Shown here piece by piece: positions 1 through 64,000 of a DNA stretch of 64,000 bases. A program made the position numbers and the translations under genes. The notes beneath the pieces were generated by a model. The model was given only the letters and a program-made list of their open reading frames with translations, was not told the origin of the DNA and ran no database searches. Origin of the DNA: Curtobacterium sp. ZW137 (GTDB lineage Bacteria; Actinomycetota; Actinomycetes; Actinomycetales; Microbacteriaceae); NCBI RefSeq assembly GCF_003762905.1, contig NZ_RJKS01000002.1:852039-916038 (forward strand). Reading direction: 5' to 3'. Positions within the stretch are counted from its first letter, which is position 1. Every line of letters starts with the position of its first letter.

Positions 1-105
1 CGACGTCGAGTACCGGTCGATGACGACCGAGGACGCGGCTTCCGCGGTGGCGTCGTAGAGCGGGAGCCGCGCGGTGTGCGTGCTCCCCGAGTTGCTGGAG
101 CTCAC
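1..105 (-). CDS. crtB: phytoene synthase, N-terminal fragment (runs off the window)
   Basis: Only the first 35 codons are in the window. The GTG start at 105 overlaps the crtE stop as GTGA, so the two genes are translationally coupled. The visible N-terminus includes YDATAEAASSVVIDRYSTS, which resembles the start of squalene/phytoene synthases, where a conserved Y-S-T-S-F follows an I-x-x-Y segment. The enzyme would condense two geranylgeranyl diphosphates to phytoene, the next step after CrtE. The catalytic aspartate-rich motifs lie outside the window, so the call rests on this short match and on position in the carotenoid operon. Confidence 0.7.
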   Translation of the reverse strand, partial: MSSSNSGSTHTARLPLYDATAEAASSVVIDRYSTS

Positions 106-1160
106 CGGACGCGCTCCACCAGCTCGGACACGAGCGTCTCCAGCCGGTCCGCGAGTTCGTACGGCAGCGCGGCGAGTTCGGCGCGGGCGAGGGCGGTGTG
201 TTCCCGGACACGGGCGAGTGCCGCATCGTGGGCGCCGCACTCGACGAGCAGGCGACGCATCTCCGCGGCGCGCTCCTCGGTCAGGTGCGGGTCGCCGAGG
301 TACGGCGCAAGCTCTGGCCAGCACGCCGTGGTCGCCGCGTAGGCGATGAGCATGGTGCGCTTGCCCTCGCGCAGGTCACCGATCGCGGTCTTGCCCGTCG
401 CGGCTTCGTCCCCGAACACGCCGAGCAGGTCGTCCACCACCTGGTAGGCGATCCCGATCTCGCGGCCGAAGGCACCGAGTGCCGCGACCACGGTCTCGGG
501 CGCCCCCGCGAGCACGGCACCGGACTGCAGCGGTGCTTCGAACGAGTAGACGCTGGTCTTCGCACGCTCCATCGCCAGCACTTCGTCCACGGTCGGCATC
601 ACGCCGTGGGTCAGGTCGACGTCCGCCATCTCACCGGCGGCGCTGGCGAACACCGCGTCGTCGAACAGGTCCAGCAAGCGGGTGCGGCGGTCTCCGTCGA
701 CCCCGCTCGACTCGATGAACCGCGGTGCCCCGGACAGCGCGAGGTCCCCCGCGATCACCGCGGCGCTCATCCCCCGGTGCTCGGCGGTCGGCAGCGGCAG
801 CCCACCCGTCGTGCCGGTGTCGCGGAACGACCCGGCGACGTTCGGCATCCCGCGGCGCGACCAGTCGCGGTCGATGACGTCGTCGTGCACGACGAGTGCG
901 GTGTGCAGCAGTTCGTACGCGGCCGCGACGTTGGCGGCGGCGTGGACGTCGGTGCCGCCGAGCCCGGCGTACGCCGTGATGACCATGCGCGGACGGAACC
1001 GCTTGCCGCCCATGCTCGCCTTGCGGAGCACACGCCAGAGTTCTTCCGAGGGGCGTCCGAACGCCTGCGCCCGGGCCGAGGACACGGCGAAGAACCGCTC
1101 GAGGCACTCGTCGACCAGGGCGAGGTCGATGTGCGCCACGGTGGCCGCTTCGTCCGTCAT
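102..1160 (-). CDS. crtE: geranylgeranyl diphosphate synthase (polyprenyl synthetase)
   Basis: A 352-residue trans-isoprenyl diphosphate synthase. GGKRFRP sits near residues 51-57, the first aspartate-rich motif HDDVIDRD near 92-99, and the second VVDDLLGVFGDE in the C-terminal half. The length is normal for actinobacterial GGPP synthases. It extends allylic diphosphates with IPP to make the C20 precursor for carotenoids, and its neighbours (idi divergent, crtB downstream with a GTGA overlap) fit that role. The ATG at 1160 has no Shine-Dalgarno, but TAGATT lies 6 bases upstream, so a leaderless transcript is likely. Chain length (C20 versus longer) is inferred from context. Confidence 0.88.
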   Translation of the reverse strand: MTDEAATVAHIDLALVDECLERFFAVSSARAQAFGRPSEELWRVLRKASMGGKRFRPRMVITAYAGLGGTDVHAAANVAAAYELLHTALVVHDDVIDRDWSRRGMPNVAGSFRDTGTTGGLPLPTAEHRGMSAAVIAGDLALSGAPRFIESSGVDGDRRTRLLDLFDDAVFASAAGEMADVDLTHGVMPTVDEVLAMERAKTSVYSFEAPLQSGAVLAGAPETVVAALGAFGREIGIAYQVVDDLLGVFGDEAATGKTAIGDLREGKRTMLIAYAATTACWPELAPYLGDPHLTEERAAEMRRLLVECGAHDAALARVREHTALARAELAALPYELADRLETLVSELVERVR

Positions 1161-1181
1161 TGGCCTAATCTATCGAGACAG
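1161..1181. promoter_or_regulatory. divergent crtE/idi promoter with overlapping -10 boxes
   Basis: Only 21 bases separate the two start codons. TAATCT (1166-1171, plus strand) and TAGATT (1172-1167, minus strand) are the same few bases read in opposite directions, so the two -10 boxes overlap almost completely. The minus box is 6 bases from the crtE ATG and the plus box 10 bases from the idi ATG. No canonical -35 is obvious on either side. Confidence 0.55.
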
Positions 1182-1715
1182 ATGAGCCAATTCCCGGAAA
1201 CCGTGGTGCTTCTGGCCGATGACCGTACCCCGATCGGTACAGCGGACAAGTTCACGGTGCACACAGACCACACGCCCCTGCACCTGGCGTTCAGCTGCCA
1301 CGTGACGAACGCCGCCGGCGAGATCCTCGTGACCCGTCGGGCGCTCGCGAAGAAGACCTGGCCCGGTGTCTGGACGAACTCGTTCTGCGGCCACCCCGGC
1401 CCGGACGAGTCGTTCGCGGACGCCATCGCCCGCCGTGCCGCACGCGAGCTCGGCCTTACCGTGCACAGCATCGAAGAGGTCCTGCCCGACTTCCGGTACC
1501 GCGCCGTCGACGCGTCCGGCATCGTCGAGAACGAGGTCTGCCCGGTGTTCCGCGCCGTGGCCGACCACGACCCGGAACCCGCCGCCGACGAGGTCTCCGA
1601 GTGGGTGTGGCTCTCCGAGGAGAAGCTGCGCGCCGCGGTCTCGGCGGCACCGTTCGCCTTCAGCCCCTGGCTGGGGTGGCAGCTCACCGAGCTCCCGGTC
1701 CGGGCGCTGGACTGA
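1182..1715 (+). CDS. idi: isopentenyl-diphosphate delta-isomerase, type I
   Basis: A 177-residue Nudix-fold IPP isomerase that interconverts IPP and DMAPP, supplying the starter unit for CrtE. Visible hallmarks are WTNSFCGHP with the catalytic cysteine, the ARRAARELGL helix, and ENEVCPVF with the metal-binding glutamates, followed by DEVSEWVWL. The length matches the family. The ATG at 1182 gives the standard N-terminus, and longer readings of this frame would run through crtE. It is transcribed away from crtE from a shared 21-base promoter region and ends just before a strong hairpin. Confidence 0.93.
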   Translation: MSQFPETVVLLADDRTPIGTADKFTVHTDHTPLHLAFSCHVTNAAGEILVTRRALAKKTWPGVWTNSFCGHPGPDESFADAIARRAARELGLTVHSIEEVLPDFRYRAVDASGIVENEVCPVFRAVADHDPEPAADEVSEWVWLSEEKLRAAVSAAPFAFSPWLGWQLTELPVRALD

Positions 1716-1725
1716 GCTGCTCCGA

Positions 1726-1766
1726 AGCGACAGTGCTCGCGGGTCCGCCCAACGAGCACTGTCGCT
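1726..1766. terminator. bidirectional terminator hairpin between idi and the secreted-protein gene
   Basis: A perfect 14-bp inverted repeat, AGCGACAGTGCTCG at 1726-1739 and its complement at 1753-1766, with a 13-base loop. It lies between the convergent ends of idi (1715) and the minus gene ending at 1798. No U-tract follows, as is usual in actinobacteria. The AGCGACA arm recurs in the 38634-38684 hairpin. Confidence 0.7.
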
Positions 1767-1797
1767 CTCCTGCATCAGTCGGCGCTCGGTCGCCCCG

Positions 1798-2250
1798 TCA
1801 GAGCCACTTGGAGGCGGCGCACTGCGGGTAGGTCGGGAACCCCGCGTACACGAACGTGAACGCGTGCTCGATCGCCGCATCGCTCGCGGCGGTGGTCGTC
1901 GCGGTGGCGCCCAGTGCATGCCAGCCTCCGTCCGCGGTCAGGCTCTTCTTCCAGACCGAATCGCCACCCGTCAAGCGGAGGAGCACCTCGCCGTTCTGGT
2001 TGGTGTCGCCGTGCGCCGGCGAGAGGCGGTACTCGTCGATCGTCGCCGTGTACTTCGTGCCGACGCGCTCCCACGACACCCGCGCGCCGCCGCCCGGGGT
2101 CCCGTTGCAGTTGAACTCGAAGCTCCCCGTCGTCGTCGGCGTCGGGTCGGCGCCGCTCGTCGCCGAGGCCGGCGCCGCCGCCAGCCCGCCGAGCAGGACG
2201 GTCGCGAGTGCGGTGGCCGCGATGGACAGTCGGAATCGTGTGCTTGCCAT
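1798..2250 (-). CDS. small secreted protein of unknown function
   Basis: 150 residues starting MASTRFRLSIAATALATVLL, a typical Sec signal peptide (basic n-region, hydrophobic core, APASA cleavage site near residue 30). The mature part has two cysteines (FNCNGT, YPQCAA) that could form a disulfide, and many Thr/Gly, suggesting a small extracellular beta-rich domain. The ATG at 2250 is preceded by AAGGAGA at good spacing, which rejects the longer in-frame reading upstream. I do not recognise the family and propose no function. Confidence 0.75.
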   Translation of the reverse strand: MASTRFRLSIAATALATVLLGGLAAAPASATSGADPTPTTTGSFEFNCNGTPGGGARVSWERVGTKYTATIDEYRLSPAHGDTNQNGEVLLRLTGGDSVWKKSLTADGGWHALGATATTTAASDAAIEHAFTFVYAGFPTYPQCAASKWL

Positions 2251-2576
2251 GACATCTCCTTCGATGAACAGTGACCGCAATGTCACATGGCAGCATCCTG
2301 GTCCCGATGCCGCTGTTTGGGGATCGCGGGTGACAGGCGTACGCTCGGCGGTCGGCTGCGCAACGGGCGCCGCCGGGCGCGTGCAGCGCCGGACGACGGC
2401 GCGATCCGCGCCGCAGGACGAACCAGAAGGGCAGGTGAGGCGCGATGTCGGGTGACCATCCTCGTGCGGGCCGGCTGCCCCTGAACGTCGTCGCCGCGCC
2501 CGTGTCCTGAACCGCCCCCGCAACGGCACCGCTGCGCGGACTCGCGCCTGCCTGCTCCCCATCGGAGGAGCACAGC
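2251..2576. other. intergenic region upstream of corA with a possible 21-codon leader ORF
   Basis: These 326 bases separate divergent genes. They hold the Shine-Dalgarno of the secreted-protein gene, a short ORF at 2445-2510 (ATG to TGA, 21 codons, three prolines) behind a GGTGAGG-like sequence, and GGAGGAG at 2564-2570 ahead of corA. I see no clear promoter box or riboswitch-like fold. Confidence 0.35.
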
Positions 2577-3608
2577 ATGGCAATGATCGACAACGCCGTC
2601 TACGTCGACGGACGCCGCGTCGAGTCGTCATCGGACCACGACCTCGCGTGGATCGGACTGCTGCGCCCGGACCCGCGTGAGCTCGACGCCGTCGCGACCG
2701 AGTTCGACCTGCACGAGAACGCGGTCGAGGACGCGATGAAGGGGCACCAGCGCGCGAAACTCGAGCGCTACGGCGACACGCTGTTCGTCGTGCTGCGCCC
2801 GGCCTGGTTCTGCGCCGACGAGGGAACCGTCGCGTTCGGCGAGGTGCACCTGTTCGTGGGCGACCGGTTCGTGGTGAGCGTCCGGCACGCCGACCGGCCC
2901 GACCTCGCCGCCCTGCGCGCCCGCGTCGAGCAGGACCCGGAGTTCCTCGCCAAGGGCTCCGAAGCCGTCACCGCCGCGGTCCTCGACGAGGTCGTGGACG
3001 GCTACGCGCCCGTCGTCGAGGTGCTGCAGGACGAGATCGACGAGATCGAGGACCAGCTCTTCGCCGGTCACGTCGCCGCGGACGTCTCGAAGCGGATCTA
3101 CCAGCTGCTCAGCGAGGTCCTGGCGTTCCAGCGCGCCACGAAGCCGGTGCCGGCCATGGTGAAGGGGCTGCTCCGCGGGGCCGACAAGTACGGCGTCGAC
3201 GACGAGGTCCAGCACCGGCTCCGCAACGTCCTCGACCACGCGCTGCGGGTCACCGAGCGGGTCGACTCGTTCCGCGCGCTGCTCGAGAACGCACTCACGC
3301 TGCACTCGACCCTGGTCTCCCAGGAGCAGAACGAGGCGATGCGCCGGATGACCAGCGCGAGCCTGGCCCAGGGCGAGGAGAGCCGGCAACTCGCCCGCGC
3401 CGCGCACCGGCAGGGCGAGGAGGTGAAGAAGATCTCCTCGTGGGCAGCGATCCTCTTCGCGCCGGGGCTGATCGCCGGCGTCTACGGGATGAACTTCGAC
3501 CACATGCCCGAGCTGCACTGGCGGTACGGCTACCCGGCCGCGATCGCCGGCATGTTCGCGCTCGCGGGGATCCTCTGGGTCGTCTTCCGGAAGCGCGACT
3601 GGCTGTAG
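2577..3608 (+). CDS. corA: CorA family magnesium/divalent cation transporter
   Basis: 343 residues, normal CorA length. The protein has a soluble alpha/beta N-terminal domain, a long helical region (roughly 140-270), then two C-terminal membrane segments. The diagnostic YGMN motif is at 303-306 and continues as FDHMPEL, and the chain ends in a basic tail, KRDWL. CorA pentamers import Mg2+ (some members carry Co2+ or Ni2+, or export Zn2+) across the cytoplasmic membrane. The start at 2577 is fixed by GGAGGAG seven bases upstream. It is monocistronic between a secreted-protein gene and lacI. The metal actually carried cannot be told from sequence. Confidence 0.9.
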   Translation: MAMIDNAVYVDGRRVESSSDHDLAWIGLLRPDPRELDAVATEFDLHENAVEDAMKGHQRAKLERYGDTLFVVLRPAWFCADEGTVAFGEVHLFVGDRFVVSVRHADRPDLAALRARVEQDPEFLAKGSEAVTAAVLDEVVDGYAPVVEVLQDEIDEIEDQLFAGHVAADVSKRIYQLLSEVLAFQRATKPVPAMVKGLLRGADKYGVDDEVQHRLRNVLDHALRVTERVDSFRALLENALTLHSTLVSQEQNEAMRRMTSASLAQGEESRQLARAAHRQGEEVKKISSWAAILFAPGLIAGVYGMNFDHMPELHWRYGYPAAIAGMFALAGILWVVFRKRDWL

Positions 3609-3654
3609 GACCCGGGCTCCGGCGCTCTCAGCTGGCGTCGGGGCCGCGGACGTG

Positions 3655-3689
3655 CATAATGATCTGGCTCGGAATGTGAACGTGCACAT
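3655..3689 (+). promoter_or_regulatory. lacI-type gene promoter with downstream operator
   Basis: CATAAT at 3655-3660 is a good -10. Just downstream, 3674-3689 reads ATGTGAACGTGCACAT, a near-palindrome that matches at 14 of 16 positions a site in front of the sugar transporter operon (5263-5278). The arrangement suggests autorepression by the LacI-family protein encoded at 3725. Confidence 0.65.
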
Positions 3690-3724
3690 GGGCGTGCCAC
3701 GGTCCCGGGCGGGAGAGAGCAGCA

Positions 3725-4747
3725 ATGGCGTCGACGCGGGCACAGCAACCGCGATCGCCCAGCATCCGCGATGTCGCGCGGGTCGCCGGTGTGTCGCACC
3801 AGACCGTGTCACGGGTGCTCAACAACTCGGACGCGATCCGCGCCGAGACGCGCGACCGCGTGGTCGCCGCGATGGAGCAACTGCAGTACCGGCCGAACCG
3901 GGCCGCGCGCGCACTGGTGACCAGCCGGACGCGGACGATCGGTGTCCTGACGGCGCGCCGGTCCCACTACGGCCCGGCGGTCACGCTGCAGTCGATCGAG
4001 GACGCCGCCGTCGGTCGCGGGTACTCCGTCACGACCGCGAACATCGCGGAACCGACGGACACCGCGGTGCGCGACGGCCTCGGCCACCTGCTCGACCAGG
4101 ACGTCGAGGGCATCATCGTGCTCGCCCCGCAGCAGCGGGTCTTCGACCTCATCGAGGAGCTCGGCGTGCGCACCCCGTACGTCACGCTGCGCTCGAGCAT
4201 CAACGAAGACCCGACGGCGCTCTGGGTCGACCAGATGGAGGGCGCCCGCCTGGCGACCGCACACCTCCTCGACCTCGGCCACGAGTACATCCGGCACATC
4301 GCGGGACCGCAGGACTGGATCGAGGCGGACGCCAGGATGCAGGGCTTCCTCCGCGAGATGTCCGACCGCGACATGCCCGTGCAGCCGCCGATCCTCGGGG
4401 ACTGGACCGCAGACTTCGGCTACCACGCAGGGCGTGAGCTGCTGCGGTGGCGGGACTGCACCGCGGTGTTCTGCTCGAACGACGCGATGGCGCTCGGGGT
4501 GATGCACGCTGCCCGGTCGTACGGGCTCGACGTCCCCGGGGACCTCTCCGTGGTGGGCTACGACGACATCCCGGAGGCGAAGCACTTCTGGCCGCCGCTC
4601 ACCACCGTGCAGGTCGACTTCGCCGAGCTCGGCCGACGCTGTGTGGACCTGCTGCTCCCTCGCGAGGACGACCTGCTGCGCCCCGTGGAGATCGTCCCGC
4701 AGCTCGTGGTCCGCGCCTCCACGGGCGCTCCGCGCACCCGCGGCTGA
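3725..4747 (+). CDS. LacI family transcriptional regulator of the downstream sugar ABC operon
   Basis: 340 residues with the classic LacI N-terminus, IRDVARVAGVSHQTVSRVLN (HTH, residues ~14-33) and the hinge helix YRPNRAARALVT, followed by a periplasmic-binding-protein-like effector domain that ends in RPVEIVPQLVVRAST. It should bind an operator as a dimer and release it when a monosaccharide or derivative binds. Two matching palindromes, one before its own gene and one before mmsA, make it the likely local regulator of mmsA-mmsB-chvE. The inducer is unknown. GGGAGAGAG precedes the ATG at 3725. Confidence 0.88.
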   Translation: MASTRAQQPRSPSIRDVARVAGVSHQTVSRVLNNSDAIRAETRDRVVAAMEQLQYRPNRAARALVTSRTRTIGVLTARRSHYGPAVTLQSIEDAAVGRGYSVTTANIAEPTDTAVRDGLGHLLDQDVEGIIVLAPQQRVFDLIEELGVRTPYVTLRSSINEDPTALWVDQMEGARLATAHLLDLGHEYIRHIAGPQDWIEADARMQGFLREMSDRDMPVQPPILGDWTADFGYHAGRELLRWRDCTAVFCSNDAMALGVMHAARSYGLDVPGDLSVVGYDDIPEAKHFWPPLTTVQVDFAELGRRCVDLLLPREDDLLRPVEIVPQLVVRASTGAPRTRG

Positions 4748-4826
4748 CCCGGCGCCGGCTGGCGCCGCCCCGCCCCGCTGACAGCTGCCCCACGCGGCTG
4801 ACCAGGAGTTTCGCTCGAAGGGGGTC

Positions 4827-4873
4827 GAATCGCGCGTTGGTGGTCGTTCCTTCCGACCCCCGACGCGCGATTC
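4827..4873. repeat. intergenic hairpin, GAATCGCGCG family, copy 1
   Basis: 4827-4846 and 4854-4873 form a 20-bp stem with two mismatches. The right arm, read on the minus strand, is GAATCGCGCGTCGGGGGTCG, identical to the left arm of the hairpin at 21858-21900. It lies 80 bases after the lacI stop and may act as its terminator. Confidence 0.6.
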
Positions 4874-5214
4874 CCCTTCCCGGTGCGGGCGCGATGGGAA
4901 GGAACGCGCGTGGGGAGCGCGAGCGCGCACGATGCGCGGAGCGCAGAGCCGCGCGATGCGCGCAGCGCACGATGAGCCGGAGCGCGCGAGCGCGCCATGA
5001 CAGGAACCGGCGGGCGGCGGCGCGGACGCGGGCACAGGGCCGACGGGAGGCTCTGGCCGGGGCCGCCACGAGCCTCCGGTCCGGCCCGTTCCACGCGGGG
5101 CTGGCGGCGACCGCAGCAGCCGACACGCGGGCAGCGCGACCCCAGCCCGGGGGCCACCGGACGCCCCCTTCCGTGCGGAGATGCGGTCCGTTACCGAAAC
5201 GCGACCATACGGAA

Positions 5215-5245
5215 TTGACACCCGTGCCGACGCCGTGCGTAGTAT
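5215..5245 (+). promoter_or_regulatory. mmsA operon promoter
   Basis: TTGACA at 5215-5220 is a perfect -35, and TAGTAT at 5240-5245 is a fair -10 with 19-base spacing, slightly long. The expected start (about 5252) lies just before the operator at 5263-5278, the usual geometry for repression by a LacI protein. Confidence 0.5.
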
Positions 5246-5262
5246 TACCTCCGTTCCAGCCG

Positions 5263-5278
5263 ATGTGACCGTTCACAT
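5263..5278. promoter_or_regulatory. LacI-family operator of the mmsA operon
   Basis: ATGTGACCGTTCACAT, a near-perfect palindrome, matches the site at 3674-3689 in 14 of 16 positions. Both lie a short distance downstream of a -10 box. Confidence 0.65.
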
Positions 5279-5401
5279 CACCGTCACACCGGCGGGGACA
5301 CCGGACCGACAGCGAAGTCCGCACAGCCTCCTGTGCCCTTCGTTGCCGCAGCAGAACCACCCGAAGGACTGCCGCATCGCAGCGGCAGAAGGAGATGCAC
5401 C

Positions 5402-6994
5402 GTGGCGTCAACCCCGATCGACACCGGACTCGAGACCCGGTCGATCACCGCACCCGAGACCATCCTCGAGATGCGGTCGATCACCAAGGAGTTCCCTGGT
5501 GTCAAGGCACTGTCCGAGGTGTCGCTCAACGTCCGTGCCGGCGAGATCCACGCGATCTGCGGCGAGAACGGTGCCGGCAAGTCGACCTTGATGAAGGTCC
5601 TCTCCGGCGTCTACCCGTACGGCACCTACACCGGCGAGATCGTCTACGAGGGCGAAGAGGTTCGCTTCGCGAACATCAAGCAGTCCGAGCAGGCCGGCAT
5701 CGTGATCATCCACCAGGAGCTCGCGCTGATCCCGGAGCTCTCGATCACCGAGAACCTGTTCCTCGGCAACGAGCCCAGCCGGTTCGGCGCGATCGACTGG
5801 ACCACGGCCCAGCTGCGCGCCCAGGACCTGCTCGCCCGCGTCGGTCTCGGCGACGACCCGGACACCCAGATCAAGAACATCGGCGTCGGCAAGCAGCAGC
5901 TCGTGGAGATCGCGAAGGCGCTGCACAAGGACGTCAAGCTGCTCATCCTCGACGAGCCCACCGCGGCCCTCAACGAGAACGACTCGCAGCACCTGCTCGA
6001 CCTGATCGTCGGCCTGAAGGCCCGCGGGATCTCCAGCATCATCATCAGCCACAAGCTCAACGAGATCGAGCAGATCGCGGACAGCATCACGATCATCCGT
6101 GACGGCAAGACCATCGAGACGCTCAACGTCAAGGCGGACGGCGTCAACGAGGACCGGATCATCCGCGGGATGGTCGGCCGTTCGCTCGAGTCGCGCTTCC
6201 CGGACCGCACCCCGAAGATCGGCGAGACCTTCTTCGAGGTCCGCGACTGGACTGTGCAGCACCCGCTCGACGCGAGCCGCCTGGTCTGCAAGGGCTCGAA
6301 CTTCACCGTGAAGCGCGGGGAAATCGTCGGTTTCGCCGGCCTCATGGGCGCCGGTCGCACCGAGCTCGCGATGAGCCTCTTCGGCCACTCCTACGGCACG
6401 TTCCTCGGCGGTCAGGTCTTCAAGGACGGCCACGAGATCAAGGTCAACAACGTCCAGCAGGCGATCGACGCCGGCATCGGGTACGTCTCCGAGGACCGCA
6501 AGGCGCTCGGGCTGAACCTGCTCGACACCGTGAAGCGCTCGACCGTGTCGGCCGACCTCAAGAAGATCTCCAAGGGCGGCGTCGTCGACTCGCTCGAGGA
6601 GTACTCGGTCGCCGAGAAGTACCGGAAGCTGCTCCGCACCAAGGTGCCGAGCGTCGAGGAGAACGTCGGGAAGCTCTCCGGCGGGAACCAGCAGAAGGTC
6701 GTCCTGTCGAAGTGGATGTTCACCGACCCCGACCTCCTCATCCTGGACGAGCCGACCCGCGGTATCGACGTCGGCGCCAAGTTCGAGATCTACGGCATCA
6801 TCCAGCAGCTCGCGGCAGAGGGGAAGGGCATCATCCTGATCTCCTCCGAGCTGCCCGAGCTCCTCGGTCTCTCCGACCGGATCTACACCATCTTCGAGGG
6901 TCAGATCACCGCTGACCTGCCGGCCGACCAGGCCGATCCCGAATCGCTCATGCGCAGCATGACCTCCGCGCGGAAGGGCGCCACCGTCTCATGA
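5402..6994 (+). CDS. mmsA: monosaccharide ABC transporter ATP-binding protein (MmsA/GguA/XylG type)
   Basis: 530 residues with two ABC ATPase halves. The first has a full Walker A ([14 protein letters not shown]) and Walker B ([11 protein letters not shown]). The second has the degenerate [12 protein letters not shown] loop typical of this family, the signature LSGGNQQKV and [10 protein letters not shown]. It powers uptake of a monosaccharide through MmsB. The GTG at 5402 is chosen because AAGGAG lies seven bases upstream, and a longer ATG-initiated reading from 5333 has no ribosome site. Family relatives handle xylose, arabinose, galactose or glucose, and the sequence does not decide among them. 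Confidence 0.93.
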
Positions 6995-8283
6995 ACAACC
7001 TGAAACTGCTGTTCGGCAAGGGCAACAGCATCGGCCAGTACGGCATGGTCATCGCACTCATCGTGCTGCTGGCGTTCTTCGCGTTCACCACGAACGGGCT
7101 CATCCTGCAGCCCACGAACGTGATCAACCTGTTCCTGCAGTACTCCTACATCCTGATCCTGGCGCTCGGCATGGTCATGGTGATCATCGCCGGCCACATC
7201 GACCTCTCGGTCGGTTCGGTCGCCGCGGTCGTCGGCATCATCGTGGCGCAGTCCATGGCGGTCTGGCACTTCCCGGTGTGGACCGCGATCATCCTCGGCC
7301 TCGCCGTCGGTGCCCTCATCGGTGCCTGGCAGGGCTTCTGGGTGGCGTTCGTCCGCGTCCCGGCGTTCATCGTGACGCTGGCCGGTCAGCTCATCTTCCG
7401 CGGTGTGAACCAGATCATCGGCAACTCGACCTCGGTCCCCGTGCCGAACGGCTACACGACGATCGGCGCCGGCTTCCTCGGTGACTTCGGCCCGGACTTC
7501 GGCTACAGCAACGGCACACTGCTGATCGGTCTGGTCACGATCGCCGCGCTCATCATCATCGAGGCCCGCGGCCGTGCCCGTCGTCGCAAGATGCAGGCCG
7601 AGGTCCCGCCGCTGTGGGTCTCGATCGTCCGCACCGGCATCCTGGTCGCCGTGACGCTCGTCGCGACGTACCTGTTCGGTGCCGGCCCGGTCGGCACCTC
7701 GGTCCCGATCGTCGCGATCATCCTCGGCGTCCTGACGATCATCTACGGCTTCGTCACGAAGAACACGATCTTCGGCCGCCAGGTCTACGCGGTCGGTGGC
7801 AACTCCAGCGCCGCGGTGCTCTCCGGTGTCAGCGCGAAGAAGGTCAACTTCTTCGTCATGATGAACATGTCCGTCCTCGCCGCGATCGCCGGCATGGTGT
7901 TCGTCGCCTACTCCGGTGCCTCCGGCCCGGCCGACGGCACCGGCTGGGAGCTCGACGCGATCGCCGCCGTGTTCGTCGGTGGTGCAGCGGTCGCCGGTGG
8001 TGTCGGCACGATCTCCGGGTCGATCATCGGTGGTCTCGTGATGGCCCTGCTCTCGAACGGCCTGCAGCTGATGGGCCTCGAGTCCAACAAGGTGCAGATC
8101 ATCCGTGGTCTGGTGCTGCTCATCGCGGTCGCCTTCGACGTCTACTCGAAGTCGCAGGGACGCCCGTCCCTGATCGGCGGCATGATGCGGCAGTTCCAGC
8201 GGAAGGACACCGAGCAGAACACGGTGGCCGCCCAGCAGCCGCGGTCCATCGAGGACCAGCCCGAGAAGATCACCCTCCCTTAG
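6991..8283 (+). CDS. mmsB: monosaccharide ABC transporter permease (MmsB/GguB/XylH type)
   Basis: 430 residues, about ten hydrophobic segments. The family motif [16 protein letters not shown] lies in the first third, and the C-terminal third holds [19 protein letters not shown], characteristic of the branched RbsC/XylH permeases. It forms the membrane channel of the importer. Its ATG overlaps the mmsA stop as ATGA, so the two are coupled. A basic cytosolic loop ([12 protein letters not shown]) separates the two halves, as in MmsB proteins. Confidence 0.92.
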
Positions 8284-8344
8284 TCCCCACCTCCCACAGC
8301 GGGGCTCCGGCCCCAACCCTCCTCAACGAAGAGAAAGCAATCAC

Positions 8345-9451
8345 ATGCGCAAGAAGATCGTCGCCGGCCTCAGCCTGGCGCTCATCGCGGGCCTCGCCCT
8401 CAGCGGCTGCTCGTCCCGTGGCTCCGACTCGGGCAGCGGTTCGGACGCGACCATCAAGAAGGGCGACCTCATCGGTGTCGCCCTGCCGGCGAAGACCTCG
8501 CAGAACTGGGTCCTCGCGGGTGCCGCGTTCAAGAAGTCGATCGAGGACGCCGGCTTCAAGGCCGACATCCAGTACGCCAACGCCGGCAGCCCGGTCCCGG
8601 ACCAGCAGTCGCAGATCTCCGGCATGATCACCAAGGGTGCCAAGGCCGTCATCATCGGTGCCGCCGACGGTTCGCAGCTCACCTCGCAGGTCAAGTCGGC
8701 GAAGTCCTCGGGCGCCGTCGTCATCGCCTGGGACCGCAACATCCTGAACACCAAGAACGTCGACTACTACGTCGCGTTCAACAACTACAAGGTCGGCCAG
8801 CTCCAGGCCCAGGCGCTCCTCAAGGGCCTCAAGGAGAAGAAGGGCAACGGACCGTACAACGTCGAGCTCTTCGCCGGTTCGGCTGACGACGCGAACGCCA
8901 CCGTGTTCTTCAACGGTGCGATGAACGTCCTGCAGCCGAAGATCGACGACGGCACCATCAAGGTCGTCTCGGGTCAGACCACCTTCCAGAAGGTGCAGAC
9001 CAAGGGCTGGCTCGCGCAGAACGCCCAGTCGCGCATGACCGACCTGATCTCGCAGTACTACTCGGGTGACACCAAGCTCGACGGCGTCCTGTCGCCGAAC
9101 GACACCCTCGCCCGTGCGATCCTCACCGCGACGAAGGCCGCCGGCAAGGAGAACCCCGTCGTCACCGGTCAGGACTCCGAGACCGCCTCGATCCCGCTGA
9201 TCATGGCCGGCACGCAGTACTCGACGATCTACAAGAACACCACCGAAGAGGCCCAGGCCGCCGTCGACCTGGTGACCGACCTCTCGAAAGGCAACAAGCC
9301 CGACACGAAGATCGACAAGACGAACAACTACAACGGCGTGAAGACGGTCCCCGCGATCGAGCTCACCCCGGTGCTCGTCACGAAGGACAACGCGGTCGAG
9401 GCCTACAAGGGCAACGACACCCTGGAGAAGCTCGCCAAGGCCGGCAGCTGA
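8345..9451 (+). CDS. chvE: sugar-binding lipoprotein of the ABC transporter (ChvE-like)
   Basis: 368 residues. The N-terminus MRKKIVAGLSLALIAGLALS followed by GCSS is a lipoprotein signal, with the lipidated Cys at about residue 21. The body is a type I periplasmic-binding fold of the ChvE/XylF kind, with AIIGAADGSQL-like ligand-pocket segments, AWDRNI and GQDSETASIP. It captures the sugar outside the membrane and hands it to MmsAB. It follows mmsB after 61 bases and is followed by a strong terminator. Many Lys codons reflect a basic surface, common in secreted binding proteins here. Confidence 0.92.
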   Translation: MRKKIVAGLSLALIAGLALSGCSSRGSDSGSGSDATIKKGDLIGVALPAKTSQNWVLAGAAFKKSIEDAGFKADIQYANAGSPVPDQQSQISGMITKGAKAVIIGAADGSQLTSQVKSAKSSGAVVIAWDRNILNTKNVDYYVAFNNYKVGQLQAQALLKGLKEKKGNGPYNVELFAGSADDANATVFFNGAMNVLQPKIDDGTIKVVSGQTTFQKVQTKGWLAQNAQSRMTDLISQYYSGDTKLDGVLSPNDTLARAILTATKAAGKENPVVTGQDSETASIPLIMAGTQYSTIYKNTTEEAQAAVDLVTDLSKGNKPDTKIDKTNNYNGVKTVPAIELTPVLVTKDNAVEAYKGNDTLEKLAKAGS

Positions 9452-9469
9452 CCCTCGCGTCACCCTCTG

Positions 9470-9502
9470 GAGGGCCCCGTCCGCACTGCGGACGGGGCCC
9501 TC
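9470..9502 (+). terminator. terminator of the mmsA-mmsB-chvE operon
   Basis: GAGGGCCCCGTCCG (9470-9483) pairs perfectly with 9489-9502, extended by one more pair to leave a 3-base loop. It begins 18 bases after the chvE stop. Confidence 0.85.
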
Positions 9503-9536
9503 TCCCGTTGGTGGGCGGTGGTCGCGACGGGCGCGC

Positions 9537-9574
9537 CGGACGGGAGGCACGGGTCGGGTCCGCACCGAGCCTCC
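9537..9574. repeat. GGACGGGAGGC intergenic element, degenerate copy
   Basis: CGGACGGGAGGC (9537-9548) is opposed by GAGCCTCC (9567-9574), giving a partial hairpin between the convergent chvE and hepT ends. It shares its left arm with the perfect palindromes at 21941 and 36379. Confidence 0.55.
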
Positions 9575-9608
9575 AGGCCGGTGTGGGCCAGCCGGGCGGC
9601 GGGGGCCG

Positions 9609-9938
9609 TCACGCGATCCGGGCGCGCAGCCGCCGCGCCGCGTCGCAGAGGTGCGGGACGTCCACCCGCGCCGTCCCGAGCACGATCGCCGGCGTCGTGT
9701 CGAAGTAGCGCCGCGTGAGCCGCTCCCCGAGCAGTGAGACGCGCGACCACGGGATCCCCGGCTCCCCCGCCGTCACCGCGACGGGCAGCATCCGCACGGC
9801 CTCGCCGATCTCGACCAGGCGCATCCGGACCGCGTCGTAGACCAGGTCCTCGGGCAGCGACGGCTGTGAGACGTACCGGTCGATCACCCCGCACGCGCGG
9901 ATGACGTCGTCGAGGCGCTCCCCCACGTTGCGGTTCAC
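9609..9938 (-). CDS. hepT: HepT-like toxin (DUF86) with a degenerate active-site motif
   Basis: 109 residues, all-helical, typical HepT length. HepT proteins are HEPN-type ribonucleases whose R-x4-H-x-Y motif is essential, and the partner MntA AMPylates the Tyr. Here the corresponding stretch reads LGERLTRRYFDT: the Tyr is kept, but the Arg is replaced by Gly and the His by Arg. The start overlaps the mntA stop as ATGA. Context and fold support HepT, while the missing residues suggest a weakened or inactive RNase. A GACGGGAGGC element follows the gene. Confidence 0.75.
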   Translation of the reverse strand: MNRNVGERLDDVIRACGVIDRYVSQPSLPEDLVYDAVRMRLVEIGEAVRMLPVAVTAGEPGIPWSRVSLLGERLTRRYFDTTPAIVLGTARVDVPHLCDAARRLRARIA

Positions 9939-10450
9939 AGCGCGACCGATCCGCGGACGACCTCGCGGCTCATCCCGTCCGCCGCGACGACGTCGACCCG
10001 GACGCCGAGGACCTGCTCGGCCGCGTCCTGGATCCGCATCAGCGCGAAGATCCCGAGGCCCGGGAGCAGGTCCACCATCAGGTCGACGTCGCTGTCCGGC
10101 CCGTCCTCACCGCGCGCGACGCTGCCGAACAGCCGCGGGTTCCGGCCCCCGAGCCGGGAGATCACCTCGAGCAGCTCGGCGCGGTTCGCCGTCACCCGGT
10201 CGCGGAGCGGCGGCGGGTCGGCGACCGGTTCGAGGTCGATCACGGTCAGGAACCCCGCGGCGAGCAGGAGTCGCTGGAGCGCCGCGAGCGACGGCTCACG
10301 ACGACCGTTCTCGTACGTGCTGATGACGCTCTGCGTGACCCCGGCCCGGTGCGCGAGCTGGACCTGGGTCAGCTCGGCTCGGAGGCGGGCGTCACGGATG
10401 AGCTCGGCTGCTGAGAGGTGCGGCGCAGGCCGTGACGAGACTCCGGACAT
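9935..10450 (-). CDS. mntA: HTH-MntA fusion: XRE-type antitoxin with minimal nucleotidyltransferase domain
   Basis: 171 residues. The N-terminal part is a Cro/C1-type HTH (AELTQVQLAHRAGVTQSVIS, then TYENGRREPS). The C-terminal part is a minimal nucleotidyltransferase with RLFGSVARGEDGPDSDVDL, an intact GS-x10-D-x-D active site. Family knowledge: MntA neutralises HepT by adding AMP to its Tyr, and the HTH would allow autoregulation. The ATG at 10450 is preferred over a GTG at 10465. AGAAATTTC near 10471-10479 is an AT-rich near-palindrome that could be the operator. Confidence 0.82.
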   Translation of the reverse strand: MSGVSSRPAPHLSAAELIRDARLRAELTQVQLAHRAGVTQSVISTYENGRREPSLAALQRLLLAAGFLTVIDLEPVADPPPLRDRVTANRAELLEVISRLGGRNPRLFGSVARGEDGPDSDVDLMVDLLPGLGIFALMRIQDAAEQVLGVRVDVVAADGMSREVVRGSVAL

Positions 10451-10530
10451 GCCGCCACGATACACAACATGAGAAATTTCGTAGCATCCGGCGCACCGAG
10501 CGTTCTACTGCCGCGGAGGCACCGCCCCGG

Positions 10531-11118
10531 TCAGGGGCGCTGGGAGACGTCCGCCCGGTGGAAGTTCTGCGCCGAACGCGACGGCGTCGGTCCGCGCTGT
10601 CCCTGGTAGCGCGACTGGTACTCGGCCGAACCGTAGGGCTTCTCCGCGGGGCTCGAGAGCTGGAAGAAGCAGAGCTGTCCGATCTTCATGCCCGGCCAGA
10701 GCTTGATCGGCAGCGTCGCGACGTTCGAGAGCTCGAGGGTCACGTGTCCGGAGAAGCCGGGGTCGATGAAGCCGGCGGTCGAGTGCGTGAGGAGGCCGAG
10801 CCGGCCGAGCGAGCTCTTGCCCTCGAGCCGTGCGGCGATGTCGTCGGGGAGCGTGACGACCTCGTACGTGGACCCGAGGACGAACTCCCCCGGGTGCAGC
10901 ACGAAGGCCTCGTCCGGGTCGGTCTCGACCAGACGGGTCAGGTCGGGCTGGTCGGTGGCGGGGTCGATGTGCGGGTACTTGTGGTTGTCGAACAACCGGA
11001 AGTACTTGTCGAGGCGCACGTCGATGCTCGAGGGCTGGACGAGCGAGGCGTCGTGGGGATCGAGGCCGATCCGGCCTGCGGCGAGCTGGGCGGTGATGTC
11101 GCGGTCGGAGAGCAGCAC
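10531..11118 (-). CDS. dcd: dCTP deaminase (possibly bifunctional, dUMP-forming)
   Basis: 195 residues. [18 protein letters not shown] near the N-terminus, [10 protein letters not shown] in the middle and [14 protein letters not shown] with the catalytic Glu are diagnostic of Dcd. The C-terminus [15 protein letters not shown] forms the nucleotide-binding lid. It deaminates dCTP toward dUTP/dUMP for thymidylate synthesis. Actinobacterial members are often bifunctional deaminase/pyrophosphatases. GTG start with TAGGAT exactly 7 bases upstream and no Shine-Dalgarno, so leaderless translation is likely. Confidence 0.93.
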
Positions 11119-11201
11119 GTCCGGAATCCTAGCGGCAGCGGGTGGGGTCCCGATATGCTGCTCGGCTGCCCTGCACCGTGCTCGGCCGCGGAGGGAACAC
11201 C

Positions 11202-12287
11202 GTGTACCGCGTGATCGAACTCGACGTGCCCGCGACGATGGCGGGCGAGCCGGCGGTGGTCGAGGCGTTCCGGGAGTGGGTCGCGGTGCAGAACGCGGCC
11301 GAGGTGGCCGTCACCGGTCTGCCCGAGCTCCTCTGGACGCCCGAGGAGCAGCTCCCCTACCTCCTCGACACCGAGGCGCCGAGCCGGCTCTTCGCGCTCC
11401 GCTCGCCGGACGGCGTGACCGTCGCCGTCGGCTCCTACGACACCAAACAGGCCCCGGGCACCCCGAACTGCTGGATCTCGATCGCCGTCCGCCCGGACCA
11501 CCAGCGGCGCGGCCTCGGGACCCTCCTCGCCGACCACCTCGAGGGCATCGCGCGTGCCGACGGCCGGACGCAGTGGAAGACGTACGCGGTCTCCCGTCAG
11601 GTCGGCCCGGCCGTCGGGCACGGGTGCCTGCACGCCCCGACCGGGTTCGGGGGCGTCCCCGAGGACGAGGCGGCCGTCCGGTTCCTGACCGGCCGCGGGT
11701 GGCGCTTCGGCCAGGTGAACCGGATCAGCCGACTGCTCCTGCCCGCCGACCACTCCGTCGTGCAGACCCTGTACGAGCGTGCATCGACCGCGGCCGGGGC
11801 GGACTACCGCGTGCACACCTGGGCCGGCCCCACCCCGCGTCAGTGGCAGGCCGGCATCGCCCTGCTCGAGACGCGGATGAGCACTGATGCGCCCGAGGGC
11901 GACATGGAGGAGCCGGAGGACGTGTGGACGCTCGAGCGCCTGGCCGAGCACGAGGCACACCTGGCGGAGTCCCCGCGCACGATGGTGACCGTGGCCGTCG
12001 AACACATCCCGAGGACCACTCTGGCCGGTTTCACACAGCTGGCGGTGCCGAACGAGGTCACCCAACCGGTGATGCAGGGCGACACCCTGGTCCTCCGGGA
12101 ACACCGCGGGCACCGACTCGGGTGGCTCCTCAAGGTCGTCGGGATCGACACGATCGCACGGGACCACCCCGGGCACCCGTCGATCATCACCTTCAACGCG
12201 GAGGAGAACCGCCCGATGCTCGACGTCAACGAGGCGGTCGGCTTCCTCGCCGTCGGCAGTGAGGGCATCTGGGAACGCAGGGTGTGA
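11202..12287 (+). CDS. tandem GNAT N-acetyltransferase
   Basis: 361 residues with two GNAT-like halves. The first half carries a clear acetyl-CoA loop, [18 protein letters not shown]. The second carries the weaker [14 protein letters not shown] and ends with a [17 protein letters not shown] segment, typical of double-GNAT proteins in actinobacteria. The substrate is unknown; relatives acetylate small amines or antibiotics. The GTG at 11202 follows GAGGGA by five bases, and a longer reading from 11142 would run into the dcd promoter. Confidence 0.82.
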
Positions 12288-12355
12288 CCAGACGGGCGCG
12301 CCTACGATGGAGGGTCCGCGGACTCGCGGGCGGAAGCGTCCCTGGAACAAGGTTG

Positions 12356-14416
12356 ATGACCGTCACGTCCCCCCAGCCAGATTCAGCGCAGGCCCAGCCT
12401 GGAGGCCCGGCGCCGGAGTCCGCGCCCCGCACCGCGCGCACGTCCACCGTCGCGACCGTGCTCGCCATCGCCCTGCCCCTCGCGGTGGCGTGCTCGATCA
12501 TCGGGATGACGGTGACCGGCGCGTTCTCCTCGGACCAGCAGCTCGTCTCCGCAGGCGACCTCGTGCAGTACGGCCTGCCGGTCGCGCGGGCGGTGCACGA
12601 CGGGATGGCCGCGCTGACCGTCGGGCTCCTCATCGTCGCCGCGTTCGCGCTCCCCGCGCAGAAGAAGGACCACGGCGCGATGTCGAGCGTGCAGCACCGG
12701 GCCGTCCGGTGGGCCGCGACGACCGGCGCGATCTGGTTCCTCGCGGCCGTCGTGGGGATCGTGTTCACCGGGGCGAACACCCTCGGCTCGTCGATCACGT
12801 CGCCGCTGTTCGCGCGGAACTTCCTGCTCTTCGCGTTCCAGGTCGAGATCGGCCAGTCCCTCGTGGTCTCCGCCGCCGCGATCCTCATCGCCACCGTGCT
12901 CGCCGCGTTCGCGACCCGGGTCACGACGCTCGCCGTCGCCACGGTCTTCGGGCTCTTCGCCCTGCTGCCCCTCGCGCTCTCCGGCCACGCCGCCGGCTCG
13001 CTCGAACACGCCAACGCGGTGAACTCCCTCGCGATCCACCTGCTCGGGGTGTGCGTCTGGGCCGGCGGGCTCGTCGCCGTGCTCCTCCTCCGCACCCGGA
13101 CGAAGGGCGCCACCGGACGCGTCGTCGCCCGGTACTCGACGCTCGCCGGCTGGTCGTTCGCCGCGGTGGCGTTCTCCGGCGTCGTGAACGCCTCGCTCCG
13201 GCTGACCGGCCCGCTCGACCTGTTCACGACGACCTACGGGTGGCTCATCACCGTCAAGGCGTCGATCCTCATCCTGCTCGGCATCGCCGGGATCGTGCAG
13301 CGCCGCAAGCTCGTGCCGGCGCTGCTCCGCTCCCCGCTCGACCGCCGGTCGTTCACGCGGTTCGCCCTCGCCGAGGTGGTCTTCATGGCCGTGGCGATCG
13401 GCGTCTCCGTCGCCGTGTCCCGCAGCCAGCCGCCGATCCCGCAGACCCCCGAGACCGGTGAGGACACCCGGTCCGGTCTGATCGGCTACCCGTACCCGCC
13501 GGCGCAGACGCTGCACACCTTCCTGACGCAGTGGCACATCGACTGGGTCTGGCTCGCGCTCGCGGTGGTCGGCGCCGGGTGGTACCTGTTCGCCGTCCGG
13601 AAGCTCCGGAAGCGCGGCGACAAGTGGCCCGTCGGCCGGACGATCTCCTGGGTCCTCGGCTGCGCGGTGTTCATCTGGACCACCTCGGCCGGGCCGTCGG
13701 TCTACGGCATGATCCACTTCTCGTCGCACATGATCCAGCACATGCTGCTGATGATGTTCGTGCCGCTGCCGCTCGTCCTCGGCGGCCCGGTGCTCCTCGC
13801 GCTGCGGACCCTGCCGGTGCGCAACGACGGCTCGCGCGGCGCCCGCGAGTGGCTGATGCTCTTCGTGCACTCCCGCTACATGCAGTTCATGGCGAAGCCC
13901 GCCGTCGCCGGGGTGATCTTCGCCGGGTCCCTCGTGGTGTTCTACTTCACGCCGGCGTTCCAGTTCGCGATGCAGTCCCACGAGTGGCACGTCGTGATGG
14001 TCGTCCACTTCGTGCTGAGCGGCTACCTGTTCTTCTGGGTCTTCGTCGGCATCGACCCGGGGCCGAAGCGGCCGCAGTACCCGATCCTGATCATCGCCCT
14101 GCTCGCGACCCTGGCGTTCCACGCGTTCTTCGGCGTCGCGGTGATGACCTCCGAGTCCGTGTACGCGATCGACTGGTTCCACGCGCTCGGGCAGACGAAC
14201 GACGCGGCGCTCCTCGACGACCAGCACACCGGTGGCGGCATCGCCTGGGGAGCATCCGAGCTCCCCATGGTGTTCGTCGCGCTGCTCGTGGTGCGCAACT
14301 GGGTGAAGTCGGACACCCGCGACGCGAAGCGCCTCGATCGTCAGGCCGAGCGCGACGGGGACGCGGAGCTCAAGGCGTACAACGAGCGCCTGGCCGCCAT
14401 GCGCGAGCAGGACTGA
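12356..14416 (+). CDS. CopD-CtaG fusion membrane protein (copper handling / cytochrome oxidase assembly), copy 1
   Basis: 686 residues with many membrane segments. The N-terminal half matches the copper resistance D family (PLALSGHAAGSLEH and a conserved WAGGLVAVLLL segment). The C-terminal half matches the CtaG/Caa3-type assembly family, with histidine-rich segments IHFSSHMIQHMLLMM and SHEWHVVMVVHF that may bind copper. Such fusions are common in actinobacteria and are thought to move copper to cytochrome c oxidase. The ATG at 12356 was chosen, since upstream codons overlap the GNAT gene. A paralogue lies at 26838-29069. Confidence 0.85.
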   Translation: MTVTSPQPDSAQAQPGGPAPESAPRTARTSTVATVLAIALPLAVACSIIGMTVTGAFSSDQQLVSAGDLVQYGLPVARAVHDGMAALTVGLLIVAAFALPAQKKDHGAMSSVQHRAVRWAATTGAIWFLAAVVGIVFTGANTLGSSITSPLFARNFLLFAFQVEIGQSLVVSAAAILIATVLAAFATRVTTLAVATVFGLFALLPLALSGHAAGSLEHANAVNSLAIHLLGVCVWAGGLVAVLLLRTRTKGATGRVVARYSTLAGWSFAAVAFSGVVNASLRLTGPLDLFTTTYGWLITVKASILILLGIAGIVQRRKLVPALLRSPLDRRSFTRFALAEVVFMAVAIGVSVAVSRSQPPIPQTPETGEDTRSGLIGYPYPPAQTLHTFLTQWHIDWVWLALAVVGAGWYLFAVRKLRKRGDKWPVGRTISWVLGCAVFIWTTSAGPSVYGMIHFSSHMIQHMLLMMFVPLPLVLGGPVLLALRTLPVRNDGSRGAREWLMLFVHSRYMQFMAKPAVAGVIFAGSLVVFYFTPAFQFAMQSHEWHVVMVVHFVLSGYLFFWVFVGIDPGPKRPQYPILIIALLATLAFHAFFGVAVMTSESVYAIDWFHALGQTNDAALLDDQHTGGGIAWGASELPMVFVALLVVRNWVKSDTRDAKRLDRQAERDGDAELKAYNERLAAMREQD

Positions 14417-14424
14417 CGCACGGT

Positions 14425-14480
14425 ACGACGAGAACCGCCCCGCACCACGGAAGGCCGTGGTGCGGGGCGGTTCTCGTCGT
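14425..14480. terminator. strong bidirectional terminator
   Basis: 14425-14450 and 14455-14480 are perfect inverted repeats of 26 bases with a 4-base AAGG loop, placed between the convergent ends of the CopD-CtaG gene and the LAFTG peptide gene. It is the longest perfect stem in the window apart from the 21941/36379 family. Confidence 0.88.
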
Positions 14481-14485
14481 GGGGG

Positions 14486-14668
14486 CTACTCCTGCGTGGA
14501 CTCCGTGTCGCGGGCCGCGCGGCGACGCGCCACCAGCAGCACCAAGCCACCGACGAGCAGCGCCAGGGCGAGGGCGATCCCGGTGCTCATCACGATCGGC
14601 GCACCCGTGAAGGCGAGCTCGGTGCCCGCGGTCGCGGCAGGCGTGGCCGTCGCCGTCGGGCCCCGCAC
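14486..14668 (-). CDS. 60-residue peptide with a LAFTG cell-wall sorting signal
   Basis: The sequence is a Thr/Ala-rich linker followed by ELAFTGA, a hydrophobic segment (GIALALALLVGGLVLLVA) and RRRAARD. That is a complete C-terminal sorting signal for a class E sortase (LAxTG). A sortase substrate normally needs an N-terminal signal peptide, and none is present, and no Shine-Dalgarno precedes the GTG at 14668. It may be the tail of a gene broken upstream, or a genuine mini-protein. The frame stays open a little farther upstream but without an ATG or GTG. Confidence 0.5.
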   Translation of the reverse strand: MRGPTATATPAATAGTELAFTGAPIVMSTGIALALALLVGGLVLLVARRRAARDTESTQE

Positions 14669-14693
14669 AGGAAGCTCGAAGGGTGGCGCTGAC

Positions 14694-15050
14694 TCAGTCC
14701 CCGTGGACGATGCAGACCGCGTCGAGGTCGATCGCGGCCTCGAGCGCGGCGGCGATCCCGGACTCCCCGTCGGCGCCCGCCGGGGTGACCGTGTCGACCC
14801 ACCACAGCGGAGTCGAGAGCGCGGGGGCCTCGGGCAGGATCCGCTGTACCTCGTCGAGGGTGTCCACGCGTCGGACGCCGAGCACGGTGATCACCGGGTG
14901 CGTCGCGTCGCGGCAGACCTGCATCATCGGGCCGTCGTCGAGTGCGCGGACCCCCCAGGTGTCGTCGTGCAGGAGCAGCGCCTCGGCGATCTCCCGGACC
15001 TCTACCTCGTCCCGGCAGAGCAGGGTGACGTCACGCGGCACCGTGGCCAC
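14694..15050 (-). CDS. hypothetical protein downstream of a DUF6177-like gene
   Basis: About 118 residues, acidic, no membrane segment. It has a helix-strand pattern (REIAEALLLHDDTWGVRALD, then HPVITVLGVRRVDTLDEV) and ends IDLDAVCIVHGD. I do not recognise the family. It overlaps the end of the 15031-16122 gene by 20 bases if GTG 15050 is used. GTG 15041 is possible and GTG 15119 would make an 89-base overlap. The tight packing suggests a common operon and function with the upstream gene. Confidence 0.55.
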   Translation of the reverse strand: MATVPRDVTLLCRDEVEVREIAEALLLHDDTWGVRALDDGPMMQVCRDATHPVITVLGVRRVDTLDEVQRILPEAPALSTPLWWVDTVTPAGADGESGIAAALEAAIDLDAVCIVHGD

Positions 15051-16122
15051 CGTGGAGCCCGGCCGCGACGTGTCCGTCGAGGGTGCCTTCGTCGTGCGCG
15101 GGGTCGAGGGGGGCGCCACCGACGAGCTGCAGGAAGCGGTCCTCGTCGATGCGGTCGAGGAACGACTCGAGCGCGGTCCATCCGTCTTCGAGACGGACGA
15201 TCAGCCCCTGGTCGTCGGAGTCGCCCGGGGCGAGCCCGCGACCGCCGAAGGTGGAGGTCGAGGTGTGCGGCGGAGGCCAGACGTCACCACGGTCGAGGAA
15301 CGACACCGCTTCCGGTCCGACCACGACGGCCAGCGGCGACGGTTCCGCGTGGGCCACCGCCCGGACGAGGTGGTCCGCGTCGCCGCGGCGCTGCATCACG
15401 ACGCCGAACACGGGGACGACGTCCTCGGCGACGCGGTGCACGGCCTCGAGCATCCGCTCGGCGAGCTGCGGGTCGGTGCCCTCGTCGGGGACGGTGAGGA
15501 CGGCGGACATCGTCTCGACGACCACGCCGTCGTCGAGGTGCGCGGTCATCGTCGCGGAGAAGCCGTCACCGACGGCGTAGGAGGTGCTGATGCCCGGGGA
15601 CTCGTGCTTCGCGTACTGCGTCACGACCCAGCGGTCCCACGGGAGCGACAGGGGCTCGGCGGTCCCCCAGCGGTTCGGGCAGGTGCCGACGGTGTGGCAC
15701 AGCGCCTCGATCGCGGAGCCGATGTCGACCGCACGCTCGGCGTGGTGCCTGAGGGTCAGGTCGATGCTGATCTGGCGGACCGAGCCGGTGGCGGTGGGGA
15801 CGCCGGGTGCCGGTTCCCCGAGGAGCTCGGGACCGTGCTGCACGAAGTCGTCGATCCCGTCGGCGACGACACCGGTGCGGCCGTCGCGCAGGGTGCCGTC
15901 CGCGTCGGTCACGGCCCATGCGGCGCCGTGGGCGCCGAGCGCGTGCCGGAGCGCTGGGGTGATCGCGGCGTCCGGTCCGGTCCGGAGGACGACCATGCGG
16001 TCGGAGGCGGAAGCACGCCGCAGCAGCGAGCCGAGCGCGTCGGTCAGCCACACCACCTGCGAGCCGGAGTCGACCACGATGGCGGGGCCGCTCACGTCGT
16101 CGATGAGGGGATGTCTGACCAT
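15031..16122 (-). CDS. hypothetical protein resembling DUF6177
   Basis: 363 residues, soluble. No catalytic motif stands out. Recognisable stretches are VWLTDALGSLL near the N-terminus, a Trp/Gln segment PLSLPWDRWVVTQYAKHESP in the middle and PSPLAVVVGPEAVSFL later. From memory this resembles DUF6177 actinobacterial proteins, but I cannot confirm it. GAGGAGG precedes the ATG at 16122 by six bases, which fixes the start. It heads a three-gene minus-strand run that ends in the LAFTG peptide. Confidence 0.6.
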   Translation of the reverse strand: MVRHPLIDDVSGPAIVVDSGSQVVWLTDALGSLLRRASASDRMVVLRTGPDAAITPALRHALGAHGAAWAVTDADGTLRDGRTGVVADGIDDFVQHGPELLGEPAPGVPTATGSVRQISIDLTLRHHAERAVDIGSAIEALCHTVGTCPNRWGTAEPLSLPWDRWVVTQYAKHESPGISTSYAVGDGFSATMTAHLDDGVVVETMSAVLTVPDEGTDPQLAERMLEAVHRVAEDVVPVFGVVMQRRGDADHLVRAVAHAEPSPLAVVVGPEAVSFLDRGDVWPPPHTSTSTFGGRGLAPGDSDDQGLIVRLEDGWTALESFLDRIDEDRFLQLVGGAPLDPAHDEGTLDGHVAAGLHGGHGAA

Positions 16123-16319
16123 CCGGGTCCTCCTCGGGTCGGGGTCGCTGGAACTCCCTGGACGGTACACACACGCCCGACACCTGTCCGTCAGGTGGCA
16201 CGGCTCACAGAAGAGACACGGGAGGTTCGGGGCGACTCCGCCGGTCAGCGTGCGGCGCGCGGTCGGCTGGCTTCCCGGCGAGAATCCGATATGGTTGTCG
16301 AGTCCCGCTGAGCGGGCGC

Positions 16320-16390
16320 GCGAGTGTAGTTCAATGGTAGAACTCCAGCTTCCCAAGCTGGTAGCGCGGGTTCGATTCCCGTCACTCGCT
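16320..16390 (+). tRNA. tRNA-Gly (anticodon CCC)
   Basis: A 71-base cloverleaf. The acceptor stem GCGAGTG pairs with CACTCGC, the D arm contains AGTTCAATGGTAGAACT, the anticodon stem CCAGC/GCTGG encloses the loop TTCCCAA with anticodon CCC, and the T arm is GCGGGTTCGATTCCCGT. The discriminator base is T and CCA is not encoded. Confidence 0.95.
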
Positions 16391-16427
16391 CGTGATCGTC
16401 AGGCCATCCGGCCGTTCCCCCAGGTCC

Positions 16428-17528
16428 GTGGTCGACCAGGTCGTCGTCGGGGGCGGTGTCGTCGGAGCCGCTGCTGCCCGGGCTCTCGCCGCGCGAGGGG
16501 AACGTGTCCTGCTCGTGGAGCAGCACCGGCGCGGGCACGACAAGGGGTCCTCACACGGCGCCAGCCGGATCTTCCGCATGGGCTACGCGGACGCCGAGTA
16601 CGTCGCGCTCTGCATCCGGGCACTCGACGCATGGCGGGCACTCGAACGGGCCAGCGGGCGGACGCTCCTCGACCTCACGGGGGCGGTCGACCACGGCCGG
16701 CCGGACCAGATCGCGGCCATCCACGCCGCACTCACCGACGCAGGCATCGACCACGAGCTGCTCACGCCCGACGAAGCCGCCGAGCGGTGGCCGGGGCTGG
16801 CGTTCGAGGGCCACGTCCTCACGCACGCGTCCGCCGGGCGGATCCGTTCCGCCGACACCGTCGAGGCGCTCCTCGACCTGGCCGCGTCGGACGGCGCGGA
16901 ACTCCGTTTCGGCACCCGGGTCACCGGCGTCGAGGACCACGGCGACTCGGTCACGCTGACCCTCGACGGCCCGGGCGGCGCCACGTCGGTCACCGCATCC
17001 GGCGTGGTCGCGGCCGCGGGCTCGTGGGCCCCCACGCTCGTCGGCGACGTGCTCCGTGGACGCGGGGCGAGCCTCCCGGCCATCCGCGTCACCCAGGAGC
17101 AGCCTGCCCACTTCCCCAGCCACCTGCCGGACGGGGCGTGGCCGAGCTTCGTGCACTGGCAGCTCGACGGACCCGACGTCTACGGGCTCCTCACGCCGGG
17201 CGAGGGCGTCAAGGTCGGGTTCCACGGGACCGGGCCCGTCGTCGACCCGGACCACCGGGACTTCATCCCCGTGCCCGAGGAACTCGAGCGGCTGCAGGCG
17301 TACGTCGCGCGCTTCGTGCCGGGCGTCGACGCGAGGGACCCCGAGCCGATCAGCTGCCTGTACGACAACTCCCCCGACGACGACTTCGTGATGGACCGTC
17401 GCGGCCCCGTCACCGTCGCGACCGGCTTCTCCGGGCACGGCTTCAAGTTCGCGCCGCTCCTCGGCGAGATGCTCGCCGACCTCGCCACGGGCGGGACACC
17501 GCACCCGAGGTTCGCGCTCCTCGACTGA
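16428..17528 (+). CDS. FAD-dependent amine oxidase, monomeric sarcosine oxidase / N-methyltryptophan oxidase family
   Basis: 366 residues. The N-terminal VVVGGGVVGAAAARALAARG is the dinucleotide-binding loop, followed by the family motif SSHGASRIFRMGYAD (covalent-FAD family members). The C-terminus GFSGHGFKFAPLLGEMLADL matches MSOX/SolA. It would oxidise a secondary amine or N-methyl amino acid to give H2O2, and the substrate is unknown. GTG 16428 is preferred because it starts right before the Rossmann strand with AGG upstream. An earlier GTG at 16392 abuts the tRNA. Confidence 0.85.
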   Translation: MVDQVVVGGGVVGAAAARALAARGERVLLVEQHRRGHDKGSSHGASRIFRMGYADAEYVALCIRALDAWRALERASGRTLLDLTGAVDHGRPDQIAAIHAALTDAGIDHELLTPDEAAERWPGLAFEGHVLTHASAGRIRSADTVEALLDLAASDGAELRFGTRVTGVEDHGDSVTLTLDGPGGATSVTASGVVAAAGSWAPTLVGDVLRGRGASLPAIRVTQEQPAHFPSHLPDGAWPSFVHWQLDGPDVYGLLTPGEGVKVGFHGTGPVVDPDHRDFIPVPEELERLQAYVARFVPGVDARDPEPISCLYDNSPDDDFVMDRRGPVTVATGFSGHGFKFAPLLGEMLADLATGGTPHPRFALLD

Positions 17529-17548
17529 GCCCGCACTACGGTTGTCGC

Positions 17549-18622
17549 GTGCACGTCGTGATCGCGCCCGACTCCTTCAAGGGGACCGCCACCGCCGCCG
17601 AGGTCGCCACGGCGATCGGCGAGGGCTGGCAGTCCGAACGGCCGGACGACACCGTGACGCTGATGCCGATGGCCGACGGCGGCGAGGGCACGCTCGACGC
17701 GTTCGCCACCGCGTTCCCCGACGCCCGTCGCGTCCCGGTCACGGTCACCGGACCGGCCGGCGCGCCCGTGGACACCGCGTGGCTGGCGCTGCCGGACGGT
17801 CGCGCGGTCGTCGAGCTCGCGGCGACGAGCGGACTCCCGCTCCTCACGGCACCGGAGCCGGACCGCGCGCAGACGACCGGGTTCGGCCAGGCGATCGCCG
17901 CCGCGCTCGACGCCGGAGCCACCGGGCTCGTGCTCGGGATCGGCGGGAGCGCGTCGACGGACGGTGGCGCCGGGATGCTCGGCGCGCTCGGGCTCTCCGG
18001 CGTCTCGACGACGACCACCGGCTCACTGCTCGACGACGTCGCCGCGGTGAGCACGGCCGGCCTCCGCCCGCTGCCGCCGCTCGGGGTCACCGTCCTCACC
18101 GACGTGACGTCGCCGCTGCTCGGCCCGACCGGCGCGGCCGCGGTCTTCGGGCCGCAGAAGGGCGTCGCACCCGACCGCGTGGCGGTGCACGAGGCACGAC
18201 TCGAACGGTGGGCCGGCCGCTTCCCGACGGTCGACCCGATCACCCCGGGTGCGGGAGCCGCGGGCGGCGCCGGGTTCGGGCTGCTCGTCTGGGGCGCGAC
18301 CCTGGCACCCGGTGCCGCCGCGGTCGCGACCGTCCTCGGGCTGCCCGCGGTGCTCGACACCGCCGACGTGGTGATCACCGGCGAGGGGCGCTTCGACGGG
18401 CAGTCCGCAGTGGGCAAGGTGCCGAGCGTGGTGGGGTCACTCGCCGCCGGACGTCGGCGGATGCTCGTCGCGGGAGCGATCGACGCGCCGATCGACGACT
18501 TCGACGCCGCCGCTTCCCTGACCGTCATCGCCACACAGACCACCGGGGAACCGTCCGACGCGCTCGCGGATCCCCTGCGGTTCGCCCGCATCGCGGGGCA
18601 GCGGCTGGCCGTTCGCGCCTGA
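17549..18622 (+). CDS. glxK: glycerate 2-kinase
   Basis: 357 residues. The N-terminus HVVIAPDSFKGTATAAEVA, then PMADGGEGTLDA, and GIGGSASTDGGAGMLGALG, are diagnostic of the GarK/GlxK glycerate kinase family. The C-terminus contains ITGEGRFDGQSAVGKVP. It phosphorylates D-glycerate, normally to 2-phosphoglycerate, linking glyoxylate or glucarate breakdown to glycolysis. The GTG start at 17549 has TACGGT six bases upstream and no ribosome site, so it is probably leaderless. The gene follows the amine oxidase after 20 bases, but its own promoter argues against strict co-transcription. Confidence 0.92.
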   Translation: MHVVIAPDSFKGTATAAEVATAIGEGWQSERPDDTVTLMPMADGGEGTLDAFATAFPDARRVPVTVTGPAGAPVDTAWLALPDGRAVVELAATSGLPLLTAPEPDRAQTTGFGQAIAAALDAGATGLVLGIGGSASTDGGAGMLGALGLSGVSTTTTGSLLDDVAAVSTAGLRPLPPLGVTVLTDVTSPLLGPTGAAAVFGPQKGVAPDRVAVHEARLERWAGRFPTVDPITPGAGAAGGAGFGLLVWGATLAPGAAAVATVLGLPAVLDTADVVITGEGRFDGQSAVGKVPSVVGSLAAGRRRMLVAGAIDAPIDDFDAAASLTVIATQTTGEPSDALADPLRFARIAGQRLAVRA

Positions 18623-18677
18623 CGGGGTACGTGCGAACCAGTGCGTCGGCGCACCCCCGGCGCGTAGCGTCAGGACC

Positions 18678-18869
18678 ATGGCACGCACCTGGACCCGCAG
18701 ACCGCACGTGCTCGGACTCGTCGGGGCGCTCGTGCTGCTGCTGGTCGGCATCGGGCTGCTGATCAGCCCGTGGGACGGGGTGGTCGGCGCGGTCGCCTGG
18801 GTCCTCATCGTCGCGGCGATCGCACTCGGAGCGCTCACCCTGTTCTTCGCGAGGACCCCCAGGAGCTAG
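18678..18869 (+). CDS. small two-helix membrane protein
   Basis: 63 residues, RRPHVLGLVGALVLLLVGIG for the first helix and a second hydrophobic stretch AVAWVLIVAAIALGALTLFF, with basic ends. No known family. TAGCGT lies seven bases before the ATG and there is no Shine-Dalgarno, so it looks leaderless, which supports it as a real gene. It resembles in size and layout the small proteins at 39683 and 53726. Confidence 0.65.
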   Translation: MARTWTRRPHVLGLVGALVLLLVGIGLLISPWDGVVGAVAWVLIVAAIALGALTLFFARTPRS

Positions 18870-18878
18870 CGGGTCGGT

Positions 18879-19037
18879 TCAGGCCACCTGCTCGCCGAGG
18901 AAGTCGGCGTAGGTGGGCTCGTGCGTGTCGGTGTGGTGGATCAGGCGAGCTTCGACGAGCGCCTGGATCTCGGCCGGTGAGCGCAGGCCCCGGCGGTGCC
19001 ATTCGTACGGGTGGACGGTGACGTTCTCGGCGGTCAT
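18879..19037 (-). CDS. small hypothetical protein (52 residues)
   Basis: Starts [18 protein letters not shown] and ends [13 protein letters not shown], with [10 protein letters not shown] in between. The His-rich, acidic composition is unlike a random shadow frame. An AGGG-like sequence sits about ten bases upstream of the ATG at 19037. The longer reading from 19247 has poor codon character at its front. Family unknown. It is convergent with the small membrane protein gene. Confidence 0.5.
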
Positions 19038-19316
19038 GAGGACCAGCCCTTCGTGGGCGGCGAAGCCCGGCTGCCCGTGTCGTTCCGCTGTGCCAGGGAT
19101 CCGCAGGACGCGGACGGCATCGTGGCGACGGATTCGGTGTCGACTCGGTTGCTCCACCGTAAGTCGGCCGATGGTCGCCGACAAAGCCAGTGCGCGAACC
19201 GGACCGCTGCGTGCGTTTCCCCGGGGTGCCCTGATGGTGCCTCCCACTCTCGGGAGCGCTCCAGCAAGATGGATGCGGGCCGGATCCGGCCCACATGCGA
19301 CCCCACGAGGAGATCA

Positions 19317-20363
19317 TTGCGCACCGTCAACGCGTACGCGGCACCGTCAGCCACCGAGCCGCTCGTCAAGACCACCATCACCCGTCGTGACGTCGGCCCG
19401 AACGACGTCGAGATCGACATCGCCTACGCCGGCATCTGCCACTCGGACATCCACACGGTCCGCGGCGAATGGGGCGAGATCCAGTACCCGCAGGTCGTCG
19501 GCCACGAGATCGTCGGCCACGTCACCTCCGTCGGCTCGGCGGTCACCAAGCACCAGGTCGGCGACCGTGTCGGCGTCGGCTGCATGGTGAACTCCTGCGG
19601 CGAGTGCGTGAACTGCGTCGCCGGCGAGGAGCAGTACTGCCTGAAGGGCAACATCCAGACCTACGCGGGCGTCGACCCCGCCGACGGCACGATCACGCAG
19701 GGCGGCTACTCCCAGGCCGTCGTCGTGAACGAGGACTTCGTCCTCCGCGTGCCGGAGTCGCTCGACATCGAGAAGGTCGCGCCGCTGCTCTGCGCCGGCA
19801 TCACGACCTACTCCCCGCTGCACCACTGGAAGGCCGGCCCCGGCACCCGCGTCGCGGTCGTCGGCATGGGCGGCCTCGGCCACATGGCCGTGAAGATCGC
19901 GGTCGCGCTCGGCGCCGAGGTCACCGTCCTGTCGCAGACCACCTCGAAGCAGGAGGACTCCCTCCGCTTCGGTGCGAAGGCCCACTACGCGACCAAGGAC
20001 CCGGCGACGTTCGAGCAGCTCGCGAGCTCATTCGACCTGATCATCAACACGGTGTCCGCGAAGATCCCGATGGGTTCCTACCTCGGGCTCCTCGCCGTCG
20101 ACGGCACGATCGTCAACGTCGGCGCCCCGGCCGAGCCCCTCGAGGTCCCGGCCTTCGCGCTCATCGGACACCGTCGCAGCTGGGCCGGTTCGGCCATCGG
20201 CGGCATCCGCGAGACCCAGGAGATGCTCGACTTCTGCGCCGAGCACGGGATCCTGCCGGAGACCGAGCTGATCAGCGCCGAGGACATCAACGGCGCCTAC
20301 GAGCGCGTCCTGGCGTCGGACGTGCGCTACCGCTTCGTGATCGACGCGGCCACGTTCGCGTAG
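19317..20363 (+). CDS. adhC: zinc-dependent NAD(P) alcohol dehydrogenase (cinnamyl-alcohol dehydrogenase type)
   Basis: 348 residues. The catalytic zinc site uses AGICHSDIH and GHEIVGHV, the structural zinc site uses four Cys in [17 protein letters not shown], and the Rossmann loop is [15 protein letters not shown]. It interconverts aldehydes and alcohols; CAD-type members have broad substrate use and usually prefer NADPH. No ATG or GTG fits the N-terminus: the TTG at 19317 with GAGGAG four bases upstream gives the standard family length. A strong hairpin follows. Confidence 0.88.
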
Positions 20364-20386
20364 TCGGCCCGACTGGGTCCAGTTCC

Positions 20387-20424
20387 CGGACACCGCACCG
20401 CGCATCCGCGCGGTGCGGTGTCCG
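20387..20424. terminator. bidirectional terminator between adhC and the TetR gene
   Basis: CGGACACCGCACCGCGC (20387-20403) pairs perfectly with 20408-20424 across the loop ATCC. On the plus strand TTTC follows. It separates convergent genes. Confidence 0.85.
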
Positions 20425-20426
20425 TT

Positions 20427-21020
20427 TCACGATGTGGTGGCCGCCCGGGCGGCGAGCTCCGCGACGTGGCGGTCGAGCAGGTCGATCGCCCAGCTCGCGT
20501 CGCCGCCCGGATCGAGCCGCACGACGTGGAGCGCGAGTCCGTCCACGAGCGCGTGCAGGCGCCGCGTCTCGTACTCCGCGTCGGTGGCCGGCACCCCGAG
20601 TGCGTCGAGGATCCGCGCGCACCACTGCCGCATCTCCTCGACGACGCGGTCGTGGAACGGCCGGAGCTCGGCATCGGTCAGCGCCGCCGTGCCGAGCGCG
20701 AGGTAGACGTCGAGCTCGATGCGCCGCGCGTCGTCCAGGGGCAGCAGCTCGACGAGGACCGCGTGCGCGTACGCCGTCCCGGTGAGGTCCGACGGCAGCG
20801 CGTCGATGCGCGCGGCGGTGCCGTCGAAGACGAGGGTGAGGGCGTGTTCCCGGACGCTGGACTGCGTCGGGAAGGTGTACCGGACGGTGCTCGGCGGCAG
20901 CCCCGCTTCGGCCGCGACGTTCCGGACGCTCAGCGCGCCGAGGCCGTCCCGCGCCAGGACGCGCCAGGCCGCCGCGGAGACGGTCCTCCGGCGTTCCTCG
21001 ACGTCCATGCTGCGAGCCAC
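20427..21020 (-). CDS. TetR family regulator, likely repressor of the adjacent SMR pair
   Basis: About 197 residues. The N-terminal HTH reads LGALSVRNVAAEAGLPPSTV followed by RYTF. The C-terminal ligand domain has ARRIELDVYLALGTAALTD and ends in a helical tail. It is divergent from two SMR efflux genes, and the 93-base spacer holds palindromes suited to a TetR dimer. The GTG at 21020 or the ATG at 21008 may be the start. An inducer is not evident, but quaternary amines or guanidinium would fit the transporter class. Confidence 0.82.
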   Translation of the reverse strand: MARSMDVEERRRTVSAAAWRVLARDGLGALSVRNVAAEAGLPPSTVRYTFPTQSSVREHALTLVFDGTAARIDALPSDLTGTAYAHAVLVELLPLDDARRIELDVYLALGTAALTDAELRPFHDRVVEEMRQWCARILDALGVPATDAEYETRRLHALVDGLALHVVRLDPGGDASWAIDLLDRHVAELAARAATTS

Positions 21021-21032
21021 CCGATCATTCTG

Positions 21033-21084
21033 GCACGAGTGTGCGACTTCGTGCTAGAACTGTGGTTGTCGCACAGTCGTGCGA
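21033..21084. promoter_or_regulatory. candidate TetR operators between tetR and the SMR genes
   Basis: Two inverted repeats: GCACGA with TCGTGC ten bases apart (21033-21054), and TCGCACAGTCGTGCGA (21069-21084) with 6-bp arms around AGTC. Both share the GTGCGA core, and both lie in the divergent promoter region. Confidence 0.5.
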
Positions 21085-21113
21085 GAAACGTCCCGAAGTG
21101 GAAGAGGAACACC

Positions 21114-21428
21114 ATGACCTGGATCGTCCTGGTCCTGTCCGGCGTGCTGGAAGCGGTCTGGGCCACCGCACTCGGCGCGTCGAACGGGTTCAAGAAGGTG
21201 GTGCCGACGATCGTCTTCGTCGTCGGCATGGCCGCGAGCATGGCCGGCCTGGCCTTCGCGATGACGGCGATCCCGGTCGGCACGGCCTACGCGGTGTGGG
21301 TCGGGATCGGTGCGTCCCTGACGGTGCTCGTCGCGATCGCCCGCCGGCAGGAAGCGGCGTCGTTCGGCCGCATCGCCCTCGTGTTCGGGCTCGTCGCGTG
21401 TGTCGTCGGCCTCAAGGTGGTGAGCTGA
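21114..21428 (+). CDS. small multidrug resistance (SMR) transporter subunit 1
   Basis: 104 residues, four hydrophobic helices. The conserved membrane glutamate is in VLSGVLEAVWATAL (residue ~13), and the GTAYAVWVGIGASLTV motif in helix 3 is diagnostic. SMR proteins exchange protons for cationic compounds or, in the Gdx subfamily, guanidinium. Two unlike subunits side by side suggest a heterodimeric pump of the YkkCD/EbrAB kind. AGAGGAA precedes the ATG at 21114. The next gene starts one base after the stop. Confidence 0.87.
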   Translation: MTWIVLVLSGVLEAVWATALGASNGFKKVVPTIVFVVGMAASMAGLAFAMTAIPVGTAYAVWVGIGASLTVLVAIARRQEAASFGRIALVFGLVACVVGLKVVS

Positions 21429-21429
21429 G

Positions 21430-21795
21430 ATGGCCTGGATCGTGCTGTTCGTCAGCGCCGCGCTCGAGACCGTCTGGGCGACGGCCCTTGGCGAGAGCCA
21501 CGGCTTCACCCGCCTGCAGCCGACGATCGTCTTCGCGATCACGATCGTGATCAGCCTGGTCGCGTTCGGGTATGTGCTCCGGCACGTCCCGATCAGCACC
21601 GCGTACGCGGTGTGGACCGGCACCGGGGCCGCACTCACCGTGCTGTGGGGCATGGCGACCGGCGCCGAGCCCGTCACGGTGCTCCGCCTGGTCTTCATCG
21701 CGGGCATCGTCGGGTGCGTGGTGGGACTGAAGCTGCTCCCGGCGCGGCCGGCAGCGCACGCCGCGTCGGCACCCGCGGCGCGGGATCGCGCGTAG
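21430..21795 (+). CDS. small multidrug resistance (SMR) transporter subunit 2
   Basis: 121 residues. It has the same four-helix plan as its neighbour: SAALETVWATALGESHGFT with the essential Glu, and STAYAVWTGTGAALTV. It differs by a longer Ala-rich C-terminal tail (RPAAHAASAPAARDRA). It starts one base after the stop of the first subunit, so the pair is surely co-transcribed and probably forms an antiparallel heterodimer. The WTGTGA motif (rather than WTGIGA of Gdx) leaves drug versus guanidinium export open. Confidence 0.86.
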   Translation: MAWIVLFVSAALETVWATALGESHGFTRLQPTIVFAITIVISLVAFGYVLRHVPISTAYAVWTGTGAALTVLWGMATGAEPVTVLRLVFIAGIVGCVVGLKLLPARPAAHAASAPAARDRA

Positions 21796-21900
21796 TCAGT
21801 CGAATCGCGGGTCGGGGGTCGAATCGCGGGTCGGGGTCGAATCGCGCGTAGTCAGTCGAATCGCGCGTCGGGGGTCGAAAGTTCCGACCCCCGACGCGCG
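21785..21900. repeat. tandem TCGAATCGCG repeats ending in a perfect hairpin
   Basis: The block begins inside the SMR2 stop region. A 25-base segment (21785-21809) is repeated exactly at 21841-21865, and the core TCGAATCGCG occurs four times. It ends in a hairpin in which GCGCGTCGGGGGTCG pairs with its complement at 21885-21899. The hairpin arm equals the right arm of the 4827-4873 element. Confidence 0.7.
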
Positions 21901-21940
21901 TTTCCGCTTCCCATCGCGCGCGGCGTGGGTGGGAACCACC

Positions 21941-21988
21941 GACGGACGGGAGGCCCGGTGCCAGCTGGCACCGAGCCTCCCGTCCGTC
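21941..21988. repeat. 48-bp near-perfect palindrome of the GGACGGGAGGC family
   Basis: 21941-21964 and 21965-21988 are inverted copies with a single mismatch and no loop; the centre is GCCAGCTGGC. It ends 12 bases from the stop of the minus-strand monooxygenase gene. Nearly the same sequence lies at 36379-36424. It may act as a bidirectional terminator. Confidence 0.8.
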
Positions 21989-22000
21989 ATGGAGCTGCGA

Positions 22001-23140
22001 TCAGACCGACGCTCCGGTCCACTCGTCGACCGCGGCCACGTGGTCGCTGCCGACCGAGCCCGCTGCGCGCGCCGCGGCCACACGCTCCGCGTGCGTCGGC
22101 GGGTTCGACGGCACGTCGGCCGGACGGCCCTCGTCGTTGATCTTGCGGAGCTCGGGGACGATGTCCTCGGCGAGGATGTCGATCTGCTCGAGCACCGTCT
22201 TGAGCGGCAGTCCGGCGTGGTCGACCAGGAACAGCTGGCGCTGGTAGTGCCCGACGCTGTCCTTCATCGCGGCGTACCGGTCGATGACCTGCTGCGGGGA
22301 GCCCACGGTGAGCGGGGTCTGCTGCGTGAAGCCCTCCATCGACGGCCCGTGCCCGTAGACGGGGGCGTTGTCGAAGTACGGACGGAACTCGTCGATCGCG
22401 TCCTGCGAGTTCTTGCGGGCGAAGAACTGTCCACCGAGGCCGACGATCGCCTGGTTCGCGGTGCCGTGACCGTAGTGCTCGAAGCGCTGGCGGTACAGAC
22501 CGACCATCTGCGCGGTGTGCTCGATCGGCCAGAAGATGTTGTTGTGGAAGAAGCCGTCGCCGTAGTACGCGGCCTGCTCCGCGATCTCCGGTGTGCGGAT
22601 GGAGCCGTGCCAGACGAACGGCGCGACACCGTCGAGCGGACGCGGGGTCGAGGTGAAGCCCTGCAGCGGCGTGCGGAACTTGCCCTGCCAGTTCACGACG
22701 TCGTTCTCCCAGAGCTGGCGGACGAGCGCGTAGTTCTCGATCGCCAGGTTGACGCCCTGCCGGATGTCCTGCCCGAACCACGGGTAGACCGGGCCGGTGT
22801 TGCCGCGGCCCATCATCAGGTCCATGCGGCCGTCGGAGATGACCTGGAGCATCGCGTACTCCTCGGCGATGCGCACCGGGTCGTTCGTCGTGATCAGGGT
22901 CGTCGAGGTCGAGAGCGTGATGTGCTTCGTCCGACCGGCGAGGTACCCGAGCATCGTCGTCGGCGAGGACGCGACGAACGGCGGGTTGTGGTGCTCACCC
23001 GTGGCGAAGACGTCGAGACCGGCCTGGTCCGCGTGCTCGGCGATGGTGAGGATGTCGCGGACGCGCTGCGTGTCGTCCGGCGTGGTTCCCGTGGTGGGGT
23101 CGGTCGTCGCGTCGCTGACCGTGAAGATACCGAACTGCAT
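22001..23140 (-). CDS. LLM class flavin-dependent oxidoreductase (luciferase-like monooxygenase)
   Basis: 379 residues of the bacterial luciferase-like TIM-barrel family. MQFGIFTVSDATTD is the first strand, LDVFATGEHHNPPFVASSPT carries the conserved His pair, and GRMDLMMGRGNTGPVYPWFG follows. From memory it resembles the CE1758-type subgroup. Such enzymes use reduced FMN (or F420) to oxygenate or reduce a substrate that cannot be inferred here. The ATG at 23140 has AGGAGGC at ideal spacing, which rejects a longer reading to 23206. No FMN reductase gene is adjacent. Confidence 0.88.
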   Translation of the reverse strand: MQFGIFTVSDATTDPTTGTTPDDTQRVRDILTIAEHADQAGLDVFATGEHHNPPFVASSPTTMLGYLAGRTKHITLSTSTTLITTNDPVRIAEEYAMLQVISDGRMDLMMGRGNTGPVYPWFGQDIRQGVNLAIENYALVRQLWENDVVNWQGKFRTPLQGFTSTPRPLDGVAPFVWHGSIRTPEIAEQAAYYGDGFFHNNIFWPIEHTAQMVGLYRQRFEHYGHGTANQAIVGLGGQFFARKNSQDAIDEFRPYFDNAPVYGHGPSMEGFTQQTPLTVGSPQQVIDRYAAMKDSVGHYQRQLFLVDHAGLPLKTVLEQIDILAEDIVPELRKINDEGRPADVPSNPPTHAERVAAARAAGSVGSDHVAAVDEWTGASV

Positions 23141-23323
23141 GGTGTCCGCCTCCTGCGTGATCGTTCTATGCGTTTGCATCGAACTGACGAGTACAACGTA
23201 ACGCACCGGAGACTATTCCGCGACGTCCACCGAAGTGCCGACGGCCGTTCCTGGGCAACACGCGTAGCGTCGACGTGGAACCCTCACCAGGCTCACCGAT
23301 CAGGACACCGCGGAGGTTCCACC

Positions 23324-23788
23324 GTGCCGACCATCTCCTCGACCGCCGCGCTCGTCGACGACGAGTGGGTGCTCCGCTGCGTGGACTACCCCGCCATCGA
23401 GCACCGCGGCGCATGGCTCGACGACGTCGTCGTGCGGCACCGGACGATGGTGCAGGACTTCGCCGGGTCGGCGCCCCGCATCGAGTTCGTCGTCGGGGAC
23501 GCCGCCACGGCTGCGCGGATCGCAGCCGTCCGCGACGCCAGCGAACGGGCACGGGCGATGCGCGCCGCTGCCCGTGCGCTGGAGGAATCCGTCGCCGGTG
23601 AGCGGGAGCGACTCGTCGAGCGACTCACCGACCTGCACGTGGCACCGTCGGAGATCGCCGAGATCCTCGGGCTCTCCGTCCGGGCCGTCCGCGACGAAGT
23701 CGGGTCCGACGACGAGGCACGGATCGCCCGCCGGATCCTCCGCACCATGCACGCGGGCGAGACGGCTCGGTCGTCCGCGACGCCCTAG
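23324..23788 (+). CDS. HicB-like / HTH small protein of unknown function
   Basis: 154 residues. The first half (EWVLRCVDYPAIEHRGAWLD, then VVRHRTMVQDFAG) looks like a HicB-type antitoxin fold, a strand-turn-strand followed by a helix. The second half carries a likely HTH, LHVAPSEIAEILGLSVRAVR. GGAGGT precedes the GTG at 23324. No hicA-like toxin is adjacent, so it may be a solitary regulator. The family assignment is by eye only. It shares its CTAG stop with the convergent PAP2 gene. Confidence 0.6.
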   Translation: MPTISSTAALVDDEWVLRCVDYPAIEHRGAWLDDVVVRHRTMVQDFAGSAPRIEFVVGDAATAARIAAVRDASERARAMRAAARALEESVAGERERLVERLTDLHVAPSEIAEILGLSVRAVRDEVGSDDEARIARRILRTMHAGETARSSATP

Positions 23789-24717
23789 GACCGCGGTGTC
23801 GGCAGGGCCGTGGTGTCCGTCGTCGGGGCCGCGTGGTGCATGCCGTCGGCGAGCCAGACCACCGTCACGACGATGAGCACGCTCGCGGACGACGCCATGC
23901 GTCCCGCGACGAGCATGGCGTCGTGGTCGTACCCGCCGCTGCCGCTGCCCGACCCGGTCGTCAGGGCGACCACGAGCGCGGTCACCCCGACGGCGACGAC
24001 CACCCCGACCGACACGAGCAGCACGACGGTGACGACCCGGCGCGGACCACGGCGTCCGTCACGGTCGCCTCGAGCTCCGCGATCCACCAGCGGTCCCACC
24101 GCCCGGACGATCCCGAGCCAGAACAGTGCGACCGCGCAGGCACCGACGATGTCGCTCACCCGGTGCCACCCGTAGACCACGGTCTGGTTCGCGACGAACA
24201 CCGCGTACGCCGCCCCGACCAGCAGGACGACCGGGCGGAAGCGCCTCGGGGTGACCATGAGCACGGCGAACAGCGCGGCGAGGGCGATCGTCGCGTGTCC
24301 GGACGGGAACGAGTTCGGCGTCGTCGACTGGGCGATCTCCGGGCGCACGGCGATACGCTTGAGCAACGTCGAGGTGCCGGCCGAGGCGAGCACCACCAGA
24401 CCCGCCGCCAGTCCGACGGCGAGCCGCCTCCGGGCGAAGGCCACGGCGGCGATCACGACGATGAGCAACAGGATCACCGGGACCGAGATGACGTTGAGCG
24501 CGGTGTCCGACCCGAACAGGTCGGTCTCCCTGACCCCGCCGAGCGCGGAGTCCTCGAGCCGCTGCCCGAACGGCGTCAGCACCGCGACTCCGTAGACGAG
24601 AGGCACGATCACGAACCCCACACCCGCAAGCACACCCCACCGGAGCCGCCGGGACACGCTCGGCCCGCGCGCGTCGTCACGCGAAGGCAGGGCGTTGCGA
24701 TCGGGCGTGCGGGTCAC
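23785..24717 (-). CDS. PAP2 family membrane phosphatase
   Basis: 310 residues, six or more membrane helices. The phosphatase triad motifs are KRIAVRP, PNSFPSGHATIALAAL and YGWHRVSDIVGA in the right order and spacing. Members dephosphorylate lipid phosphates such as phosphatidate or undecaprenyl diphosphate at the outer face of the membrane. The extra C-terminal helices and Ser/Gly linker are not part of the core. The GTG at 24717 follows GAGGAGGA by eight bases. The stop overlaps the convergent gene in the palindrome CTAG. Confidence 0.87.
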   Translation of the reverse strand: MTRTPDRNALPSRDDARGPSVSRRLRWGVLAGVGFVIVPLVYGVAVLTPFGQRLEDSALGGVRETDLFGSDTALNVISVPVILLLIVVIAAVAFARRRLAVGLAAGLVVLASAGTSTLLKRIAVRPEIAQSTTPNSFPSGHATIALAALFAVLMVTPRRFRPVVLLVGAAYAVFVANQTVVYGWHRVSDIVGACAVALFWLGIVRAVGPLVDRGARGDRDGRRGPRRVVTVVLLVSVGVVVAVGVTALVVALTTGSGSGSGGYDHDAMLVAGRMASSASVLIVVTVVWLADGMHHAAPTTDTTALPTPRS

Positions 24718-24931
24718 GGGGATCGTCCTCCTCGGTGTCGTCGTCGCCGGCCTCGTCGTGCGCCTGGTCACGGCGCTTCGATTGGGTCGCTCGGGGTCCG
24801 ACACGATACCGTTGAGCGGCCGGTCGAATCCTGGGAACCAGGGCCCGATCGGCATCGTCCAGCGGAGCGTCAGCCCCGCTCGGAGCACACCAGTCGCCGC
24901 GCAGGACGTGGCACCACAGGAGGAGACCGAC

Positions 24932-25378
24932 GTGGCCGTCAAGGAACCGAGCATCATCGCTTCGCCGAACCGTGCGCTCGCGCTGACCGTCGGCACCCTG
25001 CTCGCCATCTGGGGCATCCTGGGCTTCTTCTTCGCCGGTGAGAACGGTCACGCCTTCTTCGGTGACTCGGGCGGCCTGCTCTGGAACGCCTTCCTGGTGA
25101 ACCCGGCACTCGCCTCGGTGTGGACACTGCTCGCTGCGGCGCTGTTCATCGTCGGGCTCGGCAACACCGTCGGGTCGCGCAACGTGAACATGCTCGTCGG
25201 CATCGTCCTCGTCGTGCTCGCGGTGTACGGCTTCGTGTTCGTGAACACCTCGGCGAACATCTTCGCGCTCAACACGACCGACAACGTCTTCAACGCCATC
25301 GTCGGCGTCGTCCTGCTGCTCACCGCGCTCGGCGCCGACAAGCAGAACATCCGCGCGCTGCGAGCCGCGCGCGCCTGA
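24932..25378 (+). CDS. DUF4383 membrane protein
   Basis: 148 residues with four hydrophobic helices. NRALALTVGTLLAIWGILGF begins the domain, and NTTDNVFNAIVGVVLLL near the end is typical of DUF4383 proteins of actinobacteria, whose function is not known. AGGAGGAGA precedes the GTG at 24932, so the longer in-frame reading from 24695, which overlaps the PAP2 gene, is rejected. Confidence 0.82.
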   Translation: MAVKEPSIIASPNRALALTVGTLLAIWGILGFFFAGENGHAFFGDSGGLLWNAFLVNPALASVWTLLAAALFIVGLGNTVGSRNVNMLVGIVLVVLAVYGFVFVNTSANIFALNTTDNVFNAIVGVVLLLTALGADKQNIRALRAARA

Positions 25379-25391
25379 CGCTGCTGCTCCC

Positions 25392-25425
25392 CGACGCCCG
25401 TCTGCCGTTCGGCAGGCGGGCGTCG
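25392..25425. terminator. terminator hairpin after the DUF4383 gene
   Basis: CGACGCCCGTCTGCC (25392-25406) pairs with 25411-25425 with one mismatch. It lies 14 bases after the stop. Confidence 0.75.
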
Positions 25426-25539
25426 TCGTGTGTGGGGCGTGCCGGCGGCCGGGTGTCGGGCACCGCATGCGCTTTCCGACACGCCAGCAGTCGATCGACT
25501 CGTGCGGTGTCGAAACATGCGGACGCGTCCGGGCGCGGG

Positions 25540-26841
25540 TCAGGCGTCGGGCTTGGGTGCCTCGAGCTGGGTGGCGACCACGCGGGGCGCCTCCGACATG
25601 AAGCGCCGGACGTCGAGGTCCACGATGATGTCCGACGGGCGCAGCGGGCGGGTCAGGAAGAGACCGTCGAGTGAGGTCAGCCGAGACAGTGCGACGTAGG
25701 TCTGACCGGCGCTGAACACCCGGTTGCCGAGGTCGATCACCGCCCGGTCGTAGGTACTGCCCTGCGACTTGTGGATCGTCACGGCCCAGGCCAGGCGCAG
25801 CGGGAACTGCTGGAACTCCCCCACGGTGTCCTTCTTGAGCTCCTTCTTGTCCGCGTCGTAGGAGTACTTGAACTTCTCCCACACGGAGGGCTGGACCTCG
25901 AAGGACTCACCGTCGACGTCGACCCACACCGTGTCGCGGATGGTCTGCACGATGCCGAGCGTGCCGTTCACCCAGCGCTGGTCGGGGTCGTTCCGGAGGA
26001 ACATCACGTGCGCGCCGGGCTTCAGCTCGAGGGCTTCGTCCGCCGGGAAGTTCCGGCCGCCGAAGTCGCCGTTGACGTCGGCCTTCGCCGTCTTCGTCTT
26101 GCCGGGGAGCCGATCGAGCGCCGCCTTGTTGATCCGTGCGACGGTGTCGTTCCGGGTCGCCAGGGTGATCGCGTCGTCGGGGGCCGGACGGGCGCCGGCT
26201 TCGTTGAGCCGGTTCGCGATGTCCGCGGTGACCCGTCCGTGCCGCACGGCGGTGAGCATCGCGGCGAAGGCGTCGTCCCGCTGCCGGTGCACGGTCGCGA
26301 GTTCGATGATGTTGAGCTCGGCTTCGAGCCAGACCTTCGCGTCGAAGAACCACAGCGACCGGTAGTGGTCGGTGAAGTACGCGCGCTCGTCGGCGTCGCC
26401 CGGGACCGGGGGCAGCTGGTACGGGTCGCCGAACATCACGACCTGCACGCCGCCGAATGCCTCGAACTGGCGGCCTCGTGCCTTGCGCAGTGAGCGGTCC
26501 ATCGCGTCGAGGAGGTCGGCGTTCACCATCGAGACCTCGTCGATGACGAGGGTGTCCATGGTGTTCAGGAGCTTGCGGGTCTCCGGGCCCTGCCGGAGCT
26601 CGGCGTCCGCGATGAGGCCGATCGGCAGCCGGAACAGCGAGTGGATCGTCTGCCCGCCGACGTTCAGCGCGGCGACACCCGTCGGGGCACAGATGACGAC
26701 CTGCTTCTCGGTGTTCCACGACAGGTGGTTGAGCAGCGTGGACTTGCCGGTGCCCGCACGTCCGGTGATGAACACGTGGTCACGGGTCGACTCGATGTAC
26801 TCGAAGACGGCGCGCTGCTCGGCGCTGAGTTCGACGCTCAC
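25540..26841 (-). CDS. PIF1/RecD-like ATP-dependent DNA helicase
   Basis: 433 residues, superfamily 1B. Walker A is TGRAGTGKSTLLNHL (residues ~26-36), Walker B DTLVIDEVSMVNADLLD, motif III VVMFGDPYQLPPV, and the C-terminal motif LAWAVTIHKSQGSTYDRAV. No nuclease or extra N-terminal domain is seen, so it is a short PIF1-type enzyme, a 5'-to-3' helicase in studied relatives. Its GTG overlaps the stop of the upstream CopD-CtaG gene as GTGA, an odd pairing of functions. The long upstream reading to 27330 crosses that gene and is rejected. Confidence 0.87.
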   Translation of the reverse strand: MSVELSAEQRAVFEYIESTRDHVFITGRAGTGKSTLLNHLSWNTEKQVVICAPTGVAALNVGGQTIHSLFRLPIGLIADAELRQGPETRKLLNTMDTLVIDEVSMVNADLLDAMDRSLRKARGRQFEAFGGVQVVMFGDPYQLPPVPGDADERAYFTDHYRSLWFFDAKVWLEAELNIIELATVHRQRDDAFAAMLTAVRHGRVTADIANRLNEAGARPAPDDAITLATRNDTVARINKAALDRLPGKTKTAKADVNGDFGGRNFPADEALELKPGAHVMFLRNDPDQRWVNGTLGIVQTIRDTVWVDVDGESFEVQPSVWEKFKYSYDADKKELKKDTVGEFQQFPLRLAWAVTIHKSQGSTYDRAVIDLGNRVFSAGQTYVALSRLTSLDGLFLTRPLRPSDIIVDLDVRRFMSEAPRVVATQLEAPKPDA

Positions 26842-29069
26842 GGGGTGCTCGTCCCGGAGTCGGCCGTGTCCACGCTGTCCTCGTCGAAGTCGTCCTCGTC
26901 CTCGTCCTCGTCCGAGGTCGAGGTCGAGGTCGAGGTCTCGGTGGCCGTGCGGGTTGCGTCCCCGTGCGCGCGTTGCGCCCCGGCAGAACGGGGCGCGATG
27001 TCGTCGGCGGGGCGCGAACCGGGGGCGGCCGAACCGGGGGCCGCGGGCTCGGGCACGTCGGACGCGGCAGCAGGCGCGTCGGGGGCGGCCGAACCGGGGG
27101 CCGCGGGCTCGGGCACGTCGGACGCGGCAGCAGGCGCGGCAGCAGGCGCGGCACCCGGCCCAGCAGCCGGCGCCGTCCCCGCCGCGCCGGCGTCTCGCCG
27201 GAGCCGCACGGCACCGACCACGAGCACGGCGACGAGCAGCAGCACGCCGGCCACCACGAGCACGCCGCCCGCGCGGGCCTGGTCGACGAGCGGGTCCGGT
27301 CCCCACGTGCGCCCCATGGAGCCGAACCACGAGGCCTGTAGCAGCCCGAGCGGCCCCCGCATCGCGACGCCGAGCGACACCATGCCGGCAGCCACGACGA
27401 GGGCGCCGACGGCCCGGACGAGGACCGCCGCCCGCGAGGCTCGGCGCGCTCCGGCAGCGATCGGGGTGAACAGGGTCGGGAGCGCGAGCAGTCCGACGAG
27501 CAGGAACACGGCGTCGATCACCGTCCGGCCGATGGAGTCACTGCCGGACCACCGGACGGCCTGGGTGCCGTAGAACGCCCACCACACCGCCGCGAGCAGC
27601 AGGATCGACGGGAACGGTTGCACGAGGTACCGCACGGTGGGGTTCTCGACCACGACGTCGGTCCACTCGCGGACACCGGTGCTGTCGTCGTCGCGCGGGT
27701 GCACCGCCGCGCGGATGAGCTGCACGGGTGCCGCGGCCCAGGCCAGCGCGGGCACGACGACCCCGAGGAGCACGTGCGCCCCGACGTTGGCGGAGATCAG
27801 GAAGCGGTCGTAGTCGTGGAGCGAACCGGAGGTCGCCACGACGAGGCAGACGATCGCGAGCGCGGCGGCGACGGAGCGGCGCACGGGCCAGGACCAGCCG
27901 CGCCGTCGGAGCCGGACGACCCCCGCGACGTACGTGGCGGCGAGCAGCACCGCGGCCATCAGCCAGAAGAGGTCGATGTTCCAGTGCGTGAGCCATCCCC
28001 ATGCGCCCGGTGCGTGCGGCAGGGAGTCGTCGGTGAGCAGTTCGGCGGGCGAGGGGTTCGTGGTCTTGCTCAGCGCGATCTGGTCGACCGGGGTGGCCGT
28101 CCGGCCGAGCGCCGCCGCGAAGCCGGATGCGACGCCCATCACGGCGAGCTCGAGCACGATGAGGGTCCAGAACGGCCGGTGCCGCGCGGGAGCCGTGGAC
28201 AGCGCGACGATCGCGCGGCGGCGCTGCACGGCGCCGAGGACGCCCATCGCGACGATCGCGCCGATCTTCACGAGGATCAGGACACCGTAGGGCGTGAACA
28301 GGTTCGACAGGGCCCCCACGCGGATCTGCGCGGAGGCGATGCCCGAGACGGCGACGAGCACGAAGCAGCCGAGCGCGATGCTCGAGTACCGGCCGACCAC
28401 GACCGCGAGACGGTCGCCGGGCACCACGCCGCGGACGAGCACGAGCATCACGAGTCCGCCGACCCAGAGTGCGGCGCCGACGAGGTGCAGGCCGAGCGCA
28501 GTGACCGCAGCGTCGTGGCTGGCGGTCCCTGCCGCGTGGCCCTGCTGCGCGAGCGGGATCAGGCCGATCATCGAGACACCGGCAGTCAGGGCGACCATGC
28601 CCCGCGAGCGCACCGCGAAGCAGAGCACGGTGACCGCTGCCGCGACGAGCACGGTGACCAGCCACGCGAGTCCGAGGTCGGTGCCGGTGAGGAACACCCC
28701 CATCGACTGGCCGAACTGCTCGTCGAGGGAGACCTTCGACCCCGCGACGCTGAGGAACGTGAAGAACGTGGTGACGGCGGACGCCACCGTCCAGACGCCG
28801 GCGGCAGCGGCAGCGACGTCGATGGCGCGGTTCCACTCCGGAGCCGTCCGGGACAGGCCGATCGTGGCGAGGGCGAGGCCGCCGATCGTGGCGGCTGCCG
28901 AGAGGTCCACCACGACGCGGGCGATCGGCAGGCCGAAGCGCACCGCGGCGCCGGGGTCGGCGATCAGCGCGGCGTTCGCCCCACCGCCGATCACCAGGGC
29001 GATCAGGAGGGACACGAACGCGGCGAGGACCAGGACTGCTGGCCCGGCGATGCGCGCGATCCGGTTCAC
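26838..29069 (-). CDS. CopD-CtaG fusion membrane protein, copy 2, with a long repetitive acidic tail
   Basis: 743 residues. The N-terminal CopD-like half has PLAQQGHAAGTASHDAA and ALWVGGLVMLVLV. The CtaG-like half has SANVGAHVLLGVVVPALAW, with fewer histidines than copy 1. Beyond the last helix a ~120-residue tail holds a 20-residue repeat (based on ASDVPEPAAPGSAAPDAPAA) encoded by two 60-bp units, then a run of alternating D/E and S/T-E. The GTG at 29069 has TAGGCT six bases upstream (leaderless). It is coupled to the helicase gene by GTGA. A copper role is inferred from family. Confidence 0.82.
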   Translation of the reverse strand: MNRIARIAGPAVLVLAAFVSLLIALVIGGGANAALIADPGAAVRFGLPIARVVVDLSAAATIGGLALATIGLSRTAPEWNRAIDVAAAAAGVWTVASAVTTFFTFLSVAGSKVSLDEQFGQSMGVFLTGTDLGLAWLVTVLVAAAVTVLCFAVRSRGMVALTAGVSMIGLIPLAQQGHAAGTASHDAAVTALGLHLVGAALWVGGLVMLVLVRGVVPGDRLAVVVGRYSSIALGCFVLVAVSGIASAQIRVGALSNLFTPYGVLILVKIGAIVAMGVLGAVQRRRAIVALSTAPARHRPFWTLIVLELAVMGVASGFAAALGRTATPVDQIALSKTTNPSPAELLTDDSLPHAPGAWGWLTHWNIDLFWLMAAVLLAATYVAGVVRLRRRGWSWPVRRSVAAALAIVCLVVATSGSLHDYDRFLISANVGAHVLLGVVVPALAWAAAPVQLIRAAVHPRDDDSTGVREWTDVVVENPTVRYLVQPFPSILLLAAVWWAFYGTQAVRWSGSDSIGRTVIDAVFLLVGLLALPTLFTPIAAGARRASRAAVLVRAVGALVVAAGMVSLGVAMRGPLGLLQASWFGSMGRTWGPDPLVDQARAGGVLVVAGVLLLVAVLVVGAVRLRRDAGAAGTAPAAGPGAAPAAAPAAASDVPEPAAPGSAAPDAPAAASDVPEPAAPGSAAPGSRPADDIAPRSAGAQRAHGDATRTATETSTSTSTSDEDEDEDDFDEDSVDTADSGTSTP
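27021..27138. repeat. 60-bp tandem repeat within the CopD-CtaG tail
   Basis: 27021-27078 is repeated at 27081-27138 with a period of exactly 60, in frame, encoding two copies of a Pro/Ala-rich 20-residue unit. A simple GAGGTC/CTCGTC stretch follows at about 26889-26940. Confidence 0.85.
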
Positions 29070-29221
29070 CCGTCAAGCCTAGGCGCTGGCCACGCGGCGG
29101 CAGAATCCGCCGACCCAACCTGTGGACAGCCGACCGGAGCGCCGTCCGGAGCGCAGCCCGGCGCGCCGACCGAGCCGCCCAGGCCGCCCGGGCCGCCCCG
29201 CCGGCCCCCGGGAACGACGAA

Positions 29222-29243
29222 GGGGACGGCCGCAGCCGTCCCC
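29222..29243 (-). terminator. terminator of the HU gene
   Basis: GGGGACGGC (29222-29230) pairs with 29235-29243 across CGCA, about 20 bases after the HU stop. Confidence 0.7.
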
Positions 29244-29262
29244 TCCGTGCAGTGGAGCAGTC

Positions 29263-29550
29263 TTACTTGACCGAAGCCTTGAGCTTCGAGCCGGCGCTGA
29301 CCTTGACCGAGTCGCTCGCGGCGATCTCGATGGCCTCACCCGTCTGCGGGTTGCGGCCGGTGCGGGCGGCGCGGTGCGTCTTCTCGAACGCGATCCAGCC
29401 CGGGATCGTGACCTTCGTGCCGTCGGCAACGGAGCCCGAGACGACGCTGAAGAGGGCGTCGACGACGCCGTTGACGGTGGCCTGGCTCTGGCCGGACTCG
29501 GCGGCGACGGCAGCGACGAGCTCGGTGCGGTTCAGTGACTTGTCAGCCAT
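29263..29550 (-). CDS. hup: HU family DNA-binding protein
   Basis: 95 residues. It begins MADKSLNRTELVAAVAAESG and contains the HU arm region TIPGWIAFEKTHRAARTGRN followed by PQTGEAIEI. It is a nucleoid-associated dimer that bends DNA. Unlike mycobacterial HupB it has no long Lys/Ala tail. The ATG at 29550 has GAGGAGG at good spacing. It is flanked by its own hairpin terminator. Confidence 0.95.
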   Translation of the reverse strand: MADKSLNRTELVAAVAAESGQSQATVNGVVDALFSVVSGSVADGTKVTIPGWIAFEKTHRAARTGRNPQTGEAIEIAASDSVKVSAGSKLKASVK

Positions 29551-29856
29551 TGGATGTCCTCCTCGGACTTCTTGCGTATCGGTCGGACGCACGTGGCGCC
29601 CGGTGCCCTGAGCGGTTGCCCCGGGGCTTCGGACCAGCAGGCCGAGGGCCCGTGGAACCGGAGTTGAACCTATCAGCCGGGTCGGACGAAACCTGCCGAC
29701 TCGCCCGGATTTCCGGGGTTGTTGAGGTGCTGGAGAGACAGATGTGACCAGTGTGACAAAGCTGTCCCCCAAATGGACGCCGAACGACACGAACGACACG
29801 AACGACGAACGCCCCGCCACCCGATGAGGGTGACGGGGCGTTCGGGAAGCGGATGC
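29551..29856. other. HU leader region and rpsN terminator
   Basis: These 306 bases carry the HU promoter/leader (TGATAGG on the minus strand near 29670 is a possible -10), three tandem copies of a 9-base unit GAACGACAC (29782-29808, the last incomplete), and the rpsN terminator. No gene is apparent. Confidence 0.5.
29806..29844 (-). terminator. terminator of the rpmB-rpmG-rpsN operon
   Basis: CGAACGCCCCG (29806-29816) pairs with 29834-29844, extended inward by five more pairs after one mismatch. It follows the rpsN stop by 12 bases. Confidence 0.75.
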
Positions 29857-30162
29857 TTACCAGGAGCTCTTCGTGATGCCCGGCAGCTCGCCACGGTGCG
29901 CCATGTCGCGGAAGCGGACACGGCTGATGCCGAACTCACCGAGGTGGCCACGGGGGCGGCCGTCGATGGCGTCGCGGTTGCGGTAGCGGATCGGCGAGGC
30001 GTCGCGGGGGAGCTTCTGCAGCCCCACGCGAGCGGCCTCACGCGACTCGTCGGTGCCGTTCGGGTCCACGAGGGCCTTCTTCAGCTCGAGACGACGGTCG
30101 GCGTAGCGCGCGATGATGACCGCACGCTGGTTGTTCTTCGCGATCTTGCTCTTCTTCGCCAT
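29857..30162 (-). CDS. rpsN: 30S ribosomal protein S14, zinc-free (C-) form
   Basis: 101 residues. It starts [20 protein letters not shown] and ends [11 protein letters not shown]. The zinc-ribbon cysteines of the short S14 type are absent: the equivalent stretch is [20 protein letters not shown]. Actinobacteria usually carry a second, zinc-binding S14 in the main ribosomal operon; whether it exists here cannot be seen. It is the last gene of rpmB-rpmG-rpsN, two bases after rpmG. Confidence 0.95.
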
Positions 30163-30164
30163 GC

Positions 30165-30335
30165 TTAGCGCTCCTCACGGAAGTCGACGTGCTTGCGGAC
30201 CACCGGGTCGTACTTCTTGAGCACGAGACGGTCCGGGTTGTTGCGACGGTTCTTCTTGGTCACGTAGGTGAACCCGGTGCCCGCCGTCGAACGGAGCTTG
30301 ATGATCGGACGAACGTCCTGACCCTTCTTGGCCAT
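30165..30335 (-). CDS. rpmG: 50S ribosomal protein L33, zinc-free form
   Basis: 56 residues, [20 protein letters not shown] at the start and [11 protein letters not shown] at the end, no cysteine at all, so this is the C- form that needs no zinc. Its ATG shares one base with the rpmB stop (TGATG), showing translational coupling. It is below the length that simple ORF searches often report. Confidence 0.95.
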
Positions 30336-30571
30336 CAGATCTTCTCCCCACGGGCGAGGACGTCCTTGACGACGGACTCGATGCCGCGTGCGTCGATGAC
30401 CTTGATGCCCTTAGCGCTGAGCGTGAGCGTGACGTTCCGGCGAAGCGACGGCACGTAGTACGTCTTCTTCTGCACGTTCGGGTCGAAGCGACGCTTCGTC
30501 CGGCGGTGCGAGTGCGAGATGTTGTGTCCGAAGCCGGGGGTGGCTCCGGTCACCTGGCACACTGCTGCCAT
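30335..30571 (-). CDS. rpmB: 50S ribosomal protein L28, zinc-free form
   Basis: 78 residues. [20 protein letters not shown] at the start and [15 protein letters not shown] are diagnostic for L28. Only one Cys remains of the CxxC pairs, so it cannot form the zinc site. AGGAGG precedes the ATG at 30571. The gene has an unusually long leader of about 225 bases after a good promoter at 30802-30830. Confidence 0.94.
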
Positions 30572-30801
30572 GGTTTCCTCCTGAGGTACCGTGCGACCGG
30601 ACGGCCGCACCCAAGTTCACTTGCCTGGTGCGCACGCGCAGGACACCGGGTGACGAGCACCGGAGGTGGCTGCGAGGGGGTTGTACGCACCGCCCAAGCC
30701 CGTGGACCCTGTCGAAGGGAACCCAAGCACCGCGCGACCGCGGCGTTCGCGACGGTCGGAGGGCTGAACAACGGGCCCGCGCGGACGCGGACCAGCCACC
30801 C

Positions 30802-30830
30802 ACGATACAAGACCGCCGGGCGTGTCGCAA
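30802..30830 (-). promoter_or_regulatory. promoter of the rpmB-rpmG-rpsN operon
   Basis: On the minus strand TTGCGA (30830-30825) and TATCGT (30807-30802) are separated by exactly 17 bases. The predicted start near 30795 leaves a leader of about 225 bases. No Zur-type box is seen nearby. Confidence 0.6.
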
Positions 30831-30849
30831 ACCGGCGAACCGGTCCGGA

Positions 30850-32292
30850 TCACCGACCGGCCCGGAGCGACGTCGCCGGCAGCATCGTGGACAGCTCCGT
30901 CCGGATCCAGTACAGCCCGCTCTCCCGCCGCTCGGCCCTGGTGGCGAACCGGTAGCGGAACACCCGTGCCCGCACGGCCTCCGGCGCGGCACCGCCGAAC
31001 GGGTCGTGGCGCAGCAGCCGGAGCGTCGCCGGGTCGGCCTCGAGCAACCGGACGACGAAGACCCGGAACCACCGGTCGTCCGCCCCGAGCGCCAGGAACC
31101 ACATCAGCCAGTCGAGCCGGAGGTGGTACGGCGCGAACTGCCCCGGTCGACGTCGGGGATCGCCGGGCTTGCCCTTGAACTCGTACGGCAGCCACGTTCC
31201 GTCCGCGGCCAGCCCTTCGACGATGACCTCGTCCCGCTGCTGCGTCACCGATCCGAACGCGCCGTACGCGTTGGCCAGGTGCCACCGGTTGAAGGACGCG
31301 TTCATGAGCTGCCGCCGGGACACCAGGTTCCGCGCGGACGGGATGGACAGCCAGACCAGGAGCAGCCCGACGAGCATCGTGAGCACGACGAACCAGACCG
31401 GGGTCGCCGCCGGACCGGAGGAGACGACCGGCCGGAGGAACGGCAGCACCGCCACCACGGAGTGGTCGTCGACGGCCGCGAACGTCAGGACGAGCGTGAT
31501 CCAGTTCAACCAGGCGAAGTTCCCGGAGACCACGAGCCACAGCTGTGTCAGGAGCACGAGTCCCGCCGCGATCGAGGCCACCGGCTGCGGCGCGAACAGC
31601 AGGAACGGCACGACCAACTGCACCAGGTGCGACGCCAGCGTCTCGAACCGGTGCACCGGACGGGGCAGCAGGTGCGCCGTCCGCGAGACCGGGTTCGGCA
31701 TCGGCTGCGTCTCGTGGTGGTAGTACAGCGCGGTCAGGTCGCGCCAGGACCGGTCGCCGCGCATCTTGATCATCCCGGCCCCGAACTCGAGCCGGAACAC
31801 CAGCCACCGCAGCGCGAACAGCACGACGACCGGTGGTGCGACCGAGTCGGACCCGAGGAACGCGACGGTGAACAGGGACTCGACCAGGAGCGACTCCCAG
31901 CCGAAGGCGGTGAACGTCTGTCCGACGTCCGCGATGGACAGGTAGGCGAGCCAGAGCAGCAGGAAGCACACCGCCGGCACCCACGCAGGACCGAGCTGCG
32001 GGACCCCGACGACGATGGCGAACGACACGATCGCGCCCCCGGTGGCGAGCGCTCGGAACCGTGCGTCCGTGTACCGCCACCACCGCCAGATGACCGGCAG
32101 CGAGCGCGCGTACGGCCGCTCCATGAACCGCGGAACGGGCAGCAGACCGCGTTCACCGACGAGCGCCGGGAACTGCAGGAGCGCCGACACGAACGCGATG
32201 CACGCGATCGCCGCGACCCCGCGCTGCACCACGAAGCGCGCGACGTCGTAGTCCGTCGCTCCGGCCCAGCTCGTCCACGCCTCCGGTCCCAC
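30850..32292 (-). CDS. lipase maturation factor family membrane protein
   Basis: 480 residues, about ten membrane helices. RLEFGAGMIKMRGDRSWRDL followed by TALYYHHETQPMPNP is the signature of the LMF1/DoxX-like family, and the C-terminal soluble part (DGTWLPYEFKGKPGDPRRRP, LDWLMWFLALG) matches too. Eukaryotic LMF1 helps lipases fold in the ER; the bacterial role is not established. The GTG at 32292 has TACGGT eight bases upstream. No lipase gene is next to it, although an alpha/beta hydrolase follows upstream. Confidence 0.88.
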   Translation of the reverse strand: MGPEAWTSWAGATDYDVARFVVQRGVAAIACIAFVSALLQFPALVGERGLLPVPRFMERPYARSLPVIWRWWRYTDARFRALATGGAIVSFAIVVGVPQLGPAWVPAVCFLLLWLAYLSIADVGQTFTAFGWESLLVESLFTVAFLGSDSVAPPVVVLFALRWLVFRLEFGAGMIKMRGDRSWRDLTALYYHHETQPMPNPVSRTAHLLPRPVHRFETLASHLVQLVVPFLLFAPQPVASIAAGLVLLTQLWLVVSGNFAWLNWITLVLTFAAVDDHSVVAVLPFLRPVVSSGPAATPVWFVVLTMLVGLLLVWLSIPSARNLVSRRQLMNASFNRWHLANAYGAFGSVTQQRDEVIVEGLAADGTWLPYEFKGKPGDPRRRPGQFAPYHLRLDWLMWFLALGADDRWFRVFVVRLLEADPATLRLLRHDPFGGAAPEAVRARVFRYRFATRAERRESGLYWIRTELSTMLPATSLRAGR

Positions 32293-32420
32293 GGTTGGTC
32301 ACCGTACGCGCGGTGGGCGCAGCCCACACCCGGTCTGGAGGCCGGACTCGCCCCCGCAACGCGCCTGCGGCCCCGAGGGCGGCCACACGTGGAGCCGCAC
32401 GCGCGTCGGCGACTCGGGTC

Positions 32421-32433
32421 GGGCCTCCCGTCC
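32421..32433. repeat. GGACGGGAGGC element, single arm
   Basis: GGGCCTCCCGTCC (minus: GGACGGGAGGCCC) lies 10 bases after the stop of the minus-strand hydrolase. The rest of the 150-base gap toward 32293 holds weaker GAGGCC/GGCC pairings but no clean palindrome. Confidence 0.5.
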
Positions 32434-32443
32434 GGGTGGGTCG

Positions 32444-33139
32444 CTAGTGACCGACGGACGGACGCGGTGCGAGTGCCTGCACCATCAGCGCACCCAGCTC
32501 CCGCGGTGCGGTGAACATCGGCCAGTGGCCGGTGTCGAGGCCGACGATCGCCAGGTCTTCGGTCTCGACGAGCTCGGTCGCCCACGCCTGGTGGTCCGCG
32601 ACCATCGTCGCGAGCTCGGGAGCGGGGATCTCGCAGGAGATGATCGTGGCCGGGATCGTGTGCCGGGCCGCGTCCTCGTAGTGGAACCGGTCGCTCGGCA
32701 GGGCGGACGGTTCGGGGATCGCCCGGTGCTCGAAGTCGCGCTTGTCGGCGTCCGACAGGCCGCGGAGCGTCGCCGGCTCCCAGAAGTCCCAGTCGGGCAG
32801 CGGGACGACGCCGTCCACGATCGGGAGCTCGTCGTTGACGCACCCGCCGGTCGGGCCGGGGAAGGTGTCGACGTAGAGCAGGTGCGCGACGAGCGACGGG
32901 CGCTGGTCGGCAGCCATGTACACGATCGGGCCGGCGCCGGAGTGCCCGGCGAGGACGACCGGGTCCTCCGGGGTGGCGACGTCGTCGAGGCGTTCGACGA
33001 CCGCGGCGACCTGCTCGTCGAGCGTGTCTCCGTCGCGGGTCAGTGCCTCGACGGAGTGCCCGGCATCGCGGAGGACCGGGACGACCTGGTCCCACGCATC
33101 CGCTTCGAGCCAGAAGCCCGGCACCAGGATCACGTGCAT
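32444..33139 (-). CDS. alpha/beta hydrolase
   Basis: 231 residues. MHVILVPGFWLEADAWDQVV starts the fold with the HG-like oxyanion region, LAGHSGAGPIVYMAADQ contains the G-x-S-x-G nucleophile elbow (Ser ~67), and GLDTGHWPMF near the end carries the catalytic His. The substrate is unknown; it resembles EstC/MenH-like small esterases. TAGAGT lies seven bases before the ATG, so it is probably leaderless, separate from the zur gene 19 bases away. Confidence 0.86.
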   Translation of the reverse strand: MHVILVPGFWLEADAWDQVVPVLRDAGHSVEALTRDGDTLDEQVAAVVERLDDVATPEDPVVLAGHSGAGPIVYMAADQRPSLVAHLLYVDTFPGPTGGCVNDELPIVDGVVPLPDWDFWEPATLRGLSDADKRDFEHRAIPEPSALPSDRFHYEDAARHTIPATIISCEIPAPELATMVADHQAWATELVETEDLAIVGLDTGHWPMFTAPRELGALMVQALAPRPSVGH

Positions 33140-33157
33140 GGCCGGGACTCTACGCGG

Positions 33158-33589
33158 CTACGCCTCGGCCCGCGCGGCCGTGCACTCGGCACACTCGCCG
33201 AAGATGTCCACGACGTGGCTGGCGTTGGTGAACCCGTGCTCCGCGGCGACCTGCTGCGCCCAGCGTTCCACCGGGTCCGCCTGGATCTCGACGGCGCGCC
33301 CGCAGTTCCGGCAGATCAGGTGGTGGTGGTGCTTGTCGGTCGTGCAGGCCCGGTACAGGGCCTCACCGTCCTGCTGGAGGGAGTCGGCGTCCCCTTCGGT
33401 CGCGAGGTCCGCCAGGGCGCGGTAGACCGTCGCGAGACCGATGGTCGAGCCGCCCTCACGGAGGTGGGCGTGCAGGGCCTGGGCGCTGACGAACCCCTCG
33501 GTGCCGTCGAGCGCGCCACGGACCGCTTCGCGCTGCCAGGTGTTGCGCTTGGGCTTCTGGACCGCGGCGGGCCTGTCCGGTGCGTTCAT
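33158..33589 (-). CDS. zur: zinc uptake regulator, Fur family
   Basis: 143 residues. The winged-helix half contains TWQREAVRGALDGTEGFVSA and the recognition helix region STIGLATVYRAL. The metal half has HHHHLICRNCGRAVEI and ECAECTAA, giving the two CxxC pairs of the structural zinc site plus histidines for sensing. It is the last gene of znuA-znuC-znuB-zur, overlapping znuB by ATGA, and the operon carries a Zur box, so it regulates itself. Confidence 0.9.
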   Translation of the reverse strand: MNAPDRPAAVQKPKRNTWQREAVRGALDGTEGFVSAQALHAHLREGGSTIGLATVYRALADLATEGDADSLQQDGEALYRACTTDKHHHHLICRNCGRAVEIQADPVERWAQQVAAEHGFTNASHVVDIFGECAECTAARAEA

Positions 33590-34500
33590 GCTGCTGCTCC
33601 TGCCTGCTGCCGTTCGGGGGTGCCGGTCGTGTCGTGCTGGTCGCGCACCGCGACGCGATCGCGCCCGCGGCGTTCCTTCCGCGCCCCGACGATCCGGCAG
33701 ACCACCCAGATCGCGAAGGAGATCGTCGTCACGTACGGGCTGATCGGCAGGCCGCCGCCGAGCGCGAGGAGGATGCCACCGACGACCGACACCACGGCGA
33801 AGACCATCGACAGCACCGGGACGAGCACGGGGTGCACCGTCAGGCGGAGTGCTGCGGCGGCCGGGGTGACGAGCAGCGACAGCACCAGCAGGGCACCGAC
33901 GATCTGCACGGAGACGGCGGTCGCGAGCCCGAGCACGAGCATGAAGACGAGCGCGAGGGTCCGCACCGGGACCCCGGCCGCCGCGGCCACGTCCGGGTCC
34001 ACCGACGCGAACATCAGCGGACGCCAGATCACGATGAGCGTGACCACGACGATCGCGCTGATCACGATGAGGAACGCCAGCTGCGGGTTGTCCACGGAGA
34101 CGATCTGCCCCGTGAGCAGCCCGAACTTGTTCGCCGCGCGGCCCTTGTAGAGCGCGAGGCAGAGGATCCCGAGGCCGAGTCCGAACGGCATCAGCACGGC
34201 GATGATCGAGTTGCGGTCCCGCGCGCGGGAACCGAGCAGGCCGATGAGGAGCGCGGCGATCACCGACCCGACGAGCGAACCCGTGACGACGTTCACCCCG
34301 AGGAGCAGGGAGGCACTCGCGCCGGCGAAGGACAGCTCACTGATGCCGTGCACCGCGAACGGCATGTTCCGCGCCACGACGAACGGGCCGATCAGCCCGC
34401 CGACGATGCCGAGCACCGCGCCCGCGAAGATCGAGTTCTGCACGAGCGCGACGAGCTCGCCGTAGTCCTGGAACGAGAAGATCGTCGACCAGACGTCCAT
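33586..34500 (-). CDS. znuB: zinc ABC transporter permease
   Basis: 304 residues, about eight helices, ABC-3 family. NMPFAVHGISELSFAGASAS is the family hallmark, and GLLTGQIVSVD and VQIVGALLVLSLLVTPAAAA follow. It forms the membrane channel for Zn2+ (Mn2+ permeases are close relatives). The start shares a base with the znuC stop (TGATG), and its own stop overlaps zur (ATGA). Zinc specificity is inferred from the Zur gene and box. Confidence 0.9.
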   Translation of the reverse strand: MDVWSTIFSFQDYGELVALVQNSIFAGAVLGIVGGLIGPFVVARNMPFAVHGISELSFAGASASLLLGVNVVTGSLVGSVIAALLIGLLGSRARDRNSIIAVLMPFGLGLGILCLALYKGRAANKFGLLTGQIVSVDNPQLAFLIVISAIVVVTLIVIWRPLMFASVDPDVAAAAGVPVRTLALVFMLVLGLATAVSVQIVGALLVLSLLVTPAAAALRLTVHPVLVPVLSMVFAVVSVVGGILLALGGGLPISPYVTTISFAIWVVCRIVGARKERRGRDRVAVRDQHDTTGTPERQQAGAAA

Positions 34501-35408
34501 CAGATCCGCCCTTCGTCCGTGGTGGGCAGGTGCGGGTCGACCTCGCCGGGGTGGTGGTGCTCACCGGTGTGGTCGTGCGTCTCGTTCGCGCCGACGATCA
34601 CGATCCGCCCCATCGTCCGGACGACGTCGACGGGCGTGCCGTACAGGTCGGAGAGGACGTCGGCACGGAGCACCTCGTCCGGGGAACCGATCCGGAACCG
34701 GCCGCCCGCGATGTAGAGGACCCGGTCGACGACGTCGAGGATCGGGTTCACGTCGTGGGTGACGAACAGCACCGCGGCGTTCTGCTGCCGGCGCTGGCGG
34801 TCGATGAGCTCGGTGACGCCCCGCTGGTGGCGGAGATCGAGCGAGATGAGCGGCTCGTCGCAGAGGAGCAGGGACGGGTCCGCGGCGATGGCCTGCCCGA
34901 CGCGGGTGCGCTGCTGCTCGCCGCCGGAGAGCTCGGCGACGGGGGCGTTCGCGAACGCGGTGGCGCCGACCTCGTCGATGATGCGGTCGATGCGCTCCCG
35001 CTCGGCCTTCCGCTCCGGCCGGATGCCCCAGCGCGAGCCGGTGACACCCTGCGCGATCATGTCGCGGGCGCGGAGCGGCGTGCCGGACTCCATCAGGCGC
35101 TGCTGCGGGATGTAGCCGATCTTCCGGTGGCCGCGGCGGATGGGCTGGCCGAGGAACGACATCGTCCCGCTGGTCAGGCGCTGCTGCCCGAGCACCGTCT
35201 TCAACAGGCTGGTCTTGCCCGCACCGTTCGGCCCGAGCACCGCGAGGAACTCCCCCGGCCGGACGTCGAGGTCGAGGCCGTCCCAGAGCTTCCGCTCGCC
35301 GTACGACAGGCCGGCGTCCCGGAGTGCGAGCACGGCGGAACCGCCACTGCTCGGAGCAGTGGCGGTTCGCGTCGGTTGCTGTCGCGTCTGGTCTCGGGTG
35401 GTGGTCAC
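34500..35408 (-). CDS. znuC: zinc ABC transporter ATP-binding protein with His-rich C-terminus
   Basis: 302 residues. Walker A is LGPNGAGKTSLLKTV, signature ELSGGEQQRTRVGQAI, Walker B SLLLCDEPLISLD, and the switch His is in VTHDVNP. The C-terminal tail (ETHDHTGEHHHPGEVDPH) is rich in His and Asp and could hold zinc or sense it, as in other ZnuC proteins. The GTG at 35408 overlaps the znuA stop as GTGA; an earlier in-frame start would run into znuA. The leading Thr/Gln-rich 30 residues are not part of the ABC fold. Confidence 0.9.
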   Translation of the reverse strand: MTTTRDQTRQQPTRTATAPSSGGSAVLALRDAGLSYGERKLWDGLDLDVRPGEFLAVLGPNGAGKTSLLKTVLGQQRLTSGTMSFLGQPIRRGHRKIGYIPQQRLMESGTPLRARDMIAQGVTGSRWGIRPERKAERERIDRIIDEVGATAFANAPVAELSGGEQQRTRVGQAIAADPSLLLCDEPLISLDLRHQRGVTELIDRQRRQQNAAVLFVTHDVNPILDVVDRVLYIAGGRFRIGSPDEVLRADVLSDLYGTPVDVVRTMGRIVIVGANETHDHTGEHHHPGEVDPHLPTTDEGRI

Positions 35409-36316
35409 TTCGCCAGTGCCGCCTTCACCGCGTCGATGTTCGCCTGCTGCCACGAGACGTAATTCTTCCCCTTCGGGAGGGTCTCGGTGACACCGACCAC
35501 GGGGACGTCGTTGTCCTCGGCGGCCTTCTTGACCTGTTCGGTCTCCGGACTCGAGGTCTGGTCGTTGTACGCCAGGAGCTTCGCGGTGCCGCTCGTGAAC
35601 AGCTTGAGCGTGTCGTTGAGGGCCGCTGGCGGGACGTCGTCGCCTTCTTCGATCGCCTCGGAGAAGTCCTCGGGGGTGACGTTGTCGAGGCCCATCGCGT
35701 CGAACAGGTACCCGGGCACCGGCTCGGTGTACGCCACCTTCTCGCCGTCGTGCTGCTGCTTCAGGGCTGCGGTCTGGGACTCGAGGTCCTCGAGCTTCGT
35801 GGTGAGCGCGTCGGCGTTCTTCGCGAAGGTGGCCTCGTCCGCGCTGTCGAGTGCGCCGAGGCGCTTCGACACGTCGGCGACGAGCTTCACCATCGTCGGG
35901 TAGCTGTAGAAGACGTGCTCGTTGAACTCGGCGTCGCCGCCCTTGTCCAGGCCGGAGAGCTTCACCACGTTGATGGTGTCGGCCTTCGTCGACGACGAGT
36001 CCGCGAGGGTCGTCATGAAGTCGTCGTAGCCGCCGCCGTTCTCGATGAGCAGGTCGGCCTTCGACACCGCGAGCTGCGTCGTCGCGCTGGACTCGAACGA
36101 GTGCGGGTCCTGCGAGGGGTCGTCCAGGATGCTCGTGACGTCGACGTGGTCGCCGCCGATCGTCTCGACGAGGGATCCGTAGACGTTCGTCGAGGCCACG
36201 ACCTTGATCGTGCCGTCGCTGTCGTCGTTCGTCGAGGCCGAGGAGGTCGCGCAGCCGGACAGGGCGAGCGCGGCGGCACCCGCGATGAGCGGGAGGGCGA
36301 GGAGGCGGTTGTGCAT
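35405..36316 (-). CDS. znuA: zinc-binding lipoprotein of the ABC transporter
   Basis: 303 residues. LLALPLIAGAAALALSGCAT is the lipoprotein signal with a lipidated Cys. The cluster A-I fold shows metal ligands in DPHSFESS, NEHVFYSYPTMVK and AYNDQTSSPE, with an acidic/His pattern for zinc. The ATG at 36316 is seven bases from TACGGT and is preferred over the GTG at 36322. It is first in the operon, just downstream of the Zur box, so its transcription should rise when zinc is scarce. Confidence 0.9.
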   Translation of the reverse strand: MHNRLLALPLIAGAAALALSGCATSSASTNDDSDGTIKVVASTNVYGSLVETIGGDHVDVTSILDDPSQDPHSFESSATTQLAVSKADLLIENGGGYDDFMTTLADSSSTKADTINVVKLSGLDKGGDAEFNEHVFYSYPTMVKLVADVSKRLGALDSADEATFAKNADALTTKLEDLESQTAALKQQHDGEKVAYTEPVPGYLFDAMGLDNVTPEDFSEAIEEGDDVPPAALNDTLKLFTSGTAKLLAYNDQTSSPETEQVKKAAEDNDVPVVGVTETLPKGKNYVSWQQANIDAVKAALAK

Positions 36317-36337
36317 GGTCACAACCGTAGGGCTAGA

Positions 36338-36352
36338 TGATAACGATTGTCA
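36338..36352. promoter_or_regulatory. Zur box
   Basis: TGATAACGATTGTCA is a 15-bp palindromic match to the actinobacterial/enterobacterial Zur-Fur type box. It lies 9 bases upstream of the TACGGT -10 (36329-36324) of znuA, where Zur binding would block polymerase. Confidence 0.82.
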
Positions 36353-36378
36353 AAACCAGTCTCACGGCTGGTCTGGGA

Positions 36379-36424
36379 ACGGACGGGAGGCACGGTGCCA
36401 GCTGGCACCGTGCCTCCCGTCCGT
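36379..36424. repeat. 46-bp perfect palindrome of the GGACGGGAGGC family
   Basis: Every base from 36379 to 36401 pairs with 36402-36424; the centre is GCCAGCTGGC. It ends 12 bases from the stop of the minus-strand PTS IIC gene and separates it from the zinc operon promoter. A nearly identical element lies at 21941-21988, also 12 bases after a stop. Confidence 0.85.
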
Positions 36425-36436
36425 CGCGAAGTCGCG

Positions 36437-37705
36437 TCAGTCCTTGGTGGCCGCTTCGATCGTGTTCTCCGCGATCGAGTCCTCCTCGCGACCAGGCGTC
36501 CGGAGGTTCCACTTCCGGATGACCCAGCCGAACAGGAAGTAGTAGATCGCCGCGTACCCGAGGCCGATCGGGATGAGCCAGATCGCCCCGTCGGCCTTGC
36601 CGAAGTTCAGCACGAAGTCGATCGCACCCGCCGAGAAGGAGAACCCGTCGTGGATGCCCAACGCGTTCACGAGGGCGAGCGAGGTCCCGGTGAGCACCGC
36701 GTGGATGATGTAGAGCGGGAACGCAACGAACATGAACGAGTACTCGAGCGGCTCGGTGATGCCCGTCACGAACGAGGTCAGTGCGGCGGAGAGCATGATG
36801 CCACCGACGAGCTTGCGGTTCTGCGGCTTGGCGTTGCGCCAGATCGCGAGCGCACCGGCGGGCAGCGCGAACATCATGATCGGGAAGAAGCCGGTCTGGA
36901 AGATGCCGGCGGTCGGGTCACCCGCGAGGAAGCGCGGGATGTCGCCGTGGACGATGTCACCGGCCGCGTTCGTGAAGCTGCCGAGCTGGAACCACGGGAA
37001 GAAGTTGAGCAGCTGGTGCAGACCGATCGGGATGAGCATGCGGTTCGCGAACCCGAAGATCCCGCCACCGATGACGGCGTTGTCCGCGACGGCCTGGCCT
37101 GCCGCGGTCAGCGCGATGTCGAAGTAGCGGTACACGAACGACATGAGCACGGCGATGACGAGCCCGGCAGCGGCAGTCAGGATCGGGACGAGACGTCGGC
37201 CCGAGAAGAACCCGAGGAAGTCGGGCATCTTCGTACGGTGGAAGCGCTGCCACAGGTTCGCCGCGACGAGACCCATCACGATGCCGCCGAGGACGCCGAA
37301 GTTGATCGTCGCCTGGTCTCCGTTGGCGTCCTTCACCCCGGCGAGGACGATCGGGGACATGACCGCGAACACCTCGTACATGACCATGTAGCCGACGACC
37401 GCGGCGAGGGCCGTCGTGCCGTCGGACTTCTTGGCCCACCCGATCGCGATGCCGACGGCGAAGAGCAGCGGCAACCAGGTGAAGATGGCCTGACCGGCAG
37501 CGGAGATGACGCCCGCACCGGTCTCGAACCCGGGGATGGCGCCGAGCAGGTCGGGCTGGCCGATGCGGTTCAGGATGCCCGCGGCCGGCATGACCGCGAT
37601 CGGCAGCAGCAGGCTCCGACCGAGCCGCTGGGCGTTCGCGAAGAGCCGGCTCTGCTTCTTCGGCGTCTTCTTCTCCGGCACATCCGTGGCAGCAGTCGTG
37701 CTCAT
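36437..37705 (-). CDS. nagE: PTS system IIC component, glucose/N-acetylglucosamine family
   Basis: 422 residues. RSLLLPIAVMPAAGILNRIG at the start, IPIGLHQLLNFFPWFQLG, and GITEPLEYSFMFVAFPLY with the sugar-contacting Glu, are typical of the GlcNAc/glucose IIC family. No IIB or IIA is fused; those are separate genes divergently transcribed at 37883. The set resembles the split GlcNAc PTS of Streptomyces. AGAGGAA precedes the ATG at 37705. GlcNAc rather than glucose is inferred partly from the DasR-like regulator next door. Confidence 0.88.
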   Translation of the reverse strand: MSTTAATDVPEKKTPKKQSRLFANAQRLGRSLLLPIAVMPAAGILNRIGQPDLLGAIPGFETGAGVISAAGQAIFTWLPLLFAVGIAIGWAKKSDGTTALAAVVGYMVMYEVFAVMSPIVLAGVKDANGDQATINFGVLGGIVMGLVAANLWQRFHRTKMPDFLGFFSGRRLVPILTAAAGLVIAVLMSFVYRYFDIALTAAGQAVADNAVIGGGIFGFANRMLIPIGLHQLLNFFPWFQLGSFTNAAGDIVHGDIPRFLAGDPTAGIFQTGFFPIMMFALPAGALAIWRNAKPQNRKLVGGIMLSAALTSFVTGITEPLEYSFMFVAFPLYIIHAVLTGTSLALVNALGIHDGFSFSAGAIDFVLNFGKADGAIWLIPIGLGYAAIYYFLFGWVIRKWNLRTPGREEDSIAENTIEAATKD

Positions 37706-37803
37706 CGGAGTTCCTCTCGTCATTGGGTGGAGCTGTCGGGGTGAGTTGAGTCACGCAGCCGGCGCAGGTAACCTCAGCGGTGTCGCCAGGTCCGGTCCTG
37801 TCC

Positions 37804-37816
37804 GGTCATGACCAGT
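37804..37816. promoter_or_regulatory. GntR (DasR/NagR-like) operator in the PTS divergent promoter
   Basis: GGTCATGACCAGT matches GGACATGACCAGT at 39572-39584 in 12 of 13 bases. The inner GGTCATGACC is a perfect palindrome. The half ACTGGTC matches the known DasR site consensus. TACGTA follows immediately and may be part of a -10. Confidence 0.6.
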
Positions 37817-37882
37817 ACGTAGTGTCGATGACCCGGCACGGCATGTCAACCTGGACGCGCACCCGCAACGAGGAGGAAACAG

Positions 37883-38119
37883 ATGGCCGACATCAAGGCT
37901 GCCGACATCATCGCCGCGCTCGGCGGCGCCGAGAACATCGAAGAGGTCGAGGGCTGCATCACGCGGCTCCGCGTCGAGGTGGAGGACGGTGACCTCGTCG
38001 ACAAGGACGCGCTCAAGTCGGCCGGCGCCCAGGCGGTCGTCGGTGGCGGCACCGGCTGGCAGGTCATCGTCGGCCCGATCGCGGACAACCTCGCGCAGGA
38101 CATCCAGGACGAACTGTGA
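37883..38119 (+). CDS. ptsB: PTS system IIB component, glucose family
   Basis: 78 residues. GAENIEEVEGCITRLRVEVE carries the phosphorylated Cys in the C-I-T-R-L-R motif, and VVGGGTGWQVIVGP is the second family segment. It takes phosphate from the IIA protein and passes it to the incoming sugar at IIC. GAGGAGGA precedes the ATG at 37883. Its stop overlaps the IIA start as GTGA. Confidence 0.93.
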   Translation: MADIKAADIIAALGGAENIEEVEGCITRLRVEVEDGDLVDKDALKSAGAQAVVGGGTGWQVIVGPIADNLAQDIQDEL

Positions 38120-38568
38120 CGGCGGTCCTCACGCCGTTCGCGGGCCCGGTCGTCTCCCTCGCCGACGTGCCGGACCCGGTGTTCGCCGGGCAGCTCGTGG
38201 GCGCGGGCGTCGCAGTCGACCCCACCGCGTCGACGGAGTCGATCACCGCGGTGGCGCCGGTCGACGGCACCATCGTGAAGCTGCACCCGCACGCGTTCGC
38301 GCTGCAAGGCGCGGCGGGGACCGACGTCCTCGTGCACGTCGGGATCGACACCGTGAAGATGGCGGGCGAGGGCTTCGAGCTCCTCGCGGCCGAGGGTGAC
38401 ACCGTCGCCGCCGGGGACCCCGTCGTCCGGTTCACCCCGGCGACGATCCTCGCCGCCGGCTACTCCCCCGTGTGCCCGGTCGTCGTGCTCGGCTCCACGC
38501 CGGACTCGATCGCGCAGGACGCCGTCGGCACCACGGTGGCCGCCGGCGACACCCTCTTCGAGGTCTGA
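38116..38568 (+). CDS. crr: PTS system IIA component, glucose (Crr) family
   Basis: 150 residues, the standard Crr length. The active-site His is in DVLVHVGIDTVKMAGEGFEL, the first His cluster lies in KLHPHAFAL, and AGYSPVCPVVV follows. It receives phosphate from HPr. It is co-translated with IIB through a GTGA overlap and ends before a hexamer repeat and hairpin. Confidence 0.93.
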   Translation: MTAVLTPFAGPVVSLADVPDPVFAGQLVGAGVAVDPTASTESITAVAPVDGTIVKLHPHAFALQGAAGTDVLVHVGIDTVKMAGEGFELLAAEGDTVAAGDPVVRFTPATILAAGYSPVCPVVVLGSTPDSIAQDAVGTTVAAGDTLFEV

Positions 38569-38583
38569 GCGCGGTCGGCTGCC

Positions 38584-38684
38584 GGTCGCGGTCGCGGTCG
38601 CGGTCGCGGTCGCGGTCGCGGTCGATCGACGAAAGCGACACCCCGCTGCCGTTTGCGCAACGCATTCGGCCGCGGGGTGTCGCT
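38584..38684. repeat. GGTCGC hexamer array followed by a terminator hairpin
   Basis: 38584-38624 holds six perfect GGTCGC units plus a partial one. Ten bases on, AGCGACACCCCGC (38634-38646) pairs perfectly with 38672-38684, with a 25-base loop. The hairpin lies between the convergent crr and gntR genes and shares the AGCGACA arm with the idi terminator. Confidence 0.75.
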
Positions 38685-38791
38685 CGATGCGCACGCAGCC
38701 ACCGGAGGCGACAACGCCCGGCCGGAAGCGCGGCGCAGAGGTGTACCCGGTGTCGCTTCCGCCGACCGGACCCGCAGCGCCGGAGCAGCGC

Positions 38792-39526
38792 CTACGCGAC
38801 GGCCTTCGTCGCGGTGACCTCCATCTGCACGCGGTAGCGGTCGGACCGGTACCAGCTCCGCGTGTGCTCCACGGGGCGGTCGCCCGCGTAGGACACCCGG
38901 TCGAACTCCAGCACGGGAGCCCCTGTCTTCGTGCCGAGCAGGGTCGCGACGTCGTCGGCCGCGGGGTTCGCCGCGACGGTCTGCTGCGCGCGGTCGATCG
39001 GGGTGCCGTACTCCGACGCGATGATCGAGTACACCGACCCGGACAGGTCGTGCTCGAGGAGCCCGGGGAACGCGTCCGCGACGAGCCACGCATCGTCGAT
39101 GGACACCGGCGCGCCGTCGGCCATCCGGAGGCGCTTGACGTGGAAGGCCGTCACGTCCGGATCGAGCCGCAGCGCCGCGGCCGTGTCCGACGGTGGCACC
39201 CGCTCTTCACGGACGAGGACGACCGTCGTCGGGACGTGCCCCATGGCCCGCATCTCCTCGGTGAACGAGGCGAGGTGCAGCGTCGACTGCACGGGACGGT
39301 GCGCGACGAACGTGCCCTTGCCGCGGACCCGTTCGAGGTAGCCCTCGTTGACGAGCTGCCCCAGCGCTTCGCGCACGGTGATCCGGGAGACGCCGTACTC
39401 GGCGATGAGCTGCCGTTCGGACGGGATCGCGGAACCGGGAGCCAGGCGGACGGTGGCGAGCTCGAGGAGGATGCGGCGGAGCTGCTGGTGCTTGGGCTCG
39501 GCCCCCTCGGTGATGCGGGTCGTCAT
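38792..39526 (-). CDS. GntR/HutC family regulator (DasR/NagR-like)
   Basis: 244 residues. The winged-helix domain shows ELATVRLAPGSAIPSERQLI and SRITVREALGQLVNEGYLER. The UTRA effector domain includes RPVQSTLHLASFTEEMRAMG and GAPVLEFDRVSYAGDRPVEH. Relatives respond to GlcN-6-P or GlcNAc-6-P and control amino-sugar PTS genes. The ATG at 39526 has GAGGAA upstream. An ATG at 39578 would add 17 residues but lies inside the operator. Operators at 39572 and 37804 link it to the PTS. Confidence 0.87.
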   Translation of the reverse strand: MTTRITEGAEPKHQQLRRILLELATVRLAPGSAIPSERQLIAEYGVSRITVREALGQLVNEGYLERVRGKGTFVAHRPVQSTLHLASFTEEMRAMGHVPTTVVLVREERVPPSDTAAALRLDPDVTAFHVKRLRMADGAPVSIDDAWLVADAFPGLLEHDLSGSVYSIIASEYGTPIDRAQQTVAANPAADDVATLLGTKTGAPVLEFDRVSYAGDRPVEHTRSWYRSDRYRVQMEVTATKAVA

Positions 39527-39571
39527 CGGTTCCTCGTGCTCCGTCGCGTGGTTCGGCCGGTGGTCATGGGC

Positions 39572-39584
39572 GGACATGACCAGT
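39572..39584. promoter_or_regulatory. GntR operator at the regulator's own promoter
   Basis: GGACATGACCAGT lies immediately downstream of TAGTGT (39596-39591, minus-strand -10), right at the predicted transcription start. It matches the PTS operator at 37804-37816. Confidence 0.58.
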
Positions 39585-39682
39585 CCCTTCACACTAGCGA
39601 GTCGTCCTCGTGACGTCGATGTCTGTGACGCTTCATCCCTGCGGCCGATGTGCCCCGCGGAGCGCGCCGCTGAGATGGGTGC

Positions 39683-39847
39683 ATGACCTCGATCCGGCTC
39701 GCGACGATGGGTGTCGTCGTGCTCGTGGCCACCCTGCTGCTGACGTTCGCGACGGCCGACGTGTGCTGGGTGGCTGCGGTTCCGCTCCTGCTCAGTGTCC
39801 CCGTCGCCGGCGTCCTCGCCGCGATGGTCAGGGACCGACGACACTGA
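39683..39847 (+). CDS. small two-helix membrane protein (54 residues)
   Basis: Translates as MTSIRLATMGVVVLVATLLL, a first helix, then a short AxADVCW turn, then a second helix VAAVPLLLSVPVAGVLAAMV and RDRRH. No known family. There is no ribosome site; the start sits right after GATGGGTGC, so it may be leaderless. The hydrophobic pattern plus basic C-terminus argue for a real gene. Confidence 0.55.
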   Translation: MTSIRLATMGVVVLVATLLLTFATADVCWVAAVPLLLSVPVAGVLAAMVRDRRH

Positions 39848-39880
39848 CCGCCGCCACCGGATCGCCCGACGAGCCGTGCC

Positions 39881-40456
39881 TCAGGCGTTGGCGACGAGCC
39901 AGTCGTGCTGCTCGGTGGTGAGCGCACGGTCGGCCCAGACCTGACGCTCCACGCCGTCGGGCGTCGCCGCCGCGGTCGTGCCCTGCCAGACGAGCGCGAG
40001 GCCGACCCGCACGAGCACGGCGGCGGACGCCGGGTTGTTCGTGAGGACGCGGCCCGTGACCGGCACCGCCGGGGCGACGTCGTGCGCCGCGGTCACGGCA
40101 GCGCGTGCGACTTCCGTCGCGTAGCCGTTCCCCCATGCACTCGGCGCGAGACGGTACCCGAGGTTCCACACCCCGCCCGCGGTCATGTCGACGCCGCCGA
40201 CGCCGATGAGCTCCGGCGCACCGGCCACGCGGATCGCCCACGACCCGAGGCCGTGCCGGACCCGGCCGCCGATCTTCCGCTGCACGAGGTCCTGCGTCTC
40301 CGACCGGTTCGCGTGCCGACCGGTGGGCAGGTGCGTCCACGTGTGCGCGTCGGAGAAGACCGCGTGTGCGGCGTCGATGTCGGCGGGGGTGATGGGTGCG
40401 AGCACCAGGCGATCCGTTCGGATCTCCTGCGGAGGCATCAGGAGCTGGTGGACCAT
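39881..40456 (-). CDS. GNAT family N-acetyltransferase (RimJ/RimL type)
   Basis: 191 residues. PQEIRTDRLVLAPITPADID is the usual N-terminus of the ribosomal-protein-type GNATs, and YRLAPSAWGNGYATEVARAA carries the acetyl-CoA loop (here W-G-N-G-Y-A). LTNNPASAAVLVRVGL is the typical alpha-4 region. The substrate is unknown. The ATG at 40456 has CATGAT six bases upstream, suggesting a leaderless mRNA. It is divergent from the lipoprotein gene. Confidence 0.87.
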   Translation of the reverse strand: MVHQLLMPPQEIRTDRLVLAPITPADIDAAHAVFSDAHTWTHLPTGRHANRSETQDLVQRKIGGRVRHGLGSWAIRVAGAPELIGVGGVDMTAGGVWNLGYRLAPSAWGNGYATEVARAAVTAAHDVAPAVPVTGRVLTNNPASAAVLVRVGLALVWQGTTAAATPDGVERQVWADRALTTEQHDWLVANA

Positions 40457-40578
40457 GCACCGATCATGCCGCCGACCACCGACATCCGCGTGAACACCAC
40501 GCGACATCCCGGCGGATCCGTCCACGAACCTCCACGTCTCCCGACACCCGCGCACCGGTCTCCCGGCAGGATGGATCG

Positions 40579-41181
40579 GTGAAGACGACGCACCGCACCG
40601 CTCTGGCACTCATCACCGCGGCGTTCGCCGTCACCGTCGCGGGCTGCACCGGCGGGTCGTCGGCAGCGGACCCGACGAGCAGCCCCACCGTGACCCGGAC
40701 GGTCACCGCGAGCCCGACGACGACACCAGCACCGACGCAGACCCCGACGCCGGCCCCGACCAGCACCTGTGGTCCGGAGAGCGCCGCGGACGCCGCCGCC
40801 GCGGCGATCCGCGCACTGCCAGCTCCGGCGGGCATCGAGGGCGCGACCTGGGACGCGGCCCGGGCTGACCACTCCGGCTACGACGCGTGCGCCGCGCTGT
40901 CGTGGTCGGTCGTCTTCCCGGTGGACGCCACCGGCAGCTCCCCGTACGCGATCCTGCTCTTCCACGACGGCACGTACCTCGGCACGGCGACGAAGGAGCA
41001 GTACGCCTTCGAGCCGCAGATCACCCGGACCGACGCCGACACGATCGCCGTCACCTACCGCTACCCGAAGGCCAGCGACCCCCTGGCCGACCCGACGGGC
41101 ACCGCGCAGGCGACCTTCGCCTGGGACGAGGACACGCAGCGCGTGCAGATGACGGGTGCCGTCCCGCCTGCGCAGTCGTGA
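40579..41181 (+). CDS. LppP/LprE-type lipoprotein
   Basis: 200 residues. The signal ends in AVTVAGC with the lipidated Cys, followed by a Thr/Pro-rich linker (TTTPAPTQTPTPAPTSTCGP) and a compact domain. The stretch SPYAILLFHDGTYLGTATKE matches the LppP/LprE family, known from mycobacteria, whose role is unclear. The GTG at 40579 is the only start that keeps the signal peptide complete. Confidence 0.8.
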   Translation: MKTTHRTALALITAAFAVTVAGCTGGSSAADPTSSPTVTRTVTASPTTTPAPTQTPTPAPTSTCGPESAADAAAAAIRALPAPAGIEGATWDAARADHSGYDACAALSWSVVFPVDATGSSPYAILLFHDGTYLGTATKEQYAFEPQITRTDADTIAVTYRYPKASDPLADPTGTAQATFAWDEDTQRVQMTGAVPPAQS

Positions 41182-41200
41182 CACTTTCACCTCTGCTCTA

Positions 41201-41220
41201 TTTTCACTGTACAGTGAAAA
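41201..41220. promoter_or_regulatory. perfect 20-bp palindromic operator/promoter of the AbiE-like module
   Basis: TTTTCACTGTACAGTGAAAA is an exact palindrome. It contains TACAGT (41210-41215), and the ATG of the next gene follows 6 bases later, so operator, -10 and transcription start coincide. It is the most AT-rich spot in the area. Confidence 0.7.
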
Positions 41221-41221
41221 C

Positions 41222-42277
41222 ATGCCCATAACTGAACGGGAGCTCGTCGCTGAGCTCCGCCGAGTCGTCCCCCCGGGATCGATCGAGTTCAGAGAACCCA
41301 CGAACGTCGGGGACGAGCGGCCGACGGCGAGGCTTCCCGACGGATCCCACATCCCGATCGATCTCCGGTGGGCGGGCCGCGGCTTCCCGCGCGATGTCGC
41401 GGCTGCACTCGACCGCAGGCCCCAGGTCGACGATGAGCCGACTGAGACGCACCTGATCGTCGGCGCGCACGCGATCTCCGACGGCTCGCGCCAGCTCCTC
41501 GACCGCGTGGGCGCATCGTGGTTCGCGCTCGACGGTTCGGCGTCGATTCACCTCGGCACAGTGTGGATCGAACGATCGGCGTCGCATCCAGCGCCCGAGC
41601 CACCTCGCGAACCCGGCTGGTCCCCCGCGCGCGCGGAGATCGCAGAGGTCCTCCTGGAGAGCGTCGCGAACGGGATCGCGTGGGACGACGAACGACCGCG
41701 CGTCGCCGACGTCGAGACGATCGCGCGCCTGGCCGGGCGGTCCCTCGGATCCGTCGCCAACGCGCTGGCCGGCTTCGACTCGTCCGGCTGGACCGTTCCC
41801 GGGCCGGAACCGCGAAGCCGCGCGGTCGCCGACCCCGCGGGGCTGCTGGACTCGTGGGCGGGCTGGGAGGCCAACCGCCGACGACGATGGGATTCGTTCC
41901 ATGTCCTGGACCGTGATCCGGTCCGCATCGAGCAGCACCTCCGCGATGTGTTCGGACGGACGTTGATCCTCACCGGGGCCGCCGTCTCCGAACGCGTCCG
42001 ACCGACCTTGACCGGTGCTCGGACGATCGCAGCGTACGTGGACGCCGATTGGGACACGATCGCTGCAAGCGCGGACGAGGTGCGGATGCTTCCGGCAGCG
42101 ACCGGCCGCGTCCGGCTCAGCGTCGCCCCGGCACAGGTCTCCCACACGAGCCGAGTCGTCGACGACCGACGCGTCGCGTCCGCGGTCCGGGTCTATGCCG
42201 ACCTGCTCGGCGGCTCGGAGCGGGAGCGGGAGGCAGCAGAGCTGTACCGGGATGCCGAACTCGCGATGTTCGCATGA
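41222..42277 (+). CDS. AbiEi-like antitoxin / winged-helix regulator of a two-gene module
   Basis: 351 residues. The N-terminal third is a strand-rich nuclease-like or DNA-binding region (PDGSHIPIDLRWAGRGFPRD). A middle winged helix is likely at PRVADVETIARLAGRSLGSV. The C-terminus SAVRVYADLLGGSERERE followed by AAELYRDAEL resembles the C-terminal end of type IV AbiEi antitoxins. It probably binds the 20-bp palindrome at its own promoter. The ATG at 42274 of the next gene overlaps its stop. Family assignment is moderate. Confidence 0.65.
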   Translation: MPITERELVAELRRVVPPGSIEFREPTNVGDERPTARLPDGSHIPIDLRWAGRGFPRDVAAALDRRPQVDDEPTETHLIVGAHAISDGSRQLLDRVGASWFALDGSASIHLGTVWIERSASHPAPEPPREPGWSPARAEIAEVLLESVANGIAWDDERPRVADVETIARLAGRSLGSVANALAGFDSSGWTVPGPEPRSRAVADPAGLLDSWAGWEANRRRRWDSFHVLDRDPVRIEQHLRDVFGRTLILTGAAVSERVRPTLTGARTIAAYVDADWDTIAASADEVRMLPAATGRVRLSVAPAQVSHTSRVVDDRRVASAVRVYADLLGGSEREREAAELYRDAELAMFA

Positions 42278-42990
42278 GCCGCGGTGAGCGGCCGCGTGAC
42301 CGCGAGGCCCGAGCCCTGGCGGAGGCAGCACTTGCATCGTTGCTCCACGCGGCCGATCGACACTCCACGGAGCTCGTGCTCATCGGCGGACTCGTCCCGG
42401 AGTACCTGGTGGACGCGGACGATCCGCACCAGGGCACGAACGACGTGGTCGAGTTCCTCACCGACGTCGCCGACAACCTCGACCAGGAGATCGCGCTTCC
42501 CGGAACCCGAGCGGTCAGCGTGAAGAACCTCCGCGGCCCCGGGCCCGCGCTCCGGGACGCGCACGTCGCGAGCGTGCTCGGCGAGCGCGTCCGGATGGTC
42601 GAGATCGGCGGGTACCTGGCGGCCAAGGGTGCTGCGGCGTTCTGGCGTCGGGCGGAGAAGGACCTTTACGACTTCGCGTGGGTACTCGTGCACGCTGCGA
42701 GGACGGATCCCGATCGTGCCCAGCGTGCCGTCGCCGCCGTCCTCGATCCGGAGGTCGACCGCGACCGCTGGGGCGCGGTGCTCGGTGTGTGCGGCCTCTT
42801 CGAGGACGAGGAGGGCACCGGAACGACCACGTTCGTCGACACATCGCTCGCTGCCGGGAGCGAGCAGGCACCCGAGGACCTGGCACTCGACGCTGTCCTC
42901 GCCGTCCGGCTCTTCCGAGCCGGACTGCAAGCGCGGCGCCACGCGGCGACCACGCCCGCGGGGCCTGGTCGAGCAGGAGCGCAGTCCTAG
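42274..42990 (+). CDS. AbiEii-like nucleotidyltransferase, apparently internally deleted
   Basis: 238 residues. [20 protein letters not shown] then QGTNDV is the start of a nucleotidyltransferase active site, where relatives I recall continue D-V-D and ~55 further residues. Here the sequence jumps to [20 protein letters not shown], which in relatives comes after that stretch. [20 protein letters not shown] is the usual C-terminal helix. So the second catalytic Asp and part of the core look missing. It is coupled to the AbiEi-like gene by ATGA. Confidence 0.62.
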
Positions 42991-43004
42991 TCGAGCAGGA
43001 GCGC
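42968..43004. repeat. 15-bp direct repeat at the junction of the AbiE-like module and the E2 gene
   Basis: GTCGAGCAGGAGCGC occurs at 42968-42982 and 42990-43004. The second copy encodes the C-terminus of the minus-strand E2 gene, and the first encodes the end of the plus-strand gene. Confidence 0.8.
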
Positions 43005-44582
43005 GGGCTCCTCGAGCACCGATGCCACGTCGTGCACGAACCGGGACGCCACGTCGCCGTCCACCACACGGTGGTCGAACGAGGCACCGATCGTTGTCAC
43101 CATGCGGGAACGGACCTCACCGTCGACGACCCACGGCTTCGGCTTGATCGTGCCCATGGCGACGATGGCGACCTGCCCCGGGTTGAGGATCGGTGTCCCG
43201 GTGTCCATCCCGAACACGCCGATGTTCGTCACGGTGATGGTGCCGTCGGCCATCTCCGCCGGGCTCGTCTTGCCGTCGCGCGCCGTCAGCGTCATCTGCT
43301 CGAGGGCCTTCGCCAGCTCGAACAGGGACATGTCCTGCGCGTCCTTGATGTTCGGGACGATGAGGCCCCGCGGGGTGGCCGCGGCGATCCCGAGGTTCAC
43401 GAAGTGGTGGACGATGATCTCGCGGTCGGTCCACGACGAGTTCACCGAGCGGTTCCGGCGGACGGCCCAGATCACGGCCTTCGCCATGATGAGGAGCGGC
43501 GAGACCTTCACGCCCGCGAACGTCGGTGAGGCCTTGAGCCGCTTCACGAACTCCATCGTGCGGGTCGCGTCGACGTCGACGAACAGCGAGACGTGCGGCG
43601 CGGTGAACGCGGACGTGGTCATCGCGGTCGCGATCGCCTTGCGGACGCCCTTGACCGGGATCGTCTCCTGGCGGACGTCACCCCACTCCGGCGTCTCGAT
43701 GTTGCGGAACACGGTGGCCTGGGTGGCGTGCCGGATGACGTCGTCGCGCGTGACCTCACCGGCGAGGCCGGTCGCGACGACGGTGGTCAGGTCGACCCCG
43801 AGGTCCTTCGCGAGCTTCCGGATCGGCGGCTTCGCGATCACCGGCAGTGCCAGCGAGGCGGGGACGGTCGAGGGGCGCGCGGGGCGCTTCCCCTGTTCGG
43901 CCACGGCGTCGGCGGTGCTCGCCTCGCCGTCGTCGGTGACCAGGTCGAGGTCGGCTTCCCGACTGGAGGCTCGGCTCGCCTCCGCCGCGGCGGCTGCGGC
44001 CCGGCGGGCGCCCGGCTTCCGGCGCGACGGTGCGGACGTCGCGGAGCCGTAGCCCACGAGGACGGCGCCGGACGACTCGTCGGTCCCGATCACGGAGGCG
44101 CCCTCGGCCGCAGGCAGCGACGCGGGGACCTCGGCGGGGGCGGGTGCCGGAGCGGGCGCCACTGCGGCCGGGGCCGCGTGCTTCGGTGCGACCGCGGGCG
44201 GAACCGGCGCTGACGCGACCGGCGTGGCGGGCGCCACCGGGGCAGCGGGCGCGACCGGGGCGGTGGCGGTGACGTCCGGCGAGACCGGAGCGGCGTCGGC
44301 GACGGGTGCCGCGCCTCCCGACGGTGTCGACGTGCCGTGCGATTCGGACTCGACCCGGATGATCGGCTTGCCGACCTCGACCGTGTCGCCTTCGGACACC
44401 AGCAAGCCGGTCACCTTGCCGGCGAACGGCGAGGGGAGCTCCACCAGCGACTTGGCGGTCTCGATCTCGACGAGGACCTGGTCGACGGTGATGTCGTCAC
44501 CGATCGCGACGCGCCACTGGACGATCTCGGCCTCGGTGAGGCCCTCACCCACGTCGGGGAGGGGGAATTCGGCGACGGCCAC
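42987..44582 (-). CDS. bkdC: branched-chain 2-oxoacid dehydrogenase E2 (dihydrolipoamide acyltransferase)
   Basis: 531 residues. The lipoyl domain has [19 protein letters not shown] with the lipoylated Lys near 45. Long Pro/Ala linkers follow, then the peripheral subunit-binding segment [20 protein letters not shown], and the catalytic domain ending in [15 protein letters not shown]. It transfers acyl groups to CoA. E1-beta and E1-alpha lie just upstream. A single lipoyl domain and the operon make-up fit a Bkd- or Aco-type complex. AAGGAG precedes the GTG at 44582. Its stop overlaps the convergent gene in CTAG. Confidence 0.9.
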
Positions 44583-44640
44583 GTCGGCTCCTTCGGCGGT
44601 TCGGTCTGTCTGCGGTGGGGGTGGTCCTGGCGGACCCTGG

Positions 44641-45690
44641 TCAGTAGGCGAGAGCGCGGTCGACGGCCTCGAGGACGCGGTCGGCGTCCGGCAGGTGCAG
44701 GTGTTCGAGCTTCGAGACCGGGAACGGGATGTCGAAGCCGGACACCCGCAGGGGCGGTGCCTGCAGCGTGTAGAAGGACTTCTCGGCGACGGTCGCGGCG
44801 ATCTCGCTGCCGACGCTGACGAAGCCGGATGCCTCTTGCGCGATGACCAGACGGCCGGTCTTCCGGACCGACGCGAGCAGCGGCTCCCAGTCGATCGGCG
44901 AGATCGAGCGGAGGTCCACGACCTCGCACGACGTCCCTTCGGACTCGGCGAGCTCGGCAGCCTGCATCAGCGTGGCGACCATCGCGCCGTGCCCGACGAG
45001 GGTGACCTCGGTGCCGGTGCGCGCGACGCGGGTGGTGTGCATCGGGACGTGCCCGTCGACCAGGTCGACCTGCCCCTTCGGCCAGTACCGCGACTTGGGC
45101 TCCATGAAGATCACGGGGTCCTTCGACGCGATGGCCTCTTGGATCATCCAGTAGGCGTCGTTCGGGGTGCTCGGGCTGACCACGCGGAGGCCGGGGGTGT
45201 GCGCGAAGTACGTCTCCGGGCTCTCCTGGTGGTGCTCGACGGCGCCGATGTGCCCGCCGTAGGGGATGCGGATGACGATCGGCAGCGACATGTGCTCGGG
45301 GAGGCGGTTCGCCATCTTCGCGAGCTGCGAGGTGATCTGGTCGAAGCCCGGCCAGACGAACCCGTCGAACTGGATCTCCACGACCGGACGGTAGCCGCGG
45401 AGGGCCAGGCCGATCGCGGTGCCGATGATGCCGGACTCGGCGAGCGGGGTGTCCATCACGCGGGTGTCGCCGAAGCGTTCCTGCAGGCCCTCGGTGATAC
45501 GGAACACGCCGCCGAGACGGCCGATGTCCTCACCCATCAGCAGGACCTTGTCGTCCGACTCCATCGCGGCGGCGAGGCCGGCGTTCAGGGCCTTCGCCAT
45601 CGGCAGGGTCGGGGTGGGGTCGGTCGGGACCTGCCCGGCGCCCGGGTGGGAGCGCAGGGTGTAGTCGAAGAGCTGCTCGGTGGTGCTCAT
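44641..45690 (-). CDS. bkdB: 2-oxoacid dehydrogenase E1 component, beta subunit
   Basis: 349 residues. [20 protein letters not shown] then LMGEDIG is the usual N-terminal motif, [20 protein letters not shown] and [19 protein letters not shown] are conserved in E1-beta. It forms the alpha2beta2 thiamine-dependent decarboxylase with the next gene. The start overlaps the E1-alpha stop as ATGA. Substrate (branched-chain oxoacids versus pyruvate/acetoin) is inferred from the aminotransferase in the same operon. Confidence 0.92.
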
Positions 45691-46820
45691 GCGTCAGCTC
45701 CGTCCTGGTCGGCCTCGTAGTTCGCGAGCCATTGCTTCTGCTCGTCGATCCGGGGGTGCGGTTCGCGGTAGACGTTGTCGAACATCGTCTCCATCGGCGG
45801 GGCGACGAGCTGCGGGGTCCGGGTGCGGATGTCCGCGGCCACCGCCTCGCCCTCTTCGTCGAACTCGGCGAGCTGGGCGTCGGTGACACCGCGGCTGCGC
45901 AGGTAGCCCTCGGACCGGGCGATCGGGTCGCGCTCCACCCAGCTGGCGAGCTCGTCGTCGCCGCGGTAGCGGGTGGGGTCGTCGGAGGAGGTGTGCGCGC
46001 CGATGCGGTACGTCTCGGCTTCCACGAACGCGGGACCCTGCCCGGAGCGGGCGTGGTCGGTCGCCACGACGCTGGCCGTGTAGGACGCCAGGATGTCGTT
46101 GCCGTCGATGCGGATGCTCGGGATGCCGAAACCGCGCGGGCGGTCCACGAGCGGGGTCGGCGACTGCACCGACACCGGGACCGAGATCGCCCAGTGGTTG
46201 TTCTGCAGGAAGAAGACGACCGGCGCCTTGTACGAAGCGGCGAAGACGTACGCCTCGTTCACGTCGCCCTGGCTGGTCGCACCGTCGCCGAAGTACACGA
46301 TCGAGCAGGCGTCGCGCTCGGGGTCGCCCGTGCCGACGTCGCCGTCGAGACGCATGCCCATCGCGTACCCGGTGGCGTGCAGGGTCTGCGAACCGATCAC
46401 CAGCGTGGAGATGTGGGTGTTGCCGCGCTCGTCCGGGTTCCAGCCGCCGTGCGTCAGCCCGCGGTACAGGCTGATGATCTCCATCGGCTCGACGCCGCGG
46501 GTCATGGTGACGGCGTGCTCGCGGTACGACGGGAACACGTGGTCCTGCGGGCGGAGCGCGAACACGGAGCCGACCTGCGCGGCTTCCTGCCCGTGGCTCG
46601 GCACCCAGAGCCCGAGCTGGCCGGTGCGCTGCAGGTTGTGCGCCGCGTGGTCGAACCGACGCGTGATCACCATCCTGCGGTGCATGGCGAGCAGGGTCTC
46701 GTCGGGGATCGCCCGCGCTGCGGCGGCGAACTCGGCGTTCTCGTCGGTCTCCACGAACCGGCCCTCGGAGTCGAGGAGCCGGATCATGGTCGTCGCGGGA
46801 GCCGCGGCGTGGAAGGACAT
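45687..46820 (-). CDS. bkdA: 2-oxoacid dehydrogenase E1 component, alpha subunit
   Basis: 377 residues. The TPP-binding motif runs from YFGDGATSQGDVNEAYVFAA to PVVFFLQNNHWAISVP, and the phosphorylation-loop-like YRIGAHTSSDDPTRYR is characteristic of branched-chain E1-alpha. The ATG at 46820 lies five bases after the upstream aminotransferase stop. TACGCT seven bases before it suggests an additional leaderless start inside the operon. Confidence 0.92.
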   Translation of the reverse strand: MSFHAAAPATTMIRLLDSEGRFVETDENAEFAAAARAIPDETLLAMHRRMVITRRFDHAAHNLQRTGQLGLWVPSHGQEAAQVGSVFALRPQDHVFPSYREHAVTMTRGVEPMEIISLYRGLTHGGWNPDERGNTHISTLVIGSQTLHATGYAMGMRLDGDVGTGDPERDACSIVYFGDGATSQGDVNEAYVFAASYKAPVVFFLQNNHWAISVPVSVQSPTPLVDRPRGFGIPSIRIDGNDILASYTASVVATDHARSGQGPAFVEAETYRIGAHTSSDDPTRYRGDDELASWVERDPIARSEGYLRSRGVTDAQLAEFDEEGEAVAADIRTRTPQLVAPPMETMFDNVYREPHPRIDEQKQWLANYEADQDGADA

Positions 46821-46825
46821 GCGGG

Positions 46826-47923
46826 TCAGCGTATCGGCCGGGCGTCAGCGGTCGTTGTGAGTCCCCCGACAAGCGAACGCGCGGTTTCGAGGAGCTTCTC
46901 GACAGCCTCGTGCTCACCGATCGAGATACGGATCCCCTCGGGGGCGAAGGCCCGGACGATGATGCCGGCGTGCTCGAAGGCCTCGGCCGCCGCGGCGGTG
47001 CGCTCACCCGTCGGCAGCCACACGAAGTTGCCCTGCGCGTCCGGGACGTCCCAGCCCTGGCCGCGGAGCTCGGCCACGATGCGGTCGCGCAGCGCGGCGA
47101 GCTCGGCGACGCGGGCGAGCAGTTCGGCCTCGCGCTCGAGGCTGGCGAGCGCCGCGGCCTGCCCCTGCGCCGTGACGCTGAGCGGGATGGCGCAGGCGCG
47201 GACGGCGTCCAGGACGTATGCCGGTCCGAGCGCGTACCCGACGCGGAGACCCGCCAGTCCGTACGCCTTCGAGAACGTCCGGAGCACGACGAGGTTCGGG
47301 TACCGCTCCAGGAGCGACGCCCCGCGGACCGCGTCGGGATCGGTGACGAACTCCGCGTACGCCTCGTCGAGGACCACGAGGACCGTGCTCGGCACCCCCG
47401 CCATGAAGTCGTCGAACTCGGTGCCGGTGACGATCGGCCCGGTCGGGTTGTTCGGGGTGCAGACGATCACCATGCGGGTGCGCTCGGTGACGGCGGCGGC
47501 CATCGCGTCGAGGTCGTGGCCGCCGTCGGCGCGGTTCGGGACCTGGACGCTCGTCGCGCCGGCGACCGTGACGACGCCGGGGTACGCCTCGAAGGAGCGC
47601 CAGGCGTAGACGATCTCGTCACCGGGGCCCGAGGTGGCCTTCGCGAGCTCGTGCAGGATCGCGACGCTGCCGGGGGCGACGTGGACCTCGTCCACGGTGA
47701 GCCCGAACCGGTTCGCGAGCACGGCGCGCACGGCCAGGGCGGTGGCGTCCGGGTAGCGGTTGTACGCGGTCTGCGCCTGGACGGCCTCGATCACACCGGG
47801 CAGGGGCGGGAACGGGTTCTCGTTGCTCGACAGCTTGAACGCGTCGGCCGCGGCCTGGCGTCCCTGCTTGTAGGCGGGGAGGATCGCGATCTCGGGCCGG
47901 ATGTGCACGGGCTGGTCAGTCAC
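46826..47923 (-). CDS. hisC: histidinol-phosphate / aromatic aminotransferase (class II PLP)
   Basis: 365 residues. [20 protein letters not shown] is the class N-terminus, the PLP Lys is in [19 protein letters not shown], and [11 protein letters not shown] contacts the cofactor. Length fits HisC/PatA (aromatic aminotransferase). As the first gene before bkdABC it could feed oxoacids to that complex, though HisC-like enzymes prefer histidinol phosphate or aromatics. The GTG at 47923 has TAATCT six bases upstream, so the operon mRNA is probably leaderless. Confidence 0.87.
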
Positions 47924-47998
47924 GGCCCCAGATTACCGGCAGCGCTGAGCCGGGAGACGGGCCGGGCGACGAGGCCGTCCAGCGGGCATCATGGGGGC

Positions 47999-48397
47999 AT
48001 GCGATTCCTCGTCCGCCTCGTCATCAACGCCGTCGCGCTGTGGCTCACCACGCTCATCGTCAGCGGCGTCTCCGTCACGGCCTTCGGGGACGGCGGCCCC
48101 GTCGCGACCGTCCTCACGTACCTGCTCGTCGCCTTCGTCTTCGGGCTCGTGAACGCCGTCATCGGCACGCTCATCCGGATCGTGGCGTTCCCGATCTACA
48201 TCCTGACCCTCGGGCTCATCTCGCTCGTGGTGAACGGGATCCTGCTGCTGATCGTGGCCGGGATCTCCTCCGCCATCGGGTTCGGCCTCGACGTCGAGTC
48301 CTTCGGCTGGGGCATCGTGGGCGCACTCGTGCTCGCCGTCTTCGCGTGGCTGATCGGCCTGTTCGCCCGGCCGGTGCTGAACCGCCCGCGCGCGTGA
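47999..48397 (+). CDS. phage holin family (PF04020-type) membrane protein
   Basis: 132 residues with four hydrophobic helices. MRFLVRLVINAVALWLTTLI starts the domain and FGLVNAVIGTLIRIVAFPIY then ILTLGLISLVVNGILL match the short membrane family named 'phage holin family 4', which is chromosomal and not phage-linked in most bacteria. No lysis genes are near. CATCAT six bases before the ATG suggests a leaderless mRNA. Confidence 0.85.
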   Translation: MRFLVRLVINAVALWLTTLIVSGVSVTAFGDGGPVATVLTYLLVAFVFGLVNAVIGTLIRIVAFPIYILTLGLISLVVNGILLLIVAGISSAIGFGLDVESFGWGIVGALVLAVFAWLIGLFARPVLNRPRA

Positions 48398-48523
48398 GCC
48401 AGCGCCCGCCCGCGCGCATGTGCCCGCGCCCGTGACGCCAACCGCGCCCGTGACACCGGGCACGACACCGGGCGTGCGCGCACCGGGCAGCGGTGCGTCG
48501 CGTCGATGCGTCATGATGTGGGG

Positions 48524-49042
48524 ATGACCACGGACGTCGGCGCCCCGTCGCCCTTCCGCGTGTCGTTCGTCTGCAGCGGCAACATCTGCCGCTCCCCGAT
48601 GGCCGAGATCGTCTTCCAGCGCTTCGTCGACGACGCCGGGATGACCGACCGCTTCCAGGTGCACTCCGCCGGCACCGGCGACTGGCACGTCGGCGAGCCC
48701 GCGGACGAGCGGACGATCGCAGCACTCGCGGCGCGCGGATACGATGGCAGCAGGCATCGCGCCCGTCAGTTCGACCCGGACCGGTTCCCGGACCTCGACC
48801 TGGTGGTCGCACTCGACCGCTCCCACGAACGCATCCTGCGCTCGTGGGCACCCACGATGGACGACGCCGCGAAGGTGACGCTCCTGCTGCGGTACGACGA
48901 CGCCTGGCCAGAGCAGGCCGACGTTCCGGACCCGTACTACGCGGACCGGCACGAGTTCGACCGGGTCCTCAGCACGGTCGAACGGGCCTGCCGAGCACTC
49001 TTCCACCAGATCGAACCGGCCGTCCGCCAGGGAGCACCATGA
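48524..49042 (+). CDS. low molecular weight protein-tyrosine phosphatase
   Basis: 172 residues. The P-loop is FVCSGNICRSPMAEIVF (C-x5-R-S), and the general acid Asp is in DVPDPYYADRHEFDR, both diagnostic. It hydrolyses phosphotyrosine in the cytosol, in bacteria often linked to capsule or stress control. CATGAT six bases before the ATG suggests leaderless translation. The stop overlaps the purB start as ATGA, so the two are co-translated, a frequent pairing in this lineage as far as I recall. Confidence 0.92.
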   Translation: MTTDVGAPSPFRVSFVCSGNICRSPMAEIVFQRFVDDAGMTDRFQVHSAGTGDWHVGEPADERTIAALAARGYDGSRHRARQFDPDRFPDLDLVVALDRSHERILRSWAPTMDDAAKVTLLLRYDDAWPEQADVPDPYYADRHEFDRVLSTVERACRALFHQIEPAVRQGAP

Positions 49043-50424
49043 CCCCCCTTCCCCCGCAGCCGATCAGCCCACTCGACGGGCGGTACTACCCGGTCGTGCA
49101 CACGGTGGGCGAGCACCTCTCCGAGGCCGGCCTGAACCGCGCCCGCATCACCGTCGAGGTGGAGTGGCTGATCTTCCTGACCGACCACGCGATGTTCACC
49201 ACGTCGCCGCTCAGTGTCGACGACAAGGCCGCCCTCCGCGCCATCGTCACGGACTTCGGCCAGGCGCAGATCGCCGAGCTCGCGGAGATCGAGGCGACGA
49301 CCCGCCACGACGTCAAGGCCGTCGAGTACTTCGTCCGCCGCCGGCTGTCCGAGCTCGGCCTCGACGCCATCGCCGAGCTGACGCACTTCGCCTGCACCAG
49401 CGAGGACATCAACAACCTCTCCTACGCGCTCACCATCAAGGACGCGACGGAGCACGTCTGGCTGCCCGCGTTCACGGCCGTCGTCGCTCGCCTGCGCGAG
49501 GTCGCGCTCGAGCTCCGCGCCGTCCCGATGCTCTCCCACACCCACGGCCAGCCCGCGACGCCGACGACGCTCGGCAAGGAGCTCGCGGTCGTCGTGTACC
49601 GGCTCGAGCGCGTGCTCGCCCAGATCGAGGGCAGCGAGTACCTCGGCAAGTTCTCCGGCGCGACGGGCACGTTCTCGGCGCACCTCGCCGCGGACCCCGA
49701 GGCCGACTGGCCCACGCTGTCGCGGGAGTTCGTCGAGGGGCTCGGCCTGACGTGGAACCCGCTGACCACGCAGATCGAGTCGCACGACTGGCAGGCCGAG
49801 CTGTACGACCGGGTCCGGCACGCGAACCGGATCCTGCACAACCTGGCCACGGACGTGTGGACCTACATCTCGATGGGGTACTTCACGCAGATCCCGGTGG
49901 CCGGTGCCACGGGGTCGTCGACGATGCCGCACAAGATCAACCCGATCCGGTTCGAGAACGCCGAGGCGAACCTCGAGATCTCGACGGCCCTGTTCTCCAC
50001 CCTGTCGGAGACCCTCGTCACGAGCCGCCTGCAGCGCGACCTGACCGACTCCACCACGCAGCGCAACGTCGGCGTCGCGTTCGGGCACTCGCTGCTCGCG
50101 CTCGACAACCTCCGTCGCGGGCTCGGCGAGATCTCGGTGAACGTCGAGCGCCTGGCCGAGGACCTCGACGGCAACTGGGAGGTGCTCGGGGAGGCGATCC
50201 AGACGGTCATCCGCGCCGAGGTCACCGCCGGCCAGTCCGACATCGAGGACCCCTACGCGATGCTCAAGGAACTCACCCGCGGCAAGCGGATCGGACAGCA
50301 GGACCTCGTCGCGTTCGTGAACGGCCTGGACATCTCCGACGGTGCGAAGGCGCGGCTGACGAACCTCACGCCGGCCACGTACACCGGCCTGGCGGACGAG
50401 CTGGTCGACCACCTCGACGTCTGA
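49039..50424 (+). CDS. purB: adenylosuccinate lyase
   Basis: 461 residues. The fumarase/aspartase superfamily signature GSSTMPHKINPIRFENAEAN is intact, the active-site His is in LSHTHGQPATPTTLGKEL, and TSEDINNLSYAL is the PurB-specific segment. It acts twice in purine synthesis, releasing fumarate from SAICAR and adenylosuccinate. It is the long PurB form (about 456 residues, like E. coli) and is followed by a hairpin at 50469-50494. Confidence 0.96.
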   Translation: MTPLPPQPISPLDGRYYPVVHTVGEHLSEAGLNRARITVEVEWLIFLTDHAMFTTSPLSVDDKAALRAIVTDFGQAQIAELAEIEATTRHDVKAVEYFVRRRLSELGLDAIAELTHFACTSEDINNLSYALTIKDATEHVWLPAFTAVVARLREVALELRAVPMLSHTHGQPATPTTLGKELAVVVYRLERVLAQIEGSEYLGKFSGATGTFSAHLAADPEADWPTLSREFVEGLGLTWNPLTTQIESHDWQAELYDRVRHANRILHNLATDVWTYISMGYFTQIPVAGATGSSTMPHKINPIRFENAEANLEISTALFSTLSETLVTSRLQRDLTDSTTQRNVGVAFGHSLLALDNLRRGLGEISVNVERLAEDLDGNWEVLGEAIQTVIRAEVTAGQSDIEDPYAMLKELTRGKRIGQQDLVAFVNGLDISDGAKARLTNLTPATYTGLADELVDHLDV

Positions 50425-50456
50425 GGTCACGTCCGTCCCGGTGCGGCAGTGCACCT

Positions 50457-50494
50457 GACGGGAGGCTCGGTGCGGCCCCGCCGCGGGCCGCACC
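50457..50494. terminator. hairpin with GACGGGAGGC element between purB and a LysR gene
   Basis: GACGGGAGGC (50457-50466) is followed by GGTGCGGCCC (50469-50478) pairing perfectly with 50485-50494. It lies between convergent genes. Confidence 0.7.
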
Positions 50495-50497
50495 ACC

Positions 50498-51412
50498 TCA
50501 GGTGGTGACGTCCAGGGCGGTGGCGACCAGGGCCTCCAGGACGGTGCGGACCACGGGACGGACCATCCGGTCCGGGCGGACCAGCGCTTCGATCCGGCGA
50601 CCGGCGCGGACGTCGGCCAGCTCCGCGAGGCGGAACCGGCCGGGTGCCCGCGTGCCCGAGGTGTAGCGCGGGACCAGCGCGACACCGTGTCCAGCGGCGA
50701 CCAGGTTCTCGATCACCGGCAGGTGGATCGTGCGGAACGTGACCTGCGGCGGTGCGTCCGTCGCGGCTGCCATCGCGGTGAGCACGCGGTCGATCGGGTA
50801 CCCCTCCGGCACACCGATCCACGTCTCGTCGACGACCTCATCGATCCGGACGCGCTCGTGACCGGCGAGCCGGTGGCCCTCGGGGAGGGCGACGTCGAGC
50901 GGTTCCCGGAGGAGCGGCACCGTCGTCAGCGATGCGCGGTCCGGAGCGGGCGCGCCGTCCGGGCGGTGGCCGACGACGACGTCGTGGTCGGCGGCGAGCG
51001 GGGCGAACTCGTCCTCGCTGACGTCCACGTCGGAGAGCACCAGTTCGACGCCGGGGTGCTCACGCATCCTGGTGAGGAGACCGGGGAGCAGCAGTTCCGC
51101 GGCGGACGGGAAGATCGCCAGGTCCACCGTCCCGGATGCACCGCCGAGGTGCTCCTGCCAGGCCGCGTCGACGGTCGCGATCGCCGTCGCGACGCCGGTG
51201 GCGAGGCCCGCGAGGACCCGGCCGTCCTCGGTCAGCCGCACGCCGCGGCCGACCCGCTCGACCAGTGCGACGCCGACCTGGCGCTGCAGGGTCTGCAACT
51301 GCTGCGACACCGCACTCGGCGTGCGGTGGGTGGCTGCCGCGACGGCGGTGACCGATCCGCGCTCGTCGAGTTCCCGGAGGACCGGCAGCAGTGCGATGTC
51401 GAAGGCGACCAT
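50498..51412 (-). CDS. LysR family regulator
   Basis: 304 residues. The HTH reads RGSVTAVAAATHRTPSAVSQ then QLQTLQRQVGVAL. The effector domain has VDLAIFPSAAELLLPGLLTR and AAGHGVALVPRY. It is divergent from an EamA exporter, which it probably regulates. TAGGTT six bases before the ATG gives a leaderless start. The effector is unknown. Confidence 0.88.
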   Translation of the reverse strand: MVAFDIALLPVLRELDERGSVTAVAAATHRTPSAVSQQLQTLQRQVGVALVERVGRGVRLTEDGRVLAGLATGVATAIATVDAAWQEHLGGASGTVDLAIFPSAAELLLPGLLTRMREHPGVELVLSDVDVSEDEFAPLAADHDVVVGHRPDGAPAPDRASLTTVPLLREPLDVALPEGHRLAGHERVRIDEVVDETWIGVPEGYPIDRVLTAMAAATDAPPQVTFRTIHLPVIENLVAAGHGVALVPRYTSGTRAPGRFRLAELADVRAGRRIEALVRPDRMVRPVVRTVLEALVATALDVTT

Positions 51413-51483
51413 GCAGGGAACCTACATCGTCAGTGTCGCAACGTTCGCTGGTCCTACCACTTCTCCTGCGCGACGATCGGAGG

Positions 51484-52500
51484 GTGCTCCTCCGTGATCG
51501 TCTCCTCGCCGTGGTCGTCGCCGTCGTCTGGGGACTGAACTTCCCCGCGACGGCGCTCGCCCTCGAGCACTTCCCGCCGTTCCTGCTCGCCGCCCTGCGG
51601 TTCACCCTGCTCGCGATCCCGACACTGCTGTTCGTGCCGCGGCCGAAGATGCCGTTCGGGCGGCTCCTGCTGATCGGCTTCGGACTCGGCGTGCTGCAGT
51701 TCGCGTTCCTCTACCTGAGCATGGCGTCCGGGATGCCGTCCGGGCTGGCCTCGCTGGTGCTGCAGGCGTCGGCGCCGTTCACCGTCGTGCTCGCCGGGGT
51801 GTTCCTCCGCGAGCGCCTGACCGGGCGGCAGGTCGTCGGGGTCACGATCGCCGTGTGCGCACTCGCCGCGATCGCCGTGGACCGCTCGCAGACCGCCGCG
51901 CTGCTGCCCGTCGTGCTCGCGCTCTGCGGCGCCCTCGGGTGGGCGATCGGCAACGTCGCCACCCGGCGCGCCGGGCCGGTGAACCCGCTGCACCTGACGC
52001 TGTGGTGGTCCGTCGTCCCGCCGATCCCGATGGCAGTGCTGTCGTTCGTCGTCGAGGGGCCGGCGCGGATGGGACACGCGCTCGGGACCGCGTTCACGCC
52101 GTCGGCGCTGCCCGCTGACCTCGGGCTGCTCTACATCGTGCTCGTGGCGTCGCTCGTCGGCTACGGGATCTGGTCGCGGCTGCTCGGCACGTACCCGTCG
52201 AGCACCGTCGCGCCGTTCTCGATGCTCGTCCCCGTGGTCGGGGTCCTGGCGTCGTGGGTGGCGTTCGGGGAGGTGCCGGACCTGGTCGAGGTGCTCGCAG
52301 GCGCCGTCGTCGTGGGCGGGGTGCTGTGGGCGTCGCGGACACCGCCGGGCCTGCCGGCAGGGGTGCGTGCTGTGTCGAGTGCGCAGACGATGCGGTCTGA
52401 TGCCGGGTTCGATCACCACGACCGCGCACTCGATCAGCAGACGGAGACCGGCCCGGTCATGCCGGCACTCAGCCCCGGTGCTGGCGACGCTCCGCGATGA
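51484..52500 (+). CDS. EamA family (DMT) transporter
   Basis: 338 residues, ten helices in two EamA repeats. RDRLLAVVVAVVWGLNFPAT starts helix 1, and LVASLVGYGIWSRLLGTYPS and SMLVPVVGVLASWVAFGE are typical of the second repeat. Members export amino acids or metabolites. The GTG at 51484 matches the family N-terminus, although GGAGG abuts it with no spacer. The last ~45 residues (ending ALSPGAGDAPR) extend past the fold and overlap the convergent gene by 32 bases, so the stop region may have shifted recently. Confidence 0.85.
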   Translation: MLLRDRLLAVVVAVVWGLNFPATALALEHFPPFLLAALRFTLLAIPTLLFVPRPKMPFGRLLLIGFGLGVLQFAFLYLSMASGMPSGLASLVLQASAPFTVVLAGVFLRERLTGRQVVGVTIAVCALAAIAVDRSQTAALLPVVLALCGALGWAIGNVATRRAGPVNPLHLTLWWSVVPPIPMAVLSFVVEGPARMGHALGTAFTPSALPADLGLLYIVLVASLVGYGIWSRLLGTYPSSTVAPFSMLVPVVGVLASWVAFGEVPDLVEVLAGAVVVGGVLWASRTPPGLPAGVRAVSSAQTMRSDAGFDHHDRALDQQTETGPVMPALSPGAGDAPR

Positions 52501-53449
52501 TGCTCGCGAGCGCCCCGCGGAGCAGCGGGTACCGGAACTCGTAGCCAGCCTCGACCAGTCGGGTCGGGACGACCCACCGGCTCTTCAGCACGAGCTCCGT
52601 CTCCGACCGGATCGCGAACGTCCCCACCTCGAGCACCCACCGCGGGGTCGGCATCCCGAAGCGCCGCCCGACGGAGTCCCGGATGGTCGCCATCACCGTG
52701 CGGTTGTCCGACGGGTTGGGGCTCGAGACGTTCACCGGCCCGTCGATCTCCTCGTGGTCCCGGACGAACCGGATCGCGCCGAGGACGTCCGCGATGTGCA
52801 CCCAGCTGAACTTCTGGCGCCCGCGGGTGTGCCGGTCGTGGTGGTAGGTGCCCGCCGCGAGGCGCCCGGGAGTCGGGAACCACGGCCCGTCGATCTGCGC
52901 CCCGCCGAGGCCCGCCTGCGCGAGGCGGAGCAGCGGCACCAGGGCACTGCCGTCGCCGAACACGATCGCCATCCGGAGTGCGACACGACGGGTACCGGGC
53001 AGGTCCGCGCCGAAGAAGGCGTCCTCCCACGCACGCGCGACCCCGACCGAGAAGCCCTCGCCGAGCTCGCCGGTCGCTTCGTCCTGCGGGCGGTCGTCGG
53101 CGTGCCGGTAGATCGTCGCGGTGGACGCGTTCAGCCACAGCGGCGGCGGGTGCTCCGACGTGCGGATCGCCTCGGCGAGCTCGAGCGTGGTGTCCACCCG
53201 TGACCGGATGATCTCCGCGCGGTTCCGACGGCCGTACCGGCAGTTCACGCTCTTCCCCGCCATGTTCACGACGATCGCGGCGCCGTCCACCAGCTCGCGG
53301 ATGCGGAGCGTGTTGCCCCACACCGCGTCGCCCGTGCGGCCGATCGTGACGACGTCGTAGCCCTCGTCGCGGAAGGCGTCCCGCAGGTACTGCCCCACGA
53401 AGCCGCTCGCCCCCGCGATCACGGCTCGACCCCTGGTCGTCTCGGTCAT
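52469..53449 (-). CDS. TIGR01777-type NAD(P)-dependent epimerase/oxidoreductase
   Basis: 326 residues. AVIAGASGFVGQYLRDAF is the dinucleotide-binding loop. NMAGKSVNCRYGRRNRAEII then RSRVDTT is the TIGR01777 hallmark, and the C-terminal DUF1731 segment includes PNPSDNRTVMATIRDSVGRR. The substrate is unknown; relatives are called cell-division inhibitor SulA-like by old annotation, which is not supported. GGGGAG precedes the ATG at 53449. The ATG sits inside the stop of a short frameshifted gene upstream. Confidence 0.87.
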   Translation of the reverse strand: MTETTRGRAVIAGASGFVGQYLRDAFRDEGYDVVTIGRTGDAVWGNTLRIRELVDGAAIVVNMAGKSVNCRYGRRNRAEIIRSRVDTTLELAEAIRTSEHPPPLWLNASTATIYRHADDRPQDEATGELGEGFSVGVARAWEDAFFGADLPGTRRVALRMAIVFGDGSALVPLLRLAQAGLGGAQIDGPWFPTPGRLAAGTYHHDRHTRGRQKFSWVHIADVLGAIRFVRDHEEIDGPVNVSSPNPSDNRTVMATIRDSVGRRFGMPTPRWVLEVGTFAIRSETELVLKSRWVVPTRLVEAGYEFRYPLLRGALASIIAERRQHRG

Positions 53450-53591
53450 CGTGCTCCCCCGTCGGTGTCCGGCGCGATCTCGTCCCGGAACGCCCCCTCG
53501 TACCGGTACAGCGTGCCGGGATCGGCGACGCCAGCACCAGGGACACGCGCTGCAGGTCGGCTTCGTCATCGAATCGTTCCACGAGCGTCAT
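53446..53591 (-). pseudogene. small frameshifted gene upstream of the oxidoreductase
   Basis: From the ATG at 53591 the first frame reads MTLVERFDDEADLQRVSLVL and then turns into unlikely sequence, while a second frame continues with DPGTLYRYEGAFRDEIAPDT and ends at a TGA overlapping the next ATG (ATGA). Both halves have strong G/C third positions, and the total length is one base short of an intact frame, so a single-base deletion near 53530 explains it. The intact product would be about 48 residues. Family unknown. A sequencing error is an alternative. Confidence 0.45.
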
Positions 53592-53681
53592 GGGAGCAAT
53601 TTGACACGTTGCATATCAGCGTCCAATGTCGCTACGGTTCGGGAGCGGTCGCGCTGTTGCTTCCGCCCATCTCGAAGGGGA

Positions 53682-53735
53682 ATGACAATGGTGTACCCAT
53701 TCGCCGGAGGCAAGGTGAAACCGCGATGCGCTTGA
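53682..53735 (+). CDS. 17-residue leader peptide ORF overlapping a small membrane protein
   Basis: ATG ACA ATG to TGA encodes MTMVYPFAGGKVKPRCA, preceded by AAGGGGA. Its stop lies 8 bases past the ATG of the next gene, so ribosomes ending here could restart on it. It may be a translational coupler or attenuator, or chance. Confidence 0.35.
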   Translation: MTMVYPFAGGKVKPRCA

Positions 53736-53947
53736 CGCAGAGAGGGTCGGGAGCCCTGCGCCGTCTGTTGATCAGCGTGCCGTTTGCCATCGCCGTCAGC
53801 CTCGCGCTCGTGGCCGGCAGCGCGGTGCTCACCACGGCACCCGGTACCGCCGGGCGCTGGGGGAGCATCGTGATCGCCGCGCTGGCCCTCTTCACAGCGA
53901 TCGTCTACACGGGCGCGGCGATCCGCCGCAGCGCGGACCAACACTGA
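53726..53947 (+). CDS. small two-helix membrane protein (73 residues)
   Basis: Begins MRLTQRGSGALRRLLISVPF, with helix 1 IAVSLALVAGSAVL and helix 2 SIVIAALALFTAIVYTGAAI, ending RRSADQH. Family unknown. AAGGTGAA lies about eight bases upstream of the ATG. TTGACA at 53601-53606 is a perfect -35, though the -10 is unclear. A 17-residue ORF overlaps its start. Confidence 0.65.
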   Translation: MRLTQRGSGALRRLLISVPFAIAVSLALVAGSAVLTTAPGTAGRWGSIVIAALALFTAIVYTGAAIRRSADQH

Positions 53948-54053
53948 CGACGCCCTCACACGGTGCCCTGCGCCCGATCGGCGCAGGGCACCGCCGCGTC
54001 GGCCAGCCGCTGGTCCCTGGCATGTCCACGGCTGTGCTCCCTACGATTGGGGC

Positions 54054-54968
54054 ATGGGACACGACCACGGGCATGCACACGGGAGCGCCAACGAGCGCGC
54101 GCTCCTCGTGGCGTTCTGCATCTCCGCGACGATCCTGCTCGCCGAGGTCGTCGGCGCCGTGGTCACCGGGTCCCTCGCCCTCCTCGTCGACGCTGGGCAC
54201 ATGGTCGTCGACACCGGTGGGATCGGGATCGGCCTCGTCGCCACCCGGCTCGCCCGCCGGTCCCCCACGTCGCAGCGCACCTGGGGCTTCCAGCGCGCCG
54301 AGGTCCTGGGGGCCACCGCGCAGGCCGCGATCCTGCTGGCGGTCGGCGTCTACGTCATCATCTCCGCGATCCAGCGGCTGTTCGTGCCGGCGGAGATCCA
54401 CTCCGGTCCGCTGCTGGTCTTCGGGGTCATCGGGCTCGTCGGCAACCTCGTCGCGTACGCGGTGCTGCTCCGGGCCTCCGGCGAGAACTTCACGTCCCGG
54501 GCCGCCCGGCTCGAGGTCCTCAACGACACGCTCGGCTCGGTCGCGGTCATCGGCGCGGCGATCGTGCTCGCGTTCACCGGGTGGGAGCGGGCGGACTCGG
54601 TCGCGGCGCTCATCATCGGCGGGCTGATCCTGCCGCGGGCGATCCGGCTGCTCCGCGAGACCGCGAACGTCCTGCTCGAGGCGACTCCTCCCGGTCTCGA
54701 CCTCGAGGACGTCCGCGGCCACATCCTCGAGCTCGACCACGTGATCGCCGTGCACGACCTGCACGCCACGCTCGTCGCCACCGGGGTGCCGAACCTCACG
54801 GCGCACGTGGTGGTGGATGACCACTGCTTCACGACGGCGCACGCCCCGGCGATCCTCGACGAGCTGCAGCAGTGCGTCGCGGAGCACTTCGACGTACCGG
54901 TCGAGCACTCCACGTTCCAGCTCGAGCCCGCGTCGCACCGCCGGCACGAGCACGACGTGCACGCGTAG
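54054..54968 (+). CDS. cation diffusion facilitator (CzcD/ZitB-like) metal exporter
   Basis: 304 residues. The His-rich start MGHDHGHAHGS, six helices, and the transport-site motifs LLVDAGHMVVDTGGIGIGLV (H-x3-D) and VLNDTLGSVAVIGAA (N/D pair) are those of zinc-type CDF exporters. The C-terminal domain and HRRHEHDVHA tail add metal ligands. It would pump Zn2+ (or Co2+/Cd2+) out, opposing the ZnuABC importer at 33586-36316. TACGAT six bases before the ATG gives a leaderless start. No Zur box or metal regulator is adjacent. Confidence 0.9.
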   Translation: MGHDHGHAHGSANERALLVAFCISATILLAEVVGAVVTGSLALLVDAGHMVVDTGGIGIGLVATRLARRSPTSQRTWGFQRAEVLGATAQAAILLAVGVYVIISAIQRLFVPAEIHSGPLLVFGVIGLVGNLVAYAVLLRASGENFTSRAARLEVLNDTLGSVAVIGAAIVLAFTGWERADSVAALIIGGLILPRAIRLLRETANVLLEATPPGLDLEDVRGHILELDHVIAVHDLHATLVATGVPNLTAHVVVDDHCFTTAHAPAILDELQQCVAEHFDVPVEHSTFQLEPASHRRHEHDVHA

Positions 54969-55014
54969 CGGTCGGGGGTCGGCCACGGCGCCGTCGTGCC
55001 CGCGGGCCTGACGC

Positions 55015-55215
55015 GGAACGACAACGTCGCTGTCGTACGACGACCGCGCTGTCGCACCGCCGCGTCCGCAACATCCGGCGCGCGCAAGGAACGACACCCA
55101 CGCTGTCGTACGACGACGGGCCTGTCGTTCGGGGTCAGCCCGGCGCGGGGCGGGCGGCGCGGGGCGGGCGGGGCGGGCGGGGCGGGGCGGGCGTGGCGCG
55201 GCCGGGGCGCGGTCC
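55015..55215. repeat. direct repeats and a G-rich tract between convergent genes
   Basis: A 40-base unit at 55015-55054 is repeated at 55086-55125 with about seven differences; both contain CTGTCGTACGACGAC. Then 55141-55215 is almost pure G/C with many GGG/GGGG runs on the plus strand. Confidence 0.7.
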
Positions 55216-55218
55216 GCG

Positions 55219-55818
55219 TCAGCAGTCGTCGGAGCGGGTGGGGTACGCGGTGATCACGCGGTCGGTGGTCTCGGACACGATGACCTTCACGAACCCGTCC
55301 GGCGAGGGCGTCGACCCGTCGTCGAACCGCAGTGCCGCCGCGTAGCAGACCTTGCCGTCGCCGGCGTCCTTCGGGAATCCGTCGCGCGGCGCTGTGAGCA
55401 CCGCCTGCACGGCCGTGAGCATCGCGTCGTCCCAGTCCCGCGAGCCGCTCCCGGCGAGCACGTCCTGCCAGTCCGCGGTGTGCCGCACCCGGATGTGCTC
55501 GTACCCCTGGCTCGAGTTCCCGCACTGCATGACCACGTCCCCGAGGGCCGCGGTGTCGTAGCTGGCGACGTCCGCGCGGCTGCTCGTGTCGCAGCGCTGC
55601 AGCACGGCGGCACCCGGCAGGTCCGCACCCTGACGGGCGATCACGACCACCCCGTCGGAGGTCGCCTCCGCCGTCGGGGCCGTCGACGCCGACGGCCCGG
55701 CGATGACCGGGTCGTCGCTGCCCTGTTGCGCGGTCAGCGCGAACCCGCCGACCACGAGGGCCGCCGCGATGACCGCGGCGACCCCCGTGACGACGGATCG
55801 GTTGCGTCGAGACGGCAT
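55219..55818 (-). CDS. membrane-anchored protein of unknown function with a possible toxin-like C-terminal domain
   Basis: 199 residues. VVTGVAAVIAAALVVGGFAL is a signal anchor, followed by a Ser/Thr/Ala linker and a ~125-residue outer domain with four Cys (QRCDTS, MQCGNS, KVCYAA, final C), probably two disulfides. The segments YEHIRVRHTADWQDVL and VKVIVSETTDRVITAYPT recall secreted BECR-fold RNase toxins by eye, but this is unproven. CATACT six bases before the ATG suggests a leaderless mRNA. No immunity gene is adjacent. Confidence 0.6.
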   Translation of the reverse strand: MPSRRNRSVVTGVAAVIAAALVVGGFALTAQQGSDDPVIAGPSASTAPTAEATSDGVVVIARQGADLPGAAVLQRCDTSSRADVASYDTAALGDVVMQCGNSSQGYEHIRVRHTADWQDVLAGSGSRDWDDAMLTAVQAVLTAPRDGFPKDAGDGKVCYAAALRFDDGSTPSPDGFVKVIVSETTDRVITAYPTRSDDC

Positions 55819-55849
55819 GCGCCCAGTATGCCGGGAGGCCCGGCGCGCG

Positions 55850-57133
55850 TCAGGCGCGCGCGGCCAGTCGGGCGCCGGCGACGATCGCCAGCGCCGAGAC
55901 GAGCACCACGTACCCGATGAGGACGGCGAGCGTCGGGAGCACCAGGAGGGCGGCGCCGACCGCCACGACCGGGACCGTCAGGCCCGCGTAGGCGATGAGG
56001 AACACCGCGGCGAGGACCCCGCCGCGCTGCGCGGGCGCGGCGAGGGCCCCGGCGCTGCCGATGCTGGCGCGGAAGAGCAGGCCGACCCCGGCACCGGCGA
56101 CCACGCCACCGGCGATGAACCCCGCGACCTGCAGGACCACGGCCGCGGCGGCGAGGACCGCGAGGCCGCCGACCAGGAGCACGACGCCGAGGCGGATCTG
56201 CGTGCGCTGCGCCAGCCGGGCGAAGACGAGCTGCGAGACGGCACTCGCGGCGAAGACCCCGAAGGTCGTCGCCCCGGCTGCCAGTCGGTCGGTGACGTGG
56301 AAGGTCGTCCCGAGGAACGTCGGCGCGACCGAGGTGAAGAGCCCCTGCACCGCGAAGGCGGCGAACGCTCCCGTGCCTGCGGCCCAGAACGCGGCGGACT
56401 TGCCGGCCGGCGCCTGGACGCGCTGCGGACGGTAGGCGACGCGCTCGGCGGGACGGTCGACCGTCTCCGGGACGGCGAGGACCAGCACGAAGGCGACGAC
56501 CAGGGCGACCACGAAGACCTCGTACGGCACCATGAGCGGCTTGCCGACGAACTCGGCGAGGGCACCGCCGACGAGGGCGCCGAGCGACAGACCGCCGAGG
56601 TTCACGACGCCCGCCGCGACGCTGGCGCCCTTCGCGGAGGCCTCGTCCCCGGTCGCCCGGACACGGAGCTCGCCGAGGTGCGCGGTGGCCGTCGCGGTGA
56701 GCATGCCGATGCCGAGGCCGGTGACGAGCCGGGCGACGATGAGGCCGCTGACGTCGTTCCACACCAGGAACAGGATCGCCGCGACGATCTCGAGCGCGAT
56801 GGAGACCAGGATGAGCGGCTTCCGTCCGTGCACGTCGCTGAGGTGTCCGGCGAGCCACAGGGAACCGACGACCCCGACGCCGTACGCGGCGAAGACCACG
56901 GTGGTCGTGAACGTCGGGAAGCCGTCCCGCGCCTGGTACAGGACGTAGAGCGGTGCCGGGACGGTCCCGAACGCCATCACCGCGGCGAACGCGAACGCGA
57001 CGGACCAGAAGCCGATCCCGTGCCGGCGACGGGAGTGTGCTCGGCGGCCGCGGGGTGCGGCGGGCGTGGAACCGGAGGCAGTGAGGGACGTCGCTGCGGT
57101 GGGTGTTCCGGCGGTCTCGATGACGGATGACAT
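55850..57133 (-). CDS. MFS transporter
   Basis: 427 residues, twelve helices. GSLWLAGHLSDVHGRKPLIL is the MFS loop 2-3 motif, and ARLVTGLGIGMLTATATAHL is helix 4-5. The protein looks like a drug or metabolite exporter. The Thr/Ala-rich N-terminus ends in RGRRAHSRRRHG before helix 1. A TCGGAG-like site precedes the ATG at 57133. It is divergent from a LysR gene that probably controls it. Confidence 0.88.
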   Translation of the reverse strand: MSSVIETAGTPTAATSLTASGSTPAAPRGRRAHSRRRHGIGFWSVAFAFAAVMAFGTVPAPLYVLYQARDGFPTFTTTVVFAAYGVGVVGSLWLAGHLSDVHGRKPLILVSIALEIVAAILFLVWNDVSGLIVARLVTGLGIGMLTATATAHLGELRVRATGDEASAKGASVAAGVVNLGGLSLGALVGGALAEFVGKPLMVPYEVFVVALVVAFVLVLAVPETVDRPAERVAYRPQRVQAPAGKSAAFWAAGTGAFAAFAVQGLFTSVAPTFLGTTFHVTDRLAAGATTFGVFAASAVSQLVFARLAQRTQIRLGVVLLVGGLAVLAAAAVVLQVAGFIAGGVVAGAGVGLLFRASIGSAGALAAPAQRGGVLAAVFLIAYAGLTVPVVAVGAALLVLPTLAVLIGYVVLVSALAIVAGARLAARA

Positions 57134-57214
57134 GCTCCGAGGATCGCGCGTCGCGTCCATCGAGTCCAACGGATCCTCTTGATGGAGATCATCGATCGGG
57201 TCGATGATGCCTTC

Positions 57215-58090
57215 ATGGAGACCCGCCTGCTCGAACAGTTCGTCACCGTGGCCACCGAGGGCAGCGTCACCCGTGCCGCTGAACGGCTCTGGGCGGCGCA
57301 GTCGACGGTGTCCGCGGGGATCGCCAGCCTCGAGCGCACGTTCGGCGTCCGCCTGTTCGACCGCACCGGCCGGCACCTCGTGCTGACCGCCGTCGGCGAG
57401 GACCTGCTCCCGCACGCCCGCGCCGTGCTCGCGACCATCGACCGGATGCAGGACCTCGCGACGACCGACGACGCGGACCTGCGCGGGCGGGTCCGGCTGG
57501 GGATCTTCACGAGCATGGACATCGTCGACCTGACCGGGGTCCTGCGGACGTTCAGCGACCGTCACCCCCTGGTGACCGTGGAGCTCCGGACCAGCCCGTC
57601 CGGCACCACCGGACTCGTGCAGGACCTGGCCGCCGGCCGACTCGACCTCGCGTACTCCGGGCTGCCCTCGCTCCCCGCGGGGATCGTCGTGGAACCCCTG
57701 CGGGAGATGCCGTTCCGGGTGTTCCTCGCCGCCGACCACCCCCTGGCCGGACGAGCGTCGCTGTCCCTGTCGGAGCTCGCGGACGAGTCGTTCATCGACA
57801 CCGCCCACGGGTTCGGCAACCGGATCATCCTCGACCAGGCGCTCGAGCGGCTCGGGATCCGCCGGCGGATCGTCGCGGAGATGAACGACATGCCAGCGGT
57901 GATCCGGTTCGCCACCGCCGGCCTCGGGGTCGGTGTGGTGCCGGACTCCGGCGTCGGGCACGACGGGGTCGCGATCGACCTCGTCGACGAGGTCACCCCG
58001 CTCCGCGTGGGACTGGCCATGCGCGCCGACGTCGAGCCGAACCGGGCGGTCCGGGCGCTCGCGCGGGACATCGTGGCCGCACGCCGCTGA
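57215..58090 (+). CDS. LysR family regulator divergent to the MFS gene
   Basis: 291 residues. The HTH is TEGSVTRAAERLWAAQSTVS followed by LERTFGVRLFDRTGRHLVLT. The effector domain includes RVRLGIFTSMDIVDLTGVLR and FATAGLGVGVVPDSGV. GATGAT six bases before the ATG at 57215 suggests a leaderless start; ATG 57182 would add an atypical front. The 81-base gap to the MFS start is where its operator should lie. Confidence 0.87.
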   Translation: METRLLEQFVTVATEGSVTRAAERLWAAQSTVSAGIASLERTFGVRLFDRTGRHLVLTAVGEDLLPHARAVLATIDRMQDLATTDDADLRGRVRLGIFTSMDIVDLTGVLRTFSDRHPLVTVELRTSPSGTTGLVQDLAAGRLDLAYSGLPSLPAGIVVEPLREMPFRVFLAADHPLAGRASLSLSELADESFIDTAHGFGNRIILDQALERLGIRRRIVAEMNDMPAVIRFATAGLGVGVVPDSGVGHDGVAIDLVDEVTPLRVGLAMRADVEPNRAVRALARDIVAARR

Positions 58091-58111
58091 CGGGCTCAGC
58101 GGCGCGACGAC

Positions 58112-59569
58112 TCAGGCGTCGAGGAGGGGTGCGACGCGCTCGACCGAGCGGTGCGCGGCGGCAGAGGACGACACGAAGCCGATCGCCACGATGAAGGCGC
58201 CGATGCCGACGACGATCCACCACATCGCGTGGGTGGCCACCGCGAAGTCCGCGCCGACGCTGGCCACGGCGCTCGCTCCGGTCACGGTTCCCGCGAGTGC
58301 GACGCCGAGCGAGACCCCGGTCTGGCGACTCGTCGAGGCCACGGCAGCGGCCGAGCCGGCCTGTGCGCGGGGCATCCCGGACACCGCGGTGTTCGTGATC
58401 GGGGCGTTCACCATGCCGAACCCGAAGCCGAACAGCACGAAGGCTGCCACCAGGACCCCCATCGGCGTGTGTGCGTCGATGGTGGTGAGGACGAGCCCGG
58501 CGCCGAGGATGCCGATCCCGGCCAGGACGAGCGGGACCCTGGTGCCGAAGGACCCGACGAGCCGCCCGGACAGCGGCGACACGAGCATCGTCGCGAGGGC
58601 GGCGGGCAGTGTCCAGAGCCCGGCCTCGAACGGGGACATGCCCCGGACCTCCTGCAGGTAGAGCGCGTTGAGGAACAGGAACGCCCCGTTCGCCCCGAAC
58701 GCCACGATCGCGGTGAGGACGGCGGACGAGAACGGGATGCTGCGGAAGAACCGGACGTCGATCAGTGGTTCGTCGCGTCGCCGTTCGACGACGACGAGCA
58801 GCACAAGTGCGGCTGCGGCGACGACGAACAGCCCGAGGGTCCCGACGGAGGTCCAGCCGAGCCGTGGTCCCTCGATCAGCCCGCCGACCAGGGTCGCGAG
58901 TAGCACGATGACGATGCCCTGCCCGAGCGGGTCGAGCCGGCGGGGCTTCGGCGCGCGGGACTCGGGGACGAACAGGAACGTGAGGACGATCGCGGCGATG
59001 CCGATCGGCACGTTGATCCAGAAGATGGCTCGCCAGCCGACGGTGTCGGTGAGGGCACCGCCGACGAGGGGGCCGACGCCCATCGAGACGCCGACGACCG
59101 CACCCCAGACACCCACGGCACGTGCCCGCTCCTTGGCGTCGTCGAACGTGGCCGTGATGATCGACATCGCGACGGGGTTCATCATCGAGCCGCCGACGGC
59201 CTGCACCATCCGGAACACCACGAGCCAGCCGACACTCGGTGCGACCGAGCAGAGCAGCGACCCGACCGAGAACAGTGCGAGGCCGATCTGGAACGTCCGA
59301 CGGCGGCCGATCCGGTCGGCGGTCGAGCCCGAGAGCATCAGCAGGCTGGCGAGCACCAGCGTGTAGGCGTCGATCGTCCACTGCAGGCCGGAGATCGTCG
59401 AGTGGAGTTCCCGGCCGATGGACGGCAGTGCCACGTTCACCACGGTCGCGTCCATCGAGACGATGAACAGGCTCATGCAGCAGACCGCGAGGATCAGGTA
59501 CCGGTGGCGGTACCGCGTCGGGAGCTCCTGGTCGCCCTGGACCGGGCGCCGGACGTCAGTGGAAGCCGT
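58112..59569 (-). CDS. MFS drug:H+ antiporter, DHA2 (EmrB/QacA) family, with a non-standard start
   Basis: 485 residues if begun at ACG 59569. The DHA2 marks are SMDATVVNVALPSIGREL in helix 1, SGSTADRIGRRRTFQIGLAL and GPLVGGALTDTVGWRAIFWI. The first in-frame ATG (59476) lies inside helix 1, whose preceding residues RYRHRYLILAVCC are clearly coded upstream. No ATG, GTG or TTG exists in that stretch. ACG at 59569-59567 stands six bases after AAGGAG and would give MASTDVRRPVQGDQ. The start overlaps the upstream small gene by 14 bases. Confidence 0.83.
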   Translation of the reverse strand, partial: TASTDVRRPVQGDQELPTRYRHRYLILAVCCMSLFIVSMDATVVNVALPSIGRELHSTISGLQWTIDAYTLVLASLLMLSGSTADRIGRRRTFQIGLALFSVGSLLCSVAPSVGWLVVFRMVQAVGGSMMNPVAMSIITATFDDAKERARAVGVWGAVVGVSMGVGPLVGGALTDTVGWRAIFWINVPIGIAAIVLTFLFVPESRAPKPRRLDPLGQGIVIVLLATLVGGLIEGPRLGWTSVGTLGLFVVAAAALVLLVVVERRRDEPLIDVRFFRSIPFSSAVLTAIVAFGANGAFLFLNALYLQEVRGMSPFEAGLWTLPAALATMLVSPLSGRLVGSFGTRVPLVLAGIGILGAGLVLTTIDAHTPMGVLVAAFVLFGFGFGMVNAPITNTAVSGMPRAQAGSAAAVASTSRQTGVSLGVALAGTVTGASAVASVGADFAVATHAMWWIVVGIGAFIVAIGFVSSSAAAHRSVERVAPLLDA

Positions 59570-59819
59570 CGCCGTCTCCTTCGCCCGGGGCCTTGTGCCC
59601 GCCGAGCATGTCGTTGTCGTCCTGGTCGCTCGTCGATGCGAGCTGGAGCATCGCGAGCACCACGACGACCACGATGAACGCGATGCCGAGGAAGATCAGC
59701 GCGAGCGTGACCTCACGCGTCGACAGCAGCACGACGAGTCCGGTGAACACCGCGATGATCGCGGAGATCCCGAGGAGTTCGACCGGGCGCAGGCGGTCAC
59801 GACGGCTGGGGGTGGTCAT
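59556..59819 (-). CDS. small two-helix membrane protein with acidic tail
   Basis: 87 residues. RPVELLGISAIIAVFTGLVV and ALIFLGIAFIVVVVVLAMLQ are two helices; the tail DQDDNDMLGGHKAPGEGDGD is acidic. Function unknown. Its ATG overlaps the stop of the DUF308-like gene (ATGA), and its 3' end contains the AAGGAG that should serve the MFS gene. The three genes form one operon. Confidence 0.75.
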   Translation of the reverse strand: MTTPSRRDRLRPVELLGISAIIAVFTGLVVLLSTREVTLALIFLGIAFIVVVVVLAMLQLASTSDQDDNDMLGGHKAPGEGDGDGFH

Positions 59820-60457
59820 GCGTGTGGTGCTCCGTCCGGGGAGGCCGCCGGAGCAGCCGTCCCCCACTTGTGCGAGAGGCCGGCGATCACGTGGAAGACC
59901 GCCGTGATGGCGAGGTAGGCGCCGAGCAGGCCGACGAGGACGACCGAGGCGTCGAGGGTGCCAGGTACCTGTTCGATGCCGCCGAGCTGCTGCGAGTAGT
60001 CCGGCGGCGTCACGAGGAATGCGATCGCCAGGAGCAGCGTCAGGCCGCCGACGGTCATCCAGTCGCGGGCGAACGGCGACCGACGGCGGGCGCGGATGCC
60101 CTGCGTCAGCTCGAGCGCCCCGGTGAGGACCGCGAACGCGACGACCACGGTGATGAACGCCGGCAGCCCGAGACCGTTGCACGCCACGGCTGCGACACCG
60201 GCGAGGACGCTGATGACCGCCTGGACGAGCGCGGTGCGGCGCGAGCGGCCGTCGTCACGCAGCCGGGTGGCGCTGCCGATGCCGAGGACCGCGCCCTCGA
60301 CGACGGCGAACGCACCGAACAGCAGCAGGCCGTACCCGGCGGCGTGGTTCGACGAGAAGGTGATGACGAGCGCGACGACCGCGGCGGGGACTGCCCGGAG
60401 GATGGGGATCGGCCAGTACCGCGCGCGCTGGTGTGCGTCGGCGACGGAGTCGGACAC
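59816..60457 (-). CDS. DUF308/HdeD-like membrane protein
   Basis: 213 residues, six helices in three similar pairs (AGYGLLLFGAFAVVEGAVLG, then FAVLTGALELTQGIRARRRS). This three-fold helix-pair pattern is that of HdeD/DUF308 proteins, of unclear role in actinobacteria. GTG 60457 is chosen for AGAGG upstream; an ATG at 60475 is possible. TACGAT near 60485 may be the -10. It is the first gene of an operon with the next small protein and the MFS exporter. Confidence 0.75.
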   Translation of the reverse strand: MSDSVADAHQRARYWPIPILRAVPAAVVALVITFSSNHAAGYGLLLFGAFAVVEGAVLGIGSATRLRDDGRSRRTALVQAVISVLAGVAAVACNGLGLPAFITVVVAFAVLTGALELTQGIRARRRSPFARDWMTVGGLTLLLAIAFLVTPPDYSQQLGGIEQVPGTLDASVVLVGLLGAYLAITAVFHVIAGLSHKWGTAAPAASPDGAPHA

Positions 60458-60548
60458 GAGACCTCTTTCGGGCATGCGGATCGTACGATCGATCCTACCG
60501 CCGCCCGGGATGTGCCCCGTCCGTGCACGTGGCCTCGGGACTGAGGAT

Positions 60549-60630
60549 GTTCCGACCTGCACCGACGACCGGGGCCGTCAGCGCAGGTCGGAACAGGAGC
60601 AGGTCGGAACACGAGCAGGTCGAACAGGAC
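60549..60630. repeat. hairpin plus 16-base tandem repeats after the surface-protein gene
   Basis: GTTCCGACCTGC (60549-60560) pairs with GCAGGTCGGAAC (60583-60594). The right arm belongs to a tandem array of a 16-base unit, CAGGTCGGAACAGGAG at 60584-60599, repeated at 60600-60615 with one change and again, one base shorter, at 60616-60630. Confidence 0.7.
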
Positions 60631-60633
60631 GGT

Positions 60634-62589
60634 TCAGTCCACCGGCACGTCGTGCGCGGAAGCCCGGACGCGCCGTCGTGCGACCCACCAGCAGACGCCT
60701 CCTGCTGCGGCGAGCGCCCCGCCCACCGCGGCCACGATCCCGAGGTCGGAGGCACCCGTGTAGGCGAGTGCTCCACCCTGCCCCGGTGCGCCGCCGCCGT
60801 TCCCGACCGGCGCGACGGTGGGTCCGCCGGAGTGCGTCGGCCCCGGGAGCAGACCGCCGTCGTCATCTCCGTCGCCGCCGTCGTCACCGTCCCCGCCGTC
60901 GCCCGGGGCGTCGGGCTCGACGACCTCGATCCCGACGCCGGGCGAGGGGTCACCGCCGTCGGCATCGGTCGGGGATTCCGCCGTGGCCACGTTCACCACG
61001 TCGGAGCCGTCGCCGCGGTACTCCGCGTCGAGGTCCGCGTGGAACCGGAAGGAGCGTTCCTCGTCCGGCGCGAGGTCCGTGTCCAGGTCGCCGCCGCAGG
61101 TCACCCGCTGCCCCTCGGCCGTGCACCCGTCCGGCGAGTCGACGAACGTCAGCGCCTCGGGCAGGTCGTCCACGACGGAGACCGCCCGGGCGAGGGAGGG
61201 ACCACGGTTCCGCGCGGTCACGGTGTACTCGAGACGGTCGCCCGGGTGCACGTCGACCCCCGGCGTGACGGTCTTGTCCGTCTCGAGCTCGGCGGACGCG
61301 GCGACCGGCGCCGTGGCGGTCGAGGTGTTGTCCGACTCGTCGGAGTCGGCGAGGTGCGCAGCGGTGGCGATGGTGGCGGTGCTCGACAGCTCGCCCGTGG
61401 CCCCGGCTTCCAGCGTGCCCTCGATCGTCACGGTGGCCGAGGCCCCACGGTCCAGCGCGAGATCGGTCGCCACGTCGCCGGTGCCGGTCACGTCGCCGGA
61501 GGTCCACCGGACGTCCGAGAGCTGGTCCGGGACGTCGACGGTGAGCGGGCTCGGCGTCGATGCGTTCGCGCCGACGTTCGACGCGGTCACGGTGTAGCTG
61601 ACGCGTTCGCCGGCGACGACGGGCGGCATGTCGTGCTCCACCCGGAGGTCGGCCGGTTGCCGGACGCGGAGGGAGTCGACCTCGTGCACCTCGGCGAAGG
61701 ATCCGGTGGCACCGGCGAAGCCGAGCCGGAGCGTCGGCGGGAGCGGTGCCTGACCGTCGCCGTGCAGGGGGACCCGGTCGAGCACCGTGCGCATGCCGCC
61801 ACCGGCTTCGACCCGGACGGTCGCGGAGAGCTCACCGTCGGCGCCGGGGAGCAGTGTGACGGCGACCTTCCGTGGTGTCGTGCCAGAGGACACCACGCCG
61901 CCGGGTGCCGGGATGCCCCGCACGAAGCGGTAGCCATCGACCCCGTTGCCGGAGCCGCGGATCACGACCGAGTCCTGCGTGGCGCCGGGTCCGCTGTCGT
62001 TGATCGGCAGGGAGAAGTTGCCGTAGTGGTCGAGCGCGAACGCGGCGAACCCGCCGGGGATCCCCGCGACGTCGCACTTGCCCTGCCCCTGGGTCGCCTG
62101 CTTGACGCAGGTGTAGCCGAGGCCCGCTCCGGTCGCGCCGACCCCTGCCGGAGCGGCGCCGTCTGCCAGGTACAGCAGCAGACCGTCGGCGCCGGCGAGG
62201 GGCCCGGTGGAGTACATCGCGTAGTCGAACTCGATCTCGAGTCCGGCGGTGGAGGGGAAGGTGTCCGTCGTCGCCCAGGAGCCCGCCTTGCTCGTGGCGT
62301 CGTCGGTGAGGCGGAGTCGCCCGTCGAGGATCCGGGCGTCACCGCTCAGGACACCGCCGTCAGCGGTGGCGAAGGACTGGTCGTACGGGAAGGCCAGGTC
62401 GGCCGCGGACGCCGACGGGGGTGGCGCGACGAAGGCGGGCGCGGCGAGCAGGGCGAGCGCGCCGAGCGACGTCGTGACCGCGACGCAACGGCGCAGCACC
62501 CGACGACGCGGTGCCAGGGGCACAGGGGCCGGGGGAACAGCGGACGGGTGAACCGGGGCCAGGGAAACAGGGGTGAGTGGATCTGTCAT
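60634..62589 (-). CDS. LAYTG-anchored surface protein with lectin-like and DUF11 domains
   Basis: 651 residues. The N-terminus has RRRVLRRCVAVTTSLGALAL and a signal cleavage region APPPSASA. Residues ~65-300 look like an L-type lectin fold (STAGLEIEFDYAMYS, then DGLLLYLADGAAP). Two DUF11 repeats follow, each with ADLRVEHDM/ELETDKTVTPG starts and SYTVTASNVGANAS-like strands. An acidic Gly/Asp stretch leads to ALAYTGASDLG, a hydrophobic helix and ARRRVRA, a class E sortase signal. It is expected to be wall-linked and to bind glycans or act in adhesion. Confidence 0.87.
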   Translation of the reverse strand: MTDPLTPVSLAPVHPSAVPPAPVPLAPRRRVLRRCVAVTTSLGALALLAAPAFVAPPPSASAADLAFPYDQSFATADGGVLSGDARILDGRLRLTDDATSKAGSWATTDTFPSTAGLEIEFDYAMYSTGPLAGADGLLLYLADGAAPAGVGATGAGLGYTCVKQATQGQGKCDVAGIPGGFAAFALDHYGNFSLPINDSGPGATQDSVVIRGSGNGVDGYRFVRGIPAPGGVVSSGTTPRKVAVTLLPGADGELSATVRVEAGGGMRTVLDRVPLHGDGQAPLPPTLRLGFAGATGSFAEVHEVDSLRVRQPADLRVEHDMPPVVAGERVSYTVTASNVGANASTPSPLTVDVPDQLSDVRWTSGDVTGTGDVATDLALDRGASATVTIEGTLEAGATGELSSTATIATAAHLADSDESDNTSTATAPVAASAELETDKTVTPGVDVHPGDRLEYTVTARNRGPSLARAVSVVDDLPEALTFVDSPDGCTAEGQRVTCGGDLDTDLAPDEERSFRFHADLDAEYRGDGSDVVNVATAESPTDADGGDPSPGVGIEVVEPDAPGDGGDGDDGGDGDDDGGLLPGPTHSGGPTVAPVGNGGGAPGQGGALAYTGASDLGIVAAVGGALAAAGGVCWWVARRRVRASAHDVPVD

Positions 62590-62698
62590 GCCCCGATGGT
62601 CGCGATCGGGACGCCACCACGAGGCGGACCCGGGACGATCTGTGGATCGTCACCCCGAGCCTCCCGGCTGTGGAGGACTCAGCCACCCACCGGGCCGG

Positions 62699-64000
62699 TC
62701 AGGCGACCCAGACCGTCGTCTCCCCCGGCAGCACGCCGTCGCCGAGCGGCCCCGATGCCAGCAACACCGTGCCGGCGGGCATCGGCACGGGGTCCGCGCC
62801 GAAGTTCGTGTACGACCGCCACCCGTCGTGCCGAGCGAAGCCGACGACGCCGTCCGGGGCGTCCACCCACGCCAGGGTCTCGCCGTGCTGCAGCTCCCGC
62901 CGGAGGGCGAACGCCGAGCGGTAGAGCGAGAGCGTCGAGTCGGGTTCGCCGTCCTCCGCCTCGACCGAGGACACGCCGAAGTCCACGGGCTGCGGCAGCT
63001 GCGGCGCCACGTCCCCGAAGCCGAACGAGGGCCCGGACCGGGTCCACGGGATGGGCACCCGGCAGCCGTCGCGCCCCTTCACGGTGTGCCCCGACCGGAG
63101 CCACTTCGGGTCCTGCAGCAGGTCGCGCGGGATCGCCGCCGCCTCGTGCAGGCCGAGCTCCTCGCCCTGGTACGCGTACGACGACCCGGGCAGTGCGAAC
63201 TGCAGCAGCGACGCGGCACGGGCTCGCCGGAGCCCCCGGTCGCGGTCCAGGGCCGGCGAGACCCCGTCGGTCATCAGCCAGGCGTCGGTGTCCGCGTCGT
63301 CGGGCAGTCCGTAGCGGGTGGCGTGCCGGACGACGTCGTGGTTCGAGAGCACCCACGTGCTCGACGCCCCGGACTCCTCCGACATCGCCAGGTTCCGCTC
63401 GATGACGCCCCGGAAGGCGTCGTCCTCGAACGGCGCCTCGAGCAGGTCGAAGTTGAACGCCTGCCCCAGCTCGGTTGGCCGGGCGTAGAGCACGCGACGG
63501 GGTGCCGGTGCCCAGGCCTCGGCGATCGCCGCGCGGGGCGGGTCGTACTCGTCGAGGACGGAGCGCCAGGACGCGAACACCTCGTGGACCTCGTCGCGGT
63601 CGTACAGCGGGTCGGAGCCGTCGAGCGGCAGGTCGTGCTCGTTCGAGGGCCGGTACGGCACCGACAGGTCCTTCGCGAGCCCGTGCGCGACGTCGACGCG
63701 GAACCCGTCCACCCCGCGGTCCGACCAGAAGCGCAGGGTGTCCTCGAAGTCGCTCCGGACTGACAGGTTCGACCAGTCCAGGTCCGGCTGTTCCGGCGCG
63801 AACAGGTGCAGGTACCACTGGCCGTCGGGGACGCGGGTCCAGGCGCTGCCCCCGAAGTTCGACACCCAGTCGCTCGGCGGGAGCGACCCGTCGGGGCCGG
63901 AGCCGTCGCGGAACACGTACCGCGCGCGTTCCACGGACCCGGGGGCCGCGGCGAGCGCGGCGCGGAACCACGCGTGCTCGTCGGAGGTGTGGTTCGGGAC
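62699..64000 (-). CDS. GH13 family alpha-glucosidase / oligo-1,6-glucosidase, 3' part
   Basis: The last 433 residues of a gene that begins beyond the window. It opens with VPNHTSDEHAWFRAALAAAP (the conserved H in region I), then GVDGFRVDVAHGL with the catalytic Asp nucleophile, AAIAEAWAPAPRR with the acid/base Glu, and WVLSNHDVVRHATR with the third carboxylate. It hydrolyses alpha-1,4 or 1,6 glucosidic bonds of maltose-type sugars (transglycosylation as in trehalose synthase is less likely). No signal peptide can be judged. Confidence 0.9.
   Translation of the reverse strand, partial: VPNHTSDEHAWFRAALAAAPGSVERARYVFRDGSGPDGSLPPSDWVSNFGGSAWTRVPDGQWYLHLFAPEQPDLDWSNLSVRSDFEDTLRFWSDRGVDGFRVDVAHGLAKDLSVPYRPSNEHDLPLDGSDPLYDRDEVHEVFASWRSVLDEYDPPRAAIAEAWAPAPRRVLYARPTELGQAFNFDLLEAPFEDDAFRGVIERNLAMSEESGASSTWVLSNHDVVRHATRYGLPDDADTDAWLMTDGVSPALDRDRGLRRARAASLLQFALPGSSYAYQGEELGLHEAAAIPRDLLQDPKWLRSGHTVKGRDGCRVPIPWTRSGPSFGFGDVAPQLPQPVDFGVSSVEAEDGEPDSTLSLYRSAFALRRELQHGETLAWVDAPDGVVGFARHDGWRSYTNFGADPVPMPAGTVLLASGPLGDGVLPGETTVWVA

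Follow-up and report, generated by a model that had tools for sequence, protein, structure and literature searches.

Several kinds of repeated or U-poor hairpin have been described at bacterial gene ends. In Streptomyces, U-less hairpin ends have been compared with I-shaped terminators, and, according to the same report, ends without a U-tract may be either I-shaped or the trimmed ends of Rho-terminated transcripts (PMC8269248); PMC12207403 likewise describes Streptomyces hairpins that are long, stable and poor in U. In Neisseria and Pasteurellaceae, DNA uptake sequences arranged in inverted pairs form terminators (PMC1852404), and families of repeated intergenic stem-loops have been catalogued in 40 genomes (PMC2267715).

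The hairpin family of Curtobacterium described here shares features with each of these. Like the I-shaped, or 'HS-U-lack', ends of GC-rich Actinobacteria, as excerpts of PMC8269248 and PMC12207403 present them, it consists of a stable GC-rich hairpin past a gene, with no U-tract, in a high-GC genome; unlike them, it has one sequence, of fixed stem length and with homogenised variants, in use at about a hundred gene ends, and it is known here from sequence alone. The uptake-sequence terminators are the nearest precedent for one sequence reused at many gene ends; they too are built of a conserved oligonucleotide in inverted pairs that form gene-end hairpins genome-wide (PMC1852404, in part), whereas the Curtobacterium arms are almost never single, the copies are far fewer and a U-tract is lacking. 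REP, BIME and REPIN elements and the CGTC-tagged palindromes, as excerpts of PMC3733652 present them, are likewise short, palindromic, intergenic, lineage-specific and of high copy number; the Curtobacterium family differs from them in its perfect stem, in its preferred place just past the stop codon and in having no Y1_Tnp/RAYT, no tag and no arrays in the host. The families of PMC2267715 are also repeated and intergenic, but, as far as excerpts of that survey go, Curtobacterium is not in it, and site conservation and homogenisation are not its topics. No account of this family was found in the open-licence literature searched, and a term search of PMC12306157 returned no mention of Curtobacterium. 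What is unusual is that one sequence stands at about a hundred gene ends, that its copies look homogenised yet keep their places, and that its foot is reused in another genus of the family, g35.

Two palindromes of the window and their weaker relatives

The window is a stretch of 64,000 nucleotides (G000:C2:852039-916038) of the 3.9-Mb genome of Curtobacterium sp. ZW137, hereafter the host. It holds two full members of the family, and the original prediction, which had described them as a 46-bp perfect and a 48-bp near-perfect palindrome lying 12 bases from the stop codon of a minus-strand gene, proved right on every one of these points. The 46-bp palindrome (36379-36424), an A..T variant that scores 75.4 bits on each strand, is perfect and folds as RNA at -49.1 kcal/mol; the 48-bp one (21941-21988; 76.2 and 75.1 bits) is 96% self-complementary and folds at -51.3 kcal/mol, its one imperfect pair being U.G in the sense of the monooxygenase gene. 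Both fold 9-10 s.d., about 30 kcal/mol, below shuffles. The minus-strand genes to the right of the palindromes end at 36437 and 22001, so that exactly 12 nt separate each stop codon from its palindrome (36425-36436 and 21989-22000, minus strand). Upstream of the first hairpin lies a PTS EIIC gene (36437-37705, minus strand; Pfam PF02378), formerly named nagE, at whose end relatives also have the hairpin; since the next gene, ZnuA-like (35405-36322, minus strand), runs in the same direction, the site is a tandem one. Upstream of the second hairpin is a luciferase-like monooxygenase gene (22001-23140, minus strand), formerly labelled LLM oxidoreductase, whose convergent neighbour is a small multidrug resistance gene (21430-21795, plus strand).

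Four degenerate relatives had been proposed as well, all next to gene 3' ends, and this held only in part. The family model finds two of them: a diverged member between convergent genes, 29 nt from the minus-strand stop (9535-9582; 47.1 and 44.4 bits), and a more diverged one in a long tandem gap (5038-5085; 28.9 and 28.0 bits), which is not beside a gene end because it lies 293 nt from the upstream stop. A third, between convergent genes, is a doubtful and marginal member with one arm joined to another hairpin (50453-50503; 14.1 bits, E 0.72). The fourth, proposed at 32421-32433, has no match to the covariance model and drops out: it is a lone arm (32423-32433, minus strand) without a hairpin, its partner having 5 mismatches, and the fold of the stretch is matched or bettered by 181 of 200 shuffles. 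Rfam places only a tRNA above threshold within the 64-kb window, and all 25 matches listed over 36300-36500 fall below their gathering scores.

Between the 46-bp palindrome and the ZnuA-like gene there is also a TGACAATCGTTATC-like box (36339-36358), kept just past the hairpin in many relatives, which resembles a Zur-type operator.

Copy number and distribution

Copies of the 19-nt arm GGACGGGAGGCNCGGTGCC number 64+63 in the host genome, against 0+0 for the reversed pattern; together with the depth of the two folds, this excludes chance. The host carries 39 exact 42-bp palindromes, 93 with up to 3 mismatches, and 138 hairpins with the core GGAGGCNCGG-N8..30-CCGNGCCTCC, for which the reversed control gives 0; the covariance-model search of this genome gave at least 150 scored matches. 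Across the genus, the 42-bp form (up to 3 mismatches) is present in 65 of 66 genomes, with 33-125 copies in 63 of them and 4 and 5 in the other two (G238 and G239); G163 has none, yet carries 8 of the looser core. The name of the genus is taken from a palindrome scan of named genome contigs, in which 78 of 80 titles among the matches listed are Curtobacterium (80 titles of at least 114 stretches). A 3.2-kb contig titled as a Cellulosimicrobium MAG (L033) has two exact copies and is probably a misbinned Curtobacterium contig.

Beyond the genus, a family sample of 199 genomes has the exact 42-bp form in none of its 195 non-genus members, and the form with a free middle appeared once among the 244 other genomes of a 249-genome sample, with its reversed control once in another. 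Other genera of the family carry 0-2 copies of the looser core, g35 excepted, where three genomes have 66, 23 and 34 (controls 1, 1 and 0); controls elsewhere give 0-2 matches, save for G129, with 8 control matches and no core match. Class-wide, the looser core is present 0-5 times in each of the 295 other members of a 296-genome sample. Covariance-model matches at E<=0.001, with 24 candidates scored per genome, occur in 24 of 249 family genomes and in 11 of 85 genera, and outside Curtobacterium they are mostly few and weak. The genome-wide count called for by the original prediction thus bears out a dispersed, lineage-specific family of mutual copies.

The 46-mer is also found on two Microbacterium plasmids (97.8% and 93.5% identity) and on one Curtobacterium plasmid (97.8%). 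The two former, of Microbacterium sediminis (L363) and M. paraoxydans (L365), have the palindrome 14 nt past the same SDR gene, and the proteins encoded upstream have identical accessions; palindrome and gene seem to have moved together into another genus. A phage origin was rejected: no exact 32-bp core was found in viral contigs and the 46-mer had no blastn match in phages.

Position, conservation and structure

The gene context was read from 69 host-genome stretches around copies, chosen by sequence alone, which cover 74 of the 138 host hairpins (about half; arms with up to 3 mismatches); genes were called by a small codon-usage script, so that the calls are approximate, and these were checked against three NCBI-annotated plasmid places only. 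Among the 74 sites, 41 are convergent, 30 tandem, 2 divergent and 1 is inside a called gene; allowing 5 mismatches in the arms gives 80 sites (43 convergent, 31 tandem, 2 divergent, 4 inside genes). The same distribution is seen at 151 sites of named relatives, fetched by the exact palindrome: 91 convergent, 55 tandem, 2 divergent and 3 at contig edges. Hence 71 of 74 host sites and 146 of 151 in relatives are convergent or tandem, while about 30% of all intergenic sequence in the window lies in divergent gaps. Measured from the nearest stop, the 42-bp form is most often 13-16 nt away (28/71 host sites; 65/149 in relatives), tandem host sites (30 of the 74) keep the same spacing to the upstream stop, and on the three plasmids, as annotated by NCBI, the 46-mer lies 14, 12 and 14 nt from a stop. 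The enrichment at gene 3' ends and the terminator-like character that had been proposed are thereby supported.

The spacing is in part general to gene-end hairpins, since other strong hairpins at host gene ends show the same preference more weakly (11/68 at 12-15 nt, vs 26/74 for the Curtobacterium family). Room for a hairpin exists at 38 gene ends of the window, and 21 of these carry a strong or a family hairpin, 3 of them from the family, a hairpin between convergent genes being counted for both. Strong hairpins of other sequences stand at 18 of the 38 by a simple score, the longest with 26-bp arms; examples are those at 14425-14480 and 20387-20424 and at the gene ends 29857 and 60634, among others. 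The flanks CGCGACCAC and GTGGTCGCG pair no better than shuffles beyond their first 2-3 positions; a larger palindrome including the stop codon was thus discarded, and the flanks are a motif only.

The strain comparison that the original prediction had proposed shows that both window copies keep their places. The PTS gene is present in 64 of 66 genus genomes, and, in the 50 genomes in which the region past it was followed, all 50 have a model match within about 110 nt of the stop; 5 of these matches are weak (25-35 bits), the hairpin being degenerate, replaced by another hairpin or interrupted. In 43 of 50 genomes the end of the luciferase-like gene has a match, which mostly sits at the usual position; in a few genomes it lies 70-240 nt away, beyond other insertions. 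Of the seven genomes without a match, two have an interrupted or truncated locus (L252, L265), two have lost or half-lost the copy (L307, L310), and three are distant ones (L311-L313) where what follows the stop looks like coding sequence. As both gene ends keep the hairpin in nearly all species, these two copies are not recent insertions. At the two gene ends followed, no clean empty site was seen, and none with a target duplication.

Some of these loci, all downstream of the PTS or the luciferase-like gene in relatives, contain further elements. One structured unit of roughly 55-65 nt lies inside the left or right arm of the hairpin in L216, L224, L252 and L265, and a second, of similar length, inside the arm in L250, L258, L269 and L272, with a GGGAGG repeat bordering the L269 unit. 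A word search through 1.8 Mb of loci places these units only inside the Curtobacterium hairpin (4 + 2 loci), two further loci having been identified by eye; it looks as if the gene-end hairpin were the target of both.

Variation within the stem keeps the pairing. In an alignment of family copies (113 rows, 109 distinct), 12 of 22 pairs have changed on both sides, amounting to 144 such cells vs 43.7 when shuffled, and covariation scores 0.194, vs 0.068 shuffled and at most 0.074 with slid partners; one pair position shows all four Watson-Crick pairs. The orthologs of the two gene ends show the same: 49 cells changed on both sides vs 13.3 at the PTS gene (43 distinct rows) and 29 vs 9.1 at the luciferase-like gene (28 distinct rows). 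The former alignment covers 44 of 50 loci (omitting L216, L223, L224, L233, L235 and L279) and the latter 33 of 50 (omitting the 7 without a match and L246, L250, L258, L261, L269, L272, L302, L303, L305 and L308). In all three alignments the share of paired cells is inflated because rows were picked for arm resemblance. When broken pairs are read in the sense of the upstream gene, G.U exceeds A.C at tandem sites (23 vs 7, p 0.005), the counts at convergent sites being 16 vs 9 (n.s.). In the PTS and luciferase-like ortholog sets, the G.U:A.C counts are 27:17 and 14:8 over the full stem (both n.s.), and 13:8 (n.s.) and 8:1 (p 0.04) over the inner 18 bp. The covariation and the G.U excess at tandem sites modestly favour selection acting at the RNA level.

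No U-tract follows the stem: the next 10 nt contain about 2.0 T on average, mostly as isolated T (longest run 1). These are thus not canonical intrinsic (Rho-independent) terminators. What does recur is GGTCG, positioned 7-8 nt past the 42-mer on both strands (11/72 and 33/147 sites on the sense side, 11/72 and 40/147 on the antisense side; background 0.0042 per position). It is absent from the equivalent places past 58 other hairpins and from both window palindromes. Our guess is that it might be a pause or release point.

Genome-specific variants, the hairpin foot and competing explanations

Copies within a genome share sequence variants, and the variants favoured differ from genome to genome. 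One exact 42-mer is common to 14 of 73 host sites. The variable pair is C..G at 27 of the 47 host sites with intact inner arms and G..C at one; G..C is found at 10/10 sites in G031 and at 6/10 in G105, among the first sites listed. In G199, 19 of 45 listed sites have GGTACC in both arms, in copies identical over about 42-46 bp with unrelated flanks, and in the host no site of 74 has it in both arms and 2 have it in one. Nine of the 19 G199 sites were compared with their orthologous gene ends in the host: all nine have a hairpin within 260 nt of the stop, none has GGTACC in both arms and one has it in one arm, the host stretches having been fetched for having the hairpin, which biases its presence and not the variant. 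One relative (L040, titled C. salicis) has GGTACC in common with G199 at one of these sites. These variant patterns, taken among the sites listed, indicate that positions persist and that the sequence is shared within a genome, for which a gene-conversion-like process would be the simplest account. Gene-end hairpins are thus linked to concerted evolution, with places kept through the genus and new compensated variants common within a genome; because place-keeping copies share such variants, something seems to copy the 46-bp palindrome onto its counterparts.

All together, we consider it probable that we are dealing with a genus-specific family of long, U-less 3'-end hairpins, copied, homogenised in each genome and acting as candidate terminators. 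Each copy would be transcribed within the mRNA of the upstream gene, and from both strands when it lies between convergent genes; the predicted fold of the transcript, a stem of about 22 bp capped by a 4-nt loop, would most likely stop RNA polymerase without a U-tract, in the manner of the 'I-shaped' kind, leaving a protected 3' end. The copies would descend from one sequence and be homogenised in each genome by a process resembling gene conversion, and selection would keep their structure and position. Termination would not need the sequence of this family, since many other strong hairpins follow genes in the same genome. Action in both directions, if it takes place, would make the copies two-way terminator candidates for actinobacterial constructs.

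A long perfect stem without a U-tract would also suit a barrier at the 3' end: Rho would end transcription further on, and the mature mRNA would come to end at the hairpin, either because it halts 3'-5' exonucleases or because RNase III cuts it. The covariation and the G.U excess fit this equally, and stem-loop ends without a U-tract may, according to an excerpt of PMC8269248, be the trimmed ends of Rho-terminated transcripts. The presence of GGTCG a few bases past the stem at part of the sites would fit a pause or release point slightly better, and we regard a pure barrier as a real, if minor, possibility. That convergent genes flank over half of the copies, with a perfect dyad identical on both strands, could instead point to DNA itself, that is, to a nucleoid, gyrase or cruciform site absorbing supercoils between such genes; DNA sites of this type are among the roles proposed for BIMEs. 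Nevertheless, the tandem sites with their unchanged spacing to the upstream stop, a G.U excess that follows the transcribed strand and varying positions that keep a pairing which a protein contact would not require make this improbable.

The original prediction had likened the family to REP or BIME elements, and a palindrome of this sort still being spread by a transposase, REP- or MITE-like, would account for dispersed identical copies with unrelated flanks, for species-specific variants and for the two doublets, 72-73 bp apart, seen in G199. Like REP/REPIN elements, the family is indeed short, palindromic and extragenic, and its copies number about 100 or more. The likeness goes no further, however: the proposed search for a RAYT/TnpA-like gene gave a Y1_Tnp match in 0/66 genus genomes vs 5/14 control genomes; no unpaired GTAG or CGTC tag was found, the conserved GAC and GTC beside the 42-mer pairing with each other; and the host has no BIME arrays, with one pair of copies less than 1 kb apart (149 bp) among 71 listed places. 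An element of the REP/BIME type was rejected for these absences. Moreover, the two gene ends followed keep their hairpin across the genus, and 10 of the 21 proteins encoded between six close copy pairs, when scanned, gave 7 non-transposase families and 3 without a match at the cut-off, so that ongoing transposition appears very improbable. Even less credible is a DNA uptake sequence that doubles as a terminator where it forms inverted pairs, on the model of Neisseria and Pasteurellaceae, although such sequences do form terminator hairpins, as an excerpt of PMC1852404 describes. This candidate was rejected because arms hardly ever stand alone (of 129 in 435,578 bases, 116 are partnered at the fixed distance); there are also about 140 copies per genome vs about 1,000.

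Genus g35 bears on a further reading, which concerns the foot of the hairpin. In 20 sites from one g35 genome (of its 66), the foot is GGAGGCGCGG/CCGCGCCTCC, this being what the search asked for, and the upper stem and loop vary in sequence and length. Nine of the sites are tandem (one overlapping a called gene end), 8 convergent, 0 divergent and 3 inside called genes; two of the last genes begin just before the hairpin, 31-34 nt past the end of another gene, and the third ends some 40 nt past the hairpin. With 66 such hairpins vs one control match, copying of whole hairpins is hard to fit to g35, and the foot sequence may, as these numbers suggest, matter by itself. Since g35 reuses the foot under free upper stems, we tentatively put forward, as a rather unlikely reading, that GGAGGCNCGG/CCGNGCCTCC would be the recognised signal of a sequence-specific 3'-end or termination system, be it a dedicated factor or a polymerase preference, in Curtobacterium and g35, with one fixed foot under varied upper stems in g35 and the whole hairpin homogenised by concerted evolution over about a hundred gene ends in Curtobacterium. 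For GC-rich bacteria, whose gene-end hairpins are known to lack U-tracts in many cases, this suggests that sequence information may lie in the foot of the stem and just downstream.

The window holds other features. A second repeat family, of inverted GAATCGCGCGT..GGTCGGAA units, is found at 4811-4905 and 21842-21936, which are 77% alike (also at 21776-21879), and units like these come after the hairpin in several relatives. A HepT-like gene overlaps the next gene by 4 nt (9609-10450), and the two may be a HEPN-type toxin-antitoxin pair.
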